DNA of 60,388 nt from Acidobacteriota bacterium. Lineage in GTDB: Bacteria; Acidobacteriota; Holophagae; Holophagales; Holophagaceae. The notes under the pieces are model-generated. The model worked only from the letters and a program-made list of their open reading frames with translations, was not told the DNA's origin and searched no databases. The stretch spans positions 1 to 60,388 of the forward strand of contig BJFQ01000007.1 of NCBI GenBank assembly GCA_014189895.1, in the 5' to 3' direction. The position numbers were made by a program, and so were the translations under genes. Shown here one piece after another: positions 1 through 60,388 of this stretch (the first letter of the stretch is position 1; the number at the start of each line of letters is the position of its first letter).

Positions 1-1421
1 CGACTATTACAATCGCTGGTGAGGGCCACTGCTTTACCTGACTCAGATCCATCTTCATTTTTGATACGAATTAAACCAGCGTCCCCTTCCCCCATCCCGA
101 GCAGTGTATTGCTTCTCACTGTCCCGTCATATTGTCTTAAAATCCAATGCTTACTCGCTAGGGTGGGTGTCTGAATCAGAGACTGAAGGGTGGCTGAGAG
201 ATCTTGAATCTGAAGATCAGCGGGATAAGGGACTGCAGTGATCGTCGCTAAATACTCAGGAACTTTTTGGGGACGATCGTATTTAGGGGCAGCGTCGGCC
301 AAGGGCTGAATAGGAAGATCAATCACCACCTCACCGTGCCAACGACCGATAAAGCGTCCACTGTTCGTCACATTGCCCACGGAGACCGCATCCAATCCCC
401 ATTTGTGAAGGACGCGAATAACATCCTGCTCGTGTCCTGGCTTGGCCACAAGCAACATCCGCTCCTGACTCTCGGAAAGCATGAGTTCAAAGGGGGTCAT
501 GCCCTCTTCTCGCATCGGAATGGCGTCGAGACGCAGTTCAAGTCCTGTTCCAGCTCGACTGGCCATCTCGAAACTGCTGGAGGTTAATCCGGCGGCTCCC
601 ATGTCTTGAATACCGACGATCCAATCGTGATTAAAAATTTCAAGACAAGCTTCCAGTAATAGCTTTTCGACGAAGGGATCGCCCACTTGAACGGTGGGAC
701 GCTTTTCATCATCGCCTTCGGAGAACTCGGCACTGGCCATGCTGGCCCCATGAATACCATCACGTCCTGTTTTGGAACCAATATAAAGGACCTGATTACC
801 AACGCCCGACGCTGTCCCTCTGAAAATACGATCCGAACGAAGCAGACCAAGCGTAAAAGCATTTACTAAAATATTTCCGTTATAGCATCCATCAAAACCT
901 ACATCCCCGCCGAGCATGGGAATCCCCATGCAGTTGCCATAACTCGAAATACCCGCAACAACACCCTGGACCAACGAAGACATACGAGGAGCCTTTAATT
1001 CGCCAAATCGCAGTGAATTTAAATTTGCGAGTGGACGGGCGCCCATGGTGAATACATCGCGCAGAATGCCTCCCACGCCCGTCGCAGCGCCCTGAAAGGG
1101 TTCTATAAAACTCGGATGATTATGACTCTCCATCTTGAAGGCCACTGCCCAGCCGTCTCCAATATCGACGACGCCGGCATTTTCACCGGGTCCTTGCAGT
1201 ACGCGAGGGCCTTCCGTAGGAAGGTTCTTCAGATGAATGCGGGATGATTTATACGAACAGTGCTCACTCCACATCGCCGAAAAAATCCCTAACTCGGGAT
1301 AGGTCGGTGTTCGACCTTCGGTGAGTCGAAGTACGGATTTCCACTCTTCCGCACTCAGGCCTAATTGGAGGGCAAGGGTTTCCGTCACCTCAGGATCTTG
1401 CACGAATGGCCTGACGGACAT
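1..1421 (-). CDS. purL: Phosphoribosylformylglycinamidine synthase subunit PurL (3' part missing)
   Basis: PurL is the ATP-dependent synthetase subunit of the fourth step of de novo purine synthesis, converting FGAR to FGAM with glutamine-derived ammonia in the cytoplasm. The reading frame is open from an ATG at 1421 to the window edge, about 473 residues, so the C-terminal part lies outside. Visible family landmarks include [10 protein letters not shown] near the N terminus, the ESHNHPS segment, [13 protein letters not shown], and the [10 protein letters not shown] stretch where the window cuts the gene. A purine-rich AGGGGAGGGG sits just upstream of the ATG and supports this start. The length so far fits the standalone PurL form that works with PurQ and PurS rather than the fused large PurL. 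It lies upstream of, and in the same direction as, nothing else in view on its 3' side. Confidence 0.95.
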
Positions 1422-1470
1422 GTCCCCTCCCCTGCTTTATTTTATCTCGGAAGACTCAATGATTCCTAAC

Positions 1471-2454
1471 TTATGAATTCAGAGAATAAGATTTTTTTTT
1501 CACGATACTTTGAATTTCTTGAATGGCAAACGCTAGGCGCTCTTCAGGACTGCCCTCAACGAGGGCATAGTGTTCCCCTCGCTCTTTGAGAAGGTGGATA
1601 AATCGCTGGGTCATCCAATTGCGGATCCCTTCTCCATCTCGAAATCCATCCTGAACAAATGGGATTTCATCTCCGGTGACTAAGGTGAGATCGTAATGTT
1701 GGGTAGATCCAAAATTAGCGATAATGGGTGACCAAAATTTCATATACCGCTCATGCCAGACGGCGGTGGCTAACGAATCGGTATCACAAATCAGGAGTCG
1801 ATTGGCTTGGCGGGCCATTTGATCCTCAAGGCGATTTTGTTCGCGTGCGATATGAATAAATTCTTGGCTCGTCCACATACCTTCGGAAAATCCTTTTTTC
1901 ACTCGTTCGGTATACTCTCGTCCATATTCAGGAACCCAAGAAGTTTTATAACAACGGGCGAGCTCCTGGCATAAGGTGGTTTTACCAGTACTTTCGGCTC
2001 CTAAGACTCGGATGCGAAGAGCGAAATAACCGCGGACACAAGGTTCGAGATAGTTCCAGTAGTAAAAAGGATCCTTCCGGACTTCGGCCGCATAGACAGG
2101 GAAAGCTAAACGAGCTTGATCAACCATAATGTGACGGATACCTAAAATCTTGGCAAATTCATCTCCATAGGTTTCCGAACTAAAAAAGATATCCGGAGTA
2201 AAACCCAAGAATGATTGTGTGTGAGACGCCCAAGCGTGGGTATCCAAATCGTCTTCTAGGTCAGGCATCCCAATGATCTGAGCCTCAGGATACATTTCCT
2301 TGAGCCAAGAAATCCGTGTTACTAGAGGTATGGTCGCGTCGCGGGTATCTCGCACACAAATGGTCAAATGTGACACGATGGTCAGCGCGGTATCGATTAA
2401 GTATTGATGACCTCGGTGCAAAGGGAGGAATCGTCCAATGATCAGTCCTCTCAT
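1471..2454 (-). CDS. nadR: NadR-like NMN adenylyltransferase / nicotinamide riboside kinase
   Basis: Bifunctional NAD salvage enzyme: an N-terminal nucleotidyltransferase domain (NMN + ATP to NAD) and a C-terminal P-loop kinase that phosphorylates nicotinamide riboside. The N terminus shows the GRFLPLHRGH motif of cytidylyltransferase-like folds, and the second half shows a Walker A loop GAESTGKTTL. I place the start at the ATG at 2454, which overlaps the pnuC stop as ATGA; a longer frame from 2487 would add 11 residues without domain content. There is no N-terminal helix-turn-helix, so unlike enterobacterial NadR it is not expected to be a repressor. It is translationally coupled to pnuC, which supplies its substrate. 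Confidence 0.92.
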   Translation of the reverse strand: MRGLIIGRFLPLHRGHQYLIDTALTIVSHLTICVRDTRDATIPLVTRISWLKEMYPEAQIIGMPDLEDDLDTHAWASHTQSFLGFTPDIFFSSETYGDEFAKILGIRHIMVDQARLAFPVYAAEVRKDPFYYWNYLEPCVRGYFALRIRVLGAESTGKTTLCQELARCYKTSWVPEYGREYTERVKKGFSEGMWTSQEFIHIAREQNRLEDQMARQANRLLICDTDSLATAVWHERYMKFWSPIIANFGSTQHYDLTLVTGDEIPFVQDGFRDGEGIRNWMTQRFIHLLKERGEHYALVEGSPEERLAFAIQEIQSIVKKKSYSLNS

Positions 2455-3044
2455 AGGGTCCCTTCTTCGCGGTAACTCTTTGTCCAAAGACGCAAACCAG
2501 ACAAGCAGAGTCCTAAGAAGATCATATAAAGAGTCGCTGTAATATACAAATCCCTAAAAATACTAGTCAAGGCCGACAAGATATTGAAGAGAATCCAGAT
2601 CCACCAATTCTCAAGTTTTTTACGGGCCATGAGGACCTGGGCCACCAACCCTAAAATCAAAATTAAGCTATCCAGGATCGGAAGACGGCCGTCCGTCCAA
2701 TTACGCAGACTAGTACTGACACCCCACCAGGTGAACGTGACGATTAGGATTCCCACACCCCATTGCGATGGTCTTAAGCGGGTAACAGGAACCCTAGGAC
2801 GATCTGAAAGGGGTCGAGACCAATACCACCAACCATAAATACTGACGAGAAAGAAAATAAGTTGGAGGATGGATTGACCATAAAGTTTAGACGTAAAAAA
2901 AACTGACCCGAGAACCAAATTGTTGACCATCCCCACGGGCCAATTCCAAATATTTTCTCGGGTGATCAGCCAAACGCAAAGCGCTCCCGATATCCAGCTG
3001 TATATCTCAAGCTGATGTTCCGTTAGAAGATCAATCATGTGCAT
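2451..3044 (-). CDS. pnuC: Nicotinamide riboside transporter PnuC
   Basis: Inner-membrane facilitator for nicotinamide riboside; trapping occurs by phosphorylation through the kinase encoded next door. The protein is 197 residues with about seven hydrophobic segments. It contains the characteristic NIWNWPVGMVNN region and the following KLYGQSILQLIFF and YGWWYW helices typical of PnuC. Its start (ATG 3044 or the ATG two codons later) lies inside the end of the preceding gene, and its stop overlaps the nadR start by four bases, so the pair is tightly coupled. Identification rests on these motifs and the nadR neighbour. Confidence 0.93.
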   Translation of the reverse strand: MHMIDLLTEHQLEIYSWISGALCVWLITRENIWNWPVGMVNNLVLGSVFFTSKLYGQSILQLIFFLVSIYGWWYWSRPLSDRPRVPVTRLRPSQWGVGILIVTFTWWGVSTSLRNWTDGRLPILDSLILILGLVAQVLMARKKLENWWIWILFNILSALTSIFRDLYITATLYMIFLGLCLSGLRLWTKSYREEGTL

Positions 3045-3591
3045 CCGTCCATTTTAGATGGGGGCTTTTATTGACAATAATCGTAATGAGTTCCTCGAGA
3101 TACTCAACCAGTACGAAATGAATCTGAAGGACCCTTAAGGGTTCAGGGATTTCAGGATCCGACTCTGCCTTGATCTGAAATAAAAAGAACTTTCTCTGTA
3201 ACCTGACAATTCGTCTCCAGGTTAAACGGCCGCCTCCTAGTTTTCGCGAAAGCCAGGAGGGAATCAAGTGGTGTTGGACGGTGAGACCGATATCATCAAT
3301 CACCACCTGCGTGGTCTCCACTAAGATCAAGAAGATCAGGCTGAGTAAGAGAATGACCATGGACATCAAGCCGCTGATCGCTAAAATGCCGATCGAACTG
3401 TAAAGAAACGAAGTAGATTCTCCTTGGAGTTTAAGAAAGTGAGCTTGGGTCCACAGTGACGGAAGTTTTTCAACCACTTGGCGCAACATGCTCATGCAAG
3501 AAAACCAACAACCACAAAAAATCACAAACGATAAAACGCGCTGAAAAAAAGAAGCGCGAAAAATGGAAGGACTCGGCGACGAGATTTGCAT
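3031..3591 (-). CDS. Small membrane protein of unknown function, PH-like C-terminal part
   Basis: I do not recognise a named family. The 186-residue product has a hydrophobic segment near residues 18-36, a second longer one near 66-92, and then a soluble region rich in beta-prone, basic sequence (TWRRIVRLQRKFFLFQIKAE) that resembles the bacterial PH-like domains found in small membrane proteins. It is packed between pyrF (five bases apart) and pnuC (14-base overlap), so it is very likely co-expressed with nucleotide and NAD salvage genes. Whether it takes part in that pathway cannot be told from the sequence. Confidence 0.7.
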   Translation of the reverse strand: MQISSPSPSIFRASFFQRVLSFVIFCGCWFSCMSMLRQVVEKLPSLWTQAHFLKLQGESTSFLYSSIGILAISGLMSMVILLLSLIFLILVETTQVVIDDIGLTVQHHLIPSWLSRKLGGGRLTWRRIVRLQRKFFLFQIKAESDPEIPEPLRVLQIHFVLVEYLEELITIIVNKSPHLKWTDAHD

Positions 3592-3596
3592 CAGTT

Positions 3597-4316
3597 TTAT
3601 TGGATCGATTCAACCAAGGCATGAGCCGCTTCGCGAGGATGGGTAGACGCCGTAATGGGTCGTCCCACCACTAAGTAGTCAGCGCCAGCCTGGAGAGCCG
3701 ACGCAGGATCTAAAACGCGGACTTGGTCGCCGAGGTCACTTCCGGCGGGTCGAATGCCAGGACATACCAAATGAAAAGAAGTGCCGAGATGTTGACGCAG
3801 TTGCCTCGCTTCTTGAGGTGAGCACACCCCCCCATCCATGCCGGATTGTTGGGCAAGGCGGCCGAGGTTCAAAACAGATGCGGCCGTGTCATGGGTCTGG
3901 CCTACATTTTTCCATTCCGTCTCATCAAAACTGGTCAGAACGGTCACTGCTAAAGATCGCGTCTGGCCCCCTTGTTGGCGATGGGTTTGGAGAAGTTCAC
4001 TCACGGCTTTCATCATGGGTATTCCCCCCGTCGCATGAACGGTCAGGAAATAAGGATCAAGAGGAAGCACCGATCGGAGAGCCCCAGTAACCGTATTGGG
4101 AATATCTAAAAATTTCAGGTCTAAAAAAATTCGAGCATGTCGACTCAAAGCTTTCACCAAATCCGGTCCCTCAGCGCAGAACAATTCGAGTCCAACCTTG
4201 AATAAACCTACTTCTCCCGAGAGTTCTTCTGCTAATCGAAGAGCCTCAGAGGCCCGGGGAACGTCTAGGGCCACGATGAGGCGTTCTCGGGGATGCTTGG
4301 GGTGAAAAGAAGACAA
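3597..4316 (-). CDS. pyrF: Orotidine 5'-phosphate decarboxylase
   Basis: Final step of UMP synthesis, decarboxylating OMP in the cytoplasm. The 239-residue length is normal for the short bacterial PyrF. The N-terminal IVALDVP strand, FKVGLELF with Lys40, and the catalytic D-x-K-x-x-D array (FLDLKFLDIPNT; Asp66, Lys68, Asp71) are all present. So are the C-terminal CPGIRP and the phosphate-binding LVVGRPIT segments. It heads the run pyrF, membrane protein, pnuC, nadR on the minus strand, all within a few bases or overlapping, which looks like one nucleotide-supply operon. Confidence 0.96.
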   Translation of the reverse strand: MSSFHPKHPRERLIVALDVPRASEALRLAEELSGEVGLFKVGLELFCAEGPDLVKALSRHARIFLDLKFLDIPNTVTGALRSVLPLDPYFLTVHATGGIPMMKAVSELLQTHRQQGGQTRSLAVTVLTSFDETEWKNVGQTHDTAASVLNLGRLAQQSGMDGGVCSPQEARQLRQHLGTSFHLVCPGIRPAGSDLGDQVRVLDPASALQAGADYLVVGRPITASTHPREAAHALVESIQ

Positions 4317-4318
4317 CG

Positions 4319-4358
4319 TATTTCCTGAGAGAGTCTACTTCTATTCTCTCAGGAAATA
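4319..4358. terminator. Strong stem-loop between the M1 peptidase gene and pyrF
   Basis: A perfect 14-bp inverted repeat (left arm 4319-4332, right arm 4345-4358, arms beginning TATTTCCTGAGAGA) flanks a 12-base loop. It lies 20 bases past the M1 peptidase stop and just upstream of the pyrF start. No T-run follows it on either strand, so it is not a classical intrinsic terminator; a transcript-stabilising or processing hairpin, or a factor-assisted terminator, is also possible. Confidence 0.45.
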
Positions 4359-4377
4359 TCATGTGTTCCAATGCGAG

Positions 4378-6318
4378 TTAAAGGAGTCCAATGCCCTGCA
4401 AGCAATAGGTTAGAAAGGTGGTGACCAAATGGGCCCAGTAAGCGATGCCACGGGTGGGAGCCTTAGGACTCCATGAAGCATAGAGTCGATCCCGCAAGAT
4501 CGGGTATTCATAATCAGGATCCAACTGAGCCTGAACAACCGGAGCGGGAAAATCAAAATGGACCCAACGGTCTTTACCGTCCCATCGAACTTTTCGTTCT
4601 TCACCCGTGGACAACCTAACCCACAGCGTGATGGGCGATACAATATCGCCCCGACGTTCTAGCTTGACCCGCCCCTGCGGCAAGGGCTGTCGTATCGATT
4701 CAAAGGAGGCATCCCCGTCACGATTAATATCCCACCCGCCCTCACGGACACTCAGGACACTAACCCGCTCAATCTGATAATCCAAGGTTCCCGTCCCCGT
4801 GACATAATCCGACCAAAAAGTATCCAGATTACGACCTGAAATACGTTCGGCAATACGTTTGAAATCTAAATGCGTGGGGTGCTTAAAAGCCATCTCACGC
4901 GTATACGTAGTCATCACATTACTCATGGTTGTATGCCCCAACAGGGCTTCGAGTTGTTGTAAGACCATATCGGGTTTGGTGTACGCAGTATTCCCATAGG
5001 TCGCGCTCTCATAACCCTTGCGTGTCAAAGGATCGGAATTGGGCGTCATGAGATAACTCGTCAATGATTGAAAATTTCCAGGAAGTTGAAATCGACGTGA
5101 ATTGAAAAGCCCAGAATAATGCCGCTGCATGGCCTTCGATTCAAAATAACTATTGAACCCCTCATCTAGCCAAGGCTCATCGACTTCGTTACTCGCGAGC
5201 ATTCCATAGAAATACTGATGACCAAACTCATGGACCGTTACCACTTCGGGGGTTCGGAATTTAAAGGGATCGAAGGCATTGGTTCCCGCCATGATCATGG
5301 TGGGGTATTCCATCCCATCGGCTCCGGAAGCATTTTCGGGAGGGTCGACCACGGTTAACACAGGATAGGGATATTTGAAGTACCACTCTTCAGTCAACCT
5401 TAAACTAGCCTCAATCGCGGCCACATGTCGATCGATCATCAAATGATGACTCGGCTCATAAAAAAGAGAGACTTTGACTCCGCGGTAAGTAAAATCTCTT
5501 CGCTTCCAATCCAAGTTACTTTTCATAGCGAAGGCAAAATCATGAACATCTTCGGCATGCAATTTATAGATCATGCGTTTATCATCTACCGGATCCGGCC
5601 AAGCATCTTTCTTGATACCATCGACGGGATCGATATAGCTGATGGCTTCGCCTGAATGGGCCAACCAAAATCCTCGAGGGACGTTTACATTGACAGCATA
5701 GGTCCCAAAATCTGAAAAGAACTCCGTATTCCCATGATGGGCATCACAGGTCCATTGAGACCCTTGATAAACTCCAACTTTAGGAAACCATTGGGCGGCC
5801 ATTAGGAATCCATCGGACCACCCCGTTCGGGCAAAGACGCGAGGAAACTGACTCACCCATTCGATCTCCAGTGTAACGGTTTCTCCAGGAGCAACAGCTC
5901 GCGTCAAATTGACCCAATACACCGACTCGTCTTCACCGTAGGATCCTCGGAGGTAACGGCCTTCTAATCGAATAGACTCGATACGACTATAGCCCCAAGA
6001 TGATTGATCATTCTCGTCTCCCATGCGATCACCCCGTAGGCTCCCGCCTACTTCTCGCATAAAAATGGAATTGGGTCCCTTGAAGGCATTGAGATAAAGA
6101 TGAAGAGGTAACTTATCCGTGGCTTCTGTTCCTGCATTTTTCCACGTCAACTTCAAAGAGCCCTTTAAGGCATGCTCCGCAGGATTCACATACGCCTCGA
6201 TCTCATAGTTCGCAAGACGAGGGGCTAAGGGGGTCTTAAACCAAACGGGATTCGACGTCTGGGCCCACAGTGTGAAAGGCAGAAGTCCGAGGAGGAGTCG
6301 GTAGAATAAGCGCTTCAT
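4378..6318 (-). CDS. Secreted or membrane-anchored M1-family zinc aminopeptidase
   Basis: Zinc metallopeptidase of the M1 (aminopeptidase N / leukotriene A4 hydrolase-like) family, expected to act outside the cytoplasmic membrane on peptides. A signal peptide is visible at the N terminus (basic start, hydrophobic core, cleavage around AQT near residue 20). The zinc site is HEFGH at residues 363-367 with the third ligand Glu386 in WLDEGF, exactly 18 residues later. An exopeptidase-type GADGMEYP segment at about 332-339 replaces the usual GAMEN. The last 22 residues are hydrophobic and could be a C-terminal membrane anchor. The stop lies beyond a 14-bp hairpin from pyrF; at its 5' end it overlaps an upstream membrane protein gene by four bases. 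The precise substrate is unknown. Confidence 0.9.
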   Translation of the reverse strand: MKRLFYRLLLGLLPFTLWAQTSNPVWFKTPLAPRLANYEIEAYVNPAEHALKGSLKLTWKNAGTEATDKLPLHLYLNAFKGPNSIFMREVGGSLRGDRMGDENDQSSWGYSRIESIRLEGRYLRGSYGEDESVYWVNLTRAVAPGETVTLEIEWVSQFPRVFARTGWSDGFLMAAQWFPKVGVYQGSQWTCDAHHGNTEFFSDFGTYAVNVNVPRGFWLAHSGEAISYIDPVDGIKKDAWPDPVDDKRMIYKLHAEDVHDFAFAMKSNLDWKRRDFTYRGVKVSLFYEPSHHLMIDRHVAAIEASLRLTEEWYFKYPYPVLTVVDPPENASGADGMEYPTMIMAGTNAFDPFKFRTPEVVTVHEFGHQYFYGMLASNEVDEPWLDEGFNSYFESKAMQRHYSGLFNSRRFQLPGNFQSLTSYLMTPNSDPLTRKGYESATYGNTAYTKPDMVLQQLEALLGHTTMSNVMTTYTREMAFKHPTHLDFKRIAERISGRNLDTFWSDYVTGTGTLDYQIERVSVLSVREGGWDINRDGDASFESIRQPLPQGRVKLERRGDIVSPITLWVRLSTGEERKVRWDGKDRWVHFDFPAPVVQAQLDPDYEYPILRDRLYASWSPKAPTRGIAYWAHLVTTFLTYCLQGIGLL

Positions 6319-7232
6319 AGCACTCTCCTTTTCAGGTCTTCAACGGTCTTCAAAATAAAATGTTGATTCGATAAGAAATGTACAACATTCACTAAGAGGC
6401 TTCGCAGAATCCCAGCATTGAGAATCGTTACACCCACCTGAATGAGGATCACCGACCAAAGTGCAGCCGAGGTTCCCGCTCCCCATCGCCATGCTCCCCA
6501 AAGGGCGCCGTAAGAAAGGGCGAGACGCAAAGTTGTTGAGATCATGGCGAGGCTTAGCCACGAGCCTACATTTTTCCAAATCGCATTGAAACAAAAGCGG
6601 AGATGGTGTTTGTAGTCGGTCACGGGCCCCATCAGTCGTTGAACTCGACAGATCGACCATTGAATCATCCAGAAACTCGTAAGCGCCATGGGTAGTAAGA
6701 TGCTCCACAGAAAGGCCACCCACATCGTGGGCAAGGTGCCGACCCAGCGGAGACCGTCGCCGAGCCATCCTAAGAGCCAACCGAGTAAGATCGTCGGGAG
6801 GAGACCTATGATGAGCGCATCGCCAAGTCCCTTAATCCAAGGAGAAAAGTGGGCGGGTTGTCCAAGCGTATGGGCTTGTAGACGCCAACCGCTTCTTAGG
6901 ATGAGAAACAAGATTCCTAACGATAAAAATATGAAGACCGGTCCTACAAAGGATTCAACATTAGTAATCGTCGGACTTCCTTTGAGAAAATAAACTAAAT
7001 CATTACCACTGAGGCGCGTACCCCAATCCTGAGCTAGCATGCTAGACCCATTGGAATAAGCCATCAAATCGAGCCATCGACTTTTCAGACTCCACGCTCC
7101 TGCAATCGCAAACGCTACCCAGCTCAAAATAAATTCCGCATCTTCACGACTGCATGTCGGTGTCAAAGATTTTTTAACAAAGGCCCAAGGAGCTTGCGGA
7201 CTATACTCATTACTGGTCTGAAAGGTTTCCAT
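6315..7232 (-). CDS. Polytopic membrane protein of unknown function, coupled to the M1 peptidase
   Basis: I do not recognise the family. The 305-residue protein has about six hydrophobic segments (near residues 34-48, 95-113, 142-163, 172-194, 220-245 and 256-280) and a soluble N terminus of about 30 residues. The start at 7232 is preceded by an AGGAGGATG-type ribosome binding site. Its stop overlaps the ATG of the M1 peptidase by four bases, so the two are translationally coupled and may act together, for instance in anchoring, export or peptide uptake. The arrangement of helices recalls Yip1-like or ABC-permease-like integral proteins but no diagnostic motif is visible. Confidence 0.65.
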   Translation of the reverse strand: METFQTSNEYSPQAPWAFVKKSLTPTCSREDAEFILSWVAFAIAGAWSLKSRWLDLMAYSNGSSMLAQDWGTRLSGNDLVYFLKGSPTITNVESFVGPVFIFLSLGILFLILRSGWRLQAHTLGQPAHFSPWIKGLGDALIIGLLPTILLGWLLGWLGDGLRWVGTLPTMWVAFLWSILLPMALTSFWMIQWSICRVQRLMGPVTDYKHHLRFCFNAIWKNVGSWLSLAMISTTLRLALSYGALWGAWRWGAGTSAALWSVILIQVGVTILNAGILRSLLVNVVHFLSNQHFILKTVEDLKRRVL

Positions 7233-7339
7233 GGGCTCATCCTCCTGGATCGAGTGGGCAGATCTTTAACTCTATATAAATTGCTTTCACTTTTATACGC
7301 CATCCCTCCCAACGGGATGATTCATAAGATTGATTTGTA

Positions 7340-7365
7340 TTTTGAATAGTGTACACTATTCAAAA
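7340..7365. promoter_or_regulatory. Perfect 26-bp palindrome, probable operator of umuDC
   Basis: Half-site TTTTGAATAGTGT at 7340-7352 is followed directly by its exact reverse complement at 7353-7365, with no spacer. It ends nine bases before the chosen umuD start. A possible -35 TTGATT (7330-7335) and weak -10 TACACT (7352-7357, 16-base spacing) would place it on top of the promoter, as expected for a repressor site. SOS genes are normally controlled by LexA at such palindromes. The sequence does not match the E. coli (CTGT-N8-ACAG) or Gram-positive (GAAC-N4-GTTC) box, so the binding protein is uncertain. Confidence 0.75.
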
Positions 7366-7374
7366 AGAGGTTTT

Positions 7375-7983
7375 ATGGTTATTAAATCAAAGCAAGGAGG
7401 TTCTCGGGCTGGAGCGGGTCGAAAGCCGGGCCAAGGCCCCTACGGTGAGCAAACTCAAGCCCTCCGGGTTCCGGAAAGCCAACTCGGCACTCTTAAAAAA
7501 TACTTAGCTCAGTATCGTCGTTCTTCGGGAGTCTCTCGACTCAAACGGGGCGAAGTAATCACCCTCGAACTTCATGGGATCCGGCGCGATACCCGTCCCC
7601 GTACCATTCCCCTGATTCCTTCTAGTGTGCCGGCCGGATTTCCTTCCCCTGCTGATGATTATTTTCATGGATCGATTGATTTAAATGAACATCTGATTCA
7701 CCGACGTGAATCGACGTTTATTTTAAGAGTCTCGGGTTGGTCCATGCTGCAAGCAGGCATCCATGACGGCGATGAACTCATCGTCGACCGATCGTTGGAA
7801 CCCCAGAATGGTCATGTTGTTATTGCGGTCGTCGATAATGAGTTGACCTGTAAGCGTCTTCTAAAATCAGGATCGGTGATTCGTCTCGTTTCCGAAAACC
7901 CAGATTATCCCGAGATCATTGTAGATAAAGCCCAAGAAATTACTATTTGGGGCGTCGTGACGCGCGTCTTGCATAAGGTATGA
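7375..7983 (+). CDS. umuD: Extended UmuD-like S24 self-cleaving mutagenesis protein
   Basis: Subunit of the error-prone DNA polymerase V type complex; UmuD is activated by RecA-stimulated self-cleavage. Start chosen at ATG 7375, preceded by AAGAGG; a frame opening at 7330 would run through the operator. The 202-residue protein has a normal UmuD core: cleavage-site context [11 protein letters not shown] (predicted cut Ala87-Gly88), catalytic Ser123 in SGWSM and Lys160 in LTCKRL. The core is preceded by 87 residues rather than the about 24 of E. coli UmuD. This extension carries a Gly/Arg/Lys-rich motif [12 protein letters not shown] and LRVPES. That makes it LexA-sized and could provide DNA binding. 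It overlaps umuC by four bases. Confidence 0.92.
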
Positions 7984-9302
7984 ACGCTCACCATCTCATC
8001 GCTTTGATCGATGTAAATAACATGTATGTTTCCTGCGAGCGGGTCTTCCGTCCTGATCTGGCTCGAACTCCCATGGTCGTGCTTAGCAATAACGATGGTT
8101 GTGTCATTTCGCGCAGTTCAGAAGTTAAAGCCCTAGGGGTTCCCATGGGTGTCCCTTGGTTTAAGATTCGAGACCTCGCGAAAGCCCATCGTATCTTGGC
8201 CCTCAGTTCGAACTATGATCTTTACGGTGATATGAGTGATCGATTTATCACTGCCTTACGGAATTTTAGTCCCACTCAAGAGGTCTACTCTATTGATGAA
8301 TGTTTTCTAGCAGTAGGCGATGTGCCCGAGTCCTCCATCGTTGCCTTAGGTCGCGATATTCGGCAAACGATTCAACAATGGATTGGTCTCCCGGTGTGTG
8401 TGGGTATTGGGCCAACCAAAACCCTCGCCAAACTTGCCAATCATGCCGCCAAGAAACAGGAGTCTCGGCAAGGCGTCTGTTTTCTAAAATCTAGTGATGA
8501 CGCTATTACTCCCATTGCACAAGCCTTTCCTGTTCGTGATGTATGGGGCGTGGGGGATCGCTACAGTGAGCGTCTAACGAGCCTGGGTCTTCAGACCATC
8601 GAAGATCTTCGACAATGGTCGCCCGACTTAGCGCGCCAGCACTTTGGGGTCAATCTAGCCCGTACGATTTGGGAATTAAGAGGAGCAGCTTGTTTTAAAT
8701 TCCAAGAGACGCCTGAAGATAAAAAACAAATCACCTCGTCACGATCCTTTGGCTGTGCTGTGACCCGTTTGGAACATTTAATGGAAGCTGTAACGCTTCA
8801 TGTCACCCGAGGATCCGAAAAATTACGCTCGCAAGGATCGGTGGCTCGAGCTATTCAGGTTTTTATTATGACGAATCGACATCGAACCCAAGATCTGCAA
8901 TATTATCCAGGCGTGACCATCAGCCTAGATTCACCTTCGGACGATACGCGCCGCCTGATGCAAGCAGCCGCTGAAGGCTTGCGTCGAATCTATCGGCCGG
9001 GGTTTCGCTATATCAAAGCAGGCATTAATTTGGTCGACTTAACGCGAAAGGATCTTCAACCCACACCCTTATGGGGGATGCCGCGAACGGGAGAGAGCTT
9101 AATCTCGGTCATGGATGCTTTAAATGATCGCTTTGGATCGGGAACAGTTGGACTTGGAACCATGGGGCTCTCACAAGAACGAAATTGGTCTATGAAACGA
9201 GAAAATAAAACGCCAAGTTATACGACGGAATGGGACGAACTCAGGTGTGTCTTTGCGACGCGACATAAAAAGCGAATCCCTGGACTTTGGGATCACAATT
9301 AA
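7980..9302 (+). CDS. umuC: Y-family DNA polymerase V catalytic subunit UmuC
   Basis: Translesion DNA polymerase, working with cleaved UmuD and RecA to copy damaged template at the cost of mutations. The 440-residue length is normal. Metal ligands are visible as Asp11 in [12 protein letters not shown] and Asp106-Glu107 in YSIDECFL. The palm contains [12 protein letters not shown] and the thumb helix-hairpin-helix segment includes [13 protein letters not shown]. The UmuC-specific C-terminal domain is intact, with QPTPLW as a possible beta-clamp contact. ATGA overlap with umuD shows one operon, presumably induced on DNA damage through the palindrome upstream. Confidence 0.95.
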
Positions 9303-9324
9303 AGAGTCTCTACTTCGTTCGGAC

Positions 9325-9987
9325 TCAGGATCCCATCACATTCTTCTTGTCGAGTGACTTAGTAACAAGAATGAAGAGTACCGTTGCAGACACCTGAGAG
9401 ACAATAAAACCTAGAATGCTACTGGGATGAATGCCCACAAAGGTATTCGTCATCGACCGTGCAACCGTGACTGCAGGATTACAAAAGAAAGTAGACGAAG
9501 TAAACCAGTAGCCCGCAGTGACTATCAGGGCTACCGCTAGGGGAACTTCGTGCTGAGCGGACTTTGAGCGGTGATGAATAACGAATAATAGAATGAGGCT
9601 ACCTAAGAATTCACTCATCAATATACCAAAGCCCTCCCGCACCTGACTTGATGACTGTATGAGGGGAAGACCAAACATACCATGCGTGATCCATACACCT
9701 GCAATGGCTCCCAAGAACTGAGCCATGAAACAAAGAAACAAAGTTGGAGTATCAATTAACTTTTTCGACCAAGCCATCATGCTGACGAGCGGATTAAAAT
9801 GAGCAAAAGAGAAAGGCATGACCGTAGAAATAAGGACATAGAGACCCGCACCGGTCGCAATGCTGTTTCCCAAGAGGGTTAGAGCGGGGTTGCCAGGACC
9901 TAGAGAGGTCCCCATATACCCTGACCCGGTCACCACGCTAAGTAAAAATGCAGTTCCAAGCAACTCATACATAAAATGCTTTTTCAT
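9325..9987 (-). CDS. aqpS: Aquaglyceroporin-family channel, AqpS-like (arsenite efflux candidate)
   Basis: Six-helix MIP channel of 220 residues. The two half-helix signatures are Asn65-Pro66-Leu67 (FNPLVS, an NPL variant) and the canonical Asn170-Pro171-Ala172 (CNPAVTVAR) with the selectivity-filter Arg177. It starts one base after the arsenate reductase stop. In Sinorhizobium and relatives an AqpS channel replaces the ArsB pump: arsenate is reduced to arsenite, which leaves through the channel. The gene order here fits that model; the sequence alone cannot exclude a glycerol or water channel. Confidence 0.8.
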   Translation of the reverse strand: MKKHFMYELLGTAFLLSVVTGSGYMGTSLGPGNPALTLLGNSIATGAGLYVLISTVMPFSFAHFNPLVSMMAWSKKLIDTPTLFLCFMAQFLGAIAGVWITHGMFGLPLIQSSSQVREGFGILMSEFLGSLILLFVIHHRSKSAQHEVPLAVALIVTAGYWFTSSTFFCNPAVTVARSMTNTFVGIHPSSILGFIVSQVSATVLFILVTKSLDKKNVMGS

Positions 9988-10476
9988 TTAGGATCCATGA
10001 ATGTCAGTAAGTTTTTTTTGTAATGCACTCCTGTCCATTACATCTAGGGGTAAGGCACAGAGATCTTCAATAGACTTTCTTAGACGATACGCTAAATCAA
10101 GGAATGCTTTTCGTTTAAAAACATCGTCTCCTTCTAGTCGCGATGGATCGACGAATCCCCAATGAGCTAGAATCGGTTGGCCTAGCCAGACAGGACAAGA
10201 TTCATCTGCGGCTTGATCACAAACCGTGATAACAAAATCCATTTGGGGAGCATTAAGTCGAGTAAACTCAGACCAGTCTTTTGACCGGAGTTTATCTGAA
10301 GGGTACCCCATCTCAATGGCTAACTCGGCCGCGATAGGATTTACAGTGTTGCTAGGATGTGAGCCCGCTGAATAGCCAACTAGCCGACCTCGTGAGTAGA
10401 CAGTGGCCGTAGCTTCAGCCAAGATGGAGCGGGCAGAGTTATGGGTACATAAAAATAGAATGTTGTAGCTGTTCAT
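9988..10476 (-). CDS. arsC: Arsenate reductase, low-molecular-weight phosphatase type
   Basis: Cytoplasmic enzyme reducing arsenate to arsenite with thioredoxin-type thiols. The P-loop C-x5-R-S (CTHNSARS) lies at residues 10-17 of the chosen product, and further Cys residues follow in ITVCDQAADESCPVW, as expected for the thiol relay of this class; the DPSRLEGDD segment fits the general acid loop. The start is ambiguous: ATG 10476 fits the family N terminus, whereas a GTG at 10497 would add seven residues. It is followed immediately by the AqpS-like channel. No arsR repressor gene is seen beside it, which is unusual. Confidence 0.9.
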   Translation of the reverse strand: MNSYNILFLCTHNSARSILAEATATVYSRGRLVGYSAGSHPSNTVNPIAAELAIEMGYPSDKLRSKDWSEFTRLNAPQMDFVITVCDQAADESCPVWLGQPILAHWGFVDPSRLEGDDVFKRKAFLDLAYRLRKSIEDLCALPLDVMDRSALQKKLTDIHGS

Positions 10477-10611
10477 AGTCACTCGAACATTTTTCACATG
10501 CAGATCTTTTTTTAGAATATCTCACATCATCAGTCCTTAGTCTCAGGTTACAGAGTCTTTACGGGAGGGACTATGAAGTGGGCTTACTCTAGTCGGGATG
10601 CAACCAAAGAT

Positions 10612-10688
<77 letters not shown>

Positions 10689-10722
10689 ATTGAGTCCCTT
10701 AGTCTAACGCAAAATGAGGGCC

Positions 10723-13700
10723 TTACAAAGAGGAGGTATCGAAATGGACAGAAGGAACGGACTCCAAGGTATCCGTTAGAACGTTATAAAGATAACCTTC
10801 GATTTGGGCCTCAGGATGGAGGACCTGAAGGCGAAACATATAACGCCCCACTTGCTTTCGGTAATCGTCGAGTTTGAAATCCGGAATGCTGCGTTTGTAA
10901 TCGACCACGATTACTCGCTTGGGATTCGCACGATCGGGTTCCCACATCACTAAATCCGCAAATCCGGTTTCCAGGGAGACCGCGGTTCCTTCCAGAGGAT
11001 ATTCGGTACGTCGAGGAAGTGACAACCATCCTTGTTCATCAAGTTTTTTCAAACATCGCTCGGCTTGAGGAATGACGTCTTCGTAAAAAGGGATGGATCG
11101 ATAAGGTTGGAGCCAGGCTGCCCGGGCACCAGGAGGGACTAGTAAAAGTTCACGGACTAATTCATGAAGCGCGAGGCCCTGACGTCGCGCACGATCTTCT
11201 TCGGGCGTGGATTCGTGAAAAACCTTCTCGCCGTGATCAACGCGGCTCGGATGATGGGGGGACGATTCGGCGATCGGAACAAAGCCCGAAGGAACAGGAT
11301 CCACTGCGAGCGGAGTATGATCGTCGTAAATGCTAACGTCGGGAACGCCTTCTCTGATTTCGGTTCCTAGGACAGCCCAATCATTTGAACGGGCTTTCTT
11401 TTTCGTACGCTCCTCATTCAGATGCCAGGGCATCTCCCAACGATTTTCCGGGACTCCATCCCATTCTTTTTTATTTTTCACCCGGGCCTTTTGGATCAAC
11501 ATGACTCGAGATTTAGCTCGAGTGACCGCTACATAAAAGAGATTCGTGGAATCTTCAAGCTCTTTCGCGCGCGTTTGAGACTTTACATTTCTTAATTGAC
11601 TCCCGTTGAGTGTGCCCAAAGACCAACCCGTCTTAAAAACCTGATCTTCATTCAAGGAATAGAGACTTCCCTTCGGAACACGATTGGGCGGAGTTCCAAA
11701 TAAGGGCAAAATGACACTATCAAACTCTAAACCTTTCGATTGGTGAATCGTCGAGACGATTAAGTCGACCGAAGCCTCATCCAAAAGCGCATCCCCTTTA
11801 TTGGAAGCCTGATAATTTTCTTGAATTTGGAAGTAAGCCACTGAGGGAGAGTCGCTCAGTTCTCGAGTAGCCGTCATCCATTCTTCGAGATTCCGTCGTG
11901 CTCTTTCGGCTTCAAGGCGACCAAAAACCTGCAGTGCGTTGATGAGTTCCAAGACGCCCGGTTGACGCATCAGTCCTTCGGAGAGAAGTCGAGCCGTTGT
12001 GTACCCTTCTAAAGAAGCTAACCAGAGAAGGCCTTCGGAATAAGTCGAGGGCTGCTCGATCAGATAATGAAGGCGTTCTAAGCCTTGAGTAAATTCTTTT
12101 TCTTGGCAGAGACGGGCTGCTTTGAACAAATCTTGATCCGTCATGCCTATCCAAGGAGATCGCAAAAGCACAAAGAGATGACGAGGCTCTCCGGGTTCAG
12201 CAAAGAAGCCTAGCAGCGCATTCATGAGTCGCACGCCCGGACTTTCCAGGCGACCCTCGTTCGTTCGAAGCATCGCCTCGATGCCCCGTTCACGGAGATG
12301 GCGCATTAATTTGTGCACATTCGTCCGGCGAGCGATCAAAAGAGCTCGGGTGGGTTTGGCTTTATCTTCCGTGGGTCCAAAACCTGCATGCTGCCACCCC
12401 TCTTCACGAGCGAGGGCGGTAATCCATGGAAAAGCGGACGTCAAATCATAGCCTTGATTTTTTTCAGGCTTCACTAACGTAATCCCTAGTGTGGCTCCCT
12501 GCTGATGATCCGGATGTTCCGCCCGTTGATCTTCATCAAAGATTTCATAGTTGGGAAGTATTTTGGGGAATAGACTTCGAACAACAAAATTCGCAAGCCC
12601 TACGATCGGTGCTCGCGATCGAAAGTTAGTTAACAGCGAGTAGGCTTGTCCTTGAGGAGCCTGTTGAATCTTATTTCTCAGTAGAGTGGAGTCCCCCCCG
12701 CGAAAACTATAGATGGCTTGTTTAGTATCCCCTACCACGATGAGTCGATCTGGGCGGAGGTAGATCAAGAACGTATCTTGAACGGGATTGGCATCTTGAT
12801 ATTCGTCGATCAAAAGTAATTTGGGAGGGGTGGGAAGAGGATTTTTTGACAAATATTGGCAGGTTTGTCGGACAATATCGCCGTACGTCATCCAATGGTA
12901 TTGGGACTTTCTTTTTCCAAAGACCGTGAGCGCCTTTTCGAGACCTTGCGCCACATGCTGCTCTAAGAGATCCGTATAATCACGAAGCGCTTGGACAAAA
13001 TCATCAAGATCAGGGCGATCATCTGCGAAATAGGATTTGATCGACTCTTCATCATTGAAAAATAAGTCATTCCATCGGGCAATCTGTTTAATGGCGGCTC
13101 GTCCCTTGGTTGTGACGGGAACAGGACGCAAGTGCGTCAGAATATTTTGAAAATATTGATGGGGGGCACCCGCCTTGGTTAATTTTGCGAGTCGCTGGGG
13201 TTCTACCACGAGGGCATTGAAATCTTTGACTAAGCGCTGTGCCGTCATCTCTAGAGAGCCGAGGGGCGGCCATATTTCCCTCCAGTTACCCTGTCCATCC
13301 ATAAAACTGTCATAAATTTGAGCGAGGCGAGACCAGTCGTGACCTACCGCGGAGAGCATTTCTTCCCCCAGCCCTTCCGGCAAGGATTTCCAGGTCGTAC
13401 GACATACCGATTTGAGGAGTCGAGTTAATTTAGGATGCGTGATTTCAATAATTCCCTTTTCGGGAAGGCCAATGATCCCCAGCGCGGCTCCATGGATGGT
13501 GGTGACGGGTAAGAGTTGGGCTTCTCGTCGAATCGAAACCCAATAATTGCGAGCGTCATGAGGAGATTGGGTCCAGGCGGGCCAAACCCCCTCGGTGGAT
13601 TTCCATTGACGGGCGGCGTATGCAAACTCGGTGTCGATCTCGTGGGTCTGACACGTGTCATCCCAAGCTTTCCAATCATCGGAAAGCAGTGGCTGGAGCA

Positions 13701-13965
13701 AAGGAGTCCATGCCCCTTCGGATAGCGTCGCGATTTTTTCGAGAGGTCGAATAATACGATCTTTAAGATCACTGGCGGAATCATTGGTATAACTCATGGC
13801 CATGAGCTCGTGAGGACGCGCCAAGCCTTGCCCTAGAAATCCTAAAATGAACGTGACCAAGGAAAAAGTTTTTCCGCTGCCTGCACTCGCGGAGAGCACC
13901 AAGGAGGGCTCCTGAAGAGTCCCGACTTGGAAGGCATCTTTGAGTTTCAGCTCAGGAAGTTTCAT
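10723..13965 (-). CDS. addA: AddA/RecB-type UvrD helicase-nuclease
   Basis: Double-strand-break end-processing helicase with a C-terminal nuclease, preparing ends for RecA. Start chosen at ATG 13965, which has an AGGAG site at proper spacing and gives 1080 residues; longer frames reach far into addB. Walker A is ASAGSGKT at residues 26-33. Walker B is LLLIDEYQDANPVQ, followed by VVGDTKQAIYSFRG (UvrD motif III) and a later STIHQSKGLEFDSVIL (motif V) and FYVAVTRAKSRV (motif VI). Near the C terminus, GFADLVMWEP and VVDYKRS supply a PD-(D/E)XK nuclease site. It overlaps addB by 14 bases, so subunits are made together. Confidence 0.92.
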   Translation of the reverse strand: MKLPELKLKDAFQVGTLQEPSLVLSASAGSGKTFSLVTFILGFLGQGLARPHELMAMSYTNDSASDLKDRIIRPLEKIATLSEGAWTPLLQPLLSDDWKAWDDTCQTHEIDTEFAYAARQWKSTEGVWPAWTQSPHDARNYWVSIRREAQLLPVTTIHGAALGIIGLPEKGIIEITHPKLTRLLKSVCRTTWKSLPEGLGEEMLSAVGHDWSRLAQIYDSFMDGQGNWREIWPPLGSLEMTAQRLVKDFNALVVEPQRLAKLTKAGAPHQYFQNILTHLRPVPVTTKGRAAIKQIARWNDLFFNDEESIKSYFADDRPDLDDFVQALRDYTDLLEQHVAQGLEKALTVFGKRKSQYHWMTYGDIVRQTCQYLSKNPLPTPPKLLLIDEYQDANPVQDTFLIYLRPDRLIVVGDTKQAIYSFRGGDSTLLRNKIQQAPQGQAYSLLTNFRSRAPIVGLANFVVRSLFPKILPNYEIFDEDQRAEHPDHQQGATLGITLVKPEKNQGYDLTSAFPWITALAREEGWQHAGFGPTEDKAKPTRALLIARRTNVHKLMRHLRERGIEAMLRTNEGRLESPGVRLMNALLGFFAEPGEPRHLFVLLRSPWIGMTDQDLFKAARLCQEKEFTQGLERLHYLIEQPSTYSEGLLWLASLEGYTTARLLSEGLMRQPGVLELINALQVFGRLEAERARRNLEEWMTATRELSDSPSVAYFQIQENYQASNKGDALLDEASVDLIVSTIHQSKGLEFDSVILPLFGTPPNRVPKGSLYSLNEDQVFKTGWSLGTLNGSQLRNVKSQTRAKELEDSTNLFYVAVTRAKSRVMLIQKARVKNKKEWDGVPENRWEMPWHLNEERTKKKARSNDWAVLGTEIREGVPDVSIYDDHTPLAVDPVPSGFVPIAESSPHHPSRVDHGEKVFHESTPEEDRARRQGLALHELVRELLLVPPGARAAWLQPYRSIPFYEDVIPQAERCLKKLDEQGWLSLPRRTEYPLEGTAVSLETGFADLVMWEPDRANPKRVIVVDYKRSIPDFKLDDYRKQVGRYMFRLQVLHPEAQIEGYLYNVLTDTLESVPSVHFDTSSL

Positions 13966-16918
13966 AGGTTTCTCCTGAATCATCACTGTCTTCGTCGTCC
14001 TCGCTGAGCGCGTCAAAAAGATCCACCGGGCGTCCACAAAGTGCCGAAAAATCGCAATATTCACACGCATCGCTCGGGGTGACCCGATAACGACCCGATT
14101 GAGCTTCGGTGACAAGATGAGCAATCACTCTTTTAAGACGCTCCTGATGTTCGAGACCTCCCTCATCCGCTCCGAAGAAAGAAGAGACGACCTGTTCCTT
14201 AAAGTCCTTGAGTGGAACGAGCGCCGCACTGGTTTTCAAGGACTCCTGGTGTTGAATAATGAGTTGATATACAAAACCCTGCATGAATGTTCCCCAGGGA
14301 CCTTCAGAATCTAATTTCACTTTCGACCGAAGACTACTCATCGCTGAGGATTTAAAGTCTAAGACACGATAAAAAGATTGACTCGGATCGGAACACACCA
14401 TTTTTTCTAAACGATCGAGTTGACCCACAAGCCAAAAAGTTTTTCCGTCAATCTCGATCGGAATGGCTTCAGATTTCACTTCGGATTGAACCTCTTGTCG
14501 GAGCCAAGTTACATCGGTCGGAAGACTAAATCGAGCCATTTCCTCTTTCGTAGGAATATTCAATCCTCCTCCGAGATCCCAGACGACAAAACGAGCTAAT
14601 TCATAGAGTCGTTCCCGAATAAAGAAATCCATATTAGATTTTTGAATGCGATTGAACCCATCCTTATCCATCCATGCGGATCCCCGCTTTGTCCACAGCG
14701 TTTCGAAGTGCTCACGCATCGAAAGCTCCGACGTGGGGTCAAGACCCTTGCCTCGGAGAAAAGCGACTTGTGCAGCGGTCCAATCCTCGGCCGTTGGATG
14801 GTCTTCATGGAGATTGCTTAGGAGACGATGGAGGTACGTACCTCCCTTTAGGGTTAGACTGTTGCTTTCTTTGAGAGATTTAAGTTGGAGCATTTCCTCG
14901 CTAAAAGAACGGAAAGCACAGCCGGCGAGTTTTTGAAGTTGGGTGGGCGAGATGGGATCACGTGCACTCAGGCCTTTGACCCAAGAGGATCCTTCGATAT
15001 GATCGGGCGAAGCACTCTCGCTGCTGAAGAATTGCGTCTGGCGTTGTTCCGTCAAAGGGTGTTGGGTATGCCCTGACCATCGATGGGCTAAATATGAACG
15101 AGACACAGCCTGCCAGTCTCCGGCGCCTTCTAGGCTTCTCCAAAAAACACTTGATGATTGTTTTTGTTCAGCAGAATTCCGGCCCGAGTACAACGCCAGA
15201 AGATGACGCCGGGTTAAGGCTAGCACCTTATTAAAGCCAAATGCATCTCGTTGATAAGCCCGAGGCATCGTTTCTTGCTCTTCGGTACGTGGCAACCAAA
15301 AGGTTTGAACCAAATAGAGCGGGTTTTGGGTATCTCGATAGTGTTTTCGCAAGGCTTGATTGATTAAAAATTTACGATCCCAGTCTAGAAAGGGATTGGG
15401 CGCCGCGTTCGACGGCCACACGCCATCTTCGAGATCTAAGATCAGCGTGACCTCACTGCCCTGCCAATGACGAAGGATGGCCGACGGAGTGATGAGCTGA
15501 ATCCCTTTCTTGCCTTGCACAATGGAGTCTGAAAGAGCCGTCTCTAAGAAAAGCTTGAGCGCACTCAGCATGTATTCAAAAGAGACTGGCTCAGTCAAAT
15601 CATGCCAGGCTTCATCTAACAAACCCTGAGTGGTGAAATAGCGACCTCGATGGTGAATGAGATCTAGCGCTAAGATCAATTCGCGAATGCGCTGAGACCA
15701 AGTCGAACTATCATCGGGATGATCTGTTCCTAGGGGCATCGGCGAACTATTTTTAAAATCGATGAGTCTCATCCATAGCGTCTTTAAGTCGGCATCGTGA
15801 GTCAGAAGGATTTTTTCAAGGAAAGACTCATTAAGATCCGCCATCTCGTCATGATCTTGGAGCTTGCGGATGAGGTTATGAAGGTGCTTTTGTCGATCCA
15901 CCTCGGTCGTTTCATTCGGTTCCAGCGTGGAGCTCAATCCATGGGCGACATGGATGGGATCATTTTCTGCAAGTCCTTCCAACATCGTCAACAGAGCTGA
16001 CCATTCGGGAGCATAAATTAAAGGGCGTCCTTTGACCGATCGAAGCGTGATTCCTTCAGCATTGAGCATCGACTCAAGGAGCGGAGCGACTTCCGTGGGA
16101 TTAGCGTGGACCACGGTGATTGCTGACGTGGGGACTCGATCTTCACTGGGCTCGTGAAGATGAACCCAGTAAACAATTTCATCGACGGCGGCACGAAGCG
16201 ACGCAAAAGGACTGGCTACTTTCCCGCGTTGCAAATGAAGCCGGCCCTCTGCTTCGAGATTGAGCGGTCCTTCAAAAAGATTGGCGAGGTTCTTTCCCCA
16301 GGGATTACTACCCCATGACGAAGGTGTTTCAATCTCGACATGATTCGCATCCGCCAAATAGCCCTCAATGGGATCCAGAATATCCTTAATAAGATAAGGT
16401 TGTTGACGCGCTTCTTTGTCTTTACCCAAAGCCAACTCAAACTTAAATTTAAATTGGGTCAACTGACTGACCGCTTGAAGATAGATAGGTTGCATCTGAT
16501 CGAGCCCTAAGACAATGGCTCCATCCACCTCTGGGTCTCGGTCGGTCCATACGGTACTGTCGTCGATAGGTTTTTGGAAGCGGGTCCAAAGTTCATCAGG
16601 GATCTCAACGTAGGACGATTGATGCACTGCTTGGAGGTAACTTTCTAAATGACGAATTAAGGCTGCTAAGGAATGTGGATCGCTGGCCTCTCCCATAGTT
16701 AGATCAAGTGATTTCAAGAACAAGGGAAAGAGACCTTGCTCCATGAGTTCTCGACACGCACGAGCGCGTGCTTGGAGATGCGCACTTGATAGCAGCGGTC
16801 GACCATCCGTCTTTGACCACTGATGTTCAACTTTAAGGTGCAACATCATGGCCACAGAGCCCGGAATGGCACCTTGGCGGGTGGGGACGACCACGCCTTC
16901 AAATAGTTGAAAACTCAT
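13952..16918 (-). CDS. addB: AddB-type subunit with iron-sulfur nuclease domain
   Basis: Partner of the helicase-nuclease downstream. The 988-residue protein has a degenerate helicase-like middle (VTLILDLEDGVWPSNAAPNPF is typical of AddB/RecC-like proteins). Its C-terminal PD-(D/E)XK nuclease shows VLDFKSS. The four-cysteine iron-sulfur staple of AddB is present: one Cys in QKLAGCAFRSF and three at the end, Cys952, Cys955 and Cys961 in CEYCDFSALC. No Walker A motif is visible at the N terminus, so ATP hydrolysis is probably confined to AddA. The last 20 residues are strongly acidic. It is the first gene of the pair. Confidence 0.88.
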   Translation of the reverse strand: MSFQLFEGVVVPTRQGAIPGSVAMMLHLKVEHQWSKTDGRPLLSSAHLQARARACRELMEQGLFPLFLKSLDLTMGEASDPHSLAALIRHLESYLQAVHQSSYVEIPDELWTRFQKPIDDSTVWTDRDPEVDGAIVLGLDQMQPIYLQAVSQLTQFKFKFELALGKDKEARQQPYLIKDILDPIEGYLADANHVEIETPSSWGSNPWGKNLANLFEGPLNLEAEGRLHLQRGKVASPFASLRAAVDEIVYWVHLHEPSEDRVPTSAITVVHANPTEVAPLLESMLNAEGITLRSVKGRPLIYAPEWSALLTMLEGLAENDPIHVAHGLSSTLEPNETTEVDRQKHLHNLIRKLQDHDEMADLNESFLEKILLTHDADLKTLWMRLIDFKNSSPMPLGTDHPDDSSTWSQRIRELILALDLIHHRGRYFTTQGLLDEAWHDLTEPVSFEYMLSALKLFLETALSDSIVQGKKGIQLITPSAILRHWQGSEVTLILDLEDGVWPSNAAPNPFLDWDRKFLINQALRKHYRDTQNPLYLVQTFWLPRTEEQETMPRAYQRDAFGFNKVLALTRRHLLALYSGRNSAEQKQSSSVFWRSLEGAGDWQAVSRSYLAHRWSGHTQHPLTEQRQTQFFSSESASPDHIEGSSWVKGLSARDPISPTQLQKLAGCAFRSFSEEMLQLKSLKESNSLTLKGGTYLHRLLSNLHEDHPTAEDWTAAQVAFLRGKGLDPTSELSMREHFETLWTKRGSAWMDKDGFNRIQKSNMDFFIRERLYELARFVVWDLGGGLNIPTKEEMARFSLPTDVTWLRQEVQSEVKSEAIPIEIDGKTFWLVGQLDRLEKMVCSDPSQSFYRVLDFKSSAMSSLRSKVKLDSEGPWGTFMQGFVYQLIIQHQESLKTSAALVPLKDFKEQVVSSFFGADEGGLEHQERLKRVIAHLVTEAQSGRYRVTPSDACEYCDFSALCGRPVDLFDALSEDDEDSDDSGETYETS

Positions 16919-16945
16919 AGGACTACTAGTCTAGATTAGGAAGAC

Positions 16946-16974
16946 AAAAAAAGCGGGCTAAGCCCGCTTTTTTT
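16946..16974 (-). terminator. Intrinsic terminator after the small cysteine-rich gene
   Basis: An inverted repeat AGCGGGC / GCCCGCT with a three-base loop, flanked by A-runs and T-runs on both sides, lies 19 bases past the stop of the 72-residue secreted protein. It reads as a classical rho-independent terminator on the minus strand, separating that gene from addB, and could work in the other direction as well. Confidence 0.85.
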
Positions 16975-16992
16975 GTGAATAATATGAAGCCC

Positions 16993-17211
16993 TTATTTCT
17001 TGGGGGCGTTTTTGGGGGTACCGTCGGCATTTAGGTACTTTTCCGGCGAACTAGTTAACTTTCTCTCACAGGAACCGCAACAGATACGGTACTCGGCGTC
17101 CTTGACTTTGACAATTTGACTCTTGTCGTTGACAGGTGAGCCCATGACGGGGCAGATAGTGTTAGTTGCGGGTGTGCTGAGCAGCACAAGGGCAGCAAGA
17201 ATTTGAAACAT
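16993..17211 (-). CDS. Small secreted cysteine-rich protein, YHS/TRASH-like
   Basis: A 72-residue product with an N-terminal hydrophobic signal segment (residues 1-15). It is followed by Cys20 in ICPVMG and a CCGSC cluster (Cys44, Cys45, Cys48) in the order expected for YHS/TRASH-like metal-binding domains, ending KLTSSPEKYL. Such domains bind heavy metals such as copper. It is likely periplasmic. A paralogue lies 109 bases upstream in the same orientation, and a terminator follows. The exact metal and role are not known. Confidence 0.75.
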   Translation of the reverse strand: MFQILAALVLLSTPATNTICPVMGSPVNDKSQIVKVKDAEYRICCGSCERKLTSSPEKYLNADGTPKNAPKK

Positions 17212-17320
17212 GTAAACTCCTTTTGGGGGCTATTGAGTTTAAGCCCTGTATTTATCCTATTATGAAGATGGCCATGATTTGAAAGAGGATTATCTCGACA
17301 ATCGAAAAGCTATATTTACT

Positions 17321-17593
17321 CTAGGACTTACAGGGAGTGCATTCGCTACTCTTCTTTTTATTCTTGGGTGGTTTAACGGCTGGCTTTATGGCGCCATCCT
17401 TATCGATGTATCTGTCGGGATCAGCGCTCAGTTTCTTTACGCAGCCACCACAGCACACCCGATATTGACGCCCTTTAACTTCAACTACTCGCCGGGTTTT
17501 CTCAGTTACTTTTACCCAAGGCATAACCGGGCACACCGAATAAGAGGGTTCGATACCGATTATCATCAAAGAGGCGATCAAAGAAAAAAACAT
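17321..17593 (-). CDS. Second small secreted cysteine-rich protein, YHS/TRASH-like
   Basis: A 90-residue paralogue of the gene just downstream. It has a signal segment (residues 1-19), then VCPVMPWV with Cys21, then YRVCCGGCVKKLSADPDRYI with Cys47, Cys48 and Cys51. The C-terminal tail is lysine-rich and ends in an extra CTPC pair (Cys85, Cys88) that the other copy lacks. A plus-strand frame covering the same bases is the less likely reading because it lacks these conserved features. A shared extracytoplasmic metal-binding role is inferred. Confidence 0.75.
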   Translation of the reverse strand: MFFSLIASLMIIGIEPSYSVCPVMPWVKVTEKTRRVVEVKGRQYRVCCGGCVKKLSADPDRYIDKDGAIKPAVKPPKNKKKSSECTPCKS

Positions 17594-17809
17594 ATTAGCT
17601 CCTTTAGGCGATATCCTCTATTTTCAATAATATTGAGTCTCAATTTTAATATTCATTTACCTCCATAAAGATCTCGAGCCAACACCCCCCCCCAATTTCC
17701 GCGATATCAATATCGAAGAAAGGCCCATAAACATTGGTCTCGCTAGTATATTGTTCCAAAAGTTGCCATGATGAAGGTTTACTACCACGACCCCTACGAG
17801 AAGGACCCT

Positions 17810-18865
17810 ATGATCGAGCGTGAATATGTCATTATCGGTGGTGGTATCGCCGGCCTTTCCACTGCCATGGCCCTCGCCAAAGAAGGCAAACGAAGCATTG
17901 CCCTCATTGATCGTGAATTGAGCTCTTCCTACCATGCCTCCGGTAAGAATGCGGGAATTGTTCGAACCCTGACCGGCGATTTAGATTTAACTGCGTTAAC
18001 CAAAGAAGGTCGAAACATGCTCGTTCAAGCGGGGCTCATGAAACATACGGGGGGTCATTTACTTGCGGACAAACGCGAACTGCTTTCACCTTACCTTAAA
18101 GAAGCTCGTAAATTAGGTATCTCGGCTACCATCGGCAAAGGCTCGGGCATCATGGGCTTGAAATCTGAAGAGCATCTTAAAATTGAGGACGATGGAACGC
18201 TGGATATTCCCGCCGTCCTTAAATATTGTTCCGAGAGTTTAGAACGCTCCGGCATTGATTTATTTTTTAACTCACCCGTATCTTTGATTACTCCCACTGA
18301 TAAAGGGATGATTGTCACGATTCCGAGCAATGAAATTCGCGCCAAAACCCTCATCAATGCAGCGGGGGCTTGGGCTTCCCGTATTAGCCAAATGGCAGGA
18401 GGCATGGCTTTGCCCCTTGCTACTCACCAAAGGCATCTTTCTTGGTCTGCAGCCCCCTATCCTTCTAAGGGTCCTTGGGCTTGGTGGATGGACCGATCTT
18501 TATACTTGAGAGCGCTCGATGGAGGCGTGCTTTTTTCCCCTTGCGATAATGCGATAGCCGAACCTCCGTCTTCGCATACATACCCTGTGGATGGCCCTGT
18601 TATCGAAGAACTCGCCAATACGATTAAAAATGTTGCGCCCGTCTTCAAAGACACGCCTCTGGGAAAAACTTGGAGTGCCCTCCGAACTTTTACACCTGAT
18701 AAAAAATTCGTCGTTGGTTGGGATAAAGTGAATCCCCGACTCTTTTGGGTAGCGGGGCTCGGTGGTCATGGTATGACCGCAGGCTTTGCCATTGGCGAAC
18801 TAGCTAAAAATTTACTCTTAAATCCCCAAAAACATCCACTGAATCTAGATCGGATTAAACTCTAA
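17810..18865 (+). CDS. FAD-dependent amine/amino-acid oxidoreductase (DAO family)
   Basis: Flavoenzyme of the D-amino-acid oxidase / glycine oxidase fold. The start at ATG 17810 is preceded by GAGAAGGA; upstream in-frame codons lack family content. The dinucleotide-binding fold opens the protein (YVIIGGGIAGLSTAMALAKEG, glycines at 10-12 and 15). A SGKNAGIVR segment follows, and FAD-contact glycines recur in LFWVAGLGGHGMTAG near the C terminus. The length of 351 residues is normal. No cofactor or substrate gene is adjacent, so the substrate is unknown. It is a single-gene unit closed by a terminator. Confidence 0.85.
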   Translation: MIEREYVIIGGGIAGLSTAMALAKEGKRSIALIDRELSSSYHASGKNAGIVRTLTGDLDLTALTKEGRNMLVQAGLMKHTGGHLLADKRELLSPYLKEARKLGISATIGKGSGIMGLKSEEHLKIEDDGTLDIPAVLKYCSESLERSGIDLFFNSPVSLITPTDKGMIVTIPSNEIRAKTLINAAGAWASRISQMAGGMALPLATHQRHLSWSAAPYPSKGPWAWWMDRSLYLRALDGGVLFSPCDNAIAEPPSSHTYPVDGPVIEELANTIKNVAPVFKDTPLGKTWSALRTFTPDKKFVVGWDKVNPRLFWVAGLGGHGMTAGFAIGELAKNLLLNPQKHPLNLDRIKL

Positions 18866-18866
18866 T

Positions 18867-18897
18867 AAAAAATCCCCCTTCGTCAGGGAGATTTTTT
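18867..18897 (+). terminator. Terminator after the FAD oxidoreductase gene
   Basis: AAAAAATC at 18867-18874 pairs with GATTTTTT at 18890-18897, with an inner CCC/GGG stem and one bulged base. It begins one base past the stop codon and ends in a T-run on the plus strand. Confidence 0.7.
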
Positions 18898-18915
18898 ATT
18901 TTCTCGAAGTAGGTA

Positions 18916-21027
18916 CTACTTCGATATCACTAAAGTGCTAGGACTTTTGGGAGCTTCCATCGGGGTTTTCCCCTGGAGTTCATTCGCTAGACTACCTGCT
19001 CCATAGATCTTGTTCAGAGCCTCTATGATGACGCGGGTGTCGACCGAAACCGCACGATTCGCGCTGCCGTCGTAAACATATTTACCAGGAAGCGATTCAA
19101 TGTTGCCATCAAAAATCAAGCCCACTAATTCGCCTTTCGTGTTGGTGACTGGAGAACCGGAATTACCGCCGATGATGTCCACGCTATGAACAAAGTTAAA
19201 GGGTGTGGCCATATCGAGTTTAGAAGCGGCATTCTTCCATGTAGATGGCAAGGCCCATGCTCCATTTTCCGCTTTGTCCCCCCATCCCCAAGCGCGATCA
19301 TAAAGACCCGCTATGGTGGTGAAAGGTTGGATCTTCGTACCATTGGCCGGATAACCTTCGACGATGCCGTAGGTGAGACGAAGGGTGAACGTAGCATCGG
19401 GATAAAGTTCTTTTCCGTACACGGCAAAACGCGCTTTAGCGATTTGCGTATTTTGTTCATTGATCACAGCACGAAGATCATCAGCCTTTTTAGAAAGTAC
19501 TCGGTTCATGGGCTCCAAAATTAAAGCCATTTTGACCAGCGGATCTTGGGACATCTGTAAGGCTTGAAGGCCCCCTTCCAGTAAGGTTTTGCGAACCGAT
19601 GGTTGTTGCAAGGTCGTGGTGGCTAAAGCTTCTTTCGCTACTTGAGCCCCCGATTTACCCCCAAGCATCTTTTTGACAAAAGGATGATTCGCCCCTAATT
19701 CTTCCAGGGCCTCTTCAAGGCCTCGTGTGAAATTGACTAATTCTAAATCAGCATCATAGTTAGCGGTGGGCATTGCTAAGCGCGCCTTGGTGGCTTTCAG
19801 ATTGGCGTCCTTAAACATTGTGGCTCGTTGATCATCGGCCTTGGCCACTTCGGAAGCCATACGCGACATCGTAAAGGCGGCACCCAAAAGACTGCTGCCC
19901 CGCGTATTCACGTAGGTCAAATCTTTTGCCATGGCAGTGAGGCTTTGTTGCGCTTTAGTAATTTTGGTCCAAGAATTTTTCGCAAAAGCCAATTTCGGAT
20001 CCTTAGCGACCGCAGCTTGTAAGGCGGCTTCTTGGGCTTCTAGTTTTTTGACGGTTGCAGAATTACGCAATGTTTCGGCATAACGAATGGTTCGTTTTTG
20101 ATCATTTTCAATGCTAAAAACAGTAGTAGATATTTTACGGGTAGCTTCAGGAGAAGTCTGACCATAAGCCCGCAGCGCTTTCAGTCGACCGGCATAACTC
20201 TTGAGGGTCATCGGAAGAATGACATTGGCATCGGCTTTCATTTGATCCACAGTGAGCAATCGGGACGTACTTCCGGGATGGCCCATGACAAAGGTCAAGT
20301 CTCCATCGTTCAGACCCGTGCTACTCCATTGAAGAAAATGCTCAGCGCGATAGGGTTTGCCATTTTCGTAGACACGGAAGATGGCGAAGTCAGTATTGTG
20401 ACGAGGATAGGTAAAGTTATCCGGATCCCCTCCAAAAAAAGCAATCTGCTCTTCAGGAGCAAAGACTAAACGGACATCCTTATGGACTTTATAACCATAA
20501 ATCCAGAATTCTCCTCCTTGGTAGAGGCGAACGACCTGACAATCGAGTCCTGTTTTTTCACTCATGGTCTTGGAGAGATTTGCGAGAGCTTCATCGCGCA
20601 ACTTCGCTGAGGTTTTATCATCTTGGCCAACCGTGACGCGATTCACGTCGTCAGTGACATTGGTCATTGTCATGAGCGTGCGAAGTTCGAGGCCCTTGAC
20701 CTGAATTTCTTTTGCTTGATTTTCGGCATAGAAACCATTTTTAATATAGTCATTTCCAGGACCTGAGACTTGCTGAATCGAACCACGTCCCACATGATGA
20801 TTGGTCAAAATCAGACCGTCTTTACTCACAAAACTGCCTGAACCCCCAGGAAAGCGAACACACGACAAACGGACATGATCGAGCCAAGCTTGATCTGGCG
20901 CAAAGCCATATTTAGCCTTCATTTTGGCTACAGGGATATTGTCAAAAGTCCACATGCCCTCTTCGGCACTCATACCGGAGACCAGCATTAACGCGACTAA
21001 AGATAAGCGAAGTGTGCGATTCATCAT
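18916..21027 (-). CDS. S46 family dipeptidyl-peptidase, DPP7-like
   Basis: Periplasmic serine exopeptidase removing dipeptides from oligopeptides. A signal peptide is visible (cleavage near SAEEG at residues 20-24). The catalytic triad segments are TNHHVG (His77-His78), NTDFAIFRVY and GGNSGSPV. After the serine the sequence reads LIFDGN: a Gly at this S1-pocket position is typical of DPP7 (hydrophobic P1), whereas DPP11 has Arg there for acidic P1. The 703-residue length is normal. Its role is probably peptide nutrition together with the TonB receptor and M1 peptidase. A 9-bp inverted repeat (18904-18924) spans the stop codon. Confidence 0.93.
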   Translation of the reverse strand: MMNRTLRLSLVALMLVSGMSAEEGMWTFDNIPVAKMKAKYGFAPDQAWLDHVRLSCVRFPGGSGSFVSKDGLILTNHHVGRGSIQQVSGPGNDYIKNGFYAENQAKEIQVKGLELRTLMTMTNVTDDVNRVTVGQDDKTSAKLRDEALANLSKTMSEKTGLDCQVVRLYQGGEFWIYGYKVHKDVRLVFAPEEQIAFFGGDPDNFTYPRHNTDFAIFRVYENGKPYRAEHFLQWSSTGLNDGDLTFVMGHPGSTSRLLTVDQMKADANVILPMTLKSYAGRLKALRAYGQTSPEATRKISTTVFSIENDQKRTIRYAETLRNSATVKKLEAQEAALQAAVAKDPKLAFAKNSWTKITKAQQSLTAMAKDLTYVNTRGSSLLGAAFTMSRMASEVAKADDQRATMFKDANLKATKARLAMPTANYDADLELVNFTRGLEEALEELGANHPFVKKMLGGKSGAQVAKEALATTTLQQPSVRKTLLEGGLQALQMSQDPLVKMALILEPMNRVLSKKADDLRAVINEQNTQIAKARFAVYGKELYPDATFTLRLTYGIVEGYPANGTKIQPFTTIAGLYDRAWGWGDKAENGAWALPSTWKNAASKLDMATPFNFVHSVDIIGGNSGSPVTNTKGELVGLIFDGNIESLPGKYVYDGSANRAVSVDTRVIIEALNKIYGAGSLANELQGKTPMEAPKSPSTLVISK

Positions 21028-21154
21028 TGACTCCTTGAATAGTCTTTAAGATTCTCACTTATCAAGAAAAAAAGGACGCCGATCTCTCTCAACTGCCCCA
21101 ATAAAGCGGTGAATGGATTGACCTGCACCAAAAAAAGGGCATATTTCGAGAGCC

Positions 21155-23530
21155 TCAGAATTGATACTTAATCATGAGGGTCAGCGTACGAGGAGGAAGC
21201 ACGTGGGTTCCACCGAAGACCGATAAAAAGTTGTAGAGTCCTTTTTTATCGAACAAATTAAGTGCATCCAAACTCACATCAATTTTCTTTTTTTCGAATT
21301 CAGCTAAGCGAAACCCAACGCTGAGATTCCATATAGTTCGTGGCTTGATTCGGTAGAGGGGGCCGAATGTCGAATCGTAATCCTCTTCAATATAAGCCGT
21401 ACCAAAAGCGTAGTCTGAACCTTGACCATCTGCAGGATCTCCAGCGACTAGGCCTGAATCATATCGACCCAATAATTGTATGTAGGTGCTGGCTTTCTGG
21501 TAGCGGAGCCCAAAGACAGCACTTAGTTTTTGATCGTGATCAATCAGGAATGCGGTGCCAGGGGCGAATTCGGGTTCTTCAAGCATGAGACCCCCTGTCA
21601 CTGGGGCCACAAAAATGGCTCGCGTTTTACCCAAACTCAAAAAACTTGACCACGCATTGTAGCGAGCATCGAACCGAGCGTTCCACCCTCGAAAAATACC
21701 CTTCGCCACATGAATGGGAAACAAAACCCCCGTATTGAATAATTGCTCGGAGTCCGCGCTATTAACGGATTGCTTTTCCCAATATTCAAACTGCACGCGG
21801 CCGAAAGAACCGAGGCCTTGTTCGACGCCAAGAGTTAAACTATCTTGCAACTCAGGCTTTAAAACGCTGCCTCGCGATGAAATGGCGAGATATTCGTTAT
21901 CAGGAATGATGAATAAACGATCATACGATCCCCGAATTAGTGAATTGGTATCACTAAAACGATATGACATTCCGAGGCGGGGCTGTGTCTCTGAAGTTTT
22001 GAAGGTACGGTAGCGATAGTCATCACCACGAAGACCCATATTGAACGTCCAGGGTCCTTGATGATAATTAAACTGAGCAAAGACAGAGAGTAATTGGGGT
22101 TTAATCGAATCCTGAAAAATATTGAGGATACCCGGTTCAAATTCGAGAGCAGAGTTAGGTGCGTCAAAGCGACGATCACCGCCCTCCGCCCTGCTTTCAT
22201 CGACACTATCGCCTTCGACGAAGAACCATAACGATTCCTCGATCGGATAGACAACATATTCTAGGCCCGACTTGAATTCGCCAACATCAAAGAAGCGATG
22301 ATAAATAAGGGATGCGCCATTGGATTCCAAAGTCCGATTCGAGGTAATCCACGCAGGGTAATCAGGGCCCCCCAAGGGATCCGTAGGTTCAAAAGACTCG
22401 GTAGGGTTGAATTGACTACTGGCCCTTCGATAAAAGGAACGAAGTTCAAGACCCGAACGATCCGTTAAGGTTCGGACATACGAAGTTGATAGATTGAAGT
22501 CCTTGTTGCGTTGAGTTTGATTTTGACTCCGATACTCTTGGCTGACTAGATTAGGAATTTGAAAGGAGGAGCTTCCACCACTCAGATTAAATTTGAAAAG
22601 GTTTTGGTCATCGAGAGCCCAATCGAATCGCGTATAAAAACGATTGCTACTTCCGTGATTATTAAGATTGTCAAAATTAACGGGGTCTAAATAGCGATCG
22701 GTTTTGGATTGAGCTGCAGAAACAAAATAACCAATATGATCCGATCCTCCGCGAACCTGAGCGGTAGTCTCCGTCATATTGAACGAACCCATGCCAATCG
22801 CAGCATGACCCCCAAGATCGCCGGAACCAAGTCCTGATTTACTTGTGAGGTTGAATACCGCAACGGGCTTCCCTCCAAATTCTGCGGGGATTCCCGAGGT
22901 AATAATTTCAATATTTTGGAGGTCTTCCGGATTCAGAACATTCGAGAAAGTCGCTTGGATTTTATCGGTGACCGGCATGCCATCCATCACGTAGGTGGAC
23001 TGGCCATGGCTTCCCCGAAAATGAAAACGTCCATTCTCGTCCGCCATAAAACCAGGAGTCATCATCAAGAGTTGTTCCAGGCCTCGGCTCCGAGAACTTG
23101 AAGGAATAGTTTCAATGAGATTTTGTTCCACATTGATAAAGCTCGAAGGTGTATCGGGAATCAACATCGCTTCTTCGGTGACCGCTACCGTGGCGGAAGC
23201 ATTGGGCTTGAGTGCTAAAGAGAGTTTGATGGGAAGAGATGCGGTGATTTCAATAGTCGTATGGCTATCTCCGAATCCCTCTTTCGATGCCTCTAAGTGG
23301 TAGGTTCCCGACGGTAGATTACTTAAAACGAAAGTGCCGTCCTTGGAAGTTTCGGTGGTATTGATGTAACCCGAAATTTTATTGTCGATGCGAACTTGAG
23401 CCCCTCCCACCGGTCGACCCTGCCCATCAAAAATCTGTCCACGAATCGTACCGCTATTCGCCGAAGCCATGATGATACTACTGGCCCCCCCAAGAAGAAC
23501 TAGAGACTGAAGACGAGGGATCATGACCAT
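21155..23530 (-). CDS. TonB-dependent outer-membrane receptor with carboxypeptidase-regulatory-like domain
   Basis: Outer-membrane beta-barrel gated by a plug. Start chosen at ATG 23530 (ATG 23524 is also possible); an upstream TTG would lie inside an inverted repeat. After a signal peptide comes a carboxypeptidase-regulatory-like beta-sandwich (GTIRGQIFDGQGRPVGGAQV to SKEGFGDSHTTIEI). The plug follows (ETIPSSSRSRGLEQLLMMTPG, STYVMDGMPVTD, NPEDLQNIEIITSGIPAEFGG), then the barrel ending in LTLMIKYQF with the C-terminal Phe needed for BamA. No TonB box is obvious. No TonB or ABC genes are adjacent. The ligand is unknown; this domain combination is often found in peptide or glycan uptake receptors. 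Confidence 0.9.
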   Translation of the reverse strand: MVMIPRLQSLVLLGGASSIIMASANSGTIRGQIFDGQGRPVGGAQVRIDNKISGYINTTETSKDGTFVLSNLPSGTYHLEASKEGFGDSHTTIEITASLPIKLSLALKPNASATVAVTEEAMLIPDTPSSFINVEQNLIETIPSSSRSRGLEQLLMMTPGFMADENGRFHFRGSHGQSTYVMDGMPVTDKIQATFSNVLNPEDLQNIEIITSGIPAEFGGKPVAVFNLTSKSGLGSGDLGGHAAIGMGSFNMTETTAQVRGGSDHIGYFVSAAQSKTDRYLDPVNFDNLNNHGSSNRFYTRFDWALDDQNLFKFNLSGGSSSFQIPNLVSQEYRSQNQTQRNKDFNLSTSYVRTLTDRSGLELRSFYRRASSQFNPTESFEPTDPLGGPDYPAWITSNRTLESNGASLIYHRFFDVGEFKSGLEYVVYPIEESLWFFVEGDSVDESRAEGGDRRFDAPNSALEFEPGILNIFQDSIKPQLLSVFAQFNYHQGPWTFNMGLRGDDYRYRTFKTSETQPRLGMSYRFSDTNSLIRGSYDRLFIIPDNEYLAISSRGSVLKPELQDSLTLGVEQGLGSFGRVQFEYWEKQSVNSADSEQLFNTGVLFPIHVAKGIFRGWNARFDARYNAWSSFLSLGKTRAIFVAPVTGGLMLEEPEFAPGTAFLIDHDQKLSAVFGLRYQKASTYIQLLGRYDSGLVAGDPADGQGSDYAFGTAYIEEDYDSTFGPLYRIKPRTIWNLSVGFRLAEFEKKKIDVSLDALNLFDKKGLYNFLSVFGGTHVLPPRTLTLMIKYQF

Positions 23531-23541
23531 GGATACTCTAT

Positions 23542-23560
23542 AATGCAAATGAGTTGCATT
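23542..23560. promoter_or_regulatory. Inverted repeat upstream of the TonB receptor, candidate operator
   Basis: AATGCAA at 23542-23548, five bases ATGAG, then TTGCATT at 23554-23560. It lies 12 bases upstream of the receptor start, in the short divergent region shared with the GNAT gene. The TGCAAATGAG half resembles some proteobacterial Fur boxes, but the match is partial. A metal or nutrient repressor site is plausible. Confidence 0.4.
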
Positions 23561-23611
23561 TACTATACTAGTCTTAAAAAGACTTATGGGTCAAGGCCTA
23601 AACTAAAGGGC

Positions 23612-24247
23612 ATGATCGCCGAACAGCTCTCCCATGGGATCCTTCGCACCCGATGGGCTAACCACGAGGATATCGAAGGCCTCCTCCATCTCGTCAATGG
23701 CAGCTATCGGGGCGATGCATCTCGCCTCGGATGGACTACTGAAGCTGATCTGTTGGATGGACAACGCACAGACCATCCCATGCTCGAGGCCCTTCTTAAA
23801 GAAAAGGGAAGTTTTATTTTTTTAATGGAGGCCTACCTTCCTCTCCTCGATCGAGCTCTTCGGGAAAATGATTTCATCATCGCACTACGAACCTTGGTCC
23901 AACCGGATAAGAAAGAATCTAGAGTCGTAGCTTGCGCGCATCTCCAGCAGTCAGAAAAAGGTCTCTATTTTGGGATGCTTTCAGTAGAACCTCGACTGCA
24001 ATCCTTTGGTCTTGGGCGCTACTGTTTAGAGCACTTCAAAGCTCTAGCGCAATCCCAAGGTGCTTCGCGTCTTTGGATGACGGTCATTGAGCAGCGGCAC
24101 GATTTAATTGCCTATTACGAGCGTCGGGGTTTTCGTAAAACTGACCAACTACATCCCTTCCCCAACCACGATCCTCGCTATGGGATCTCCAAGGTAGGGG
24201 ATTTGAAACTGATCGAAATGGAGCAAGAAATCCCTCCGAATTGCTAG
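23612..24247 (+). CDS. GNAT family N-acetyltransferase
   Basis: Acetyl-CoA-dependent transferase. Start ATG 23612 is preceded by AAAGGG. The fold shows an early LRTRWANHEDIEGLLHLVN strand-helix and the acetyl-CoA loop region VEPRLQSFGLGRYCLEHF, where the usual Q/R-x-x-G-x-G/A pattern reads QSFGLG. The final YYERRGFRKTDQ is the typical GNAT C-terminal motif. The 211-residue length is slightly above average owing to a helical insert around LLKEKGSFIFLMEAYLPLLDR. The substrate is unknown. It is divergent from the TonB receptor and is separated by 88 bases from xseA. Confidence 0.85.
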   Translation: MIAEQLSHGILRTRWANHEDIEGLLHLVNGSYRGDASRLGWTTEADLLDGQRTDHPMLEALLKEKGSFIFLMEAYLPLLDRALRENDFIIALRTLVQPDKKESRVVACAHLQQSEKGLYFGMLSVEPRLQSFGLGRYCLEHFKALAQSQGASRLWMTVIEQRHDLIAYYERRGFRKTDQLHPFPNHDPRYGISKVGDLKLIEMEQEIPPNC

Positions 24248-24335
24248 GATAGTTTAGGACTTCCCTTGGAGTCTTGCCCTTTCGTTCAGATTCAAGGTCG
24301 TTACCTTTCCAGTATCTTTTTTTAGTAGGCCTCTC

Positions 24336-25628
24336 ATGTCACCCAGTATTCCTGATCAACTGACTTCCGATCTTCAGGCTCCCCTTTCAGTTTCTTTCTT
24401 CTTAGAGCATCTCAAAAAAAATACCGAGCCTAGATACCGAAGTCTTTATTTGGTAGGCGAAGTATCCGCTGTGAAATCTTCCGGAGGTCATCTCTACTTC
24501 AATCTCAAGGAAGATAATGCGGCTGTCTCCTGCGCCATTTGGCGAACCGTCCTTCCAACGTTGAAACATATTCCGAAGGATGGTGAGCGCATTATCATTC
24601 AAGCCAATTTGAGCGTGTATATTCCCCGGGGGACTCTGACGCTCGCGGTCACTTATTGCGAATTAGCAGGCCAGGGAGATTTACAGGCCAAATTAAAGCA
24701 ACTGGAAGCACAGCTTCGCATCGAAGGAGTCTTTGATCGAACGCGCAAAGAATTACCACTTTCCCCCAAAAAAGTAGGGGTGATTGCCGCCTTGGGCGGG
24801 GCAGCGCTTCAGGATGTCCTTCGAGTCACGGGCCGTCGAGCCCCCGGAATGGATGTCTTGGTCTTTCCTGCCGCAGCGCAGGGAGAACGCTGTGTCCCCG
24901 AGAACCTTCAGATGCTGGAAGAAGCGCAACAACCCCATTGGGGTTGCGACGTGCTCTTGATGGTCCGTGGAGGTGGATCCCCGGAAGATCTTTGGGGCTT
25001 CAACGACCCCGATCTCGTACGCGCCGTGGCCGCCTGTCGATTGCCCTTGGTAACCGGCGTAGGTCATGAAATAGACACGACTCTTGTGGATCTTGCCAGC
25101 GACCAACGCGCCGCTACCCCCTCACAAGCAGCTGAAATCATCACGACAGAACGTAACGAACTCTCGCTGCAGGTCTTCGCTCAAGTTCAAGAGTTAACCC
25201 GAGTCATGAAAGAAGTCATTGGACGTTGTGAAACTGAATTTAATTTATTAAGTGATCGGGACGGTCTTTATGTTGTCCCCGATCGCATCACCCAACTCCG
25301 ACATCAATTGGAAATTCATCAAGCCCGCTTGGCCGGAAGAGACCCGATTCGCCGAGTGGATCTTTTCAAGATTCAATTAACCAATCAATGGCAACGGCTT
25401 CGCCAATACACGATTCGCCCCGCCATCAAAGAGCGTTATTTAGCCTTAGCCACCCAGATGGCCTCTCTAAATCCCGAGGCGCCCTTAAGTCGTGGATTCG
25501 TGCTGACTCTAGATAGCCAAGGTCGACCGATTACCTCAGCTAAGCATGTCAGTATTGGAGACGAACTCAATTTGAAATGGGCTGACGGAGCACAGGCGGC
25601 TCAAATCATCAAGCCGACTAAGTCATGA
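24336..25628 (+). CDS. xseA: Exodeoxyribonuclease VII large subunit
   Basis: Single-strand-specific exonuclease subunit for repair and recombination. The N-terminal OB-fold is clear (RSLYLVGEVSAVKSSGGHLYFNLKEDNAAVSCAIWR). The catalytic domain has VGVIAALGGAALQDVLRVTGRRAPG, VLLMVRGGGSPEDLWGFNDPDLVRAV and TGVGHEIDTTLVDLASDQRAATPSQAAE segments. The C-terminal coiled-coil part ends in LSRGFVLTLDSQGRPITSA. The 430-residue length is normal. The small subunit gene xseB is not next to it. It converges on fabG with an 11-base overlap of the coding ends. Confidence 0.95.
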   Translation: MSPSIPDQLTSDLQAPLSVSFFLEHLKKNTEPRYRSLYLVGEVSAVKSSGGHLYFNLKEDNAAVSCAIWRTVLPTLKHIPKDGERIIIQANLSVYIPRGTLTLAVTYCELAGQGDLQAKLKQLEAQLRIEGVFDRTRKELPLSPKKVGVIAALGGAALQDVLRVTGRRAPGMDVLVFPAAAQGERCVPENLQMLEEAQQPHWGCDVLLMVRGGGSPEDLWGFNDPDLVRAVAACRLPLVTGVGHEIDTTLVDLASDQRAATPSQAAEIITTERNELSLQVFAQVQELTRVMKEVIGRCETEFNLLSDRDGLYVVPDRITQLRHQLEIHQARLAGRDPIRRVDLFKIQLTNQWQRLRQYTIRPAIKERYLALATQMASLNPEAPLSRGFVLTLDSQGRPITSAKHVSIGDELNLKWADGAQAAQIIKPTKS

Positions 25629-26364
25629 ACATACCGCCATTGACCCCTAGGGTTTGGCCGGTAATATAAGCTGCCTCGTCAGAACAGAGAAAAGCAACGG
25701 CGTGGGCGACGTCGGAAGATTGACCGAAGCGTTCAAGGGGAATCTGTTTAATAAAATCGGAGGTCACCGCCTCACCGAGATCCTGCGTCATCGCCGATTC
25801 AATATAGCCAGGGGCCACTGCATTACAGGTAATATTTCGAGATCCCAGCTCGCGAGCGACAGTTTTCGTTAAACCTAGGAGACCGGACTTCGCGCTAACG
25901 TAATTGGCCTGACCCGCATTCCCCATTTGCCCCACGACGGAAGCAATATTCACGATACGACCCCAACGTTGTTTCATCATGGGACGCGTGGCCGCTTGCA
26001 TCATCAAGAAAGGGCCTCGTAGATTGGTGTTCAATACCATATCCCATTCTTCTAATTTCATTTGGATCATCAGTTTATCTTTGGTAATCCCAGCATTATT
26101 AATAAGACAATGAACAGCGCCGTATTGTTGAACCACGGTATCGATGATCCGTTTGGCTTCTTCAGGCTGAGCAATATCGCCGACCAAGATCTCGGCCGAA
26201 CCGCCCGCTTGACGAATCGCCTCAACCGTTCGTTTTAAATTGGCTTCATTACGAGCAACGGCAATGACTTGAGCACCCTGATGGGCCAGGACGTTAGCAA
26301 TGGATTCACCAATGCCTTGAGAGGCCCCGGTGACGATTGCAATTTTTCCTTGAAGTGAAAACAT
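25618..26364 (-). CDS. fabG: 3-oxoacyl-[ACP] reductase FabG
   Basis: NADPH-dependent reductase of type II fatty-acid synthesis. Start taken at the second ATG (26364), because AGG six bases ahead gives better spacing than the ATG at 26370. The Rossmann motif TGASQGIGESIA, NNAG, the Ser in NIASVVGQMGN and YVSAKSG (Tyr-x3-Lys) are present, and the C terminus is ITGQTLGVNGGMFMT. It follows fabD by 19 bases and is the last gene of the plsX-fabD-fabG run; acpP, commonly next, is absent here. Confidence 0.95.
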   Translation of the reverse strand: MFSLQGKIAIVTGASQGIGESIANVLAHQGAQVIAVARNEANLKRTVEAIRQAGGSAEILVGDIAQPEEAKRIIDTVVQQYGAVHCLINNAGITKDKLMIQMKLEEWDMVLNTNLRGPFLMMQAATRPMMKQRWGRIVNIASVVGQMGNAGQANYVSAKSGLLGLTKTVARELGSRNITCNAVAPGYIESAMTQDLGEAVTSDFIKQIPLERFGQSSDVAHAVAFLCSDEAAYITGQTLGVNGGMFMT

Positions 26365-26383
26365 GGGCATCCTAGGTTGGCTT

Positions 26384-27322
26384 TCAGTTTAACAAGGCTA
26401 GGTCTTCTTCGGTTCCAATGGCAATACTCGTGATCCCCTCGAGTTGGCGATCTAGAGCTTGGCGTTTAACTAAGCCGCTCAGAACCTTTCCGGGCCCACA
26501 TTCAATAAACGTGGTGACCCCCGCTTTGAAAAGATAATCCACGGTGTCTTCCCAGAGGACCGAATGATCGATTTGTTGAACCAACCCCTGGCGGAGAAGG
26601 CGGGCGTCTTGTGTGGGAAGTGCATTCACATTCTGGACCAAAGGGATCGTCGCATTTTGAAAGGAAAGTGCTTCAAGAATTGGGGTCATGGTTTGCCGAG
26701 CAGGTGACATCAAAGAGGAATGGAAAGGGGCGCTGACCGGTAGTTCGATCGCTCGTTTGCCTTTAATTTTTTTACCTTCTTCAATCGCTGCACGCACGGC
26801 CTCGGTGTGACCTGCAATAACAATCTGGCCCGGGCCATTAAAATTAGCGGGGGCGACGACTCCACCCGTTCTTTGGACCGCTGCCTCGCAACAGCCAATG
26901 ACTTCTTCACGGCTCATACCAATCATGGCAGCCATCGTTCCCTGACCTTCGGGAACCGCCGACTGCATCGCTTGGCCTCGTTGGTAAACCGTCCGAAGAG
27001 CTTCTTCAAAGGTCAAAACACCGCTGGCCACACAGGCTGAATATTCGCCTAGCGAATGCCCTGCGACAAAGTGAGGAGCAGGAAGTCGATGTTGAAGAGA
27101 AGTTAATACCATCCATGAGTGCATCAAAATAGCAGGTTGGGTATTTTGGGTAAGCTTCAGAGCATATTCGGGTCCCTGTTCCATAAGACCCTGAAGGGAG
27201 AAGCCTAAGGTTTTTTTAGCGGCAGCAAGGAGGGCTTGATTCTCTGGGCGATGACTTAACCCCCTGCCCATGCCGACAAATTGAGAACCTTGACCCGGAA
27301 AAAGCCAAGCGACCTGTGTCAT
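26384..27322 (-). CDS. fabD: Malonyl-CoA:ACP transacylase FabD
   Basis: Loads malonyl groups onto acyl carrier protein for fatty-acid elongation. The N-terminal WLFPGQGSQFVGMG, the nucleophile elbow GHSLGEYSA and the later VSAPFHSSLM with catalytic His are all visible. The 312-residue length matches the family. It overlaps plsX by four bases. Confidence 0.96.
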   Translation of the reverse strand: MTQVAWLFPGQGSQFVGMGRGLSHRPENQALLAAAKKTLGFSLQGLMEQGPEYALKLTQNTQPAILMHSWMVLTSLQHRLPAPHFVAGHSLGEYSACVASGVLTFEEALRTVYQRGQAMQSAVPEGQGTMAAMIGMSREEVIGCCEAAVQRTGGVVAPANFNGPGQIVIAGHTEAVRAAIEEGKKIKGKRAIELPVSAPFHSSLMSPARQTMTPILEALSFQNATIPLVQNVNALPTQDARLLRQGLVQQIDHSVLWEDTVDYLFKAGVTTFIECGPGKVLSGLVKRQALDRQLEGITSIAIGTEEDLALLN

Positions 27323-28341
27323 GCCGATCCCATTTTGACTATGCCTTCAGCAATACGTCGAGGCAGTTCATGTTCAAGGTTCGTCATTGCCGCCCGAATA
27401 GCATTTTTCACAGCTCGCGCATCGCTACTTCCATGACCAATAATAGAAACGCCCTTGATCCCTAAAAGAGGTAGTCCGCCGAATTCTTTATAGTCCAACT
27501 TTTTGAAAAATGTTCGGAGCGGTTTCATGATCAACAGTGAGCCCAAGCGAGCGAGCCAATTGGAGGAAAGAGCCTCCTTAATGCCGTTCTTCAAGAGTTT
27601 GGCCGTTCCTTCTGCGCTCTTTAAGAGCGCATTACCCACATAACCATCACAAACAATTACGTCGAATTTACCGTTCCATAAATCTCGACCTTCAGCATTG
27701 CCCTTAAAGTTGAGTCCCGAGTTACGTAAGAGCTCAGCAGCTTTCAACGTCACTTCAGTGCCTTTGCTTTCTTCTTCGCCGACGCTCATCACCGCCACCG
27801 TTGGATTCATTACCCCGAAGACCTGTTCAGCATAAATGGAACCCATGAGTCCAAAACAGGCCAAATGTTCTGGGCGCGAATCAATACTGGCACCCACTTC
27901 GATTAAAATCGTCGGGGTGGATTTGATATTCGGCATGGGGCTTGCGAGCCCGGGGCGATCGACCCCTTCTAATTTACCAATCACGAGCGTACTGGCAACC
28001 ATCGCGGCCCCCGTATGCCCAAGACTGACCATTCCATCGCAAGCTCCTTCACGAACGAGTTGAGCCGCCACGCGAATCGAACTATCTTTTTTCTCTTTGA
28101 GGATAATCGTGGGGTGATCGTGAAACTCTACGACGGAAGGCGCATGCACAATGGTTGTCCGCGCTTTGAGGTCAACCGTCCATTCTTTCGATTCACATTT
28201 CTGGCGAAGGAGATCCTCGGGACCCACTAAAGTTATCTCGAGTTCGGGCCAAGCTTTGAGTGCCTCTATCGCTCCTAAGAGCGTAGCTTCAGGAGCAAAA
28301 TCGCCTCCCATGACATCGAGTGCGATCCGATAAGCAGACAA
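27319..28341 (-). CDS. plsX: Phosphate acyltransferase PlsX
   Basis: Makes acyl-phosphate from acyl-ACP for phospholipid synthesis at the cytoplasmic face. The N terminus YRIALDVMGGDFAPEATLLGA is diagnostic, with SLGHTGAAMVAS and ICDGYVGNALLKSAEG-like segments following (here VCDGYVGNALLK). The 340-residue length is normal. It lies 17 bases after rpmF and overlaps fabD, the classic DUF177-rpmF-plsX-fabD order of many bacteria. Confidence 0.96.
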   Translation of the reverse strand: MSAYRIALDVMGGDFAPEATLLGAIEALKAWPELEITLVGPEDLLRQKCESKEWTVDLKARTTIVHAPSVVEFHDHPTIILKEKKDSSIRVAAQLVREGACDGMVSLGHTGAAMVASTLVIGKLEGVDRPGLASPMPNIKSTPTILIEVGASIDSRPEHLACFGLMGSIYAEQVFGVMNPTVAVMSVGEEESKGTEVTLKAAELLRNSGLNFKGNAEGRDLWNGKFDVIVCDGYVGNALLKSAEGTAKLLKNGIKEALSSNWLARLGSLLIMKPLRTFFKKLDYKEFGGLPLLGIKGVSIIGHGSSDARAVKNAIRAAMTNLEHELPRRIAEGIVKMGSA

Positions 28342-28358
28342 TCCGCTCTGTCCTTTGT

Positions 28359-28544
28359 TTAGACGGTAGCCGAGACTCGCATAACGAGTTTACCTCGGTA
28401 AAAACCACAATGCGTGCAGATACGATGAGGCAATTTAGATTCCGAGCAATTGGAACATTTCGTGACTGAAACCGGAACTAAAGCATCATGCGCGCGACGT
28501 CGGTCACGGCGAGCTTTCGAATGGCGTCGTTTTGGATTTGGCAT
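28359..28544 (-). CDS. rpmF: 50S ribosomal protein L32
   Basis: A 61-residue ribosomal protein with the basic N terminus MPNPKRRHSKARRDRRRAHD. Two Cys pairs, CSNC and CTHCG, form a zinc ribbon, so this is the zinc-binding form of L32. It lies between the DUF177 gene and plsX, its usual place. Confidence 0.97.
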   Translation of the reverse strand: MPNPKRRHSKARRDRRRAHDALVPVSVTKCSNCSESKLPHRICTHCGFYRGKLVMRVSATV

Positions 28545-28574
28545 GACAAACTCCGAACTTCTAATGATAACAAA

Positions 28575-29096
28575 TTAGCCATTTAAGTCTAGTTTAAGTT
28601 TCTTAAGGGCCAAGGCTAGGGCTGATGGTTCAGGGGTGGTTTCCTGCTGACAATGACAGAGACCCTTATTCCAATTCTTCCCACACTGGGGACATAAACC
28701 GAGGCAATTTTCTTCACAGAGTCCATACGATGGAACCTGGAGTTCGATCTGCTCACGTACAAAATCTTTTTCATCCATTTCTTGTGCTTCAAAGTAGATC
28801 ACATCGAGATCTTGTTTTCCGATGGCGTGATCTCCTCCAACAAGAAGATCGGGGTCAAAGCTCCCCATGAATTGGACACTCAACGCAAGGGGGATATCCA
28901 CCGGCGCGAGACAACGGGGGCATGCGCCCAGCCATGTACATTGGGATTTCAAATCAATATAGACATCGTCCTTGGAAGGCAGCAAAAAGAGTTCATAGAC
29001 GATCTTTTCAACCGCGGATCCATCGGCGAGTTCAAGACGATCGTAGTGATCGCGCTGGCGCCATCCTTCTTCGGGAAGCGTTTTAAGATCGATCAT
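28575..29096 (-). CDS. DUF177 (YceD-like) protein
   Basis: A 173-residue DUF177 protein, the family that usually precedes rpmF and in plants and E. coli is linked to 23S rRNA maturation or accumulation. Visible features are the CPRCLAP zinc-ribbon-like centre, the DLDVIYFEAQEMDEKDFVREQIELQVP segment and a C-terminal Cys cluster (CEENCLGLCPQCGKNWN) with metal-binding potential. Its ATG overlaps the stop of the upstream pseudopilin-like gene by four bases. Confidence 0.88.
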   Translation of the reverse strand: MIDLKTLPEEGWRQRDHYDRLELADGSAVEKIVYELFLLPSKDDVYIDLKSQCTWLGACPRCLAPVDIPLALSVQFMGSFDPDLLVGGDHAIGKQDLDVIYFEAQEMDEKDFVREQIELQVPSYGLCEENCLGLCPQCGKNWNKGLCHCQQETTPEPSALALALKKLKLDLNG

Positions 29097-29527
29097 TTGC
29101 CTGAAATTCCATCGCTCGATTCATTGCTCGTAGTCTGAGAGGGTGTTCGGGTTACGCCGGGATATTCTACTGAACGATCAGGCACGCCAAGATATTTCAG
29201 TTCATAAGTGGTCCTCGAGGCACGGCCTTGGTAGGGTTGACCGAAAGGATCGTTATTTTTCATTCCCACCCTGATGAAGTTTTCTTTCAGAAGAGGTGAA
29301 TTGGTAGCCACCATGGATTCATACGAGGGTAATTCGGGGTATTGACCGTACTTTAAATAAAATTGATCTAACCCTTCAGCTACGATTTTCAAATCGTCTT
29401 GGGCTTTCAGATGCCGTGAACTCATGGAGTACCGTTGATACTGCTTAAACCCCAACGTGCCCAGAAGCGCAATGATGGTCATGGCCACCAACAGTTCGAG
29501 AAGTGAAAAGCCTTTATTAGAGATCAT
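29093..29527 (-). CDS. Type IV pilin/type II pseudopilin-like protein
   Basis: The N terminus MISNKGFSLLELLVAMTIIALLG is a class III prepilin signal: cut after Gly6, mature Phe1 and Glu at +5, followed by the hydrophobic assembly helix. The soluble part (about 110 residues) contains KIVAEGLDQFYLKYGQYPE and DPFGQPYQG, close to major pseudopilin GspG-type sequence. Processed by PilD-type peptidase at the inner membrane. It is the first gene of a run that continues into DUF177-rpmF-plsX, an odd partner set. A PilB/GspE ATPase lies 17 kb away. Confidence 0.85.
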   Translation of the reverse strand: MISNKGFSLLELLVAMTIIALLGTLGFKQYQRYSMSSRHLKAQDDLKIVAEGLDQFYLKYGQYPELPSYESMVATNSPLLKENFIRVGMKNNDPFGQPYQGRASRTTYELKYLGVPDRSVEYPGVTRTPSQTTSNESSDGISGK

Positions 29528-29656
29528 GGGGCCTCGCTGATCAAGATCGAACCCAAGTGGGTACGTGTTAGTTTCTCACAATTCTTCTATAATTCAATTT
29601 AGATACCCTTTGCCTGTTTAAGTTATCGTGTGGTCATCTTCCATTGGTGAATCTTT

Positions 29657-30784
29657 TTGAAACACATCTTGTTTGCCCATCGAAAACTATCCTTTGGAGG
29701 AGGCGAACGCGTCCTGGTTGAGCAGATCGCATCCCTAGCCCATGTCCCCGTTAAGATCTCCGTGCTCTTCAGAAAAGAAAAGCGCCGAAGAGATCTCGAA
29801 TCGGAGATCCGTCAGCGCAACCCCCACGTGACTGATATTGAATATCGTCCCTCTGTGTGGGGGGTATATCGTTGGATCAAGATACACCGCCCTGATGTGG
29901 TGGTTCTTTGCAACCACAAAGGCGCGTTGGGAGCCCTAGTGCTTCTAGCCCTTCAGGGCATCAAGATCCCGTTGTTGGTGACTCTCCACGAACATTACCC
30001 ACGTCATCTTAGTAAATATCGATGGATTGCACGATGGGTCGACGCTTGGATCTGCACTTACGATTTTTCACTCGCTGTACATCGTGAACTTAGCAAGGCT
30101 CCGTGCCACATCATGCATCCGATTTATTTAGACCATCTACCAGAACAGCAAGTGGAGATCCAGGAGGCTTCCCGTCAAGAAGCCCGAGCCTTATGGTCGA
30201 TTCCACCTGAAGCCTTGGTGATGGGCTATTGTGGACAAGTTGATACTCGAAAAGATCCTCATGCTTTCATCCAATTGGGTGTTTGCCTAGAAGCGTCTTT
30301 GGGTCGACCGGTGACTTTGTTATTGGCAGGAAGAATTGATCCCCTTTTTCGAGATCAAATCCGAAACTATGCAACGAAGAGTCGGCTTCGAGGTTCCCTG
30401 ATCATGACGGGAGCACTCGAGCATTTTGAACATGCGTTTCAATGTTTAGATCTGTTCGCTTTAACGAGTCGAAATGAAGGCTTTTTCCCTATTTCACTCC
30501 TGGAGTCTCTCCATTACGGAGTTCCCATTGTCGCTCCAACGGTCGGAGGTATTGAATCCGTTGCGCGGGGACATCGCGGAGCCTTTTTGATCGATAAAGA
30601 TGACGATCGACAGGCTATCCCCTTGCCAGCGCTCAAAAAAGTCTCTCGTCAAGTGGCCATGGTGCTTCAACATAAACACCGATGGGAAGCTGAGAAAAAA
30701 GGAACCCGAGATCTCTTGTTAACATTAAAAGATGCGGTTAAACACCAGCCAACTCTTGAAAGCATCTTAGCTCCATGGATTTAA
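29657..30784 (+). CDS. Glycosyltransferase family 4
   Basis: Retaining glycosyltransferase (GT-B), probably for LPS core or another surface polysaccharide. It starts at TTG 29657 with GGTGA seven bases ahead, and opens KHILFAHRKLSFGGGERVLVEQI with the GGGER donor loop. The C-terminal donor domain has ALTSRNEGFFPISLLESLHYGVPIVAP, containing the E-x7-E signature. A clean TATAAT at 29588-29593 could be its -10 element. It overlaps the following GT9 gene by ten bases. Confidence 0.88.
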   Translation: MKHILFAHRKLSFGGGERVLVEQIASLAHVPVKISVLFRKEKRRRDLESEIRQRNPHVTDIEYRPSVWGVYRWIKIHRPDVVVLCNHKGALGALVLLALQGIKIPLLVTLHEHYPRHLSKYRWIARWVDAWICTYDFSLAVHRELSKAPCHIMHPIYLDHLPEQQVEIQEASRQEARALWSIPPEALVMGYCGQVDTRKDPHAFIQLGVCLEASLGRPVTLLLAGRIDPLFRDQIRNYATKSRLRGSLIMTGALEHFEHAFQCLDLFALTSRNEGFFPISLLESLHYGVPIVAPTVGGIESVARGHRGAFLIDKDDDRQAIPLPALKKVSRQVAMVLQHKHRWEAEKKGTRDLLLTLKDAVKHQPTLESILAPWI

Positions 30785-31746
30785 TTCCTCTGAATGCCAC
30801 ATGGGTCCGTTTCCCTCGATTCGTAGGAGACGCAGCGATGCAGATGCCTGTCCTTAGGCTCCTTCGCATCCTCAAGGTGGGTCCCCTGGTGGTCTGGGGG
30901 CCCCGAGCCACGGTTGAAATGCTTAAGGGAAGTGATCTTTGTGATTACCTCGTCCCCGAAGACCGTAAGTCCTCCGCTTGGATGATGGCCAAGACGTTAC
31001 GCCAGTATCAGCCTGCGCGATCTATTCATTTCACTAAATCGATGCGTCCTGCCTTGGCCGCTTGGCTCGCGAACGTCCCGGAACGTATTGGCGTTTCCGA
31101 AAGTCTGGCAGGTTTTTTTAACACCATCAGCCAACCCTTTTGGAGTGCCACCGGTCCCTTTCTGCTTCGCTATCACCGTGTCCTGCGAGAGCGATGGCCC
31201 GAGAGCCCCGATATGCCTTTTGCAAACTTCAAACCTCATATCAAAATCGAACCTCCCACCGAACCTTATGTAGTCATAATGCCTGGATCGACGTGGACGT
31301 CGAAGATGTGGCCGATGGAAGCCTATCGACAACTGGTTTTGCTTTTTCGATCCGAAGGCTTTCAGGTCGTTCTTCTCGGCTCGCCAGAGGAAATGGATCT
31401 ATGCAGCACGATCGCCCAAGCGGATGCGATCAATTTAGCGGGCAAAACAACCCTCCAAGAAGCCGCCGCCTGGCTCCATGGAGCTCGACTAGCAATCGGT
31501 AATGATTCGGGGTTATCCCACCTTGCCGCTGCGACAGGGACAAAGACGTTGACCTTTTATGGAGCGACTGATCCAGGAGGCTCCCTCCCCTGGAGTCCCC
31601 ACAGTCACGAAATGCACAAATCCGGTGTCTCTTGTTCGCCTTGCTTTAAACCGAAGTGTTTTGTTAAAGGCCATCCGTGCATGACAAAGTTAACAGCGAT
31701 GGACGTATGGGTGACAGCGAAATCTCTTGCAGGATCGACTTCATGA
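30775..31746 (+). CDS. Glycosyltransferase family 9 (heptosyltransferase-like)
   Basis: GT9 enzyme, the family of ADP-heptose:LPS heptosyltransferases, working at the inner leaflet on lipid A-core. Motifs: VRFPRFVGDAAMQMPVLRLL at the N terminus, PERIGV, MPGSTWTSKMWP, and LAIGNDSGLSHLAAATGT with the D-s-G-x-x-H sugar-nucleotide site, followed by FYGATDP. The C-terminal CSPC and CF-x5-HPCM cysteines are those of WaaF/WaaC-like proteins. Length 323 residues. Operon with the GT4 and the DUF1573 gene. Confidence 0.9.
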   Translation: MDLIPLNATWVRFPRFVGDAAMQMPVLRLLRILKVGPLVVWGPRATVEMLKGSDLCDYLVPEDRKSSAWMMAKTLRQYQPARSIHFTKSMRPALAAWLANVPERIGVSESLAGFFNTISQPFWSATGPFLLRYHRVLRERWPESPDMPFANFKPHIKIEPPTEPYVVIMPGSTWTSKMWPMEAYRQLVLLFRSEGFQVVLLGSPEEMDLCSTIAQADAINLAGKTTLQEAAAWLHGARLAIGNDSGLSHLAAATGTKTLTFYGATDPGGSLPWSPHSHEMHKSGVSCSPCFKPKCFVKGHPCMTKLTAMDVWVTAKSLAGSTS

Positions 31747-32423
31747 AACAATATCTTCTTTGCTTGTTTCTCTGCTTGCTGCACACTACGCTCGGAGTGC
31801 TTCAAGCGCAAACTATCAACGTTGATGCCAAAATCTTGGACTTAGGGTCCGTCAAAAACAATACGAAAGTCAAAGGGGTTTATCAAGTTAGTAATCAAGG
31901 CAAAGCGTATCTTCAAATCTCAGAATTACGGCCCTCGTGCGGATGTACTTCTACCGTCTTAGGACAATGGGCACTTCAGCCGAAGGAGAGCACTCTGATT
32001 GAGGTCACCCTCGACACAGCAGGGTTAAAAGGCGATGTCACCAAGAGCATCCAGGTCGTCACGAATGATCCCCAGAATCCTTTAACCCTTTTAACCTTAA
32101 AAGCCAGAGTCATTCCAGATCTCGATATCAGTCAAGAAGCTATTTTTTGGATCAATCTTGCCGAAAAGCCTTTGGCCAAAACGGTCATCCGCTTTCATTC
32201 CAATCTAGGTCAACGGGTGGATATCAATAGTGTCGATACGGGTAAGTCGCCCTGGATTAAAACGTCGACAAGTACCGAAGGGAAAGATGCACTTTTAATT
32301 ATTGAAGGGGATGCACAAAAAATGAATTCAAAAAAACGCTATGGGATCGAAGTCCTTAATGTTGAAATTATAGGTGATCGCAAAGATCGTATCTCCCTTA
32401 AACTTATTTGGGAACTTGACTAA
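31743..32423 (+). CDS. Secreted DUF1573 domain protein
   Basis: ATG 31743 overlaps the GT9 stop as ATGA. A signal peptide (KQYLLCLFLCLLHTTLG, cut near QAQT) is followed by one DUF1573 domain: ILDLGSVKNNTKVKGVYQVSNQG, PSCGCTSTV and VVTNDPQNPLTLLTLKARV, an immunoglobulin-like fold common in Bacteroidota and Acidobacteriota. A second beta-rich half follows. Function unknown; the coupling to glycosyltransferases suggests an envelope role. Confidence 0.85.
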   Translation: MKQYLLCLFLCLLHTTLGVLQAQTINVDAKILDLGSVKNNTKVKGVYQVSNQGKAYLQISELRPSCGCTSTVLGQWALQPKESTLIEVTLDTAGLKGDVTKSIQVVTNDPQNPLTLLTLKARVIPDLDISQEAIFWINLAEKPLAKTVIRFHSNLGQRVDINSVDTGKSPWIKTSTSTEGKDALLIIEGDAQKMNSKKRYGIEVLNVEIIGDRKDRISLKLIWELD

Positions 32424-32432
32424 GGATCCGCG

Positions 32433-33359
32433 ATGAATCTACCTGAACGCGCCTCACACAACAAGGCGCTTCTCTTTATCTTATTGACTTCCTTTATCTG
32501 GGGGCTGACCTTTCCCATCGCCAAATATCTTTTGGTACAGGGTTTGACTCCCGAGATTCTTCTAAGTATTCGATTTTCTTTAGGGTCTTTTGTCTTGCTC
32601 GCATGGGCCTTGACCCAACCTTTGCAATTCCAACGCCAAACCTATATCGATGGGCTCATCCTGGGGATCGTCCTGGCCGCTATTTTCTGGTTTCAAATGC
32701 ATGGGCTTCAAACTACCACGGCAACTAAATCAGGATTTATTACTGGTCTCTATGTCATTTTTACCTTTATTTTGGCCACCCTATTGGGGGATAAATTCAA
32801 CCGCTATCACGTGTTGGCCTCTTTGATAGCTTTTATTGGACTCAGCTTGCTCGTCTACAATCCTGAAGTAGCTTTTGGGGGCTGGACCATCGGCGACTCT
32901 CAAACCCTCCTCTCAGCCTTCCTGATCGGAGCTCATATTGTCCTCACCTCTCGGTTTACTAAGCGTACGGCACCGCTCATCCTATCCTTGCTTCAATGCG
33001 CCGTAGTGGCTGTTGTTCTCAGCGGTATGGCTTATGCCCAAACCACGGCTGATCAATGGGAAATCCTTCGCCAACTGAGCTTCCAAAGTTCTTTCTGGCT
33101 TCCGATGCTCTATTTAGCCCTGATTGCAACCTCATTGGGTTTTTGGTTTCAATGTCGCTTCCAGCCCTCCCTCACCTCCACTGAGACGGGGATTATCTTT
33201 TCACTCGAACCAGTCTTCGGGGCCATGCTTGCAGCAACGGGATGGATTCCGGGTATTCAGGATCACTTAGGAAACGTGCCTTTATTCGGAGCGGTTCTCA
33301 TGTTTTTAGCGACGCTCGTGAGCCAATGGCCCACCGGGAACGCTTCCAAGGTTCATTAA
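32433..33359 (+). CDS. EamA/DMT-family drug-metabolite transporter
   Basis: Ten-helix inner-membrane transporter of 308 residues with two EamA repeats. The N-terminal ITSFIWGLTFPIAKYLL-like helix (here LLTSFIWGLTFPIAKY), AIFWFQMHGLQTTTATKSGFITGLY, and in the second half TSTETGIIFSLEPVFGAMLA, all fit the family. The substrate cannot be predicted. It follows the DUF1573 gene by nine bases and ends at a terminator. Confidence 0.9.
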   Translation: MNLPERASHNKALLFILLTSFIWGLTFPIAKYLLVQGLTPEILLSIRFSLGSFVLLAWALTQPLQFQRQTYIDGLILGIVLAAIFWFQMHGLQTTTATKSGFITGLYVIFTFILATLLGDKFNRYHVLASLIAFIGLSLLVYNPEVAFGGWTIGDSQTLLSAFLIGAHIVLTSRFTKRTAPLILSLLQCAVVAVVLSGMAYAQTTADQWEILRQLSFQSSFWLPMLYLALIATSLGFWFQCRFQPSLTSTETGIIFSLEPVFGAMLAATGWIPGIQDHLGNVPLFGAVLMFLATLVSQWPTGNASKVH

Positions 33360-33380
33360 TCACATCCTGTGATTTCCATT

Positions 33381-33412
33381 AAAAAAAAGGGCGCCGAAGC
33401 GCCCTTTTTTTT
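33381..33412. terminator. Bidirectional intrinsic terminator between the EamA gene and atpE
   Basis: GGGCGC (33389-33394), tetraloop CGAA, GCGCCC (33399-33404), preceded by eight A and followed by eight T. It is symmetric, so it can end the plus-strand transporter operon and the minus-strand nuo-atp operon. Confidence 0.95.
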
Positions 33413-33430
33413 AAGCGATGAAGTCTTGAT

Positions 33431-33733
33431 CTACTTGATGGCGAAAGCGGCCACAAGAGCGTAAATGACCAACGCTTCAATGAGCGCCAAGCCGATGATC
33501 ATAGTGGTGCGGATTTCACCCGCAGCTTGAGGATTACGCGCAATACCTTCACAGGCAGCCGCGACGGCTTTACCCTGAGCCAAACCACAACCCACAGCCG
33601 CAATGGCGAGTGAGAGATGGGCAAGGAATTGGCCTTCAAAGAGCGACTTAGAAACAGCGGGAGCAGCGTCTTCCATTCCAAAAAGAGCCACGGAGACCGT
33701 GAAGAGCAACGCGGTGGTGAAGAACTTTTTCAT
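33431..33733 (-). CDS. atpE: ATP synthase subunit c
   Basis: Proteolipid of the rotor ring. The 100-residue protein has a 20-plus residue N-terminal leader ([22 protein letters not shown]) absent from most subunits c but seen in some phyla, then two helices. The first contains [26 protein letters not shown] and the second the ion carboxylate Glu86 in IEALVIYAL. Ala follows Glu86 rather than Ser/Thr, which points to protons rather than sodium. It is the last gene before the terminator. Confidence 0.95.
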
Positions 33734-33778
33734 AAAAACCCCTAAAAGATGAGCAGGATCAGCTGCTTCGTTAAGAAA

Positions 33779-34534
33779 TTAATGGTCGTGGGCAACGGCG
33801 CCCGATAAATAAATAATGGAAAGCACGGTGAAGACGAAGGTTTGAATTAAACCGAAGAACAAACCTAAAAATAACATCGGGATGGGTAAAAAGAGAGGCA
33901 AAATTCCAAAAAAGATACCTGCTACCAAATGTTCTCCGGCAATATTCCCAAAAAGACGGAGCGAGTGACTCAAATTGCGACTCAGGAGACCTAGGATTTC
34001 CAAGGGAAACATGAGGGGGATCAGGAACGCAACAGGGCCCGCAAAATGACCCCAATAAGACCAAAATCCTTTTTCTTTCATGCCATGAAAATTGTAGTAA
34101 CAGAAAACAGCCAGAGCCGCGCCTAGGGTTACATTCCAATTGCTTGTTGCAGGAGATAGACCGGGAGTAATCCCAAAGAGGTTGTTGAAAAACACGAACA
34201 AAGCGATCGTACCGACAAAAGGTAAATAGCGCTCAGCGTGATGAGCAATACTCGCTTTAACCATATCGTCTAAACCGCTAATGACCATTTCGAAGACTTG
34301 TTGGAGCGGATTAGGAATCTTGGTCATGCGGGTACGAACCCAGGTCGCAATGATCAGGGTGACTAAAACAGCTAGGGAGGCATTCAAAAGATGGTCATAA
34401 CGTTCAAGCACTGAAAAGTACTCATGGACCGAATGACCTTCTTCTTGAAGGATGCCAAAGCCCTCCCACTGGTATCGAGTTAAATTAAAAAGCTCGGTCA
34501 GCCATTTGGCTAAATACGATGCGTGGTGTTCCAT
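33779..34534 (-). CDS. atpB: ATP synthase subunit a
   Basis: Stator half-channel protein of F0. A soluble N terminus leads to about five to six helices. The essential Arg sits in SHSLRLFGNIAGEH, and the last helix reads IQTFVFTVLSIIYLSGAVAH, both typical. 251 residues. It starts two bases after atpI; atpE follows 45 bases later. The subunit b gene (atpF) that usually comes next is not in this cluster. Confidence 0.96.
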   Translation of the reverse strand: MEHHASYLAKWLTELFNLTRYQWEGFGILQEEGHSVHEYFSVLERYDHLLNASLAVLVTLIIATWVRTRMTKIPNPLQQVFEMVISGLDDMVKASIAHHAERYLPFVGTIALFVFFNNLFGITPGLSPATSNWNVTLGAALAVFCYYNFHGMKEKGFWSYWGHFAGPVAFLIPLMFPLEILGLLSRNLSHSLRLFGNIAGEHLVAGIFFGILPLFLPIPMLFLGLFFGLIQTFVFTVLSIIYLSGAVAHDH

Positions 34535-34536
34535 AG

Positions 34537-34929
34537 TTATACCTTTGGCGAACCTTTAAACAACATCAAACGAAGGGCCTCAAGAAGAATACTGGCTGGG
34601 AAGAGACTTATCCCGAAAGCCAAAGGAATGCCTTCGCTTGGATAATACTTCATAATCTCACGCACGAACCAAATGATCAATATCAGTTTGCTTCCAAATA
34701 GGGTTCCATAAACCCATCGCTGTCTAAGATTTTCGTTGAGCATACGATCGAGGAAGATTCGTTGCGTAGCCCAAAGCATTAGGCTCAGGCTCCCGGACAA
34801 AGCAAAGACAGTGAGACTCGAAAAAGACATCGAACCATAGATCAAGAGCCCTATGGCCCAAAGACCTATTTGGATTCGGCTGAGCCTTTGAAGAGTCTCC
34901 CCCCCCGGCGTGGTGAGAGATAATCCCAT
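34537..34929 (-). CDS. atpI: AtpI-like ATP synthase accessory membrane protein
   Basis: A 130-residue protein with about four helices (residues 25-42, 46-62, 85-102 and 108-125 roughly), in the position of the ATP synthase I chain, which assists c-ring assembly. The start is at ATG 34929, overlapping the atpZ stop (TGATG); a GTG one codon earlier is an alternative. Sequence conservation in this family is low, so the call relies on size, topology and location. Confidence 0.65.
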   Translation of the reverse strand: MGLSLTTPGGETLQRLSRIQIGLWAIGLLIYGSMSFSSLTVFALSGSLSLMLWATQRIFLDRMLNENLRQRWVYGTLFGSKLILIIWFVREIMKYYPSEGIPLAFGISLFPASILLEALRLMLFKGSPKV

Positions 34930-35186
34930 CACTTTTCCTTGGATGAGGAACTCTTGGAATTGAGACGCTGTGAGGTCTTAAAGAGTTCCCAAAAGGCACT
35001 TGCGATACCCCAAGCTAATCCGATCCATTGACCTAAGACAGGTCGCCCAAACCATCCACCGATCCATTTTCCCAAAAAGAAGCCCAGGGTGATGGCGACT
35101 GGAAAGACGAAGGCAATAGAACTAAGATCGCCCCAGAGGGCCCGTTCATGGGGGCCTGAGTTCTCTGAATTGAGATTTGATTTCAT
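34929..35186 (-). CDS. atpZ: AtpZ/AtpI-family accessory protein
   Basis: An 85-residue two-helix protein of the AtpZ family: SSIAFVFPVAITLGFFLGKWIGGWFG and GLAWGIASAFWELFK are typical helical hairpin sequences. AtpZ is proposed to aid ATP synthase assembly or ion (Mg/Ca) supply. The start overlaps nuoN by four bases, joining the complex I and ATP synthase parts of the operon. Confidence 0.85.
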   Translation of the reverse strand: MKSNLNSENSGPHERALWGDLSSIAFVFPVAITLGFFLGKWIGGWFGRPVLGQWIGLAWGIASAFWELFKTSQRLNSKSSSSKEK

Positions 35187-36664
35187 AGTTTAATTTTATC
35201 AACGACTTCAATGAGCCAGCGGCTTACTGAAACGCCCAGCAAGACGACGAGCGCGCAGACGGTCACCAAAACACCTGTGACGCGGTCCATCCTAAGGGGT
35301 TCTTCGCTTGGATGCGACCTAAAATACATTTGATTGATAACCCCTAAGTAATAGTAGGCGCTGACAGCACTGGTGAGGACGGCAATCACTGTGAGGACCA
35401 CAAATCCTCGCTCGAGCGCCATTTTGAAAAGGATGAATTTACTGAAAAACCCGATGAGCGGAGGAATACCTGCCAAGCTGAGTAAAAAGAGCATCATAGC
35501 AAAGGCCAACCATGGATTGCGGTGTGATAAACCTCGAAAGTCTTCGATGCGCTCGCCCTCACCCTTCCCCTGAAGGAAAGTAATAATGGCAAAAGCACCA
35601 AAATTGGTAAAAAGGTAGGCGAAGACGTAAAGCCATAGCGTTTGCACGCCCGAAAAACTCATGACTGAAAGATTAGGATCGTTGGAAAGAATAGCCAGCA
35701 TCATGTAGCCCACATGGGCGATGGACGAGTAAGCTAACATGCGCTTCATCGATTGCTGACGCAAGGCCGCAACATTCCCTAGGATCATGCTGGCTCCAGC
35801 CATGTACTCCATGCCCAGCATCCATACATTGGGAATACGATGAAAAGCCACTCCAAATACTTTAGCGAAAGCAAAAATAGCGGCGGCCTTGGGGGCGCTC
35901 GCCATGAACGCCGTGATGGGTGTTGGTGCTCCATCGTACACGTCCGGTGTCCACATATGAAAGGGGACAACCGCAACTTTAAAGGCCATACCTACGAGGA
36001 CCATTAAAACCCCTAGGGTAACCATTGTGCCTCGAGAATCCATTGCAGCCACTAATGCGGAAGAGAGTTCATCAAGGTTAGTCGTCGTTCCCCCGGTGGT
36101 ACCAAAGAGTAGACTGATCCCGTAAATCATAATGCCGCTAGAAAAAGCGCCTAATAGGAAGTATTTAACCCCAGCCTCAATACCTCGTTCCTGCTCTCGG
36201 AAATAACCCACCAACACGTAAATAGGGAGTGCCATCAACTCAATGGAGAAGTAAACCGTCACTAAGTCTGTGGCACCACAGAGCAATAACATACCCGACA
36301 ATGTAAAGAGCAAAAGGGCGTAGAACTCGACCGTGTGTTCTTGCATGAGATCTAACAGTTTCGTTGACAGCGCAACGGTTGCCAACGTCGCGAGGACGCA
36401 GATCAATTGAAAGTGTTGCGTCATCGCATCGATACGCAACATATCCGAGAAGCCGGATCGGTGGGGGGTCAGGGCTATCAGATAAATCGTTATGCCGAGG
36501 GTAATCTGAGTCAAAAAGGACCAACGACGCTTTTGGTCACGAGGAATAAAAAGATCCCCAGGCCATAACATGAGGCTTGCAATCCCAATTAAGAAAAAGG
36601 GAGCTTGAACAAGGGGCGCGTCTTGCCAAAGCGCGGTCCAGAGACTTTGGGCAAAACTAGGCAT
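35183..36664 (-). CDS. nuoN: Complex I subunit NuoN
   Basis: Antiporter-like proton-pumping subunit, 493 residues, about 14 helices. The Glu of the family (YFSIELMALPIYVLVGY) and the Lys regions (GMAFKVAVVPFHMWTPDVYDGAPTPITAFM and MKRMLAYSSIAHVGYM) are clear. It begins one base from the nuoM stop and overlaps atpZ by four bases. Confidence 0.96.
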   Translation of the reverse strand: MPSFAQSLWTALWQDAPLVQAPFFLIGIASLMLWPGDLFIPRDQKRRWSFLTQITLGITIYLIALTPHRSGFSDMLRIDAMTQHFQLICVLATLATVALSTKLLDLMQEHTVEFYALLLFTLSGMLLLCGATDLVTVYFSIELMALPIYVLVGYFREQERGIEAGVKYFLLGAFSSGIMIYGISLLFGTTGGTTTNLDELSSALVAAMDSRGTMVTLGVLMVLVGMAFKVAVVPFHMWTPDVYDGAPTPITAFMASAPKAAAIFAFAKVFGVAFHRIPNVWMLGMEYMAGASMILGNVAALRQQSMKRMLAYSSIAHVGYMMLAILSNDPNLSVMSFSGVQTLWLYVFAYLFTNFGAFAIITFLQGKGEGERIEDFRGLSHRNPWLAFAMMLFLLSLAGIPPLIGFFSKFILFKMALERGFVVLTVIAVLTSAVSAYYYLGVINQMYFRSHPSEEPLRMDRVTGVLVTVCALVVLLGVSVSRWLIEVVDKIKL

Positions 36665-38295
36665 CAGTGCTTCTCCTCGGAGGTTTCAGCCTGGCTTGAA
36701 TTTTCATGTGTACCCGGAGCAATCATTCCCTGCATGCCTTCTTGCTTGGCTTTTTCTTGTTCCGTACTGATCGAAGGAGCTAGGTAGTAATCAGGGTTCA
36801 CTTGTCTGACTAATTTTGCCACTGGGCGATCCATAATTTCCATTAAGGGACGAGGGTAAAGGCCAATCCATACCGCCAAGATAACCAAAGGGGCAAAGAC
36901 CACCATTTCACGTGTTGTTAAATCGGACATCTTACGATTGACCTCCGAAATGGAGCCGAACATCACACGTTGGAACATCCACAACATATAAGCAGCGCCC
37001 AAGATAATTCCAGAAGTAGCTACAACGGCTGCCCACGGGAAGGCTTGAAAAGATCCCTGGAGAATAATGAGCTCGCCGATAAATCCATTAAGAAGCGGTA
37101 GCCCAATAGAACTCATCGTCATGATCATAAAAATAGTGGAGTAAATTGGCATGGTTTCCGATAGACCTCCGAAATCGGCAATCATGCGAGTGTGGCGACG
37201 ATCATAAACGACAGCTACGGCAAGGAACAAGCCCGGTGTACTGATGCCGTGATTAATCATTTGGAACAACGCTCCCTTAAATCCATACGGATTAAGCGCA
37301 AAGATGCCGAGCATACACATGCCTAAATGGCTGACCGAGCTGTAAGCCACCAATTTCTTCATGTCTTTCTGAATCATGGCTACCAGCGCACCATAAATGA
37401 TCCCAATGAGGGACATCGCGATAAACCAAGGCATTAAATCCTTCACGGCCGTGGGGAAAATAGGGAGCAAGAGGCGGACAAAACCGTACGTCCCCATTTT
37501 TAACAAAATGCCGGCAAGGATAACGGATCCTGCCGTTGGCGCCTGAACGTGCGCATCGGGTAACCACGTATGGAAGGGGAACATGGGAACTTTAATCGCG
37601 AAAGCCACAAAGAAAGCGAGCGCAAGCAGGGTTTGGTAAGTCTTGGTTTGCTGAGCAATAATGGGAGCCATTGCTTGAAACGATTCTAGGGAGAAATCGA
37701 AAGTTCCCTGGGTCTTGGCTTGCAAGAAATAAATGGCGAGAACGGCTACCAGCAAAAGCACCGATCCTGCGAGGGTATAGAGAAATAATTTAATGGCTGC
37801 GTAAAGTTTTTGAGGACCCCCCCAAATGCCAATTAAGAAATACATTGGAACGAGCATTACTTCCCAAAAAACATAAAAAAGGAACATATCCTGAGTGATG
37901 AAAACGCCCAACATCGCCGTCTGGAGCACCAACAGCCAAATATAATACTCTTTCAAACGTTCGATAATCGCCTCCCAGGAACACAAAATCGCAATAGGTC
38001 CTATAAAGGTGGTCAGTAACCATAACAGCAAACTAATTCCATCCATGCCAACGCTAAATCGAACTCCCAAGGAGGGAATCCAGGACCAACTTTGAGCCCA
38101 TTGAACCGCATCGCTCGTTCGATCGTAAGCGAAGAAAAATGGAATACTCAATACAAAACTCAAAACGGTCGCGAATAAAGCACCTTTCTTGAAAATCTCG
38201 CTGCGCTCTTTCGGCACAAAGAGTAAGGCCAAGGCGGCGGCAAAGGGGATAAACGTTGCAGCAAGCATGAGGAGAGTATTGGCAAATTGACTCAT
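36664..38295 (-). CDS. nuoM: Complex I subunit NuoM
   Basis: Antiporter-like membrane subunit of 543 residues. It has FYVFWEVMLVPMYFLIGIWGG (key Glu), FAIKVPMFPFHTWLPDAHVQAPTAGSVILAG and KKLVAYSSVSHLGMCM. A hydrophilic C-terminal tail of about 50 residues rich in Glu and Lys follows the last helix and is unusual for NuoM. Located between nuoL and nuoN. Confidence 0.97.
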   Translation of the reverse strand: MSQFANTLLMLAATFIPFAAALALLFVPKERSEIFKKGALFATVLSFVLSIPFFFAYDRTSDAVQWAQSWSWIPSLGVRFSVGMDGISLLLWLLTTFIGPIAILCSWEAIIERLKEYYIWLLVLQTAMLGVFITQDMFLFYVFWEVMLVPMYFLIGIWGGPQKLYAAIKLFLYTLAGSVLLLVAVLAIYFLQAKTQGTFDFSLESFQAMAPIIAQQTKTYQTLLALAFFVAFAIKVPMFPFHTWLPDAHVQAPTAGSVILAGILLKMGTYGFVRLLLPIFPTAVKDLMPWFIAMSLIGIIYGALVAMIQKDMKKLVAYSSVSHLGMCMLGIFALNPYGFKGALFQMINHGISTPGLFLAVAVVYDRRHTRMIADFGGLSETMPIYSTIFMIMTMSSIGLPLLNGFIGELIILQGSFQAFPWAAVVATSGIILGAAYMLWMFQRVMFGSISEVNRKMSDLTTREMVVFAPLVILAVWIGLYPRPLMEIMDRPVAKLVRQVNPDYYLAPSISTEQEKAKQEGMQGMIAPGTHENSSQAETSEEKH

Positions 38296-38316
38296 GAAAT
38301 CTCCAAACTTAAGGTG

Positions 38317-40530
38317 TTAACCAAGGAATTTAAAAAACATTAGAAGAACGAAACCCAAGAGCATGACAAAGGCATAGTTTTGTACTCGGCCCGATTGAAA
38401 TGTCTTGAAGAGAGAAGCAAATTGCTGAAATAGCCAAGCGACAAAATTAACAAGTCCATCCACAATGTAGGTATCAAACCAATAACTAGCATGTGCAAAC
38501 AGAAGGGTTGCGCGACCGGCTCCATTCACCATACCGTCCACGACCCAAGTATCAAAAGACCACAACTGACCGGCTAGACGCTTCATGGGGGTAATTAGCA
38601 AGGCTTCATAAAACTCATCAATATAAAATCGAGCATTGACCCATTCAAAAAGATTGGGATAATTTTTCACGAAGCGCTTTGCCCTCGACCATGAAGGGTC
38701 TGACGCATAGATCCAATAAGCTAAGGCCATGGCACCGGGGGCCCAGATGACCGTCGCCCAGATCATGAGTCCATACTCAACTTTAGAAACAGCTTCAATA
38801 CCTTCGGAGACAGATGTGATTTGATAAAGAATGGGTGAAAGCCATTCGGAGAAATAGGAGTGCCCTAAGAAATGAAGGGCGTGCGGGACATTGAGAAAAC
38901 CACCCCCGACTGCTAAAAGGGCCAGAATAAAGACAGGTACCCACATATTCCATGGCACTTCATGAGGCACATGTGCGCCCCTATGATGGTCGTCATGTCC
39001 GTGTGCGTCTCCGTGAACCGTCAAATGATACGGATCCTCGCCGCTACCGCGGTAACTTCCAAGGAATGTCATGCAGATTAATCGCATCATATAAAACGCA
39101 GTGAAGAAAGCGGCGACCATGCCCATCAGCCAGGTTAAGAGATATAACGTTGAACCTTGATAGGTTCCTCCTTGATACCAACCTTCAAAAACTTTCCACA
39201 GGATTTCATCTTTAGAGAAGAATCCACTGAAAGGGAAAATTCCAGCGATAGCGAAAGTGGACAAAAGCATGGACCAGAAGGTCCAAGGCATGTATTTTCT
39301 CAGACCCCCCATGTTTCTCATATCCTGCTCATGGTGGCAGGCCATAATCACAGAGCCCGAACCTAAAAAGAGACAGGCCTTAAAGAAAGCATGCGTAAAA
39401 ACATGGAACATGCCAGCGGTAAAAGCGCCAGCACCCATACCCATGAACATAAATCCCAATTGGGAGACCGTACTGTAAGCAAGCACCTTCTTAATGTCGT
39501 ATTGCGCTAGACCCATGGAAGCCGCTAGGAGAGCAGTAAGGGCTCCAATAATCAAAATTAAATGAAGTGCAGAGGGGGCATTAACAAATATAAAATTGAG
39601 TCGCGTGATCATATAAAGTCCTGAGGTGACCATCGTCGCAGCGTGAATCAAGGCTGAGACGGGTGTGGGACCCGCCATGGCATCAGGAAGCCAAACATAT
39701 AAGGGGATCTGAGCAGACTTACCCATCGCTCCCACAAACAAACAGCCCCCAATCAAGTTCATCCAAAAGGTGGGGGAAGCCGTGTGACCAAAGAGTGTGA
39801 TGGATGGTAACGCCATGAGGGATCTTGCAGAACCCATCAAGGTGTCATAGTCCAAAGATCCAAAAACCATGAAGATCAGGAAAAAACCTAGCATAAATCC
39901 AAAGTCACCAATGCGATTGGTCACGAAGGCTTTTTTAGCAGCATCGCCCGCGAAGGTCTTATCGAAATAGAAACCAATGAGAAGGTAGGAGCATAGACCG
40001 ACGCCTTCCCATCCCAAAAACATCATCAGAATGTTGGAGCCTAATACCAAGTTCAGCATGCTGAATACAAAGAGGTTGAGGTAGGCCATAAATCGGTAAT
40101 ACCTAAAATCCTTTTGTTCCTCTTCCATGTAGCCCGTACTGAAAAGATGGATAAGGAAGCCCGCTCCAGTTACCAAGAGAGCCATAGCCGCACTCAAGAC
40201 ATCGAACTTGTAGGCCCATTCTACGGTCGCAAAAGTCAGACGCTGGTCTGCAATCTGAGCTCCTCCGACGTCAAACCAAGTCCAAAGTGATTGATGGAGA
40301 CTTCGCGAGGATTCAGGTAATTGAAGGAGTTGGGAGAAATAAAATACGGATAATAAAAAGGACGCTCCAACGGAGCCCAAAGCAATTCCATTGACCCACT
40401 GATTATTTCGAAGATGCCGGCCCGTTACCCCGTTCACCAAAAAGCCAAAGAGCGGTAGAAACGGGATTAACCATAAATACGAAACAGCCTGGGAGGCTGG
40501 CATCAGATGAGTGAGTGTGGATTCGTTCAT
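38317..40530 (-). CDS. nuoL: Complex I subunit NuoL
   Basis: Distal proton-pumping subunit, 737 residues. Motifs: FLGWEGVGLCSYLLIGFY with the conserved Glu, KSAQIPLYVWLPDAMAGPTPVSALIHAATMV, and KKVLAYSTVSQLGFM. The C-terminal helix HL follows. A histidine-rich cytoplasmic or periplasmic loop (VHGDAHGHDDHHRGAHVPHE) lies before the last third of the protein and may bind metal. NuoL, NuoM and NuoN are all present, so the full pumping arm is encoded. Confidence 0.97.
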   Translation of the reverse strand: MNESTLTHLMPASQAVSYLWLIPFLPLFGFLVNGVTGRHLRNNQWVNGIALGSVGASFLLSVFYFSQLLQLPESSRSLHQSLWTWFDVGGAQIADQRLTFATVEWAYKFDVLSAAMALLVTGAGFLIHLFSTGYMEEEQKDFRYYRFMAYLNLFVFSMLNLVLGSNILMMFLGWEGVGLCSYLLIGFYFDKTFAGDAAKKAFVTNRIGDFGFMLGFFLIFMVFGSLDYDTLMGSARSLMALPSITLFGHTASPTFWMNLIGGCLFVGAMGKSAQIPLYVWLPDAMAGPTPVSALIHAATMVTSGLYMITRLNFIFVNAPSALHLILIIGALTALLAASMGLAQYDIKKVLAYSTVSQLGFMFMGMGAGAFTAGMFHVFTHAFFKACLFLGSGSVIMACHHEQDMRNMGGLRKYMPWTFWSMLLSTFAIAGIFPFSGFFSKDEILWKVFEGWYQGGTYQGSTLYLLTWLMGMVAAFFTAFYMMRLICMTFLGSYRGSGEDPYHLTVHGDAHGHDDHHRGAHVPHEVPWNMWVPVFILALLAVGGGFLNVPHALHFLGHSYFSEWLSPILYQITSVSEGIEAVSKVEYGLMIWATVIWAPGAMALAYWIYASDPSWSRAKRFVKNYPNLFEWVNARFYIDEFYEALLITPMKRLAGQLWSFDTWVVDGMVNGAGRATLLFAHASYWFDTYIVDGLVNFVAWLFQQFASLFKTFQSGRVQNYAFVMLLGFVLLMFFKFLG

Positions 40531-40536
40531 AAAGGC

Positions 40537-40839
40537 TTATCCATTCAATAAATTAATGTCGTCGGCTTGTACCGTATCTTTACGCCGATACAAAGCCACG
40601 GCCAAAGCGAGCCCTATGGCGACCTCAGCGGCCGCAAATCCCATGACCAATAGGGCGAAAGCTTGACCTTCCACGGTCCCACTTTGTCTTGCAAAAGCGA
40701 TGAGATTCAGATTTGCAGCATTGAGCATGAGTTCGACCGACATCAAAATGATCAAAAGATTACGTCGAATCAAAACGCCCGCAACACCAATGAAGAACAT
40801 CAAGGAAGAAATGAACAGAACAACGTTGAGAGAGATCAC
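40537..40839 (-). CDS. nuoK: Complex I subunit NuoK
   Basis: Three-helix subunit of 100 residues with two conserved membrane glutamates in ILMSVELMLNAANLNL and GFAAAEVAIGLALAVALYRR. Overlaps nuoJ by four bases. Confidence 0.96.
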   Translation of the reverse strand: MISLNVVLFISSLMFFIGVAGVLIRRNLLIILMSVELMLNAANLNLIAFARQSGTVEGQAFALLVMGFAAAEVAIGLALAVALYRRKDTVQADDINLLNG

Positions 40840-41390
40840 GATACACGCTCCGACTTAGCGAGTACCAAGGCACCTACGAGTGCTACCAAAAGAATGACCG
40901 AAAGGATTTCGAGGGGAAGCAAGAATCCTGCAAATAAACCTCGACTCACCATTTGTGCATTTTGAGCACTAACTGAAAGGCCTTGGGCAAGATCGGGAGC
41001 GAGTGAAAGGGCCACCGGGGCTGTGGCGCCAAATAGATTAGATTTCATCGTATAGGCAAAGATACCGAGCGCAATTAAGACTAGTGGCAAAGACCACTTG
41101 ATTTGTGTGGTGAACAAACTCTTTTCCTTATACTTGGTCAGTTCAACTAACATGACCACAAATAGGAACAGGACGACAATGCCGCCCGCATAAACCAGTA
41201 GCTGGGCCATACCAAGGAATTCTGCACTCAGACATAAGAAACAAGCGGCCACCATAATCATGGAAAACAAAAATCCCAGGACGCTGTGGACAGCTGAAGT
41301 AGAGAGAATCATCACCGCCGCTCCCGCACAGGCCAAAAGACCAAAGACGAGGAAGAGATTGTGACCGATGCTCGTAAAGAGTGCATTCAT
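40836..41390 (-). CDS. nuoJ: Complex I subunit NuoJ
   Basis: Five-helix membrane subunit, 184 residues. SAVHSVLGFLFSMIMVAACFLCLSAEFLGMAQLLVYAGGIVVLFLFVVML contains the pi-bulge helix region near Tyr and Gly-Gly that controls proton coupling. Follows nuoI by 13 bases. Confidence 0.95.
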   Translation of the reverse strand: MNALFTSIGHNLFLVFGLLACAGAAVMILSTSAVHSVLGFLFSMIMVAACFLCLSAEFLGMAQLLVYAGGIVVLFLFVVMLVELTKYKEKSLFTTQIKWSLPLVLIALGIFAYTMKSNLFGATAPVALSLAPDLAQGLSVSAQNAQMVSRGLFAGFLLPLEILSVILLVALVGALVLAKSERVS

Positions 41391-41403
41391 GAGTTCGTCC
41401 TAC

Positions 41404-41931
41404 TTAGGTGTAATCAGGCGAATCGGGAGTAGCCGATGAGGAAATAGAATATTGACCGACCGGAGACACACGGAACATATCTTGGAATTGCCCATCCATA
41501 CCAATCGAGAAATCTTCACGGTTGTAAGCTGCAAGTTCAAACTGATGATTCAAGATAATGGAATCAAATCCGCAACTTTCGACACAGAATTCACAAAAAA
41601 TACAGCGCTCCATCTCAAAGTCATAACGAGTCGGATAGGGCGTCTTACGTCCTTCTTTTTTGCCCTTATTAATAGTGATCACCTGTGTCGGGCATATTTT
41701 TTCACAGGCTAAACAGCAAACACATTTGATTTCTCCCTGCTCGTCTCGAAGCATCTGAAGACGACCTCGATATCGTGGGGCGATGGTAATAGGTGTTTCA
41801 GGATACTCCACGGTGATATGAATATGTTTCTTAGATCGATTAGCTTGGAAGAAGTTTCTACCGAAATATTTTCCGGTTAATTTCATCCCCGAGGCAATGT
41901 CGATGGGTAGTAGTTTTTTCAAAATAGACAT
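41404..41931 (-). CDS. nuoI: Complex I subunit NuoI (two [4Fe-4S] clusters)
   Basis: Carries clusters N6a and N6b in the peripheral arm. Start chosen at ATG 41931, eight bases after the nuoH stop. The first motif is CVCCLACEKICP (regular C-x2-C-x2-C-x3-C-P); the second is CIFCEFCVESCG, in which the usual Pro after the fourth Cys is Gly. GRLQMLRDEQGEIKC precedes the first site. 175 residues. The C-terminal tail (Ser/Thr/Asp-rich) is longer than usual. Confidence 0.94.
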   Translation of the reverse strand: MSILKKLLPIDIASGMKLTGKYFGRNFFQANRSKKHIHITVEYPETPITIAPRYRGRLQMLRDEQGEIKCVCCLACEKICPTQVITINKGKKEGRKTPYPTRYDFEMERCIFCEFCVESCGFDSIILNHQFELAAYNREDFSIGMDGQFQDMFRVSPVGQYSISSSATPDSPDYT

Positions 41932-41938
41932 AGGAGTC

Positions 41939-43117
41939 CTAGAAAGTAAATCGGATCGCTGCAGCAACGAGAAGGTTCACTAAGGTAACGGGGATCAGCC
42001 ATTTCCAACCCACGCTCATCAATTGATCGTAGCGATAACGGGGTAAAGTAGCCCGCACCCAAAGGAAAACGAAAAGGAGAAAGAAAACTTTACCGAAAAA
42101 GAACAGCAAACTAGGTTGGGCAAGAAAGGGAATGGAGTCCGGCACAAATCTTTGGAGACCAAAGGGCAGTAGGTAGTGTCCGCCCAAGAAGAAACCCGCT
42201 GCAATCGCTGAAACAGCCATCATATTGGCGTATTCAGCCAACATAAACCAAGCAAACTTCATACCGGTATATTCAGTATGAAATCCCGATACCAATTCGG
42301 TTTCGGCTTCAGCTAAATCAAAGGGGACACGGTTCGTTTCCGCAAAGCCACAAGTAAGGTAGAAGAAGAATCCAAAAAAGAGGGGGATCGCTGCAATCAG
42401 TGGCATCTGAACAACGGCACCTGCGGCAGTGACGGTGGGGACGCCCGCCAGGTAAATCGAAAGCTCTCTAAAGTTCAACGTACCCGAAAGAACCACCGCC
42501 GCCAACAACGAGAGGCTTAGAGGTATTTCATAGCTGATAATTTGGGCGGCGCTTCGGAGGCCACCTAAGAGGGGGTATTTTGAATTAGAAGCCCAACCAC
42601 CTAGGACGATGCCATAAACACCAATAGATCCCACGGCCATAATGTAGAGCAAACCTACATTAATATCTGTCAAGAAACCTGTGAAGGGCAAACCACCCAC
42701 GATCGGAAATTGATCCGGGAAGACGAAGAGGGCACCAGGATAAAAGCAGATGACGGCAAAAGTGGCAAAAGCTGGAATCATGCACACTACCGGAGCAATA
42801 ACAAAAACAAAACGATCAGCCCGATCAGGCACGATGTCTTCCTTAAGTAGCAATTTTAATCCGTCAGCTGCGAAGACCGGTAGACCCCGAAAGAATGACA
42901 GAACAGGAATTCGACCGATTGCCCATGAGAGTTTATTGATGCCCGCAGCAAATCCTCGAATCCCACCCGCTTGACGGGTCGCCCCTAATCGAACCTGAAT
43001 ATAGCCAATTACTTTGCGTTCCGCAAAAGTCATGAAAGGCACAATCAAAAGAATAATGGAAATCAGAACGGTAATTTGGATGACCGCCATCACCACCTGC
43101 TGAACAGGAGTCATCAT
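41939..43117 (-). CDS. nuoH: Complex I subunit NuoH
   Basis: Quinone-site membrane subunit, 392 residues. [19 protein letters not shown] near the N terminus, [30 protein letters not shown], and [31 protein letters not shown] are the conserved loop sequences lining the quinone chamber. It overlaps nuoD by four bases. Length slightly above average owing to insertions in the first third. Confidence 0.97.
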
Positions 43118-44214
43118 CGGTCCACCTCTCCGAGAACAACATCGAGTGTTCCAATGGCAGCGATGACATCAGCGAGTAAGCGGCCTTCTGTCATTTGAGG
43201 TAGCGCTTGAAGATTCACAAAGGAGGGACCACGCACATGGAAACGATAGGGATTTTGTGCACCCTTCTCCCCGACTAAGTAATAACCAAGTTCACCTTTG
43301 GGAGCTTCGATAGGGTGGTAGATTTCATTGACTTCGGATTTTAAAACCTTGGGAATCTTCGCCATCACATTACCTTCAGGAAGCCCGTCAATACATTGTT
43401 GAATAATGCGATGACTTTGACGAAATTCTTCAAGTCGAACAAGATAACGAGCATACGTATCTCCTTCGGTGCGCGTAGGAACTTCAAAATCCATTTCTGC
43501 ATAGGCAGCGTAGGGGAAAGCCTTTCGAACATCATAGTTGACGCCCGCGGCCCGCAGGACAGGTCCCGTAACCCCAAATGCAATACATTCATCAGCTTGA
43601 ATAGGGGCAATACCAATGGTTCTCTTTTTCCAGATGCGATTTTCTGTCAACAACGTCTCGTATTCATCGATACAGTTCAAAAACCGATCTTGGAAAGATT
43701 GAACCTGCTTGATGAACCCTGGGGGAATATCTTCGCGCAAGCCGCCGATACGAAAAGCGGTGGTTGTCAATCGAGCCCCACAGAATGACTCAAAACAATT
43801 AAGAATCTCTTCGCGCTCTCGGAAAGCATACAGGAATACCGTCATGGCTCCGATGTCGAGAGCATGCGTGCCGAGCCAAAGCAAATGTGAACTGATCCGA
43901 TTGAGTTCGGTCATCATCGTTCGGACGTAGTGGGCTCGACGAGGGACTTGAATACCAAATAATTTTTCGACCGACTCGGCCCATCCGAGGTTATTGCTTA
44001 CCGATGCCACATAGTCCATGCGATCGGTCCAAACTTGACCTTGGAAAAAAGTCTTGTTCTCGCAGATTTTTTCCACTCCGCGATGAAGATAGCCTATAAC
44101 AGGAGTGCACTTAACAATGGTTTCACCATCGAGACGAAGTTTGACTCGAAGCACCCCGTGCGTTGAAGGGTGTTGAGGTCCCAGATTGATTTCTAATTCC
44201 TCGTTTTTAAACAC
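43114..44214 (-). CDS. nuoD: Complex I subunit NuoD (49 kDa)
   Basis: Quinone-reducing site subunit, 366 residues. It contains [14 protein letters not shown] with the quinone-binding His, [39 protein letters not shown] and the final [19 protein letters not shown]. It is a separate gene from nuoC and follows it by 11 bases. Confidence 0.97.
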
Positions 44215-44225
44215 CGATCAAACTC

Positions 44226-45761
44226 CTAGTTGGCTTCTGGTTTCTTAAGATTAATACTCAGATTTCCTGCTTTTTCAAGGGAGAGACGCATCAAAACGCC
44301 TGATCGATCTTCGCGGAAATCAATTTCACGTTGTCCAAGACCGAGCGTTGGATACTCTTTTCGCAAAGGAAATCCTTCCCAATCCTCGGGACAGAGAATT
44401 CTAGTTAAGTCAGGGTGATTCATAAAGCGAATGCCTAACATATCAAAGATTTCACGTTCAAGCCAGTTGGCGCCAGGGTAAACCGCAACAGCGCTTGCTA
44501 CCTCATAGCCTTCCGGTATTAAAATACGTAAGCGTAAACGACGTTGTCGAGAGAGGCTCGTTAAATGATAAACAATGGAGAATTTGAATTGATCCGCGGC
44601 GGGATAGTGCGTTGCGGTTTCGTCTGCAAGCATTTCAAATTTCAGTGCAGGATCATCTTTACATAACGCTAAAGCTTCTAGAATAGAATCGGGGCGCACC
44701 TGGCAAACCAATTCCCCTGACTGCTGAAAAATTTCTTCAACTTTAGAACCTAATTTTTGTTGGAGATAGATAAGCTCGGGCGCTTCAGCTGAAGAAGGCG
44801 TGGGGGCAATGACATCATTATCGTCTTTTTTGGCGGCGGCGCGAACAGGGGCTTTGGGGGCTTCCTTGCCTTCAGCTATGGCTTTCGCTTTATTGGTTTC
44901 ATAATCTGCTAATTGCTTTTGCCACTTTGCTTCATCAGCTACTTTTTGAGCTTCTTGTTCGGCCAAGTAAATTTTCAGACTGGGAAGAGGGACTGTTTTC
45001 GGCATCACGACCACCCGATTGGGTGCAGCCGCAATATTCCATACAAAAGACTGACTAGCTTCGGGACTGTGGCCGTGCATTGCATCCACTTTCTTTTCAA
45101 TTTTAGGCGCGTCACCGAGGACACCATACTTGATCACGTCGACGGGACAACTCGCCGCAGCCGCAATAATTTTTTCAATCAGAGATTCCCCTAGGGCGTC
45201 TTTGATTTTAGACTTCTCGACTCGATTTTCATTTTCTTTTCCATCAAGCCGAACATCTGATTTGATATGGCAACTATCAGCAGTGACATGAAATACTTCA
45301 GGACACTCGGCTTCACAAGCGTTGCAGACAATACACCCTTCATCAATCCAGACCTCTGTAATGCGCGGCTTGGGTGTTAAGGCGCTTGCTTCAGGCAGGG
45401 GAGACGGCAGTGCGCTCGGGGCAGGCTCTGGTGCAGCCGTCGGGCTCACCGGGGCCGCAACTTCCGCTACGGTTTCCACCTTAGGTGATTCCACCGGGAC
45501 TTCGGAAACTACCTGTTGGTACTGAATCACATTGACGGGGCATGCAACCGCAGCCGCAATAATACTATTTTCTAGTGAAGACTGAAGGGCGGTATGAAGC
45601 GCGGATTTAGCGGATAGATTTTCGTCCTCTTGTCCGTCTACGCGTGCATCAGATTTGATATGACAGCTTTCGGCAGTGACATGAAATACGTCAGGGCATT
45701 CAGCCTCGCATGCGTTGCAAACGATACAACCTTCTTCAATCCAAACCTTGGTAATAGACAT
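44226..45761 (-). CDS. nuoC: NuoC fused to two N-terminal [4Fe-4S] ferredoxin domains
   Basis: An unusual 511-residue complex I subunit. Residues 2-82 and 134-213 are two nearly identical ferredoxin domains, each with C-x2-C-x2-C-x3-C-P (Cys12, 15, 18, 22; Cys143, 146, 149, 153), a further Cys (33; 164) and a distal Cys-Pro (74; 205). The spacing matches single-cluster Thermotoga-type ferredoxins. A Pro/Ala-rich linker (about 86-132) joins them, and a long charged linker (about 214-320) leads to a complete 30-kDa NuoC domain with YPGANWLEREIFDMLGIRF and HPDLTRIL, ending in LRKEYP. The fusion probably provides the electron entry that nuoEFG normally gives. It lies between nuoB (three bases away) and nuoD. 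Confidence 0.92.
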   Translation of the reverse strand: MSITKVWIEEGCIVCNACEAECPDVFHVTAESCHIKSDARVDGQEDENLSAKSALHTALQSSLENSIIAAAVACPVNVIQYQQVVSEVPVESPKVETVAEVAAPVSPTAAPEPAPSALPSPLPEASALTPKPRITEVWIDEGCIVCNACEAECPEVFHVTADSCHIKSDVRLDGKENENRVEKSKIKDALGESLIEKIIAAAASCPVDVIKYGVLGDAPKIEKKVDAMHGHSPEASQSFVWNIAAAPNRVVVMPKTVPLPSLKIYLAEQEAQKVADEAKWQKQLADYETNKAKAIAEGKEAPKAPVRAAAKKDDNDVIAPTPSSAEAPELIYLQQKLGSKVEEIFQQSGELVCQVRPDSILEALALCKDDPALKFEMLADETATHYPAADQFKFSIVYHLTSLSRQRRLRLRILIPEGYEVASAVAVYPGANWLEREIFDMLGIRFMNHPDLTRILCPEDWEGFPLRKEYPTLGLGQREIDFREDRSGVLMRLSLEKAGNLSINLKKPEAN

Positions 45762-45764
45762 CGA

Positions 45765-46280
45765 TTACCCTACAGACTCGAAGATTTCACCGTAACGATC
45801 AGACATACTTGACGTCATAATCTTGTCTTGCAACTTCAAAAAGCCATAGATCAAACTCTCGGGACGAGGGGGGCATCCCGGAATGAAAACATCCACGGGA
45901 ATAATTTTATCTACCCCTTGAATGGTGTGATAACTATCGAAGGGACCCCCTGCTGTTGCGCACGATCCCATAGCAATAACCCATTTAGGTTCGGGCATTT
46001 GATCGTAGAGTTTCTTAATGACCGGAGCCATCTTGTAGGTCACGGTCCCAGCCACGATCATCAAGTCTGATTGACGAGGAGTGGCTCTGAAAATGCCTGC
46101 GCCGAATCGATCAAAATCAAAACGACTAGCTCCCGCAGCCATCATCTCAATCGCGCAACAGGCTAGTCCAAAAGTCATGGGCCATACAGAAGAAGCCCGG
46201 GCCCAATTGACGACCTTTTCCACTTTGGTGGTGATCAAAATATGTTCGAGGGATGAGGGTTGATTAAGAATGACCGACAT
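45765..46280 (-). CDS. nuoB: Complex I subunit NuoB
   Basis: Holds the terminal cluster N2 next to the quinone site. 171 residues. Cluster Cys residues are visible in [25 protein letters not shown] and [10 protein letters not shown]. The helix [34 protein letters not shown] is fully conserved. It begins four bases after nuoA. Confidence 0.97.
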
Positions 46281-46284
46281 GAAC

Positions 46285-46638
46285 TTACTCCCAATTTAGG
46301 GCGCCCTTGGACCAAATGTAGGCGTACCCAATTAATAGCAAAAACAGAAAAATGCCCATCTCTACCAAACCAAAAATCCAAAGCTCTTTTAGTTGAAGAG
46401 CCCAGGGTAAAAGAAAAACCGTTTCAATATCGAAAACTAAAAACAGGACAGCGACGAGATAATATCTGACACTAAATTTTTCACGCGCATCGCCGGTAGC
46501 TGTGATACCGCACTCGTAAGTGGAATGTTTTGATGCGCTGTAGAAACTAGGGCGAATGAAACGAGAGAGACTCCACACCAAAGCAGGTAGAGTTAGGGAT
46601 ATGGCAATAAGCAACAAAATAGGTGCATAGCCTTGCAT
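46285..46638 (-). CDS. nuoA: Complex I subunit NuoA
   Basis: Three-helix membrane subunit, 117 residues. [40 protein letters not shown] is the diagnostic loop and second helix with Asp and Glu. First gene of the operon; the ribosome site GGGAGCGGAG precedes it. Confidence 0.96.
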
Positions 46639-46657
46639 GGGATCTCCGCTCCCTTAT

Positions 46658-46687
46658 ATTGTGGGGTTTTGACAGCGCTTGGGTCAA
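46658..46687 (-). promoter_or_regulatory. Candidate sigma-70-type promoter of the nuo-atp operon
   Basis: On the minus strand, TTGACC (46682-46687) and CACAAT (46658-46663) are 18 bases apart, about 20 bases upstream of the nuoA start. Matches to the consensus are 5 of 6 and 4 of 6. It is the only start-like signal in the 67-base divergent gap with the pilB-type gene. Confidence 0.4.
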
Positions 46688-46768
46688 TCCTCTAAACGAG
46701 AGATAATGGGATTTAGACCTCGCGAATCTTGTCATCTTTTCTGCTCACAAAAAAGAACGGTCACATCC

Positions 46769-48394
46769 ATGAATCCATTCCCTGAAAAAGGTGCACCCAA
46801 GCCCTCATCGCCCGACTCCCTTGAGGATTCGACGTTGAAATACATGGGTTTATACCCCGAATTAGACCTCACGGTTGAGGCGGTAGATTTTGCCCTCTTT
46901 AAGTCTATTTCGCTGGATTTAATGGTGAGGCACCAATTTGTCCCCGTTCGAGTGTTGGAAGGAAAATTGATCTTGGCCATGGTGGATCCTCTAGATGTCC
47001 TTGTTCAGGATGTCTTACGCTTTGAGCTAGGCCGGCCCCTGAGTTTTGCCGGGGCACCCGCTCAGCAAATCCAGGATGTTCTTAAGAAGTCCGAGAGCGG
47101 TCAGAAAATTCTCGACGAAGCGGGTGAAGCACTGAAGGTTCAAGTCCTTCGAGAAGAAGATATCGATGAAGAAGTTCTTGATTTTGAAAAACTAACAGAC
47201 AAAGATGAAGCACCCATTGTTCGCTTGGTAGACACCACTATTTTCAACGCACTGCAAAGGCGTGCCAGTGACATCCATCTAGAAACTTCTGCGACCCATA
47301 TTCAGATTAAATACCGAATCGATGGAAGTCTCTACCCCGCTTCCGAACGCATCGATCGCCGATTTGCCCCCTCGATTATTTCTCGAATCAAAGTCATGTC
47401 TGAACTGGATATTTCTGAGAAGCGTCAGCCTCAAGATGGGCGATTTAAGCTCAAAGTTCGTGGACGAGCCGTCGATTTCCGTGTATCGATTATGCCAACT
47501 ATTCATGGTGAAGATGCAGTGATCCGTATTTTAGATAAAGAAAATTTAACACAAGAGTTTGCGGCCTTAAATTTAGATATTTTAGGATTCTCTCCTGCCG
47601 AACTAGCACGCTTACGTCGCTTTTCGAGGGAACCCTACGGCATGTTCTTAGTAACAGGTCCGACGGGTAGCGGTAAGACCACAACCCTCTATGCAGTACT
47701 TAGCGAAATCAAAAATCCTGAAGACAAAATCATTACGATTGAAGATCCTGTGGAATATCAATTAGAAGGAGTGACTCAAATCCCCGTCAACGAAAAGAAA
47801 GGGCTTACTTTTGCTTTAGGATTGAGGTCCATTCTTCGTCATGACCCGGACAAAATTCTTGTAGGGGAAATCCGAGATGCCGAAACAGCCCAAATAGCCA
47901 TCCAATCTGCCCTCACAGGGCATTTGGTATTCACGACCGTGCATGCCAATAATGTTTTCGATGTCATTGGTCGATTTACCCATATGGGTGTGTCCACGGC
48001 TAATTTTGTTTCTTCTCTGAACTGTATCCTAGCCCAACGTTTAGTGAAGATTCTTTGTCCTAAGTGCAAACGCCCGCACCAGCCAACTGCCGAAGAACTT
48101 GAAACAAATGGGGTTCCATCTGCTTGGGCAGTCGGAGGGATTTTCTTCGAAAAACAAGGCTGTGTGGAATGCTCGGGGACTGGCTTCAAGGGTCGACAGG
48201 CCATCGTTGAATTCTTGGGTCTAAACGATGAGATGCGAGAAAAGCTTTATCAGAACACCCCGCTAAGAGAATTGAAAGCTCTTGCAAGGCAACATGGCAT
48301 GCAGACCCTTCGAGAAAGTGCCCTTGAAAAAGTCAAACTTGGACTGACTAATTTTCAAGAGATTAATAAGGTCACTTTCCGAGAAGGTCTTTAG
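46769..48394 (+). CDS. PilB/GspE-type secretion ATPase
   Basis: Hexameric motor for type IV pilus or type II secretion assembly. An N-terminal MshEN-like domain (LYPELDLTVEAVDFALFKSISLDLM) is followed by the ATPase core. Visible there are Walker A GPTGSGKTTTLYA, the Asp box ITIEDPVEYQ, Walker B KILVGEIRDAETAQIA and the His box TGHLVFTTVHAN, then a zinc site CPKCKR with CVECSGTG. The start is uncertain: ATG 46769 is chosen, though ATG 46706 is in frame. Neighbouring pilus genes are absent; the pseudopilin-like gene at 29 kb is a possible partner. Its end overlaps the convergent ABC exporter by 23 bases. Confidence 0.92.
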   Translation: MNPFPEKGAPKPSSPDSLEDSTLKYMGLYPELDLTVEAVDFALFKSISLDLMVRHQFVPVRVLEGKLILAMVDPLDVLVQDVLRFELGRPLSFAGAPAQQIQDVLKKSESGQKILDEAGEALKVQVLREEDIDEEVLDFEKLTDKDEAPIVRLVDTTIFNALQRRASDIHLETSATHIQIKYRIDGSLYPASERIDRRFAPSIISRIKVMSELDISEKRQPQDGRFKLKVRGRAVDFRVSIMPTIHGEDAVIRILDKENLTQEFAALNLDILGFSPAELARLRRFSREPYGMFLVTGPTGSGKTTTLYAVLSEIKNPEDKIITIEDPVEYQLEGVTQIPVNEKKGLTFALGLRSILRHDPDKILVGEIRDAETAQIAIQSALTGHLVFTTVHANNVFDVIGRFTHMGVSTANFVSSLNCILAQRLVKILCPKCKRPHQPTAEELETNGVPSAWAVGGIFFEKQGCVECSGTGFKGRQAIVEFLGLNDEMREKLYQNTPLRELKALARQHGMQTLRESALEKVKLGLTNFQEINKVTFREGL

Positions 48395-50144
48395 AGTCGG
48401 CTTTATGTGTCAGCTCACGTTCGAGACTTTGTAATTTTTTAAGACGCGCATAAAGTCCCTCAGATTTAGCAAGCTCATCTGCTGTCCCTTGTTGAACCAC
48501 TTCGCCTTCTTCGAGCACTAAAACTTTCTGACATGTTTCTGCGACGAACACACGGTGAGAGGTCAAAACCAGAGTTGTTCTTCCGAGGTAGGATTTCAAA
48601 TTAGCCAAAATTTGGCTTTCGGTTTCTGCATCAACCGCCGACAAGGCATCGTCAAGAAGTAATAGGCGAGGTCGTCGAAGTAAGGCGCGAGCCAGTGCTG
48701 TACGTTGACGCTCGCCACCGCTGAGAATGACCCCTCTTTCTCCTACCACCGTATCTAGCCCTTGGGGGAGTCGCTTAATCAGATCATCGAGACAGACGAC
48801 CTGAGTAACTTCTTGGATCTCTTCGGGAGACGCTTGAGGGTAGCCCATGGTGAGATTTTTATGTAATGATTCAGAGAATAAGAAGGCTTCTTGGGGAACC
48901 CAGCCTAGATTTTCCCAATGTTTTCTCAGTGAAGATTCATCTAGGATTTTATGGTCAAGCAAAACTTGTCCTTTTTGAGGAGAACGGAGTCCCGCTAAGA
49001 CTTGGAGCAAAATCGTTTTCCCCGAGCCCACTCCACCCACGACGGCCAGAGAGGTTCCTGAAGAAAGCGAAAAACTTAAGGGTCCTAGGCCTCGTGAACT
49101 CTCAAAGCGATAGATTACGTCTTTGATATCAAGGGAAGCGGGCTCTGAAATCATCAAAGACTTTACCGGAGGGTCGAGGGGTCTCTCGATGGGGGCCATG
49201 ACTTCATCAATGCGTATTTGGCCAGCACGGGCTCGCTGAAAAAGATTAATCGCCCATCCTAGAGACATTACAGGCCACGCAAGGGTCACTAGATAACCCG
49301 AGAAGGCGGTCAAATCTCCAAGCGTTAAAGCCTGTCGCAAATAGAGCGTACCTCCGTAGCCGATCAAAGATAAGGTGGCCAGAGCGCCAATGAACATCGC
49401 CACAGGACCATAGGCGCCATAAATCACGTTTTGTTTCATGCTCAAGGCTGCGTGAGTACGACTAAGATCATCAAATTTATCTACCCGCATATTTTCTAAA
49501 CCAAAAGCTTGTACTACGCGCTCTCCGCTAATTGTTTCATGACTGAAGGTACTTAGATTCGAGAAGGCGACTTGGAGTTTCTGTTGTACCTGATGACTTA
49601 ATCGACCTAAAAAATAAAAACCAAAAGCCAAAAGCGAAAAGGGGAGCATGACGGCTAACGTTAATTTCCAACTCGTAGAAAGCATTAAACTTAAAGTGAT
49701 GGGTAGAACACTCGCAGTTTGAAGAAAGCTCATAAGCCCTGGACCAGTTGCCATACGAACTGTACTCACATCTTCCCCGATGCGACTCATTAGATCGCCT
49801 ATTTTTTGACGTTCATAAAAAACATAGGGTCGAGAGAGTAAAAAATCATATATTTCCTCTCGTTGTTCTTTTTCAATTTCGCGAGAGAGGCCTATAAGGT
49901 ATTTACGCATCACATATCTAAAGACGCCGGCCAACGCTGTAAAACCCAACATCCAAACCAAAAAGACGCGAGATTGGTTCCATTCTTTTAATTCCAGGCT
50001 ATTTACAGCTTTTCCTGACCAGTACGGAACGAAACTCGCCACAGTACTACAGGCAATGGTTGCTACGAGGCCGAGGGTGAGGGTTCTTTTGTGGGGCACC
50101 AAAAGGGACCACCACCACAACCGTTTGGATGAATCTGTCAACAA
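48372..50144 (-). CDS. MsbA-type ABC exporter (fused membrane and ATPase domains)
   Basis: Homodimeric type IV ABC exporter for lipid or drug export. The start is placed at TTG 50144 behind GAGAGAGG; earlier in-frame codons would extend into the divergent bcp gene. Six helices in the first half include the coupling helix area. The ATPase has Walker A VGGVGSGKTIL, signature LSGGERQRTALARALL, Walker B LLLLDDALSAVD and switch LTSHR. About 590 residues. The Q loop reads VPQEAFLFSESL. The substrate is unknown; lipid A is one candidate. Confidence 0.88.
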   Translation of the reverse strand: MLTDSSKRLWWWSLLVPHKRTLTLGLVATIACSTVASFVPYWSGKAVNSLELKEWNQSRVFLVWMLGFTALAGVFRYVMRKYLIGLSREIEKEQREEIYDFLLSRPYVFYERQKIGDLMSRIGEDVSTVRMATGPGLMSFLQTASVLPITLSLMLSTSWKLTLAVMLPFSLLAFGFYFLGRLSHQVQQKLQVAFSNLSTFSHETISGERVVQAFGLENMRVDKFDDLSRTHAALSMKQNVIYGAYGPVAMFIGALATLSLIGYGGTLYLRQALTLGDLTAFSGYLVTLAWPVMSLGWAINLFQRARAGQIRIDEVMAPIERPLDPPVKSLMISEPASLDIKDVIYRFESSRGLGPLSFSLSSGTSLAVVGGVGSGKTILLQVLAGLRSPQKGQVLLDHKILDESSLRKHWENLGWVPQEAFLFSESLHKNLTMGYPQASPEEIQEVTQVVCLDDLIKRLPQGLDTVVGERGVILSGGERQRTALARALLRRPRLLLLDDALSAVDAETESQILANLKSYLGRTTLVLTSHRVFVAETCQKVLVLEEGEVVQQGTADELAKSEGLYARLKKLQSLERELTHKADSKDLLGK

Positions 50145-50235
50145 AGGAACCTCTCTCCCTAGACTAGCAAGAACTAGGATATTCGTCTCAAGCTGAGGGT
50201 AAGATACAGAAAAGAAATAGATAGAAAGGGGCCTA

Positions 50236-50700
50236 ATGAATTTGATTGGTAAAAAAATTCCAACATTTAAACTACGGGATAAAAGCGGAGCGGTAATTGA
50301 CAAGGGTCTCTTCCAAGGGCAATGGACGGTCCTTTATGCTTACCCTAAAGATTCGACGCCGGGATGCACCCAAGAGTCTTGTGATTTTCGTGATGCTTGG
50401 ACGCGGCTAAAGCGAATGAAAGTTCAAGTCTTTGGGATCAGTCGCGACAGTCACGCGAGCCACCAGAAGTTTCAAGATAAGTACGAACTTCCCTTTCCAC
50501 TATTGTCAGATCCCGAAACAGAACTCCTGAAGCCCCTTGGTGCTTTTGGGGAAAAAATGATGTACGGAAAAAAAACACAAGGTATCATCCGATCTACTTT
50601 TATTGTTGATCCTAAAGGCGTGATTCGCTTTGTCTGGACCAGGGTCTCGGTGAAGGGTCACGTCGATGACGTTATCAAACAGCTCAAATCACTAATGTAG
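50236..50700 (+). CDS. bcp: Peroxiredoxin of the Bcp (PrxQ) type
   Basis: Thioredoxin-dependent peroxidase, 154 residues. YPKDSTPGCTQESCDFRD holds the peroxidatic Cys44 and resolving Cys49 of the five-residue-spaced atypical 2-Cys class. ISRDSHASHQKF, LLSDPE and STFIVDPKGVIRFVW are normal Bcp segments. Cytoplasmic. It diverges from the ABC exporter and converges with the next small gene with a three-base gap. Confidence 0.96.
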   Translation: MNLIGKKIPTFKLRDKSGAVIDKGLFQGQWTVLYAYPKDSTPGCTQESCDFRDAWTRLKRMKVQVFGISRDSHASHQKFQDKYELPFPLLSDPETELLKPLGAFGEKMMYGKKTQGIIRSTFIVDPKGVIRFVWTRVSVKGHVDDVIKQLKSLM

Positions 50701-50703
50701 GAT

Positions 50704-50958
50704 CTAGTGACGATGGCCTTGTCCACCATGTTCAACATCGGCATGGCGTTTAGTCCACCACCGATCGATCAACCAATACCAAGCTCCGCTGACGAGGGGT
50801 CCTACGATCGCAGCAATTCCGGCTCGTTCAATCTCAGCGCCCGTAATGCGTGAGATCACGATCGTCTCAATAAGAATATGTCCCGCAGTAAAAACAATAG
50901 CCCGAATGATTGAAGCTGAATTACTAAGCTCAAATAGTGAAGGAAAATATTTTTTCAT
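50704..50958 (-). CDS. Small membrane protein, DUF2061-like
   Basis: The start at ATG 50958 has AGGAG ten bases before it; a longer frame reaches into fabI without support. The 84-residue product has a SIIRAIVFTAGHILIETIVISRITG segment, a second hydrophobic stretch (AGIAAIVGPLVSGAWYWLIDRWW) and a His-rich tail. This pattern is close to DUF2061 membrane proteins of unknown role. It lies 25 bases after fabI and is probably co-transcribed. Confidence 0.65.
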   Translation of the reverse strand: MKKYFPSLFELSNSASIIRAIVFTAGHILIETIVISRITGAEIERAGIAAIVGPLVSGAWYWLIDRWWTKRHADVEHGGQGHRH

Positions 50959-50983
50959 CAATCGCTCTCCTAGTTTATATATT

Positions 50984-51748
50984 TTACAAAGCCATGATGC
51001 TATAACCACCATCGACATAAAGTACTTGACCCGTGATGCCTCGACCCATATCGGACAGCAGAAAAACCCCAGCATCTCCGACTTCTTCCAGTTCTGTATT
51101 TTTCCTGAGAGGAGCCTTGCTTCGATGCAGATCCAAAATAGAAGAAAAACCTCCAATGCCGGCTGCAGCTAGGGTCTTGATTGGTCCCGCAGAAATACAA
51201 TTAACCCGAATATTGGAAGGGCCCAAGTCGTTTGCGAGGTAGCGGGTGGCGCTTTCGAGAGCGGCTTTGGCCACTCCCATGACGTTATAGTTCGGCATTA
51301 CCCGCTCACTTCCCAGATACGTAAGCGCAACAATGCTTCCTCCCTCACTCATGAGGGGTTTTGCAGCATGAGCCAATACTGGGAGCGAATAAGTGCTGAT
51401 ATCGAGAGCAGTCCTAAAATCTTCTCGGGTCGTACTAACAAAATCTCCTTCGAGCGCCTGGCGGGGAGCATAAGCGACAGCATGGACCAAAAAATCTATC
51501 CCGCTCCAAGATTCACGAAGATAATCAAAACCCTTTTGGACTTGGAGATCATCACTTACGTCCATCTGAAACAAAAGAGAGCCAGGGAGATCATTGGTCA
51601 GTTCCTTCACATTTTCACCCAATCGCTCGCTTTGAAAACTAAAGGCACACTGAGCCCCCTGTTCTGCACAACGCTCTGCAATAGCCCAAGCAATGGATCG
51701 CTTATTAGCTACCCCTACGATAAGACCTTTTTTTCCCTTCATAAGCAT
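50984..51748 (-). CDS. fabI: Enoyl-[ACP] reductase FabI
   Basis: NADH-dependent last step of each fatty-acid elongation cycle. GVANKRSIAWAIAE is the FabI nucleotide loop. Active-site Tyr144, Tyr154 and Lys161 sit in LTYLGSERVMPNYNVMGVAKAALE (Tyr-x6-Lys), and the C terminus reads TGQVLYVDGGYSIMAL. 254 residues. ATG 51748 is preceded by GGGAG at seven bases. It stands apart from the plsX-fabD-fabG cluster. Confidence 0.96.
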   Translation of the reverse strand: MLMKGKKGLIVGVANKRSIAWAIAERCAEQGAQCAFSFQSERLGENVKELTNDLPGSLLFQMDVSDDLQVQKGFDYLRESWSGIDFLVHAVAYAPRQALEGDFVSTTREDFRTALDISTYSLPVLAHAAKPLMSEGGSIVALTYLGSERVMPNYNVMGVAKAALESATRYLANDLGPSNIRVNCISAGPIKTLAAAGIGGFSSILDLHRSKAPLRKNTELEEVGDAGVFLLSDMGRGITGQVLYVDGGYSIMAL

Positions 51749-51826
51749 AGAAGAACTCCCGAGAATAATAAGAAAATATGGGGCAATGAGTCTTGCATAC
51801 TACGATTAAGTATATTGACCATATCG

Positions 51827-52933
51827 ATGAACCTAAAGCATTCAATAAAGTTCCTTTTATCTCTCGCCTTGTGTTTATCTCTCGGTGGGGCGGAAGATGT
51901 ACCTGAAACTTTACGGCGCCTGATCCAAGACGGTCGTTTTATTGAGGCAGCAAACACTTCGGATCGCCTCCTGGCATTGAATTCCTCTCATCCTGAGGCA
52001 CTCGCCACCAAGTCACAAGCCCTCTCTGGATTTCTCGATTTTGATCAAGCCTTAGTTGTCGCCGAAAAAGCTCTGCGACAAAACGAACAATCGGCTGATG
52101 CTCACCTTGCAAAAGGTATTGCCCTCATGGGTTTAGCTATCGAGAGCATCTCGTTTCAAAGTATTGTTCAGGTCTCCCGGGCATTAGATGCAATGGAGGA
52201 AAGTACAAAACTCGATCCTACCTATGGCTACGCTTGGTTTACCTTGGGCTTAAGTCGAGGTAAATTACCTCTCCTCTTAGGAGGATCGAAACCCCTTAGC
52301 CTGCAATGTGCTCAAACTTTAAAACGAATTGATCGATCATGGGGTCTCGCTTTAGAGGGAACTCTCCAAGAATCCTTTGGAACATGGAAAGAGTCTGAAT
52401 CTATTTTTCAAGAAGGATTAAAGCTCAAAGAAAATCCGTCTCTCATTGTCACGGCTTACCTTGAATCGCTGATGGGAGAGAACGCCAAGAACTCCCTCGG
52501 GATAGAGGGTCAAAAAGAACGTATTTACGAGATCGCTAAAGACTTATCCGCTCGCCAAGATCTGAATGTCCATGCCCTCGAAAGCCTAGGCGATGCCTTT
52601 CTCTTTTCTGGCCATCCCGAAACAGCTTGGCAACTGATGCAAGTTTCCATTCCGAGATTCCAAGAATCGAGTTTGCTTAAGTTGCAAAGTGCCAAAATTG
52701 CTTCTCGGACTGGTCTCCATCTATCCGAAGCCTTAGTGCTCATCAGAGAGGCTCTCCAGGGTCCAATTGAAGGAGGATCGGGAGGCCGTGAAGGTGCTTA
52801 TGTTCGCCAAGGTCAAATCTTACAACGCCTCGGAAAATCGGCAGAGGCCAAAAGAAGTTTTGAACAAGCACTCAGAATTAATCCCCGTCATCGCGGAGCT
52901 AAAGAGGGGCTCGAAGTGGTTCAGAAAAAATAG
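51827..52933 (+). CDS. Secreted tetratricopeptide-repeat protein
   Basis: A signal peptide (LKHSIKFLLSLALCLSLGGA) is followed by helical TPR-like repeats: SDRLLALNSSHPEALATKSQALSGFLDFDQALVVAEKAL, DAMEESTKLDPTYGYAWFTLGLSRGK and a C-terminal AKRSFEQALRINPRHRGAKEGLE. 368 residues, probably periplasmic scaffold. Function unknown. Start at ATG 51827 is chosen because a longer frame would enter fabI's coding strand. Convergent with dnaJ, with four bases between. Confidence 0.8.
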   Translation: MNLKHSIKFLLSLALCLSLGGAEDVPETLRRLIQDGRFIEAANTSDRLLALNSSHPEALATKSQALSGFLDFDQALVVAEKALRQNEQSADAHLAKGIALMGLAIESISFQSIVQVSRALDAMEESTKLDPTYGYAWFTLGLSRGKLPLLLGGSKPLSLQCAQTLKRIDRSWGLALEGTLQESFGTWKESESIFQEGLKLKENPSLIVTAYLESLMGENAKNSLGIEGQKERIYEIAKDLSARQDLNVHALESLGDAFLFSGHPETAWQLMQVSIPRFQESSLLKLQSAKIASRTGLHLSEALVLIREALQGPIEGGSGGREGAYVRQGQILQRLGKSAEAKRSFEQALRINPRHRGAKEGLEVVQKK

Positions 52934-52937
52934 TGAA

Positions 52938-54068
52938 TTATTTTTTCTTTTTCTTGGAGCCAAAAACCTTGCTCAAGATAGAATCCGAAGACTCGGTTTG
53001 CGCATCTGAGAAAGCTTCCTTAACACTTTCCAAAGCCCGCTGTTGCGACTCGTTAAGTTGAGTAGGTACCCAAGCTCGTAAATGGAGATAGAGGTCTCCC
53101 CGCCCTGACCTTTGGATTCGGGGAACTCCAGCATTAGCCAGGCGAATCACCTTATCTGCAGGCGTTCCCGCCTGAAGGGTCACTGTCTCTTCACCGTAGA
53201 GCGTTTCGATTTTAATTTTTCCACCTGTCACAAAAGTGGCCCAAGGGGTATCAACAACCTGATGCAGATCGTCTCCTTCTCGTTGATATCGCGAATCTTT
53301 TTCGACTTCGAACAGAATGTACAGATCGCCCGCCGGACCACTGAGGAGACCTACTTCTCCCTGGCCATTTAGGCGAAGTCGCGTTCCGTTGTCGATTCCT
53401 GCCGGAATCTTAAAACTGGTTTTGAAGGGACGTTGCGTGCGACCTTCTCCATTGCACGTCTTGCAGGGATTGGGTATCCATGAACCCTGCCCCTGGCATT
53501 TTGAGCATGTCACCATCATCTGAAAGAAGCCCTGGCGTGTCACTTGCTGTCCCGATCCGCGACACTGGGAGCAAGTCTGAGGCCCTGTCCCTTTTTGACA
53601 ACCTGAGCCTTCGCAATTTTCGCAACGTTGTAATTTCTTTAACTCAATTTCCTCTTTGTCTTTTCCGAAAACAGCATCTTTAAAGGAGACTTTGATTTTG
53701 ATTTGAAGATCCGAGCCCTGATTCGATTGACCCCCGCCACGTTGGCCAAAAAGATCCCCAAACATTCCCCCGCCAAAGAAACTGCCTAAAATGTCTTCGA
53801 ATCCTTGAAACTGGCTAGGGTCAAATTGGAACTGCTGTCCAGCCCCACTTGAACTCTGATGTCCGAACTGATCATACCGTTGTCGCTTTTCACTGTCCGA
53901 CAAAATACTATAAGCTTCCGCAGCTTCCTTAAACTTATCTTCAGCCTCTTTATTGTTGGGATTCCGGTCAGGATGAAACTCGAGGGCTAATTTTCGGTAA
54001 GCTTTTTTGATCTCCTCTAACGAGGCAGAACGACCCACACCTAATATTTCGTAATAATCTCTTTTCAT
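52938..54068 (-). CDS. dnaJ: Co-chaperone DnaJ
   Basis: Hsp40 partner of DnaK. The J domain includes [10 protein letters not shown] with HPD. A Gly/Phe region follows, then four zinc motifs ([32 protein letters not shown]) and the peptide-binding C-terminal domains. 376 residues; a Lys-rich end ([10 protein letters not shown]) is slightly unusual. Follows grpE by 13 bases. Confidence 0.97.
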
Positions 54069-54081
54069 CGTTGGCTCAGAT

Positions 54082-54654
54082 CTAAATGGAAGGAGTCAAA
54101 GGATCGGGAGGAGTTGTATCTTGATGTCGATTGACAACTACCCGTGCAGGACGGAGTAATTGACCTCGTAGCCAATAGCCCTTTTCGAACACTGTAAAAA
54201 TAGTATTATCTGCAAGATCAGACTGCTGGACAGTCGTGAGGGCCTCGGCATGGCTTGCATCGAACGGATCCCCAACCTGAATTTTCATAGGTTCAAGTCC
54301 TAATCGTTTCAGTGAATCCGTCAATTGCTTGTGAATCAGGCTTATATCCTGTTGCAGTGCAGGTACTTCTTGGTAACTAGTCGCTAAACATCGATCGAGG
54401 GAATCCAGGCTCTGTAGAGCTTCTAAAAGAATCTTTTTTTCAGAGAGTTCAATCGATAACTGTATGTCTTTGGTGACGCGATTCTGATAATTTTTAAAAT
54501 CCGCAGCAAGGCGAATATATTGCTCTCGGAGTTCTTTCTCGGAGGCGCGTAACGCTTCTAGTTCTGAAGTTTCTGGGTCAGTCTGAGGAGTAAGATTTGA
54601 ATTATCTTCAGAGGGGGAAATATTTTCTAGGTGCATAAATGGATTCGCTTTCAA
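54082..54654 (-). CDS. grpE: Nucleotide exchange factor GrpE
   Basis: Opens the DnaK nucleotide site. A long N-terminal coiled coil is visible ([30 protein letters not shown]), followed by a C-terminal beta domain with [42 protein letters not shown] 54654 overlaps the hrcA stop by four bases; an ATG at 54636 is an alternative. About 190 residues. Confidence 0.94.
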
Positions 54655-55715
54655 GAATGAGGACGGTTGCTGATTTCATTGGCACACCAGGATAGTCCCC
54701 CCAAAACATGGGGGTAGTCCATTCTCATCGGAGCAATGAGGGCCAAAGTCACATAACCCGATTTATCTAATTGGACACGACGCACTGAGGTAGCAAGACC
54801 CAGGTTGCTGAGATAGGGATTCTCACTCCCTAAGATAACGTGGGTATCTTTAGAGGCCTTTTCGGCAAATGCATTTAATAAGTGAGCTAAGCGGCTTTGT
54901 TCTTCAAAATTTTCAACTAGGTGCTTTAAGCGATCGAGGTCTTCAAATTCGGGCAACCGAGTAAGCTGAGAAAGCCCTTGGATGACAACGTTCGATTGAC
55001 TACTGGAAGTTTGCCCTTCCCAATCTCGGGCAATGACTTGAAGTTGCGTGAGGAGTACTTTGACCTCATGAACCCCCTCACCGATGCCCTCCATCATTTT
55101 CTTTTGCATTTGAGACAAAGTAAGACCCCGAAAATGCGTCGTGGCAAAGTTACCCATCTCAACGAGTTGATGGGGTGCGTAATGCCAATGGTTTTCAATG
55201 ACTCGGTGCTCTACTTCCCCTTGGTTATCCACCCAAATAGCTACAATTTTATCCGTGTCTAAAGGAACAAATTCGAGTTTTACGAGCGTGGACAACACCA
55301 TCCGAGAGGGTAAAGCTACGCAAACACCTCCTAAGACTTCGGAAAGAATTCGACTCGCGCGCTGAGCCCACGGCTCAAGGTCAGTTTCCTGCATCTGAAG
55401 TAAGGCTTTGAGATCTTGTTTGATGCTGAGATTAGGACGCTTGGCTACAAATTCATCAAGCCAACGATCAACATAATAACGATAGGCTTTTTCGGTGGGA
55501 ATACGGCCCGCTGAAGTATGTGGCTGAGTCAACAAAGAATCATGCTCGAGATCCGAGAGGACCGACCGAATCGTGGCGCTTGAAAGAGACTCTCCGTGCC
55601 GTTCGGCAATTAACCTGGAACCTACAGGTTCCTTTTCTCGATAGTAGGTCTCAATTAATGTCCGGAGAATAGATTCTCGACGAGCCGATAAAGAGAGGGG
55701 GGGTTCCTGTAACAT
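54651..55715 (-). CDS. hrcA: Heat-inducible transcription repressor HrcA
   Basis: Repressor of class I heat-shock genes through CIRCE. The N-terminal winged helix contains RRESILRTLIETYYREKEPVGSRLIAERHGESLSSATIRSVLSDLEHDSLL and TSAGRIPTEKAYRYYVD; the GAF-like dimer domain follows. ATG 55715 has AGGAA at the right distance. No CIRCE (TTAGCACTC-N9-GAGTGCTAA) was found near its start or that of prfA, so this operon may not be self-regulated in the usual way. Confidence 0.95.
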   Translation of the reverse strand: MLQEPPLSLSARRESILRTLIETYYREKEPVGSRLIAERHGESLSSATIRSVLSDLEHDSLLTQPHTSAGRIPTEKAYRYYVDRWLDEFVAKRPNLSIKQDLKALLQMQETDLEPWAQRASRILSEVLGGVCVALPSRMVLSTLVKLEFVPLDTDKIVAIWVDNQGEVEHRVIENHWHYAPHQLVEMGNFATTHFRGLTLSQMQKKMMEGIGEGVHEVKVLLTQLQVIARDWEGQTSSSQSNVVIQGLSQLTRLPEFEDLDRLKHLVENFEEQSRLAHLLNAFAEKASKDTHVILGSENPYLSNLGLATSVRRVQLDKSGYVTLALIAPMRMDYPHVLGGLSWCANEISNRPHS

Positions 55716-55742
55716 CAATGTTCCTAAATTTATTCTAACATC

Positions 55743-56828
55743 TCAGTTTCCGGTGAGTTCCGAGGCTTGAAGACGGTCAGCTTCATATTGAGCACGTAGA
55801 GGTTCTAAAATAATGTCAAGATCCCCTTGCATAAATTTGTCCAAACTATGGATCGTCACATTTACACGGTGATCGCTCACGCGACTTTGTGGGAAATTAT
55901 AGGTGCGAATTTTCTCGCTTCGATCGCCTGAACCCACTTGGGATTTACGAAGGGCAGCATTAGCTTGATTTTGCGCATCCATTGCCTTTTGAAGCAGGCG
56001 CGATCGGAGAACAGTCATGGCCTTAGCCATGTTTTTAATCTGGCTACGCTCATCTTGGCAACTGACAACCGTATTGGTTGGAATATGAGTCAAGCGCACG
56101 GCCGAATAAGTCGTATTGACCGACTGTCCGCCTTTTCCTCCTGAGCAAAAAGTATCAATTCTTAAATCTTTATCTTCTATTTTTACATCCACTTCTTCGG
56201 CTTCAGGCATCACGGCAACGGTGGCCGCAGAAGTATGAACCCGACCCTGTGTTTCAGTTTTGGGGACACGTTGGACACGATGAACCCCACTCTCGAAGCG
56301 AAACATCGAGTAGGCCCCTTCGCCTTCGATTTCTGCTACGACTTCTTTAAAGCCTCCTGCTTCGGCTTCACTCACGTCAAGGGTTCGGGTCTTGAATCCT
56401 TTTTGCTCAGCGAAACGAAGGTACATACGATAGAGTTCAGAGGCAAATAGTGCGGCTTCTTCTCCACCCGTACCCGCGCGAATTTCGAGAATCACGTTCT
56501 TATGGTCATTGGGATCTTTGGGTATCAGCAAACGCTTGAGGAGAGCGTCTCCAGATTCGATTTGTATTTTGAGCGGGCCAATTTCCCCTTCCGCCATCTT
56601 TTTTAGTTCACTATCAGAAGATTTATCGGAGAGAATCTGCTCAGCTTCGGACAACTGCTGTAGAAGGTTTTTTTGGATCTCATACGCTTTGACGACGGGC
56701 TCAAGCTCACTTCGTGCCTGAGAAAGTTCTCGCAGTTTATGATGATCCGAAACGATCGTCATATCTTGTAATTGATTTTCAATATCGATGAATCGTTGTT
56801 TCACGATTTCAAGTTGTTTTAGCATCAT
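55743..56828 (-). CDS. prfA: Peptide chain release factor 1
   Basis: Ends translation at UAA and UAG. The GGQ tip reads SGGKGGQSVNTTYSAVRLTH; the stop-codon-reading tripeptide, normally PAT, is PKT here (RVQRVPKTETQGR), still P-x-T. 361 residues, normal length. GAGG precedes the ATG. It is 27 bases from hrcA and 72 bases after rpmE, and all belong to a likely single unit. Confidence 0.97.
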   Translation of the reverse strand: MMLKQLEIVKQRFIDIENQLQDMTIVSDHHKLRELSQARSELEPVVKAYEIQKNLLQQLSEAEQILSDKSSDSELKKMAEGEIGPLKIQIESGDALLKRLLIPKDPNDHKNVILEIRAGTGGEEAALFASELYRMYLRFAEQKGFKTRTLDVSEAEAGGFKEVVAEIEGEGAYSMFRFESGVHRVQRVPKTETQGRVHTSAATVAVMPEAEEVDVKIEDKDLRIDTFCSGGKGGQSVNTTYSAVRLTHIPTNTVVSCQDERSQIKNMAKAMTVLRSRLLQKAMDAQNQANAALRKSQVGSGDRSEKIRTYNFPQSRVSDHRVNVTIHSLDKFMQGDLDIILEPLRAQYEADRLQASELTGN

Positions 56829-56862
56829 AGAAAAAACCTCAAATGTAAGTCTTCAAGAGATA

Positions 56863-56880
56863 GAACTCGAACCCGAGTTC
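56863..56880. other. Hairpin between rpmE and prfA
   Basis: GAACTCG and CGAGTTC flank an AACC loop in the 72-base gap. No T-run follows. It may be an RNA processing or attenuation structure separating rpmE from the downstream genes. Confidence 0.4.
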
Positions 56881-56900
56881 CCTACCTACCTTGAGCGTAC

Positions 56901-57272
56901 CTAAGCTTGAGTTTCTTTCTTAGCTTTTGTGACTTTGGAAGGGGCTTTGGTTTCGCTGGTGATGGAAGCGCCGGCCTTGCCAGAAGTCTTGCGTTCAATA
57001 GTTTTTTTCTTTTTGGGTGTCGGGACCACTTTGAGAGCTTCGGTCACCACTTTAGGGGCTCTCACTACTTCGGGCTTGGGTGCATATTTACGATTAAATT
57101 TTTCGACACGACCCTCGGTGTCCATCAAGCGCTGTTTACCCGTCCAAAAGGGATGGCAAGCGGAACATACTTCCACACGTAATTCATTTTTCACCGAGCG
57201 CGTCATAAACTCATTGCCACATTGGCAATGGACTTTAACGATGTGCATTTCTGGATGAGTAGCTTCTTTCAT
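56901..57272 (-). CDS. rpmE: 50S ribosomal protein L31 with long C-terminal extension
   Basis: L31 of the zinc-binding type: CQCGN (Cys16, Cys18) and [16 protein letters not shown] (Cys36, Cys39). The normal protein ends near residue 66 ([10 protein letters not shown]); about 57 more residues follow, rich in Lys, Ala, Thr and Pro (for example [19 protein letters not shown]). This low-complexity basic tail is absent from most L31 proteins and may extend from the ribosome surface or bind RNA. Confidence 0.95.
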
Positions 57273-57401
57273 AGGGAGACTCCTGTATGACCGACCGTAA
57301 GCCCACGTTTAAGATGCTCACGGCTTGCCCATTGTGGACTCTCTAGAATACGTGGAAATGCTTGAATCATCAAGGAAGAAAGCCTTATGGGGTCTCTCTA
57401 C

Positions 57402-58631
57402 TTAGGCTTTCATGGCTTCCGTAAGGGGGATATTTGATGCACGCCATGCCGGAAGAAGACCCCCTAGGATGCCCATACCAACACTAAAAAATAGTCCCTG
57501 AGCGAGAAGACGGGGAGTAATGGTGAATGCAAAGCTGACGTCGCTAAAGGTATCAAAGCTCGTGGTCCCTGTTTGAATACCATCCGCTAAAAAGCTAAGC
57601 AGAGATCCCCCGAGGCCCCCGAGAACACAAAGTACGATGGCTTCCCATTGAAAACTCGCCAAGATTTCTCGTCGGCGATAGCCCAAAGCTCGGAGGGTAC
57701 CAATTTCCTTTGTACGACTCGCTACCGAAGCATACATGGTATTCATGGCTGAAAACATAGCGCCGATTGAGAGGATGACGGTAATGAGATTTCCAATAAT
57801 ACGGATCGGGTCCCCCGCTTTGGTAAGTTCTTTAAAATAAGAACGTTCGGGCACCGCTTCAAGCTTGAGTCTTTTCTCTTCATCTACTTGGAATGCGAAT
57901 GCTCTAAGATCCTCTTCCGATCGCAATCGAACTAGAACCGTTGAGTACGTTTCTCGCTTAAAAGCCTGCATCACATCGTTCACGTCGCTCCAAATTTCAG
58001 AATCAAAAGACGATCCGGCAGCATCATAAGTGCCGACAATATCCCATTCACGACTACCCATTTTAAAACTACGACCCACAGCTAACTCAGGAAATCTCAA
58101 TTGCATTTTCACGGGAACCGTAACTTCAGAGAGCCCTGGTTGGAACCAGCGTCCGGAAATTAATTTAACTTGTGGACGCATGCTGCGTCCCGTCGGCTCC
58201 ATGCCGCGCACCGTAATATTTGAACCGACGCCATCAGCCTTATTAAAAAGTTTAATAACGATCACTTCGGCAGAGGCGATCGCATCGCTTTCCTCTTTGG
58301 CAAGTAGTGGATTTGATTTGATGATCCTGGCTTGATCGCGCGTGATCGATGAATTAAGTTCAAAGCGAGAACTTGGACGCATAACTAAGGCTTGATTAGG
58401 TAAGCCCGAAGTTACAAACGCTTTGGAAATGCCCTGAGCTAACGATAAAACTACAATAAAGATACCTACAACAAGAGAGATGGCGGATGCGGTTGTTATG
58501 GTGGATGACTTTCTCTGCCACAAAGATCGGAGATTATAAACAAAAGGGAGTGGAAATTTAAAGGCAGCATAGATAAGCCAGGCCAAATAGCCCGCAAATA
58601 AAACCAAAATGAATCCTACAAAAAGTGCCAT
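57402..58631 (-). CDS. FtsX/MacB-type ABC transporter permease
   Basis: 409 residues. A first helix at about residues 3-22, then a second near 47-68, a large extracytoplasmic domain and three C-terminal helices (TVILSIGAMFSAMNTMYASVASRTKEIGTLRALGYRRREILASFQWEAIVL carries the FtsX motif). The ATG is adjacent to the previous gene's stop (one shared base). An imperfect hairpin straddles its own stop codon. It pairs with the next permease and ATPase as a tripartite-type or lipoprotein-export system. Confidence 0.88.
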   Translation of the reverse strand: MALFVGFILVLFAGYLAWLIYAAFKFPLPFVYNLRSLWQRKSSTITTASAISLVVGIFIVVLSLAQGISKAFVTSGLPNQALVMRPSSRFELNSSITRDQARIIKSNPLLAKEESDAIASAEVIVIKLFNKADGVGSNITVRGMEPTGRSMRPQVKLISGRWFQPGLSEVTVPVKMQLRFPELAVGRSFKMGSREWDIVGTYDAAGSSFDSEIWSDVNDVMQAFKRETYSTVLVRLRSEEDLRAFAFQVDEEKRLKLEAVPERSYFKELTKAGDPIRIIGNLITVILSIGAMFSAMNTMYASVASRTKEIGTLRALGYRRREILASFQWEAIVLCVLGGLGGSLLSFLADGIQTGTTSFDTFSDVSFAFTITPRLLAQGLFFSVGMGILGGLLPAWRASNIPLTEAMKA

Positions 58632-59788
58632 TAGAGAGCCCTGAGACCTTCCACGATAGACTTACGCGTGGCTGCTAAAGCCGGAATGATCGTTGAAATA
58701 AATCCGATGACGAGCGCCATTCCCATACAAAGCAGAATAGTTTCGTTAGCCAAATGAAAATCCTGAAGGAAGATAAGGGCGCTTCCGAGGATCTCTCTCA
58801 GAATTTTAGCTACGAGACTCGCTAGGCCTATGCCCATGGCGCCTCCTAGGGTAACCAGCAGCAGTCCTTCGGCCATCAGGAGGAAAAGCACGCGTGAGCT
58901 GCTGAATCCCATGGCACGGAGAACGGCAATTTCGGTAGTTCGCTCTTTAATGGCCATCGACATAGTACCGACCGTCACGATGGTGATAGCGATGAGAACA
59001 GCAATAGTCACACCATGGATAATGGCTCCAATATTTCCCAACATTTTTACGAAAGTTAAATAGAAAGCATTTTCTGCTTCACTCATGGTTTCAACGGGGG
59101 AATTTGAAAAATGTGTATCAATACGATTAGCCACGCGAGGAATATCATCCGAGGTTTTTGTCTTCAACCAAAAGGCACCTGTTTTACCTTTCATAAATCC
59201 GACGCCTTCTTCGAGAAGCTTATAGTGAAAATAGAGCGTGTTTTCTTCAGAGGCTGTGCGCCCCTTAAAGATGCCCCGGATGGTTAGACGGGGACTCATC
59301 GGAAAGATGGTTCCCGTTAATGGGATGGTATCCCCCACCTTCCAACCGTATTTATCCGCGAGGATTTGACCCACAATACATCCCTTACCGTCCCTCTGAT
59401 ATTCTTTGATTTCGGGTTCGGTCAGTCCTGTAATACGGTCGGCAAAAACCTCAAACATAGTGGTCTCATCATTGGCAAAGTTAGCGAAAAAATTCTTAGG
59501 ATCTTGATAATAGCCACCAAACCACTGAGAGTTCGCTACGGCTAGCACTTCCGGCTGCTGTCGCAAATAATCCCCGTAACTGATCGGTAAAAATTGAGTC
59601 AACCCACTCTTATGCCTCACTACAAATCGATTACCTTCCGTAGGCTTATTGGAAACTGAGTCTAGTGTCGCTAGTAAGGATTGAAGAATCGTAATCAGGA
59701 ACACTGAGAGTACAAGAGTGCATAAAATAAGAAACGTTCGGCGTTTTGAACGCATCAATGACTTCCACACTAGGTTAATGAATTTCAT
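58631..59788 (-). CDS. FtsX/MacB-type ABC transporter permease
   Basis: 385 residues. The N-terminal helix starts [30 protein letters not shown] periplasmic domain follows, then helices with [36 protein letters not shown], the FtsX-domain signature. A second permease of different sequence lies next to it, suggesting a heterodimer. Overlaps the ATPase gene by four bases. Confidence 0.9.
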
Positions 59789-60388
59789 CGATTCACTTCC
59801 ACAGTTTTATCCAGAACACCTTTTTCGAGATGTACCTGATGTCGGGCAAAATTGGCTGCTTTGGGATCATGTGTCACGATGAGAATAGTTTTTCCAAATT
59901 CCTCGTTCAGTCTTTGCATCATTTCCAGAATTTCATCTGCATTTTTAGCATCAAGAGCTCCGGTAGGCTCATCCGCAACTAGGAGTTTCGGATTACTCAC
60001 GATGGCGCGTGCAATGGCGACTCGCTGTTCCTGTCCCCCACTGAGTTGCCTTGGATAATTTTCACGACGATCCATTAAATTTGTCAACGTGAGGGCTTCT
60101 TCGACTTTCTCTTTTCGCTGGGCTCGGGTTAACGAAGTTAAAAGCAAGGGTAATTCGATATTTTCAAAAGCATTTAAGACGGGAATCAAATTGTAATTTT
60201 GGAAAATAAAACCGACATTTTGATTTCTCCAAGAAGCCAGCTCGTCGTCATCGAGCTGATTCAAATTGAATCCGCACACTTCAAGCAAACCACCCGTAGG
60301 TCGATCAATGCCAGCGATCAGGTTGAGCAAAGTCGTTTTTCCAGAGCAACTGGGTCCCATCAATGCATAGAAACCTCCTGAGGGAATA
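59785..60388 (-). CDS. ABC transporter ATPase, LolD/MacB-like (5' end outside window)
   Basis: The frame runs open to the window edge, beginning [26 protein letters not shown], so the protein starts beyond 60388. Walker A is GPSCSGKTT (Cys where Gly is usual), Q loop [12 protein letters not shown], signature [16 protein letters not shown], Walker [13 protein letters not shown] and switch IVTHD are present. The ATPTGALD-type ending of Walker B is typical of the MacB/LolD/FtsE group. With the two permeases it forms a complete exporter or lipoprotein transport unit. Confidence 0.93.

Follow-up and report, generated by a model that had tools for sequence, protein, structure and literature searches.

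The umuDC genes of a Holophagaceae acidobacterium probably form a UmuDAb-type Pol V operon that is self-contained and represses itself, with a predicted 22-bp operator, a full-length umuC, and a host that encodes LexA. Homology of the protein and of its predicted operator to those of UmuDAb, their co-occurrence, and the conservation of residues for the predicted cleavage and dimerization are seen at the level of sequence. The source genome has 1,165,493 bases in 42 contigs and is 97.1% complete; by "the window," we mean the whole 60,388-base stretch of DNA that we analyzed.

The mode of action that we infer (for binding, repression, cleavage, Pol V activity, and the location of the promoter alike) would be as follows. 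In an undamaged cell, dimers of the extended UmuD would hold a palindrome ahead of the gene with their N-terminal regions and would block the umuDC promoter. After DNA damage, RecA filaments would stimulate the self-cleavage of UmuD at A87-G88, and this would separate the DNA-binding part from the dimerizing part and open the promoter. The same cleavage would yield UmuD' (residues 88–202), which would join UmuC as Pol V, so that a single protein would be sensor, repressor, and polymerase subunit. The initial annotation of this DNA had proposed that the N-terminal extension acts on the palindrome (autorepression), and this proposal is supported by the homology to UmuDAb, by the likeness of the operators, and by the co-occurrence of extension and operator.

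The umuDC operon and its palindrome

The features of the operon in the window are as follows.

7340–7365, unstranded: perfect palindrome TTTTGAATAGTGTACACTATTCAAAA, the predicted operator (repeat search and conservation within the genus)
7342–7363, + strand: predicted core operator, TTGA-N5-GTAC-N5-TCAA (by comparison with TTGA-N4-GTWAC-N4-TCAA of UmuDAb)
7366–7370, + strand: AGAGG, likely ribosome-binding site (read from the sequence)
7375–7983, + strand: umuD, 202 amino acids, extended UmuD with Peptidase_S24 (PF00717, E = 5e-33; NF007621, 157 bits)
7375–7524, + strand: N-terminal module, about residues 1–50, common to UmuDAb (GGxRxGAGRK..YGExTxxxRVPxS and a predicted helix)
7633–7638, + strand: predicted self-cleavage site A87-G88 (aligned with A83-G84 of UmuDAb)
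7741–7743, + strand: predicted catalytic Ser123 (invariant in the alignment; aligns with S119 of UmuDAb)
7852–7854, + strand: predicted catalytic Lys160 (invariant in the alignment; aligns with K156 of UmuDAb)
7980–9302, + strand: umuC, 440 amino acids, Y-family polymerase with DUF4113 (start overlaps the umuD stop; NF002955)

UmuD passes NF007621, the model for the autoproteolytic subunit of Pol V (157 bits versus a cut-off of 110), and is below the cut-off of the lexA model TIGR00498 (89 versus 111 bits). As described in the initial annotation, 87 residues precede the predicted cut at A87-G88 in this 202-residue protein; in E. coli UmuD, 24 residues precede the cleavage site. The umuC gene adjoins umuD and is full length, with its start at 7980 overlapping the umuD stop at 7983. 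Its product matches IMS, IMS_C, and DUF4113 from Pfam and scores 397 bits against NF002955, which is under the cut-off of 431. The list of open reading frames also offers a TTG start for umuD at 7330, which would place the palindrome within the gene; we preferred the ATG at 7375 because a likely ribosome-binding site precedes it and the relatives share it.

The arms of the palindrome (7340–7352 and 7353–7365) are 13 nt each, are 100% complementary, and have a spacer of 0, and nine bases (7366–7374, AGAGGTTTT) lie between the palindrome and the ATG at 7375. Both the sequence and the repeat search therefore confirm the report of a spacerless, perfect 26-bp palindrome nine bases before the start of umuD. 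No other perfect palindrome in the 60,388-base window is as long. In 200 block shuffles of the window, the maximum arm was 11, and an arm of 13 was reached in none. The runner-up without a spacer, which is also the second-longest perfect palindrome of the window, has 16 bp (GGAGGTACGTACCTCC, 14830–14845).

A nearly identical umuD is found in two metagenome-assembled genomes of the same genus, HTM.8 (Holophagaceae) and F1-20-MAGs096 ("Acidobacteria bacterium"; F1-20 below). The window and F1-20 agree at all 26 positions of the palindrome, and HTM.8 agrees with each of them at 25 of 26. The rest of the umuD intergenic DNA is 69% (window and F1-20), 77% (window and HTM.8), or 62% (F1-20 and HTM.8) identical. 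The palindrome is conserved far better within the genus than the surrounding DNA is.

A scan of 7233–7420 for sigma-70 promoters found none, and a terminator scan found no terminator. By eye, a promoter TTGATT-16-TACACT can be drawn across the window palindrome, but we do not claim it because HTM.8 lacks the first hexamer.

LexA of the host

In a competing explanation, the palindrome would serve the host's LexA in repressing umuDC, and the long N-terminus of UmuD would do something else. The umuDC genes are ordinarily a LexA target, and the genome does encode a LexA (212 amino acids, on contig C10) that has its own N-terminal domain and is the only other S24 protein in the genome. However, a scan of the source genome for further copies of the umuD site, as the initial annotation had suggested, points away from LexA. 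With up to three mismatches allowed, the full palindrome occurs once. The 12-letter form of the site, with at most one mismatch, occurs at umuD and at one other place (versus three for the reversed control), and the sole full match is at umuD; the GTNAC form is at chance level (5 versus 6). The palindrome is thus a single-copy site and is at neither lexA nor recA.

A different element is found at these two genes. AAARCGAAAAAAA has exactly two exact occurrences in the source genome, about 40 bp before recA (C1:7182–7194) and before lexA (C10:13321–13333). It is present in 24 of 24 Holophagaceae recA upstreams and, as CGAAAAAA near TTGAC, in 26 of the 26 lexA upstreams that could be read among 30 loci of the family; the umuD intergenic DNA (7233–7374) lacks it. 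We consider it a candidate LexA box. The element has opposite orientations relative to recA and lexA and no obvious palindrome, and a spaced-dyad search of the lexA upstreams found no palindrome common to most of them. If one mismatch is allowed, there are 10 occurrences in the genome versus 7 and 8 for the controls, or little excess. Use of the umuD palindrome by LexA, which had been named beforehand as the outcome that would count against autorepression, was not seen, given the single copy of the site and the different element at lexA and recA. We think repression by LexA very unlikely.

Relationship of the extension to UmuDAb

Returning to autorepression by UmuD itself, the basic N-terminal motif (residues 8–19) is not peculiar to this protein: a broader set of proteins has it, among them the characterized UmuDAb. 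The pattern GGxRxGAGRK...E.T...R.P.S is common to 15 aligned proteins from Holophagaceae, Sulfuricella, Synechococcus, Legionella, and Acinetobacter, and in these 15 extended sequences G8, G9, R11, G15, R16, E25, T27, R31, and P33 are invariant. UmuDs encoded on plasmids and prophages of Acinetobacter, Legionella, Sulfuricella, and Synechococcus carry the basic motif as well. Among 28 other Acidobacteriota loci that we fetched (L006–L033), none has GGxRxGAGR.

For UmuDAb, we used an annotated UmuD of 203 residues from a record named Acinetobacter phage MD-2021a (L044). We take it to be UmuDAb because its A83-G84, S119, G124, and K156 sit at the positions published for UmuDAb. By BLASTP, residues 6–202 of the window UmuD align with this protein, N-terminus included, and 82 of 205 positions (40%) are identical. 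The likeness to UmuDAb that had been suggested for the window UmuD is thus homology and not just analogy, as the extension can be aligned along its length. A87-G88, S123, K160, N104, and G128 of the window UmuD align with A83-G84, S119, K156, N100, and G124 of UmuDAb, for which roles in cleavage, catalysis, and dimerization are described in PMC11332147 and PMC4807011. The N-terminal domain of UmuDAb is required for repression (PMC4807011, PMC11332147). Changes at its E24, K40, N100, and G124 impair binding or dimerization: E24K and K40P/N41P bind more weakly, and G124D nearly abolishes binding (PMC11332147). The window UmuD has E25, K41, K42, N104, and G128 in place of E24, K40, N41, N100, and G124.

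For the fold of this module in UmuDAb, a helix-turn-helix has been proposed in print. A Pfam search of the 15 extended N-termini gave no match in any of them, and a comparison of the N-terminal profile with the N-terminal domains of host LexAs (hhalign) gave a probability of 0.3%, or no similarity. The initial annotation had remarked that the motif does not look like a known LexA helix-turn-helix. An AlphaFold model (from 23 sequences) has a single helix at residues 34–49, low confidence before the helix, and a mean pLDDT of 67 overall; given the low confidence at the N-terminus, the model supports neither the published helix-turn-helix nor another fold. We also considered a ribbon-helix-helix (the strand TQALRVP plus the helix). 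The umuD N-terminus (7384–7530; first 82 residues) resembles phrog_21736 (E = 1e-4) and phrog_8312 (E = 3e-4), which are PHROG families with no assigned function, so the module may also be present in other phage proteins.

The window UmuD and UmuDAb share the N-terminal motif, the S24 domain, the AG cut, the Ser-Lys pair, and a length of about 200 residues, and the DNA upstream of each gene holds TTGA/TCAA arms around a GT..AC core. They differ in that a complete umuC follows in the window operon; in that the window host has LexA (the absence of LexA is a trait of the genus Acinetobacter and not of the protein); and in that the regulon of the window UmuD is apparently one operon, as we found no wider regulon. 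The corepressor of UmuDAb is DdrR. The small gene beside umuDAb in the phage record, which we presume to be DdrR, had no match in the source genome in a search that was run without a positive control.

The window UmuD is like E. coli UmuD (Pol V) in having an S24 domain, a predicted self-cleavage, and an operon with umuC. E. coli UmuD differs in its short N-terminal part and in being under LexA repression. The window UmuD is like LexA in having a predicted N-terminal DNA-binding part and a predicted RecA-stimulated self-cleavage, and it is unlike LexA in its N-terminal profile, in its single-operon scope, and in its UmuD-type C-terminal domain.

Another possibility is that this UmuD acts solely as a regulator, as UmuDAb is reported to do, and that UmuC makes no use of the cleaved product. 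UmuDAb of A. baylyi failed to complement an E. coli umuD mutant (PMC4807011), and because of this, the double role that we propose for the window UmuD stays putative. Against this possibility, the umuC that overlaps the stop of umuD is full length, and UmuD scores above the cut-off of its Pol V family; also, a Y-family polymerase gene lies 3' of umuD in most (not all) of the extended relatives that we viewed. We give the regulatory-only explanation a slim chance.

Operator-like sites and the spread of extended UmuDs

The operator of UmuDAb was defined by gel shift as TTGA-N4-GTWAC-N4-TCAA; the GTnAC core matters most, and a single arm suffices (PMC11332147). The window site, TTGA-N5-GTAC-N5-TCAA, has both arms and the GT..AC core. 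It spans 22 bp with GTAC rather than 21 bp with GTWAC, and it is one base wider per side. The window palindrome therefore resembles the UmuDAb operator and is a predicted operator.

The initial annotation had also proposed a search of other genomes for the extended UmuD together with its site. We scored upstream DNA by the twelve specified letters, allowing spacers of 4–6 and a core gap of 0–1; this looser form was picked after we had viewed the window and some relatives. We collected 47 distinct extended UmuDs, scored the 43 that have at least 80 bp of upstream DNA, and dropped the other 4. The score was 11 or 12 for 39 of the 43 and was 12 for 31, although most of the 43 are close Acinetobacter relatives, so these counts share ancestry. 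Among block-shuffled upstreams (n = 860), 0.1% scored at least 11 and none scored 12. By comparison, 3 of 16 UmuDs without the motif scored 12 (one of the 16, L135, has a variant of the motif). Extension and operator thus co-occur in several lineages. In a tree of the C-terminal (cleaved-off) part with 68 rows, which is poorly resolved, the extension needs eight changes, and there are just two usable independent pairs. The statistical link between operator and extension therefore rests on few lineages, and we make no claim about how often the extension was gained or lost.

The three motif-less UmuDs that scored 12 are two Acinetobacter-like loci and L094. UmuDAb acts in trans in Acinetobacter (PMC3978071), so an operator at the two Acinetobacter-like loci is expected. 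Six further motif-less UmuDs scored 7, 7, 8, 8, 9, and 12, and the 12 is from an Acinetobacter plasmid. L094, which falls outside the Acinetobacter case, is an IMG/VR contig that encodes a short UmuD without the extension and has a full TTGA-N4-GTAC-N4-TCAA before the start (2917–2936).

The extended UmuDs that scored below 11 are L037, L048, L053, and L136. If six bases of the gene are added, then L048 rises to 11 and L037 to 10; their upstream scores are low because the right arm extends into the start codon.

An operator-like site is found in Holophagaceae, Sulfuricella, Synechococcus, Legionella, Acinetobacter, and one IMG/VR contig. As a control for each lineage, we counted how many of 300 dinucleotide shuffles scored as high as the real sequence. 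None did for the window, F1-20, HTM.8, Sulfuricella, L. israelensis, L057, UmuDAb, or the A. baumannii plasmid. The count was 1 for L. lytica, 2 for L. sainthelensi, 4 for F. dumoffii, and 1 and 12 for Synechococcus. Three sites were no better than shuffles: L. adelaidensis (276), L. antarctica (124), and L129 (109, scored one codon off the ATG). The L. antarctica site is symmetric at 9 of 11 positions. L136 and L129 have no good site (9 of 12 letters each), and the variant L135 matches by the core only. L129 (near 2950–3000) is an extended UmuD with AAGNPC rather than AGFPSP in the cut region, and it has no clear operator. L135 is the plasmid umuD of L. adelaidensis, and it has its own perfect 26-bp palindrome (TTATAATTAGTGTACACTAATTATAA, at about 1412–1440) that has the window core AGTGTACACT and lies almost as far from the start as the window palindrome does. 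In this case, the TTGA/TCAA arms are gone, and the protein lacks the GG of the motif.

The palindrome might instead work in RNA, where a hairpin in the leader would mask the ribosome-binding site or terminate transcription; a perfect inverted repeat of 26 nt just ahead of that site could fold in the messenger. We think this very unlikely: the terminator scan was negative, and four relatives (Sulfuricella, L. lytica, F. dumoffii, and L. sainthelensi; L036, L043, L045, and L046) keep 11 of the 12 specified letters with symmetry near the start at no more than 7 of 11 positions, which favors recognition of letters in DNA.

The UmuDAb type has been attributed to Moraxellaceae (PMC8565304), as a solution of Acinetobacter and Moraxellaceae, which lack LexA (PMC8565304, PMC11332147). 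PMC8565304 reports that a DNA-binding domain was not detected in UmuDs from Bacteroidetes. In the open-access papers that we searched, we found no description of a UmuDAb-like extended UmuD outside Acinetobacter. The comparisons above suggest that the UmuDAb-like system is spread more widely than published for Acinetobacter. On balance, we lean toward a broader reading: UmuDAb would be one branch of a mobile group of Pol V operons that repress themselves and that are spread over at least three phyla (Acidobacteriota, Pseudomonadota, and Cyanobacteriota), the N-terminal module would be an undescribed kind of DNA-binding domain, and UmuDAb would have taken over a regulon after the loss of LexA. 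Such an operon would bring along its own operator and a single protein that senses damage, represses, and forms part of the polymerase, so it could work whatever the LexA of a new host recognizes. If the same module and operator are at work in a LexA-bearing bacterium and on plasmids, then mutagenesis could travel self-regulated, outside the SOS circuit of the host. The many natural pairs of operator and N-terminus would also provide a means to work out how UmuDAb contacts DNA.

Within Acidobacteriota, umuD is present in all three genomes of the genus that we examined, and a search of genome contigs with the window UmuD returned two same-genus records only. We also drew 297 Acidobacteriota genomes, and 258 of them match UmuD at E ≤ 0.001. 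Among the matches listed, those in two same-genus genomes are full length, and the others do not begin before residue 12 and have identities no higher than 46%. The genomes that we drew from other Holophagaceae genera have 1.3–5.2 Mb, with some of them incomplete. The source genome has just 1.17 Mb at 97% completeness, yet it keeps lexA, recA, and umuDC; the other sampled genera of the family mostly have 2–5 Mb.

Follow-up and report, generated by a model that had tools for sequence, protein, structure and literature searches.

The window analysed here, a stretch of 60,388 nucleotides, is one contig of a draft genome of a member of the Holophagaceae (Acidobacteriota), which comprises 1.17 Mb in 42 contigs and is 97% complete. 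It contains a contiguous operon of 11 genes, nuoABCDHIJKLMN, with no nuoE, nuoF or nuoG within the operon (Table 1), and by gene content no docking subunits of the NdhS, NdhV or NdhO type were identified in the operon. The start codon of nuoC, the gene that encodes two additional N-terminal ferredoxin domains, is located 3 bases past the nuoB stop. The region directly after nuoN (33431-35186, minus strand) harbors an AtpZ-like gene, a small unassigned gene (34537-34932) and the genes for the ATP synthase F0 subunits a and c, so that some ATP synthase genes stand in one string with those of a proton pump; congeners possess a subunit-a-like open reading frame at the same place.

Table 1. Genes of the 11-gene nuo operon and segments of the nuoC product, with positions in the window.
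Feature	Position	Strand	Basis or remark
nuoA	46285..46638	-	
nuoB (Oxidored_q6)	45765..46280	-	
nuoC fusion (Fd1-linker-Fd2-linker-30 kDa), 511 aa	44226..45761	-	ORF (ATG at 45761, stop ends at 44226), Pfam, orthologues with this architecture
Ferredoxin domain 1, residues 1-83, net charge -8	45513..45761	-	Pfam Fer4_13/Fer4_15, AlphaFold2, Foldseek
Linker 1, residues 84-132, 43% Pro+Ala, fast evolving	45366..45512	-	low model confidence
Ferredoxin domain 2, residues 133-215, ligand pattern as domain 1, net charge -6	45117..45365	-	
Linker 2, variable part, residues 216-245	45027..45116	-	low model confidence
NuoC N-terminal extension, residues 246-345	44727..45026	-	conserved in Holophagaceae NuoC with or without the fusion
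Complex1_30kDa domain, residues 354-472	44346..44702	-	Pfam
nuoD (Complex1_49kDa)	43114..44214	-	
nuoH	41939..43117	-	
nuoI, two 4Fe-4S motifs, basic hairpin between them KGKKEGRKTPYPTR, proposed ferredoxin dock	41404..41967	-	
nuoJ	40836..41390	-	
nuoK	40537..40839	-	
nuoL	38317..40530	-	
nuoM	36664..38295	-	
nuoN	35183..36664	-	

The nuoC product matched Complex1_30kDa (PF00329) with 131.5 bits (cut-off 22.5) and TIGR01961 with 127.3 bits (cut-off 122.45), and a helix is predicted at residues 262-296 of the N-terminal extension. The N-terminal half gave two matches to the Pfam family Fer4_13 (38.3 bits, cut-off 24.5) and also two to Fer4_15, and each of the two domains contains a CxxCxxCxxxC motif followed by a distal CPV. 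Compared with the ferredoxins of P. furiosus and T. maritima, in which we take the first three cysteines and that of the CPV to be the cluster ligands, the predicted [4Fe-4S] ligands of domain 1 are C12, C15, C18 and C74, with equivalents in domain 2. These four positions are kept in all 20 complete fused domains examined, a 21st domain being truncated by a contig end. AlphaFold2 modelled domain 1 alone with a pLDDT of 84.6, and a Foldseek search with this model returned the single-cluster ferredoxins of P. furiosus, B. thermoproteolyticus and T. maritima as best matches, the top match to P. furiosus (E 3e-3, probability 1.00) being modest with an rmsd of 5.5. The model of full-length NuoC was poor (pLDDT 48, 7-row alignment) and was left out of distance estimates. 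By profile and ligand pattern, and for domain 1 also by predicted fold, each N-terminal domain is a single-cluster [4Fe-4S] ferredoxin of the Fer4_13 type, and the two full cysteine sets, the Pro/Ala-rich linkers and the normal 30-kDa domain described in an earlier reading of the sequence alone were recovered in the Pfam matches and in the ligands of both domains. The NuoC domains share the fold and the ligand spacing (CxxCxxC...CP) of the three Fer4_13 ferredoxins named above but differ from them by a longer central region, an extra conserved cysteine at position 33 and the tandem fusion. Domain 1 also has a cysteine at position 22, the fourth of the motif, which is replaced by Ser or Thr in loci L101 and L061 and in domain 2 of genus g11 (L046, L086, L088), whereas almost every member retains the unusual Cys33.

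The two domains share 55 of 83 residues (66%) and differ at 10 of the first 46 positions, not at about eight as had been stated. Only 29 of the 55 shared residues are encoded by the same codon in both copies, with a dS of approximately 1.8. Orthologous domains were 69-73% identical across genera, compared with 59-66% between the copies within one protein, and domain 2 formed one clade over three genera (support 95/89, and 84/94 with more rows), which suggests that the duplication probably predates the split of these genera. A fresh duplication was rejected in view of the synonymous divergence, the domain 2 clade and the recurrence in other genomes. Between congeners, dN/dS was about 0.03-0.05 for the domains and the 30-kDa part, about 0.15 for linker 1 and about 0.05 for the whole gene, exact ratios being rough as dS at this distance is near or above 1. 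Linker 1, which also contains indels, is 57% identical between congeners as opposed to 92% in the flanking domains. The substitution patterns indicate that purifying selection is acting on both ferredoxin domains while the linker drifts, in agreement with the earlier proposal that the sequence is conserved by selection and not freshly copied. As the window stems from a draft genome, an assembly artefact, a chimaera or a pseudogene might be suspected. However, two genomes of the same genus carry the two-domain gene at 88% and 81% identity, and the architecture recurs in nine genomes of three genera from independent assemblies; together with the low gene-wide dN/dS and the close spacing to nuoB, this leaves an artefact hardly conceivable, and the independent assemblies refute it.

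To determine how widely the architecture is distributed, its occurrence was followed in related and distant genomes. Within 77 Holophagaceae genomes, 13 encode a fused NuoC, nine with two ferredoxin domains (G000, G001, G002, G011, G012, G020, G368, G435 and G436) and four with one (G007, G016, G019 and G023); in G012 the two-domain gene is split across two contigs, and a contig-edge NuoC fragment of uncertain status in G439 was kept outside the count of four. The other Holophagaceae in which a complete NuoC was found, among them the large genus g4, taken as Geothrix, have a NuoC without ferredoxin, and Geothrix and the remaining genera possess the same 11-gene operon. Among the matches listed for 396 Acidobacteriota genomes, none outside the Holophagaceae combined the ferredoxin part with NuoC. 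When 84,980 species were scanned with a motif, an approach blind to fusions of unrelated ferredoxins, fused loci occurred solely in Holophagaceae among the best 80 of 123, and the other loci among these 80, many of them in Planctomycetota, had the ferredoxin without NuoC. A Bacteroidales locus (L134) considered as a fusion was rejected as plain NuoCD, and in a plasmid collection no place covered 80% of the query. The fused carriers are few related soil and water bacteria, and the architecture is lineage-specific. No earlier description of a ferredoxin-NuoC fusion was found in the open-access literature.

In a tree of NuoC only, a single clade of fused genes was not rejected (p-AU 0.126). In a tree of seven subunits, the unfused genera g4 and g5 lay between genus g6, in which NuoC has one domain, and the genera with two, which would imply either two gains of the fusion or one gain with losses; the tree of the ferredoxin domains has too few columns to place the origin of the fusion. 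Within genus g6, G440 (C49, 23768-24601) encodes a NuoC without ferredoxin, the other complete members having one domain, and recent loss and contamination (8%) are both possible explanations. A two-domain NuoC at L090 (3001-4722) contains an in-frame stop within the 30-kDa domain, in a draft assembly, and may represent a sequencing error or a pseudogene.

A second nuo set is encoded elsewhere in the genome at three loci: nuoABCDEF on contig C1 (L034, 13612-18359), nuoHIJKLMN on C6 (L039, 3183-10617) and nuoG on C8 (L040, 8025-9479), the NuoG being short with 484 aa. NuoF and NuoG gave one match each in the whole genome. Judged by its genes, the organism possesses a complete 14-subunit NADH complex I beside the one in the window that lacks the NADH module, and the earlier statement that nuoEFG are missing is correct for the operon but not for the genome. 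The genome further encodes KorAB, a 2-oxoacid:ferredoxin oxidoreductase, and a haem-copper oxidase, as well as a free 84-residue ferredoxin of the same type as the NuoC domains, which is conserved across the Holophagaceae and is the sole further Fer4_13-type ferredoxin found in this genome. The NuoC domains are paralogues of this free ferredoxin; since fusion is classical evidence of functional partnership, this suggests that the complex and the free ferredoxin work together.

A possible entry site for electrons from ferredoxin was sought in NuoI by comparing the stretch between its two cluster motifs, which matches the ferredoxin-binding hairpin of cyanobacterial NDH-1. In the 11-subunit complexes this hairpin is GKKEGRKTPYPTRYDF-like (GKKEGRK-like), with a net charge of +1 to +3 in 21 of 21 Holophagaceae NuoI examined. 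In the 14-subunit complexes of the family it is mostly acidic, with a net charge of -2 to +1 (n=16), while five NuoI of a sister family have -5 to -6; acidic residues also occupy the hairpin in the best-matching NuoI structures in the PDB, which stem from mitochondria and Paracoccus-type complexes. The hairpin difference could also reflect the descent of the two complexes instead of ferredoxin docking. The 11-subunit complexes have the basic stretch whether or not their NuoC is fused, which suggests that ferredoxin use by the 11-subunit complex came first and tethering later. The net charge declines from -7 to -13 in the free ferredoxin to -5 to -11 in domain 1 and -3 to -6 in domain 2, as one would predict if electrostatic steering mattered less for a donor that is tethered.

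Taken together, the hairpin charges, KorAB and the free ferredoxin paralogue favor electron entry from ferredoxin. We consider it probable, at roughly 0.62, that the operon encodes a ferredoxin-fed 11-subunit complex I and that part of the Holophagaceae carry the donor tethered on NuoC. The complex would receive electrons from reduced ferredoxin and not from NADH. The cell's 84-residue [4Fe-4S] ferredoxin would have been copied, the copy fused to the NuoC N-terminus and then duplicated, so that flexible tethers hold either one donor or two on the complex. Each such domain would be loaded with an electron by KorAB, probably the electron source for ferredoxin, or by the free ferredoxin, and would then swing to the basic NuoI hairpin, from where the electron may pass through N6a, N6b and N2 to quinone and drive the NuoLMN pumps. 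Tethering could provide a high local concentration of the donor and insulation from other users of ferredoxin. Cluster assembly, docking at NuoI, the direction of electron transfer, KorAB as the source and the benefit of tethering are what we infer from these data, and that the domains could reach NuoI is deduced from the length of the linkers. The basic hairpin, the charges and known tethered ferredoxins lend support to a mobile tethered donor. The proposal of the sequence-only reading that the domains act as a built-in wire or dock holds in so far as ferredoxin-fed entry is favored, but the domains are dispensable for the 11-subunit complex, as most Holophagaceae, including Geothrix, run it untethered. 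The NuoEFG of the second set could in principle also serve the 11-subunit complex.

A more far-reaching version, in which the tethered pair replaces a diffusible donor, is possible but less likely. KorAB would then reduce the NuoC domains directly, with one of them being recharged as its partner delivers an electron to NuoI, which would give an oxidase-bearing bacterium with a genome of only 1.2 Mb an insulated, NAD-independent route from 2-oxoacids to quinone. We regard it as rather unlikely that the domains form a fixed wire, an ordered relay from a soluble donor through Fd1 and Fd2 to N6a that substitutes for the cluster chain of NuoG/NuoF. The serial arrangement of two domains with the same ligands, the second being nearer the NuoC core, would suit such a relay; however, the length of linker 1, its Pro/Ala content, its fast evolution and its indels are unlike what a rigid relay would require, as is the low model confidence of both linkers, and, moreover, one-domain versions exist and the residues around the cluster are nearly identical in both domains.

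Complex I is reversible, and the same parts would in principle permit quinol and the proton motive force to reduce the tethered or free ferredoxin for biosynthesis; as KorAB, the haem-copper oxidase and the second NADH complex better fit a forward respiratory role, such reverse use is improbable. Slightly less probable still is a role of the domains as a docking or assembly device without electron carriage, e.g., for recruiting KorAB or the NuoEFG of the other complex. The presence of nuoEFG elsewhere in the genome would be in line with such a device, as would the loss of the fourth motif cysteine in domain 2 of one genus. This cysteine, however, corresponds to what is presumably a disulfide partner and not a ligand in P. 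furiosus ferredoxin, all four predicted ligands are retained in every complete domain, and nuoEF share an operon with a nuoABCD set of their own.

The donor of bacterial 11-subunit complexes I is an acknowledged open question; no shared donor emerged when one was sought, and more than one partner has been put forward (PMC11238625). As in Desulfitobacterium and Dehalococcoides, the complex studied here consists of nuoABCDHIJKLMN without nuoEFG, and ferredoxin is the proposed donor, for Desulfitobacterium in the form of ferredoxin/PFOR; in contrast, the donor of those complexes is separate and unproven, and no ferredoxin domain is described on their NuoC (PMC11238625). Cyanobacterial NDH-1L likewise has 11 core subunits and a basic hairpin on its NuoI counterpart, NdhI, and uses a ferredoxin donor, as we propose here; its acidic ferredoxin docks on the NdhI hairpin and the NdhH C-terminus, 9.6 A from N6a (PMC6992706, PMC7021789). 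However, the NDH-1L donor is a soluble plant-type [2Fe-2S] protein, with NdhS, NdhV and NdhO around the site, whereas predicted [4Fe-4S] domains are linked covalently to NuoC in the present complex. A redox enzyme naturally linker-fused to its own ferredoxin is known from CYP51-ferredoxin of Methylococcus capsulatus, in which the ferredoxin serves its attached partner and delivery by random encounter was argued; this is a soluble P450 with one ferredoxin domain and not an energy-converting complex (PMC9519919). In an engineered hydrogenase-ferredoxin fusion, tethering ferredoxin to its acceptor improved the circuit (PMC2847965). The architecture on NuoC is real, selected and lineage-specific, and what appears to be new is the tethering of predicted ferredoxins to a putatively ferredoxin-linked 11-subunit complex I, the function of which we infer. 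It would provide a natural case, in a proton-pumping complex, of the donor tethering used in synthetic electron circuits, and unfused, one-domain and two-domain states all occur within one bacterial family. The natural fusion names a specific donor candidate for the 11-subunit complex I, the single-cluster ferredoxin family, and the donor question becomes directly testable in culturable Geothrix, with its free ferredoxin and unfused complex. Close relatives of the free Holophagaceae ferredoxin are also encoded in Planctomycetota (L120, L129, L132, L157, L159 and others) and could be a sign that electrons take the same route in these bacteria.
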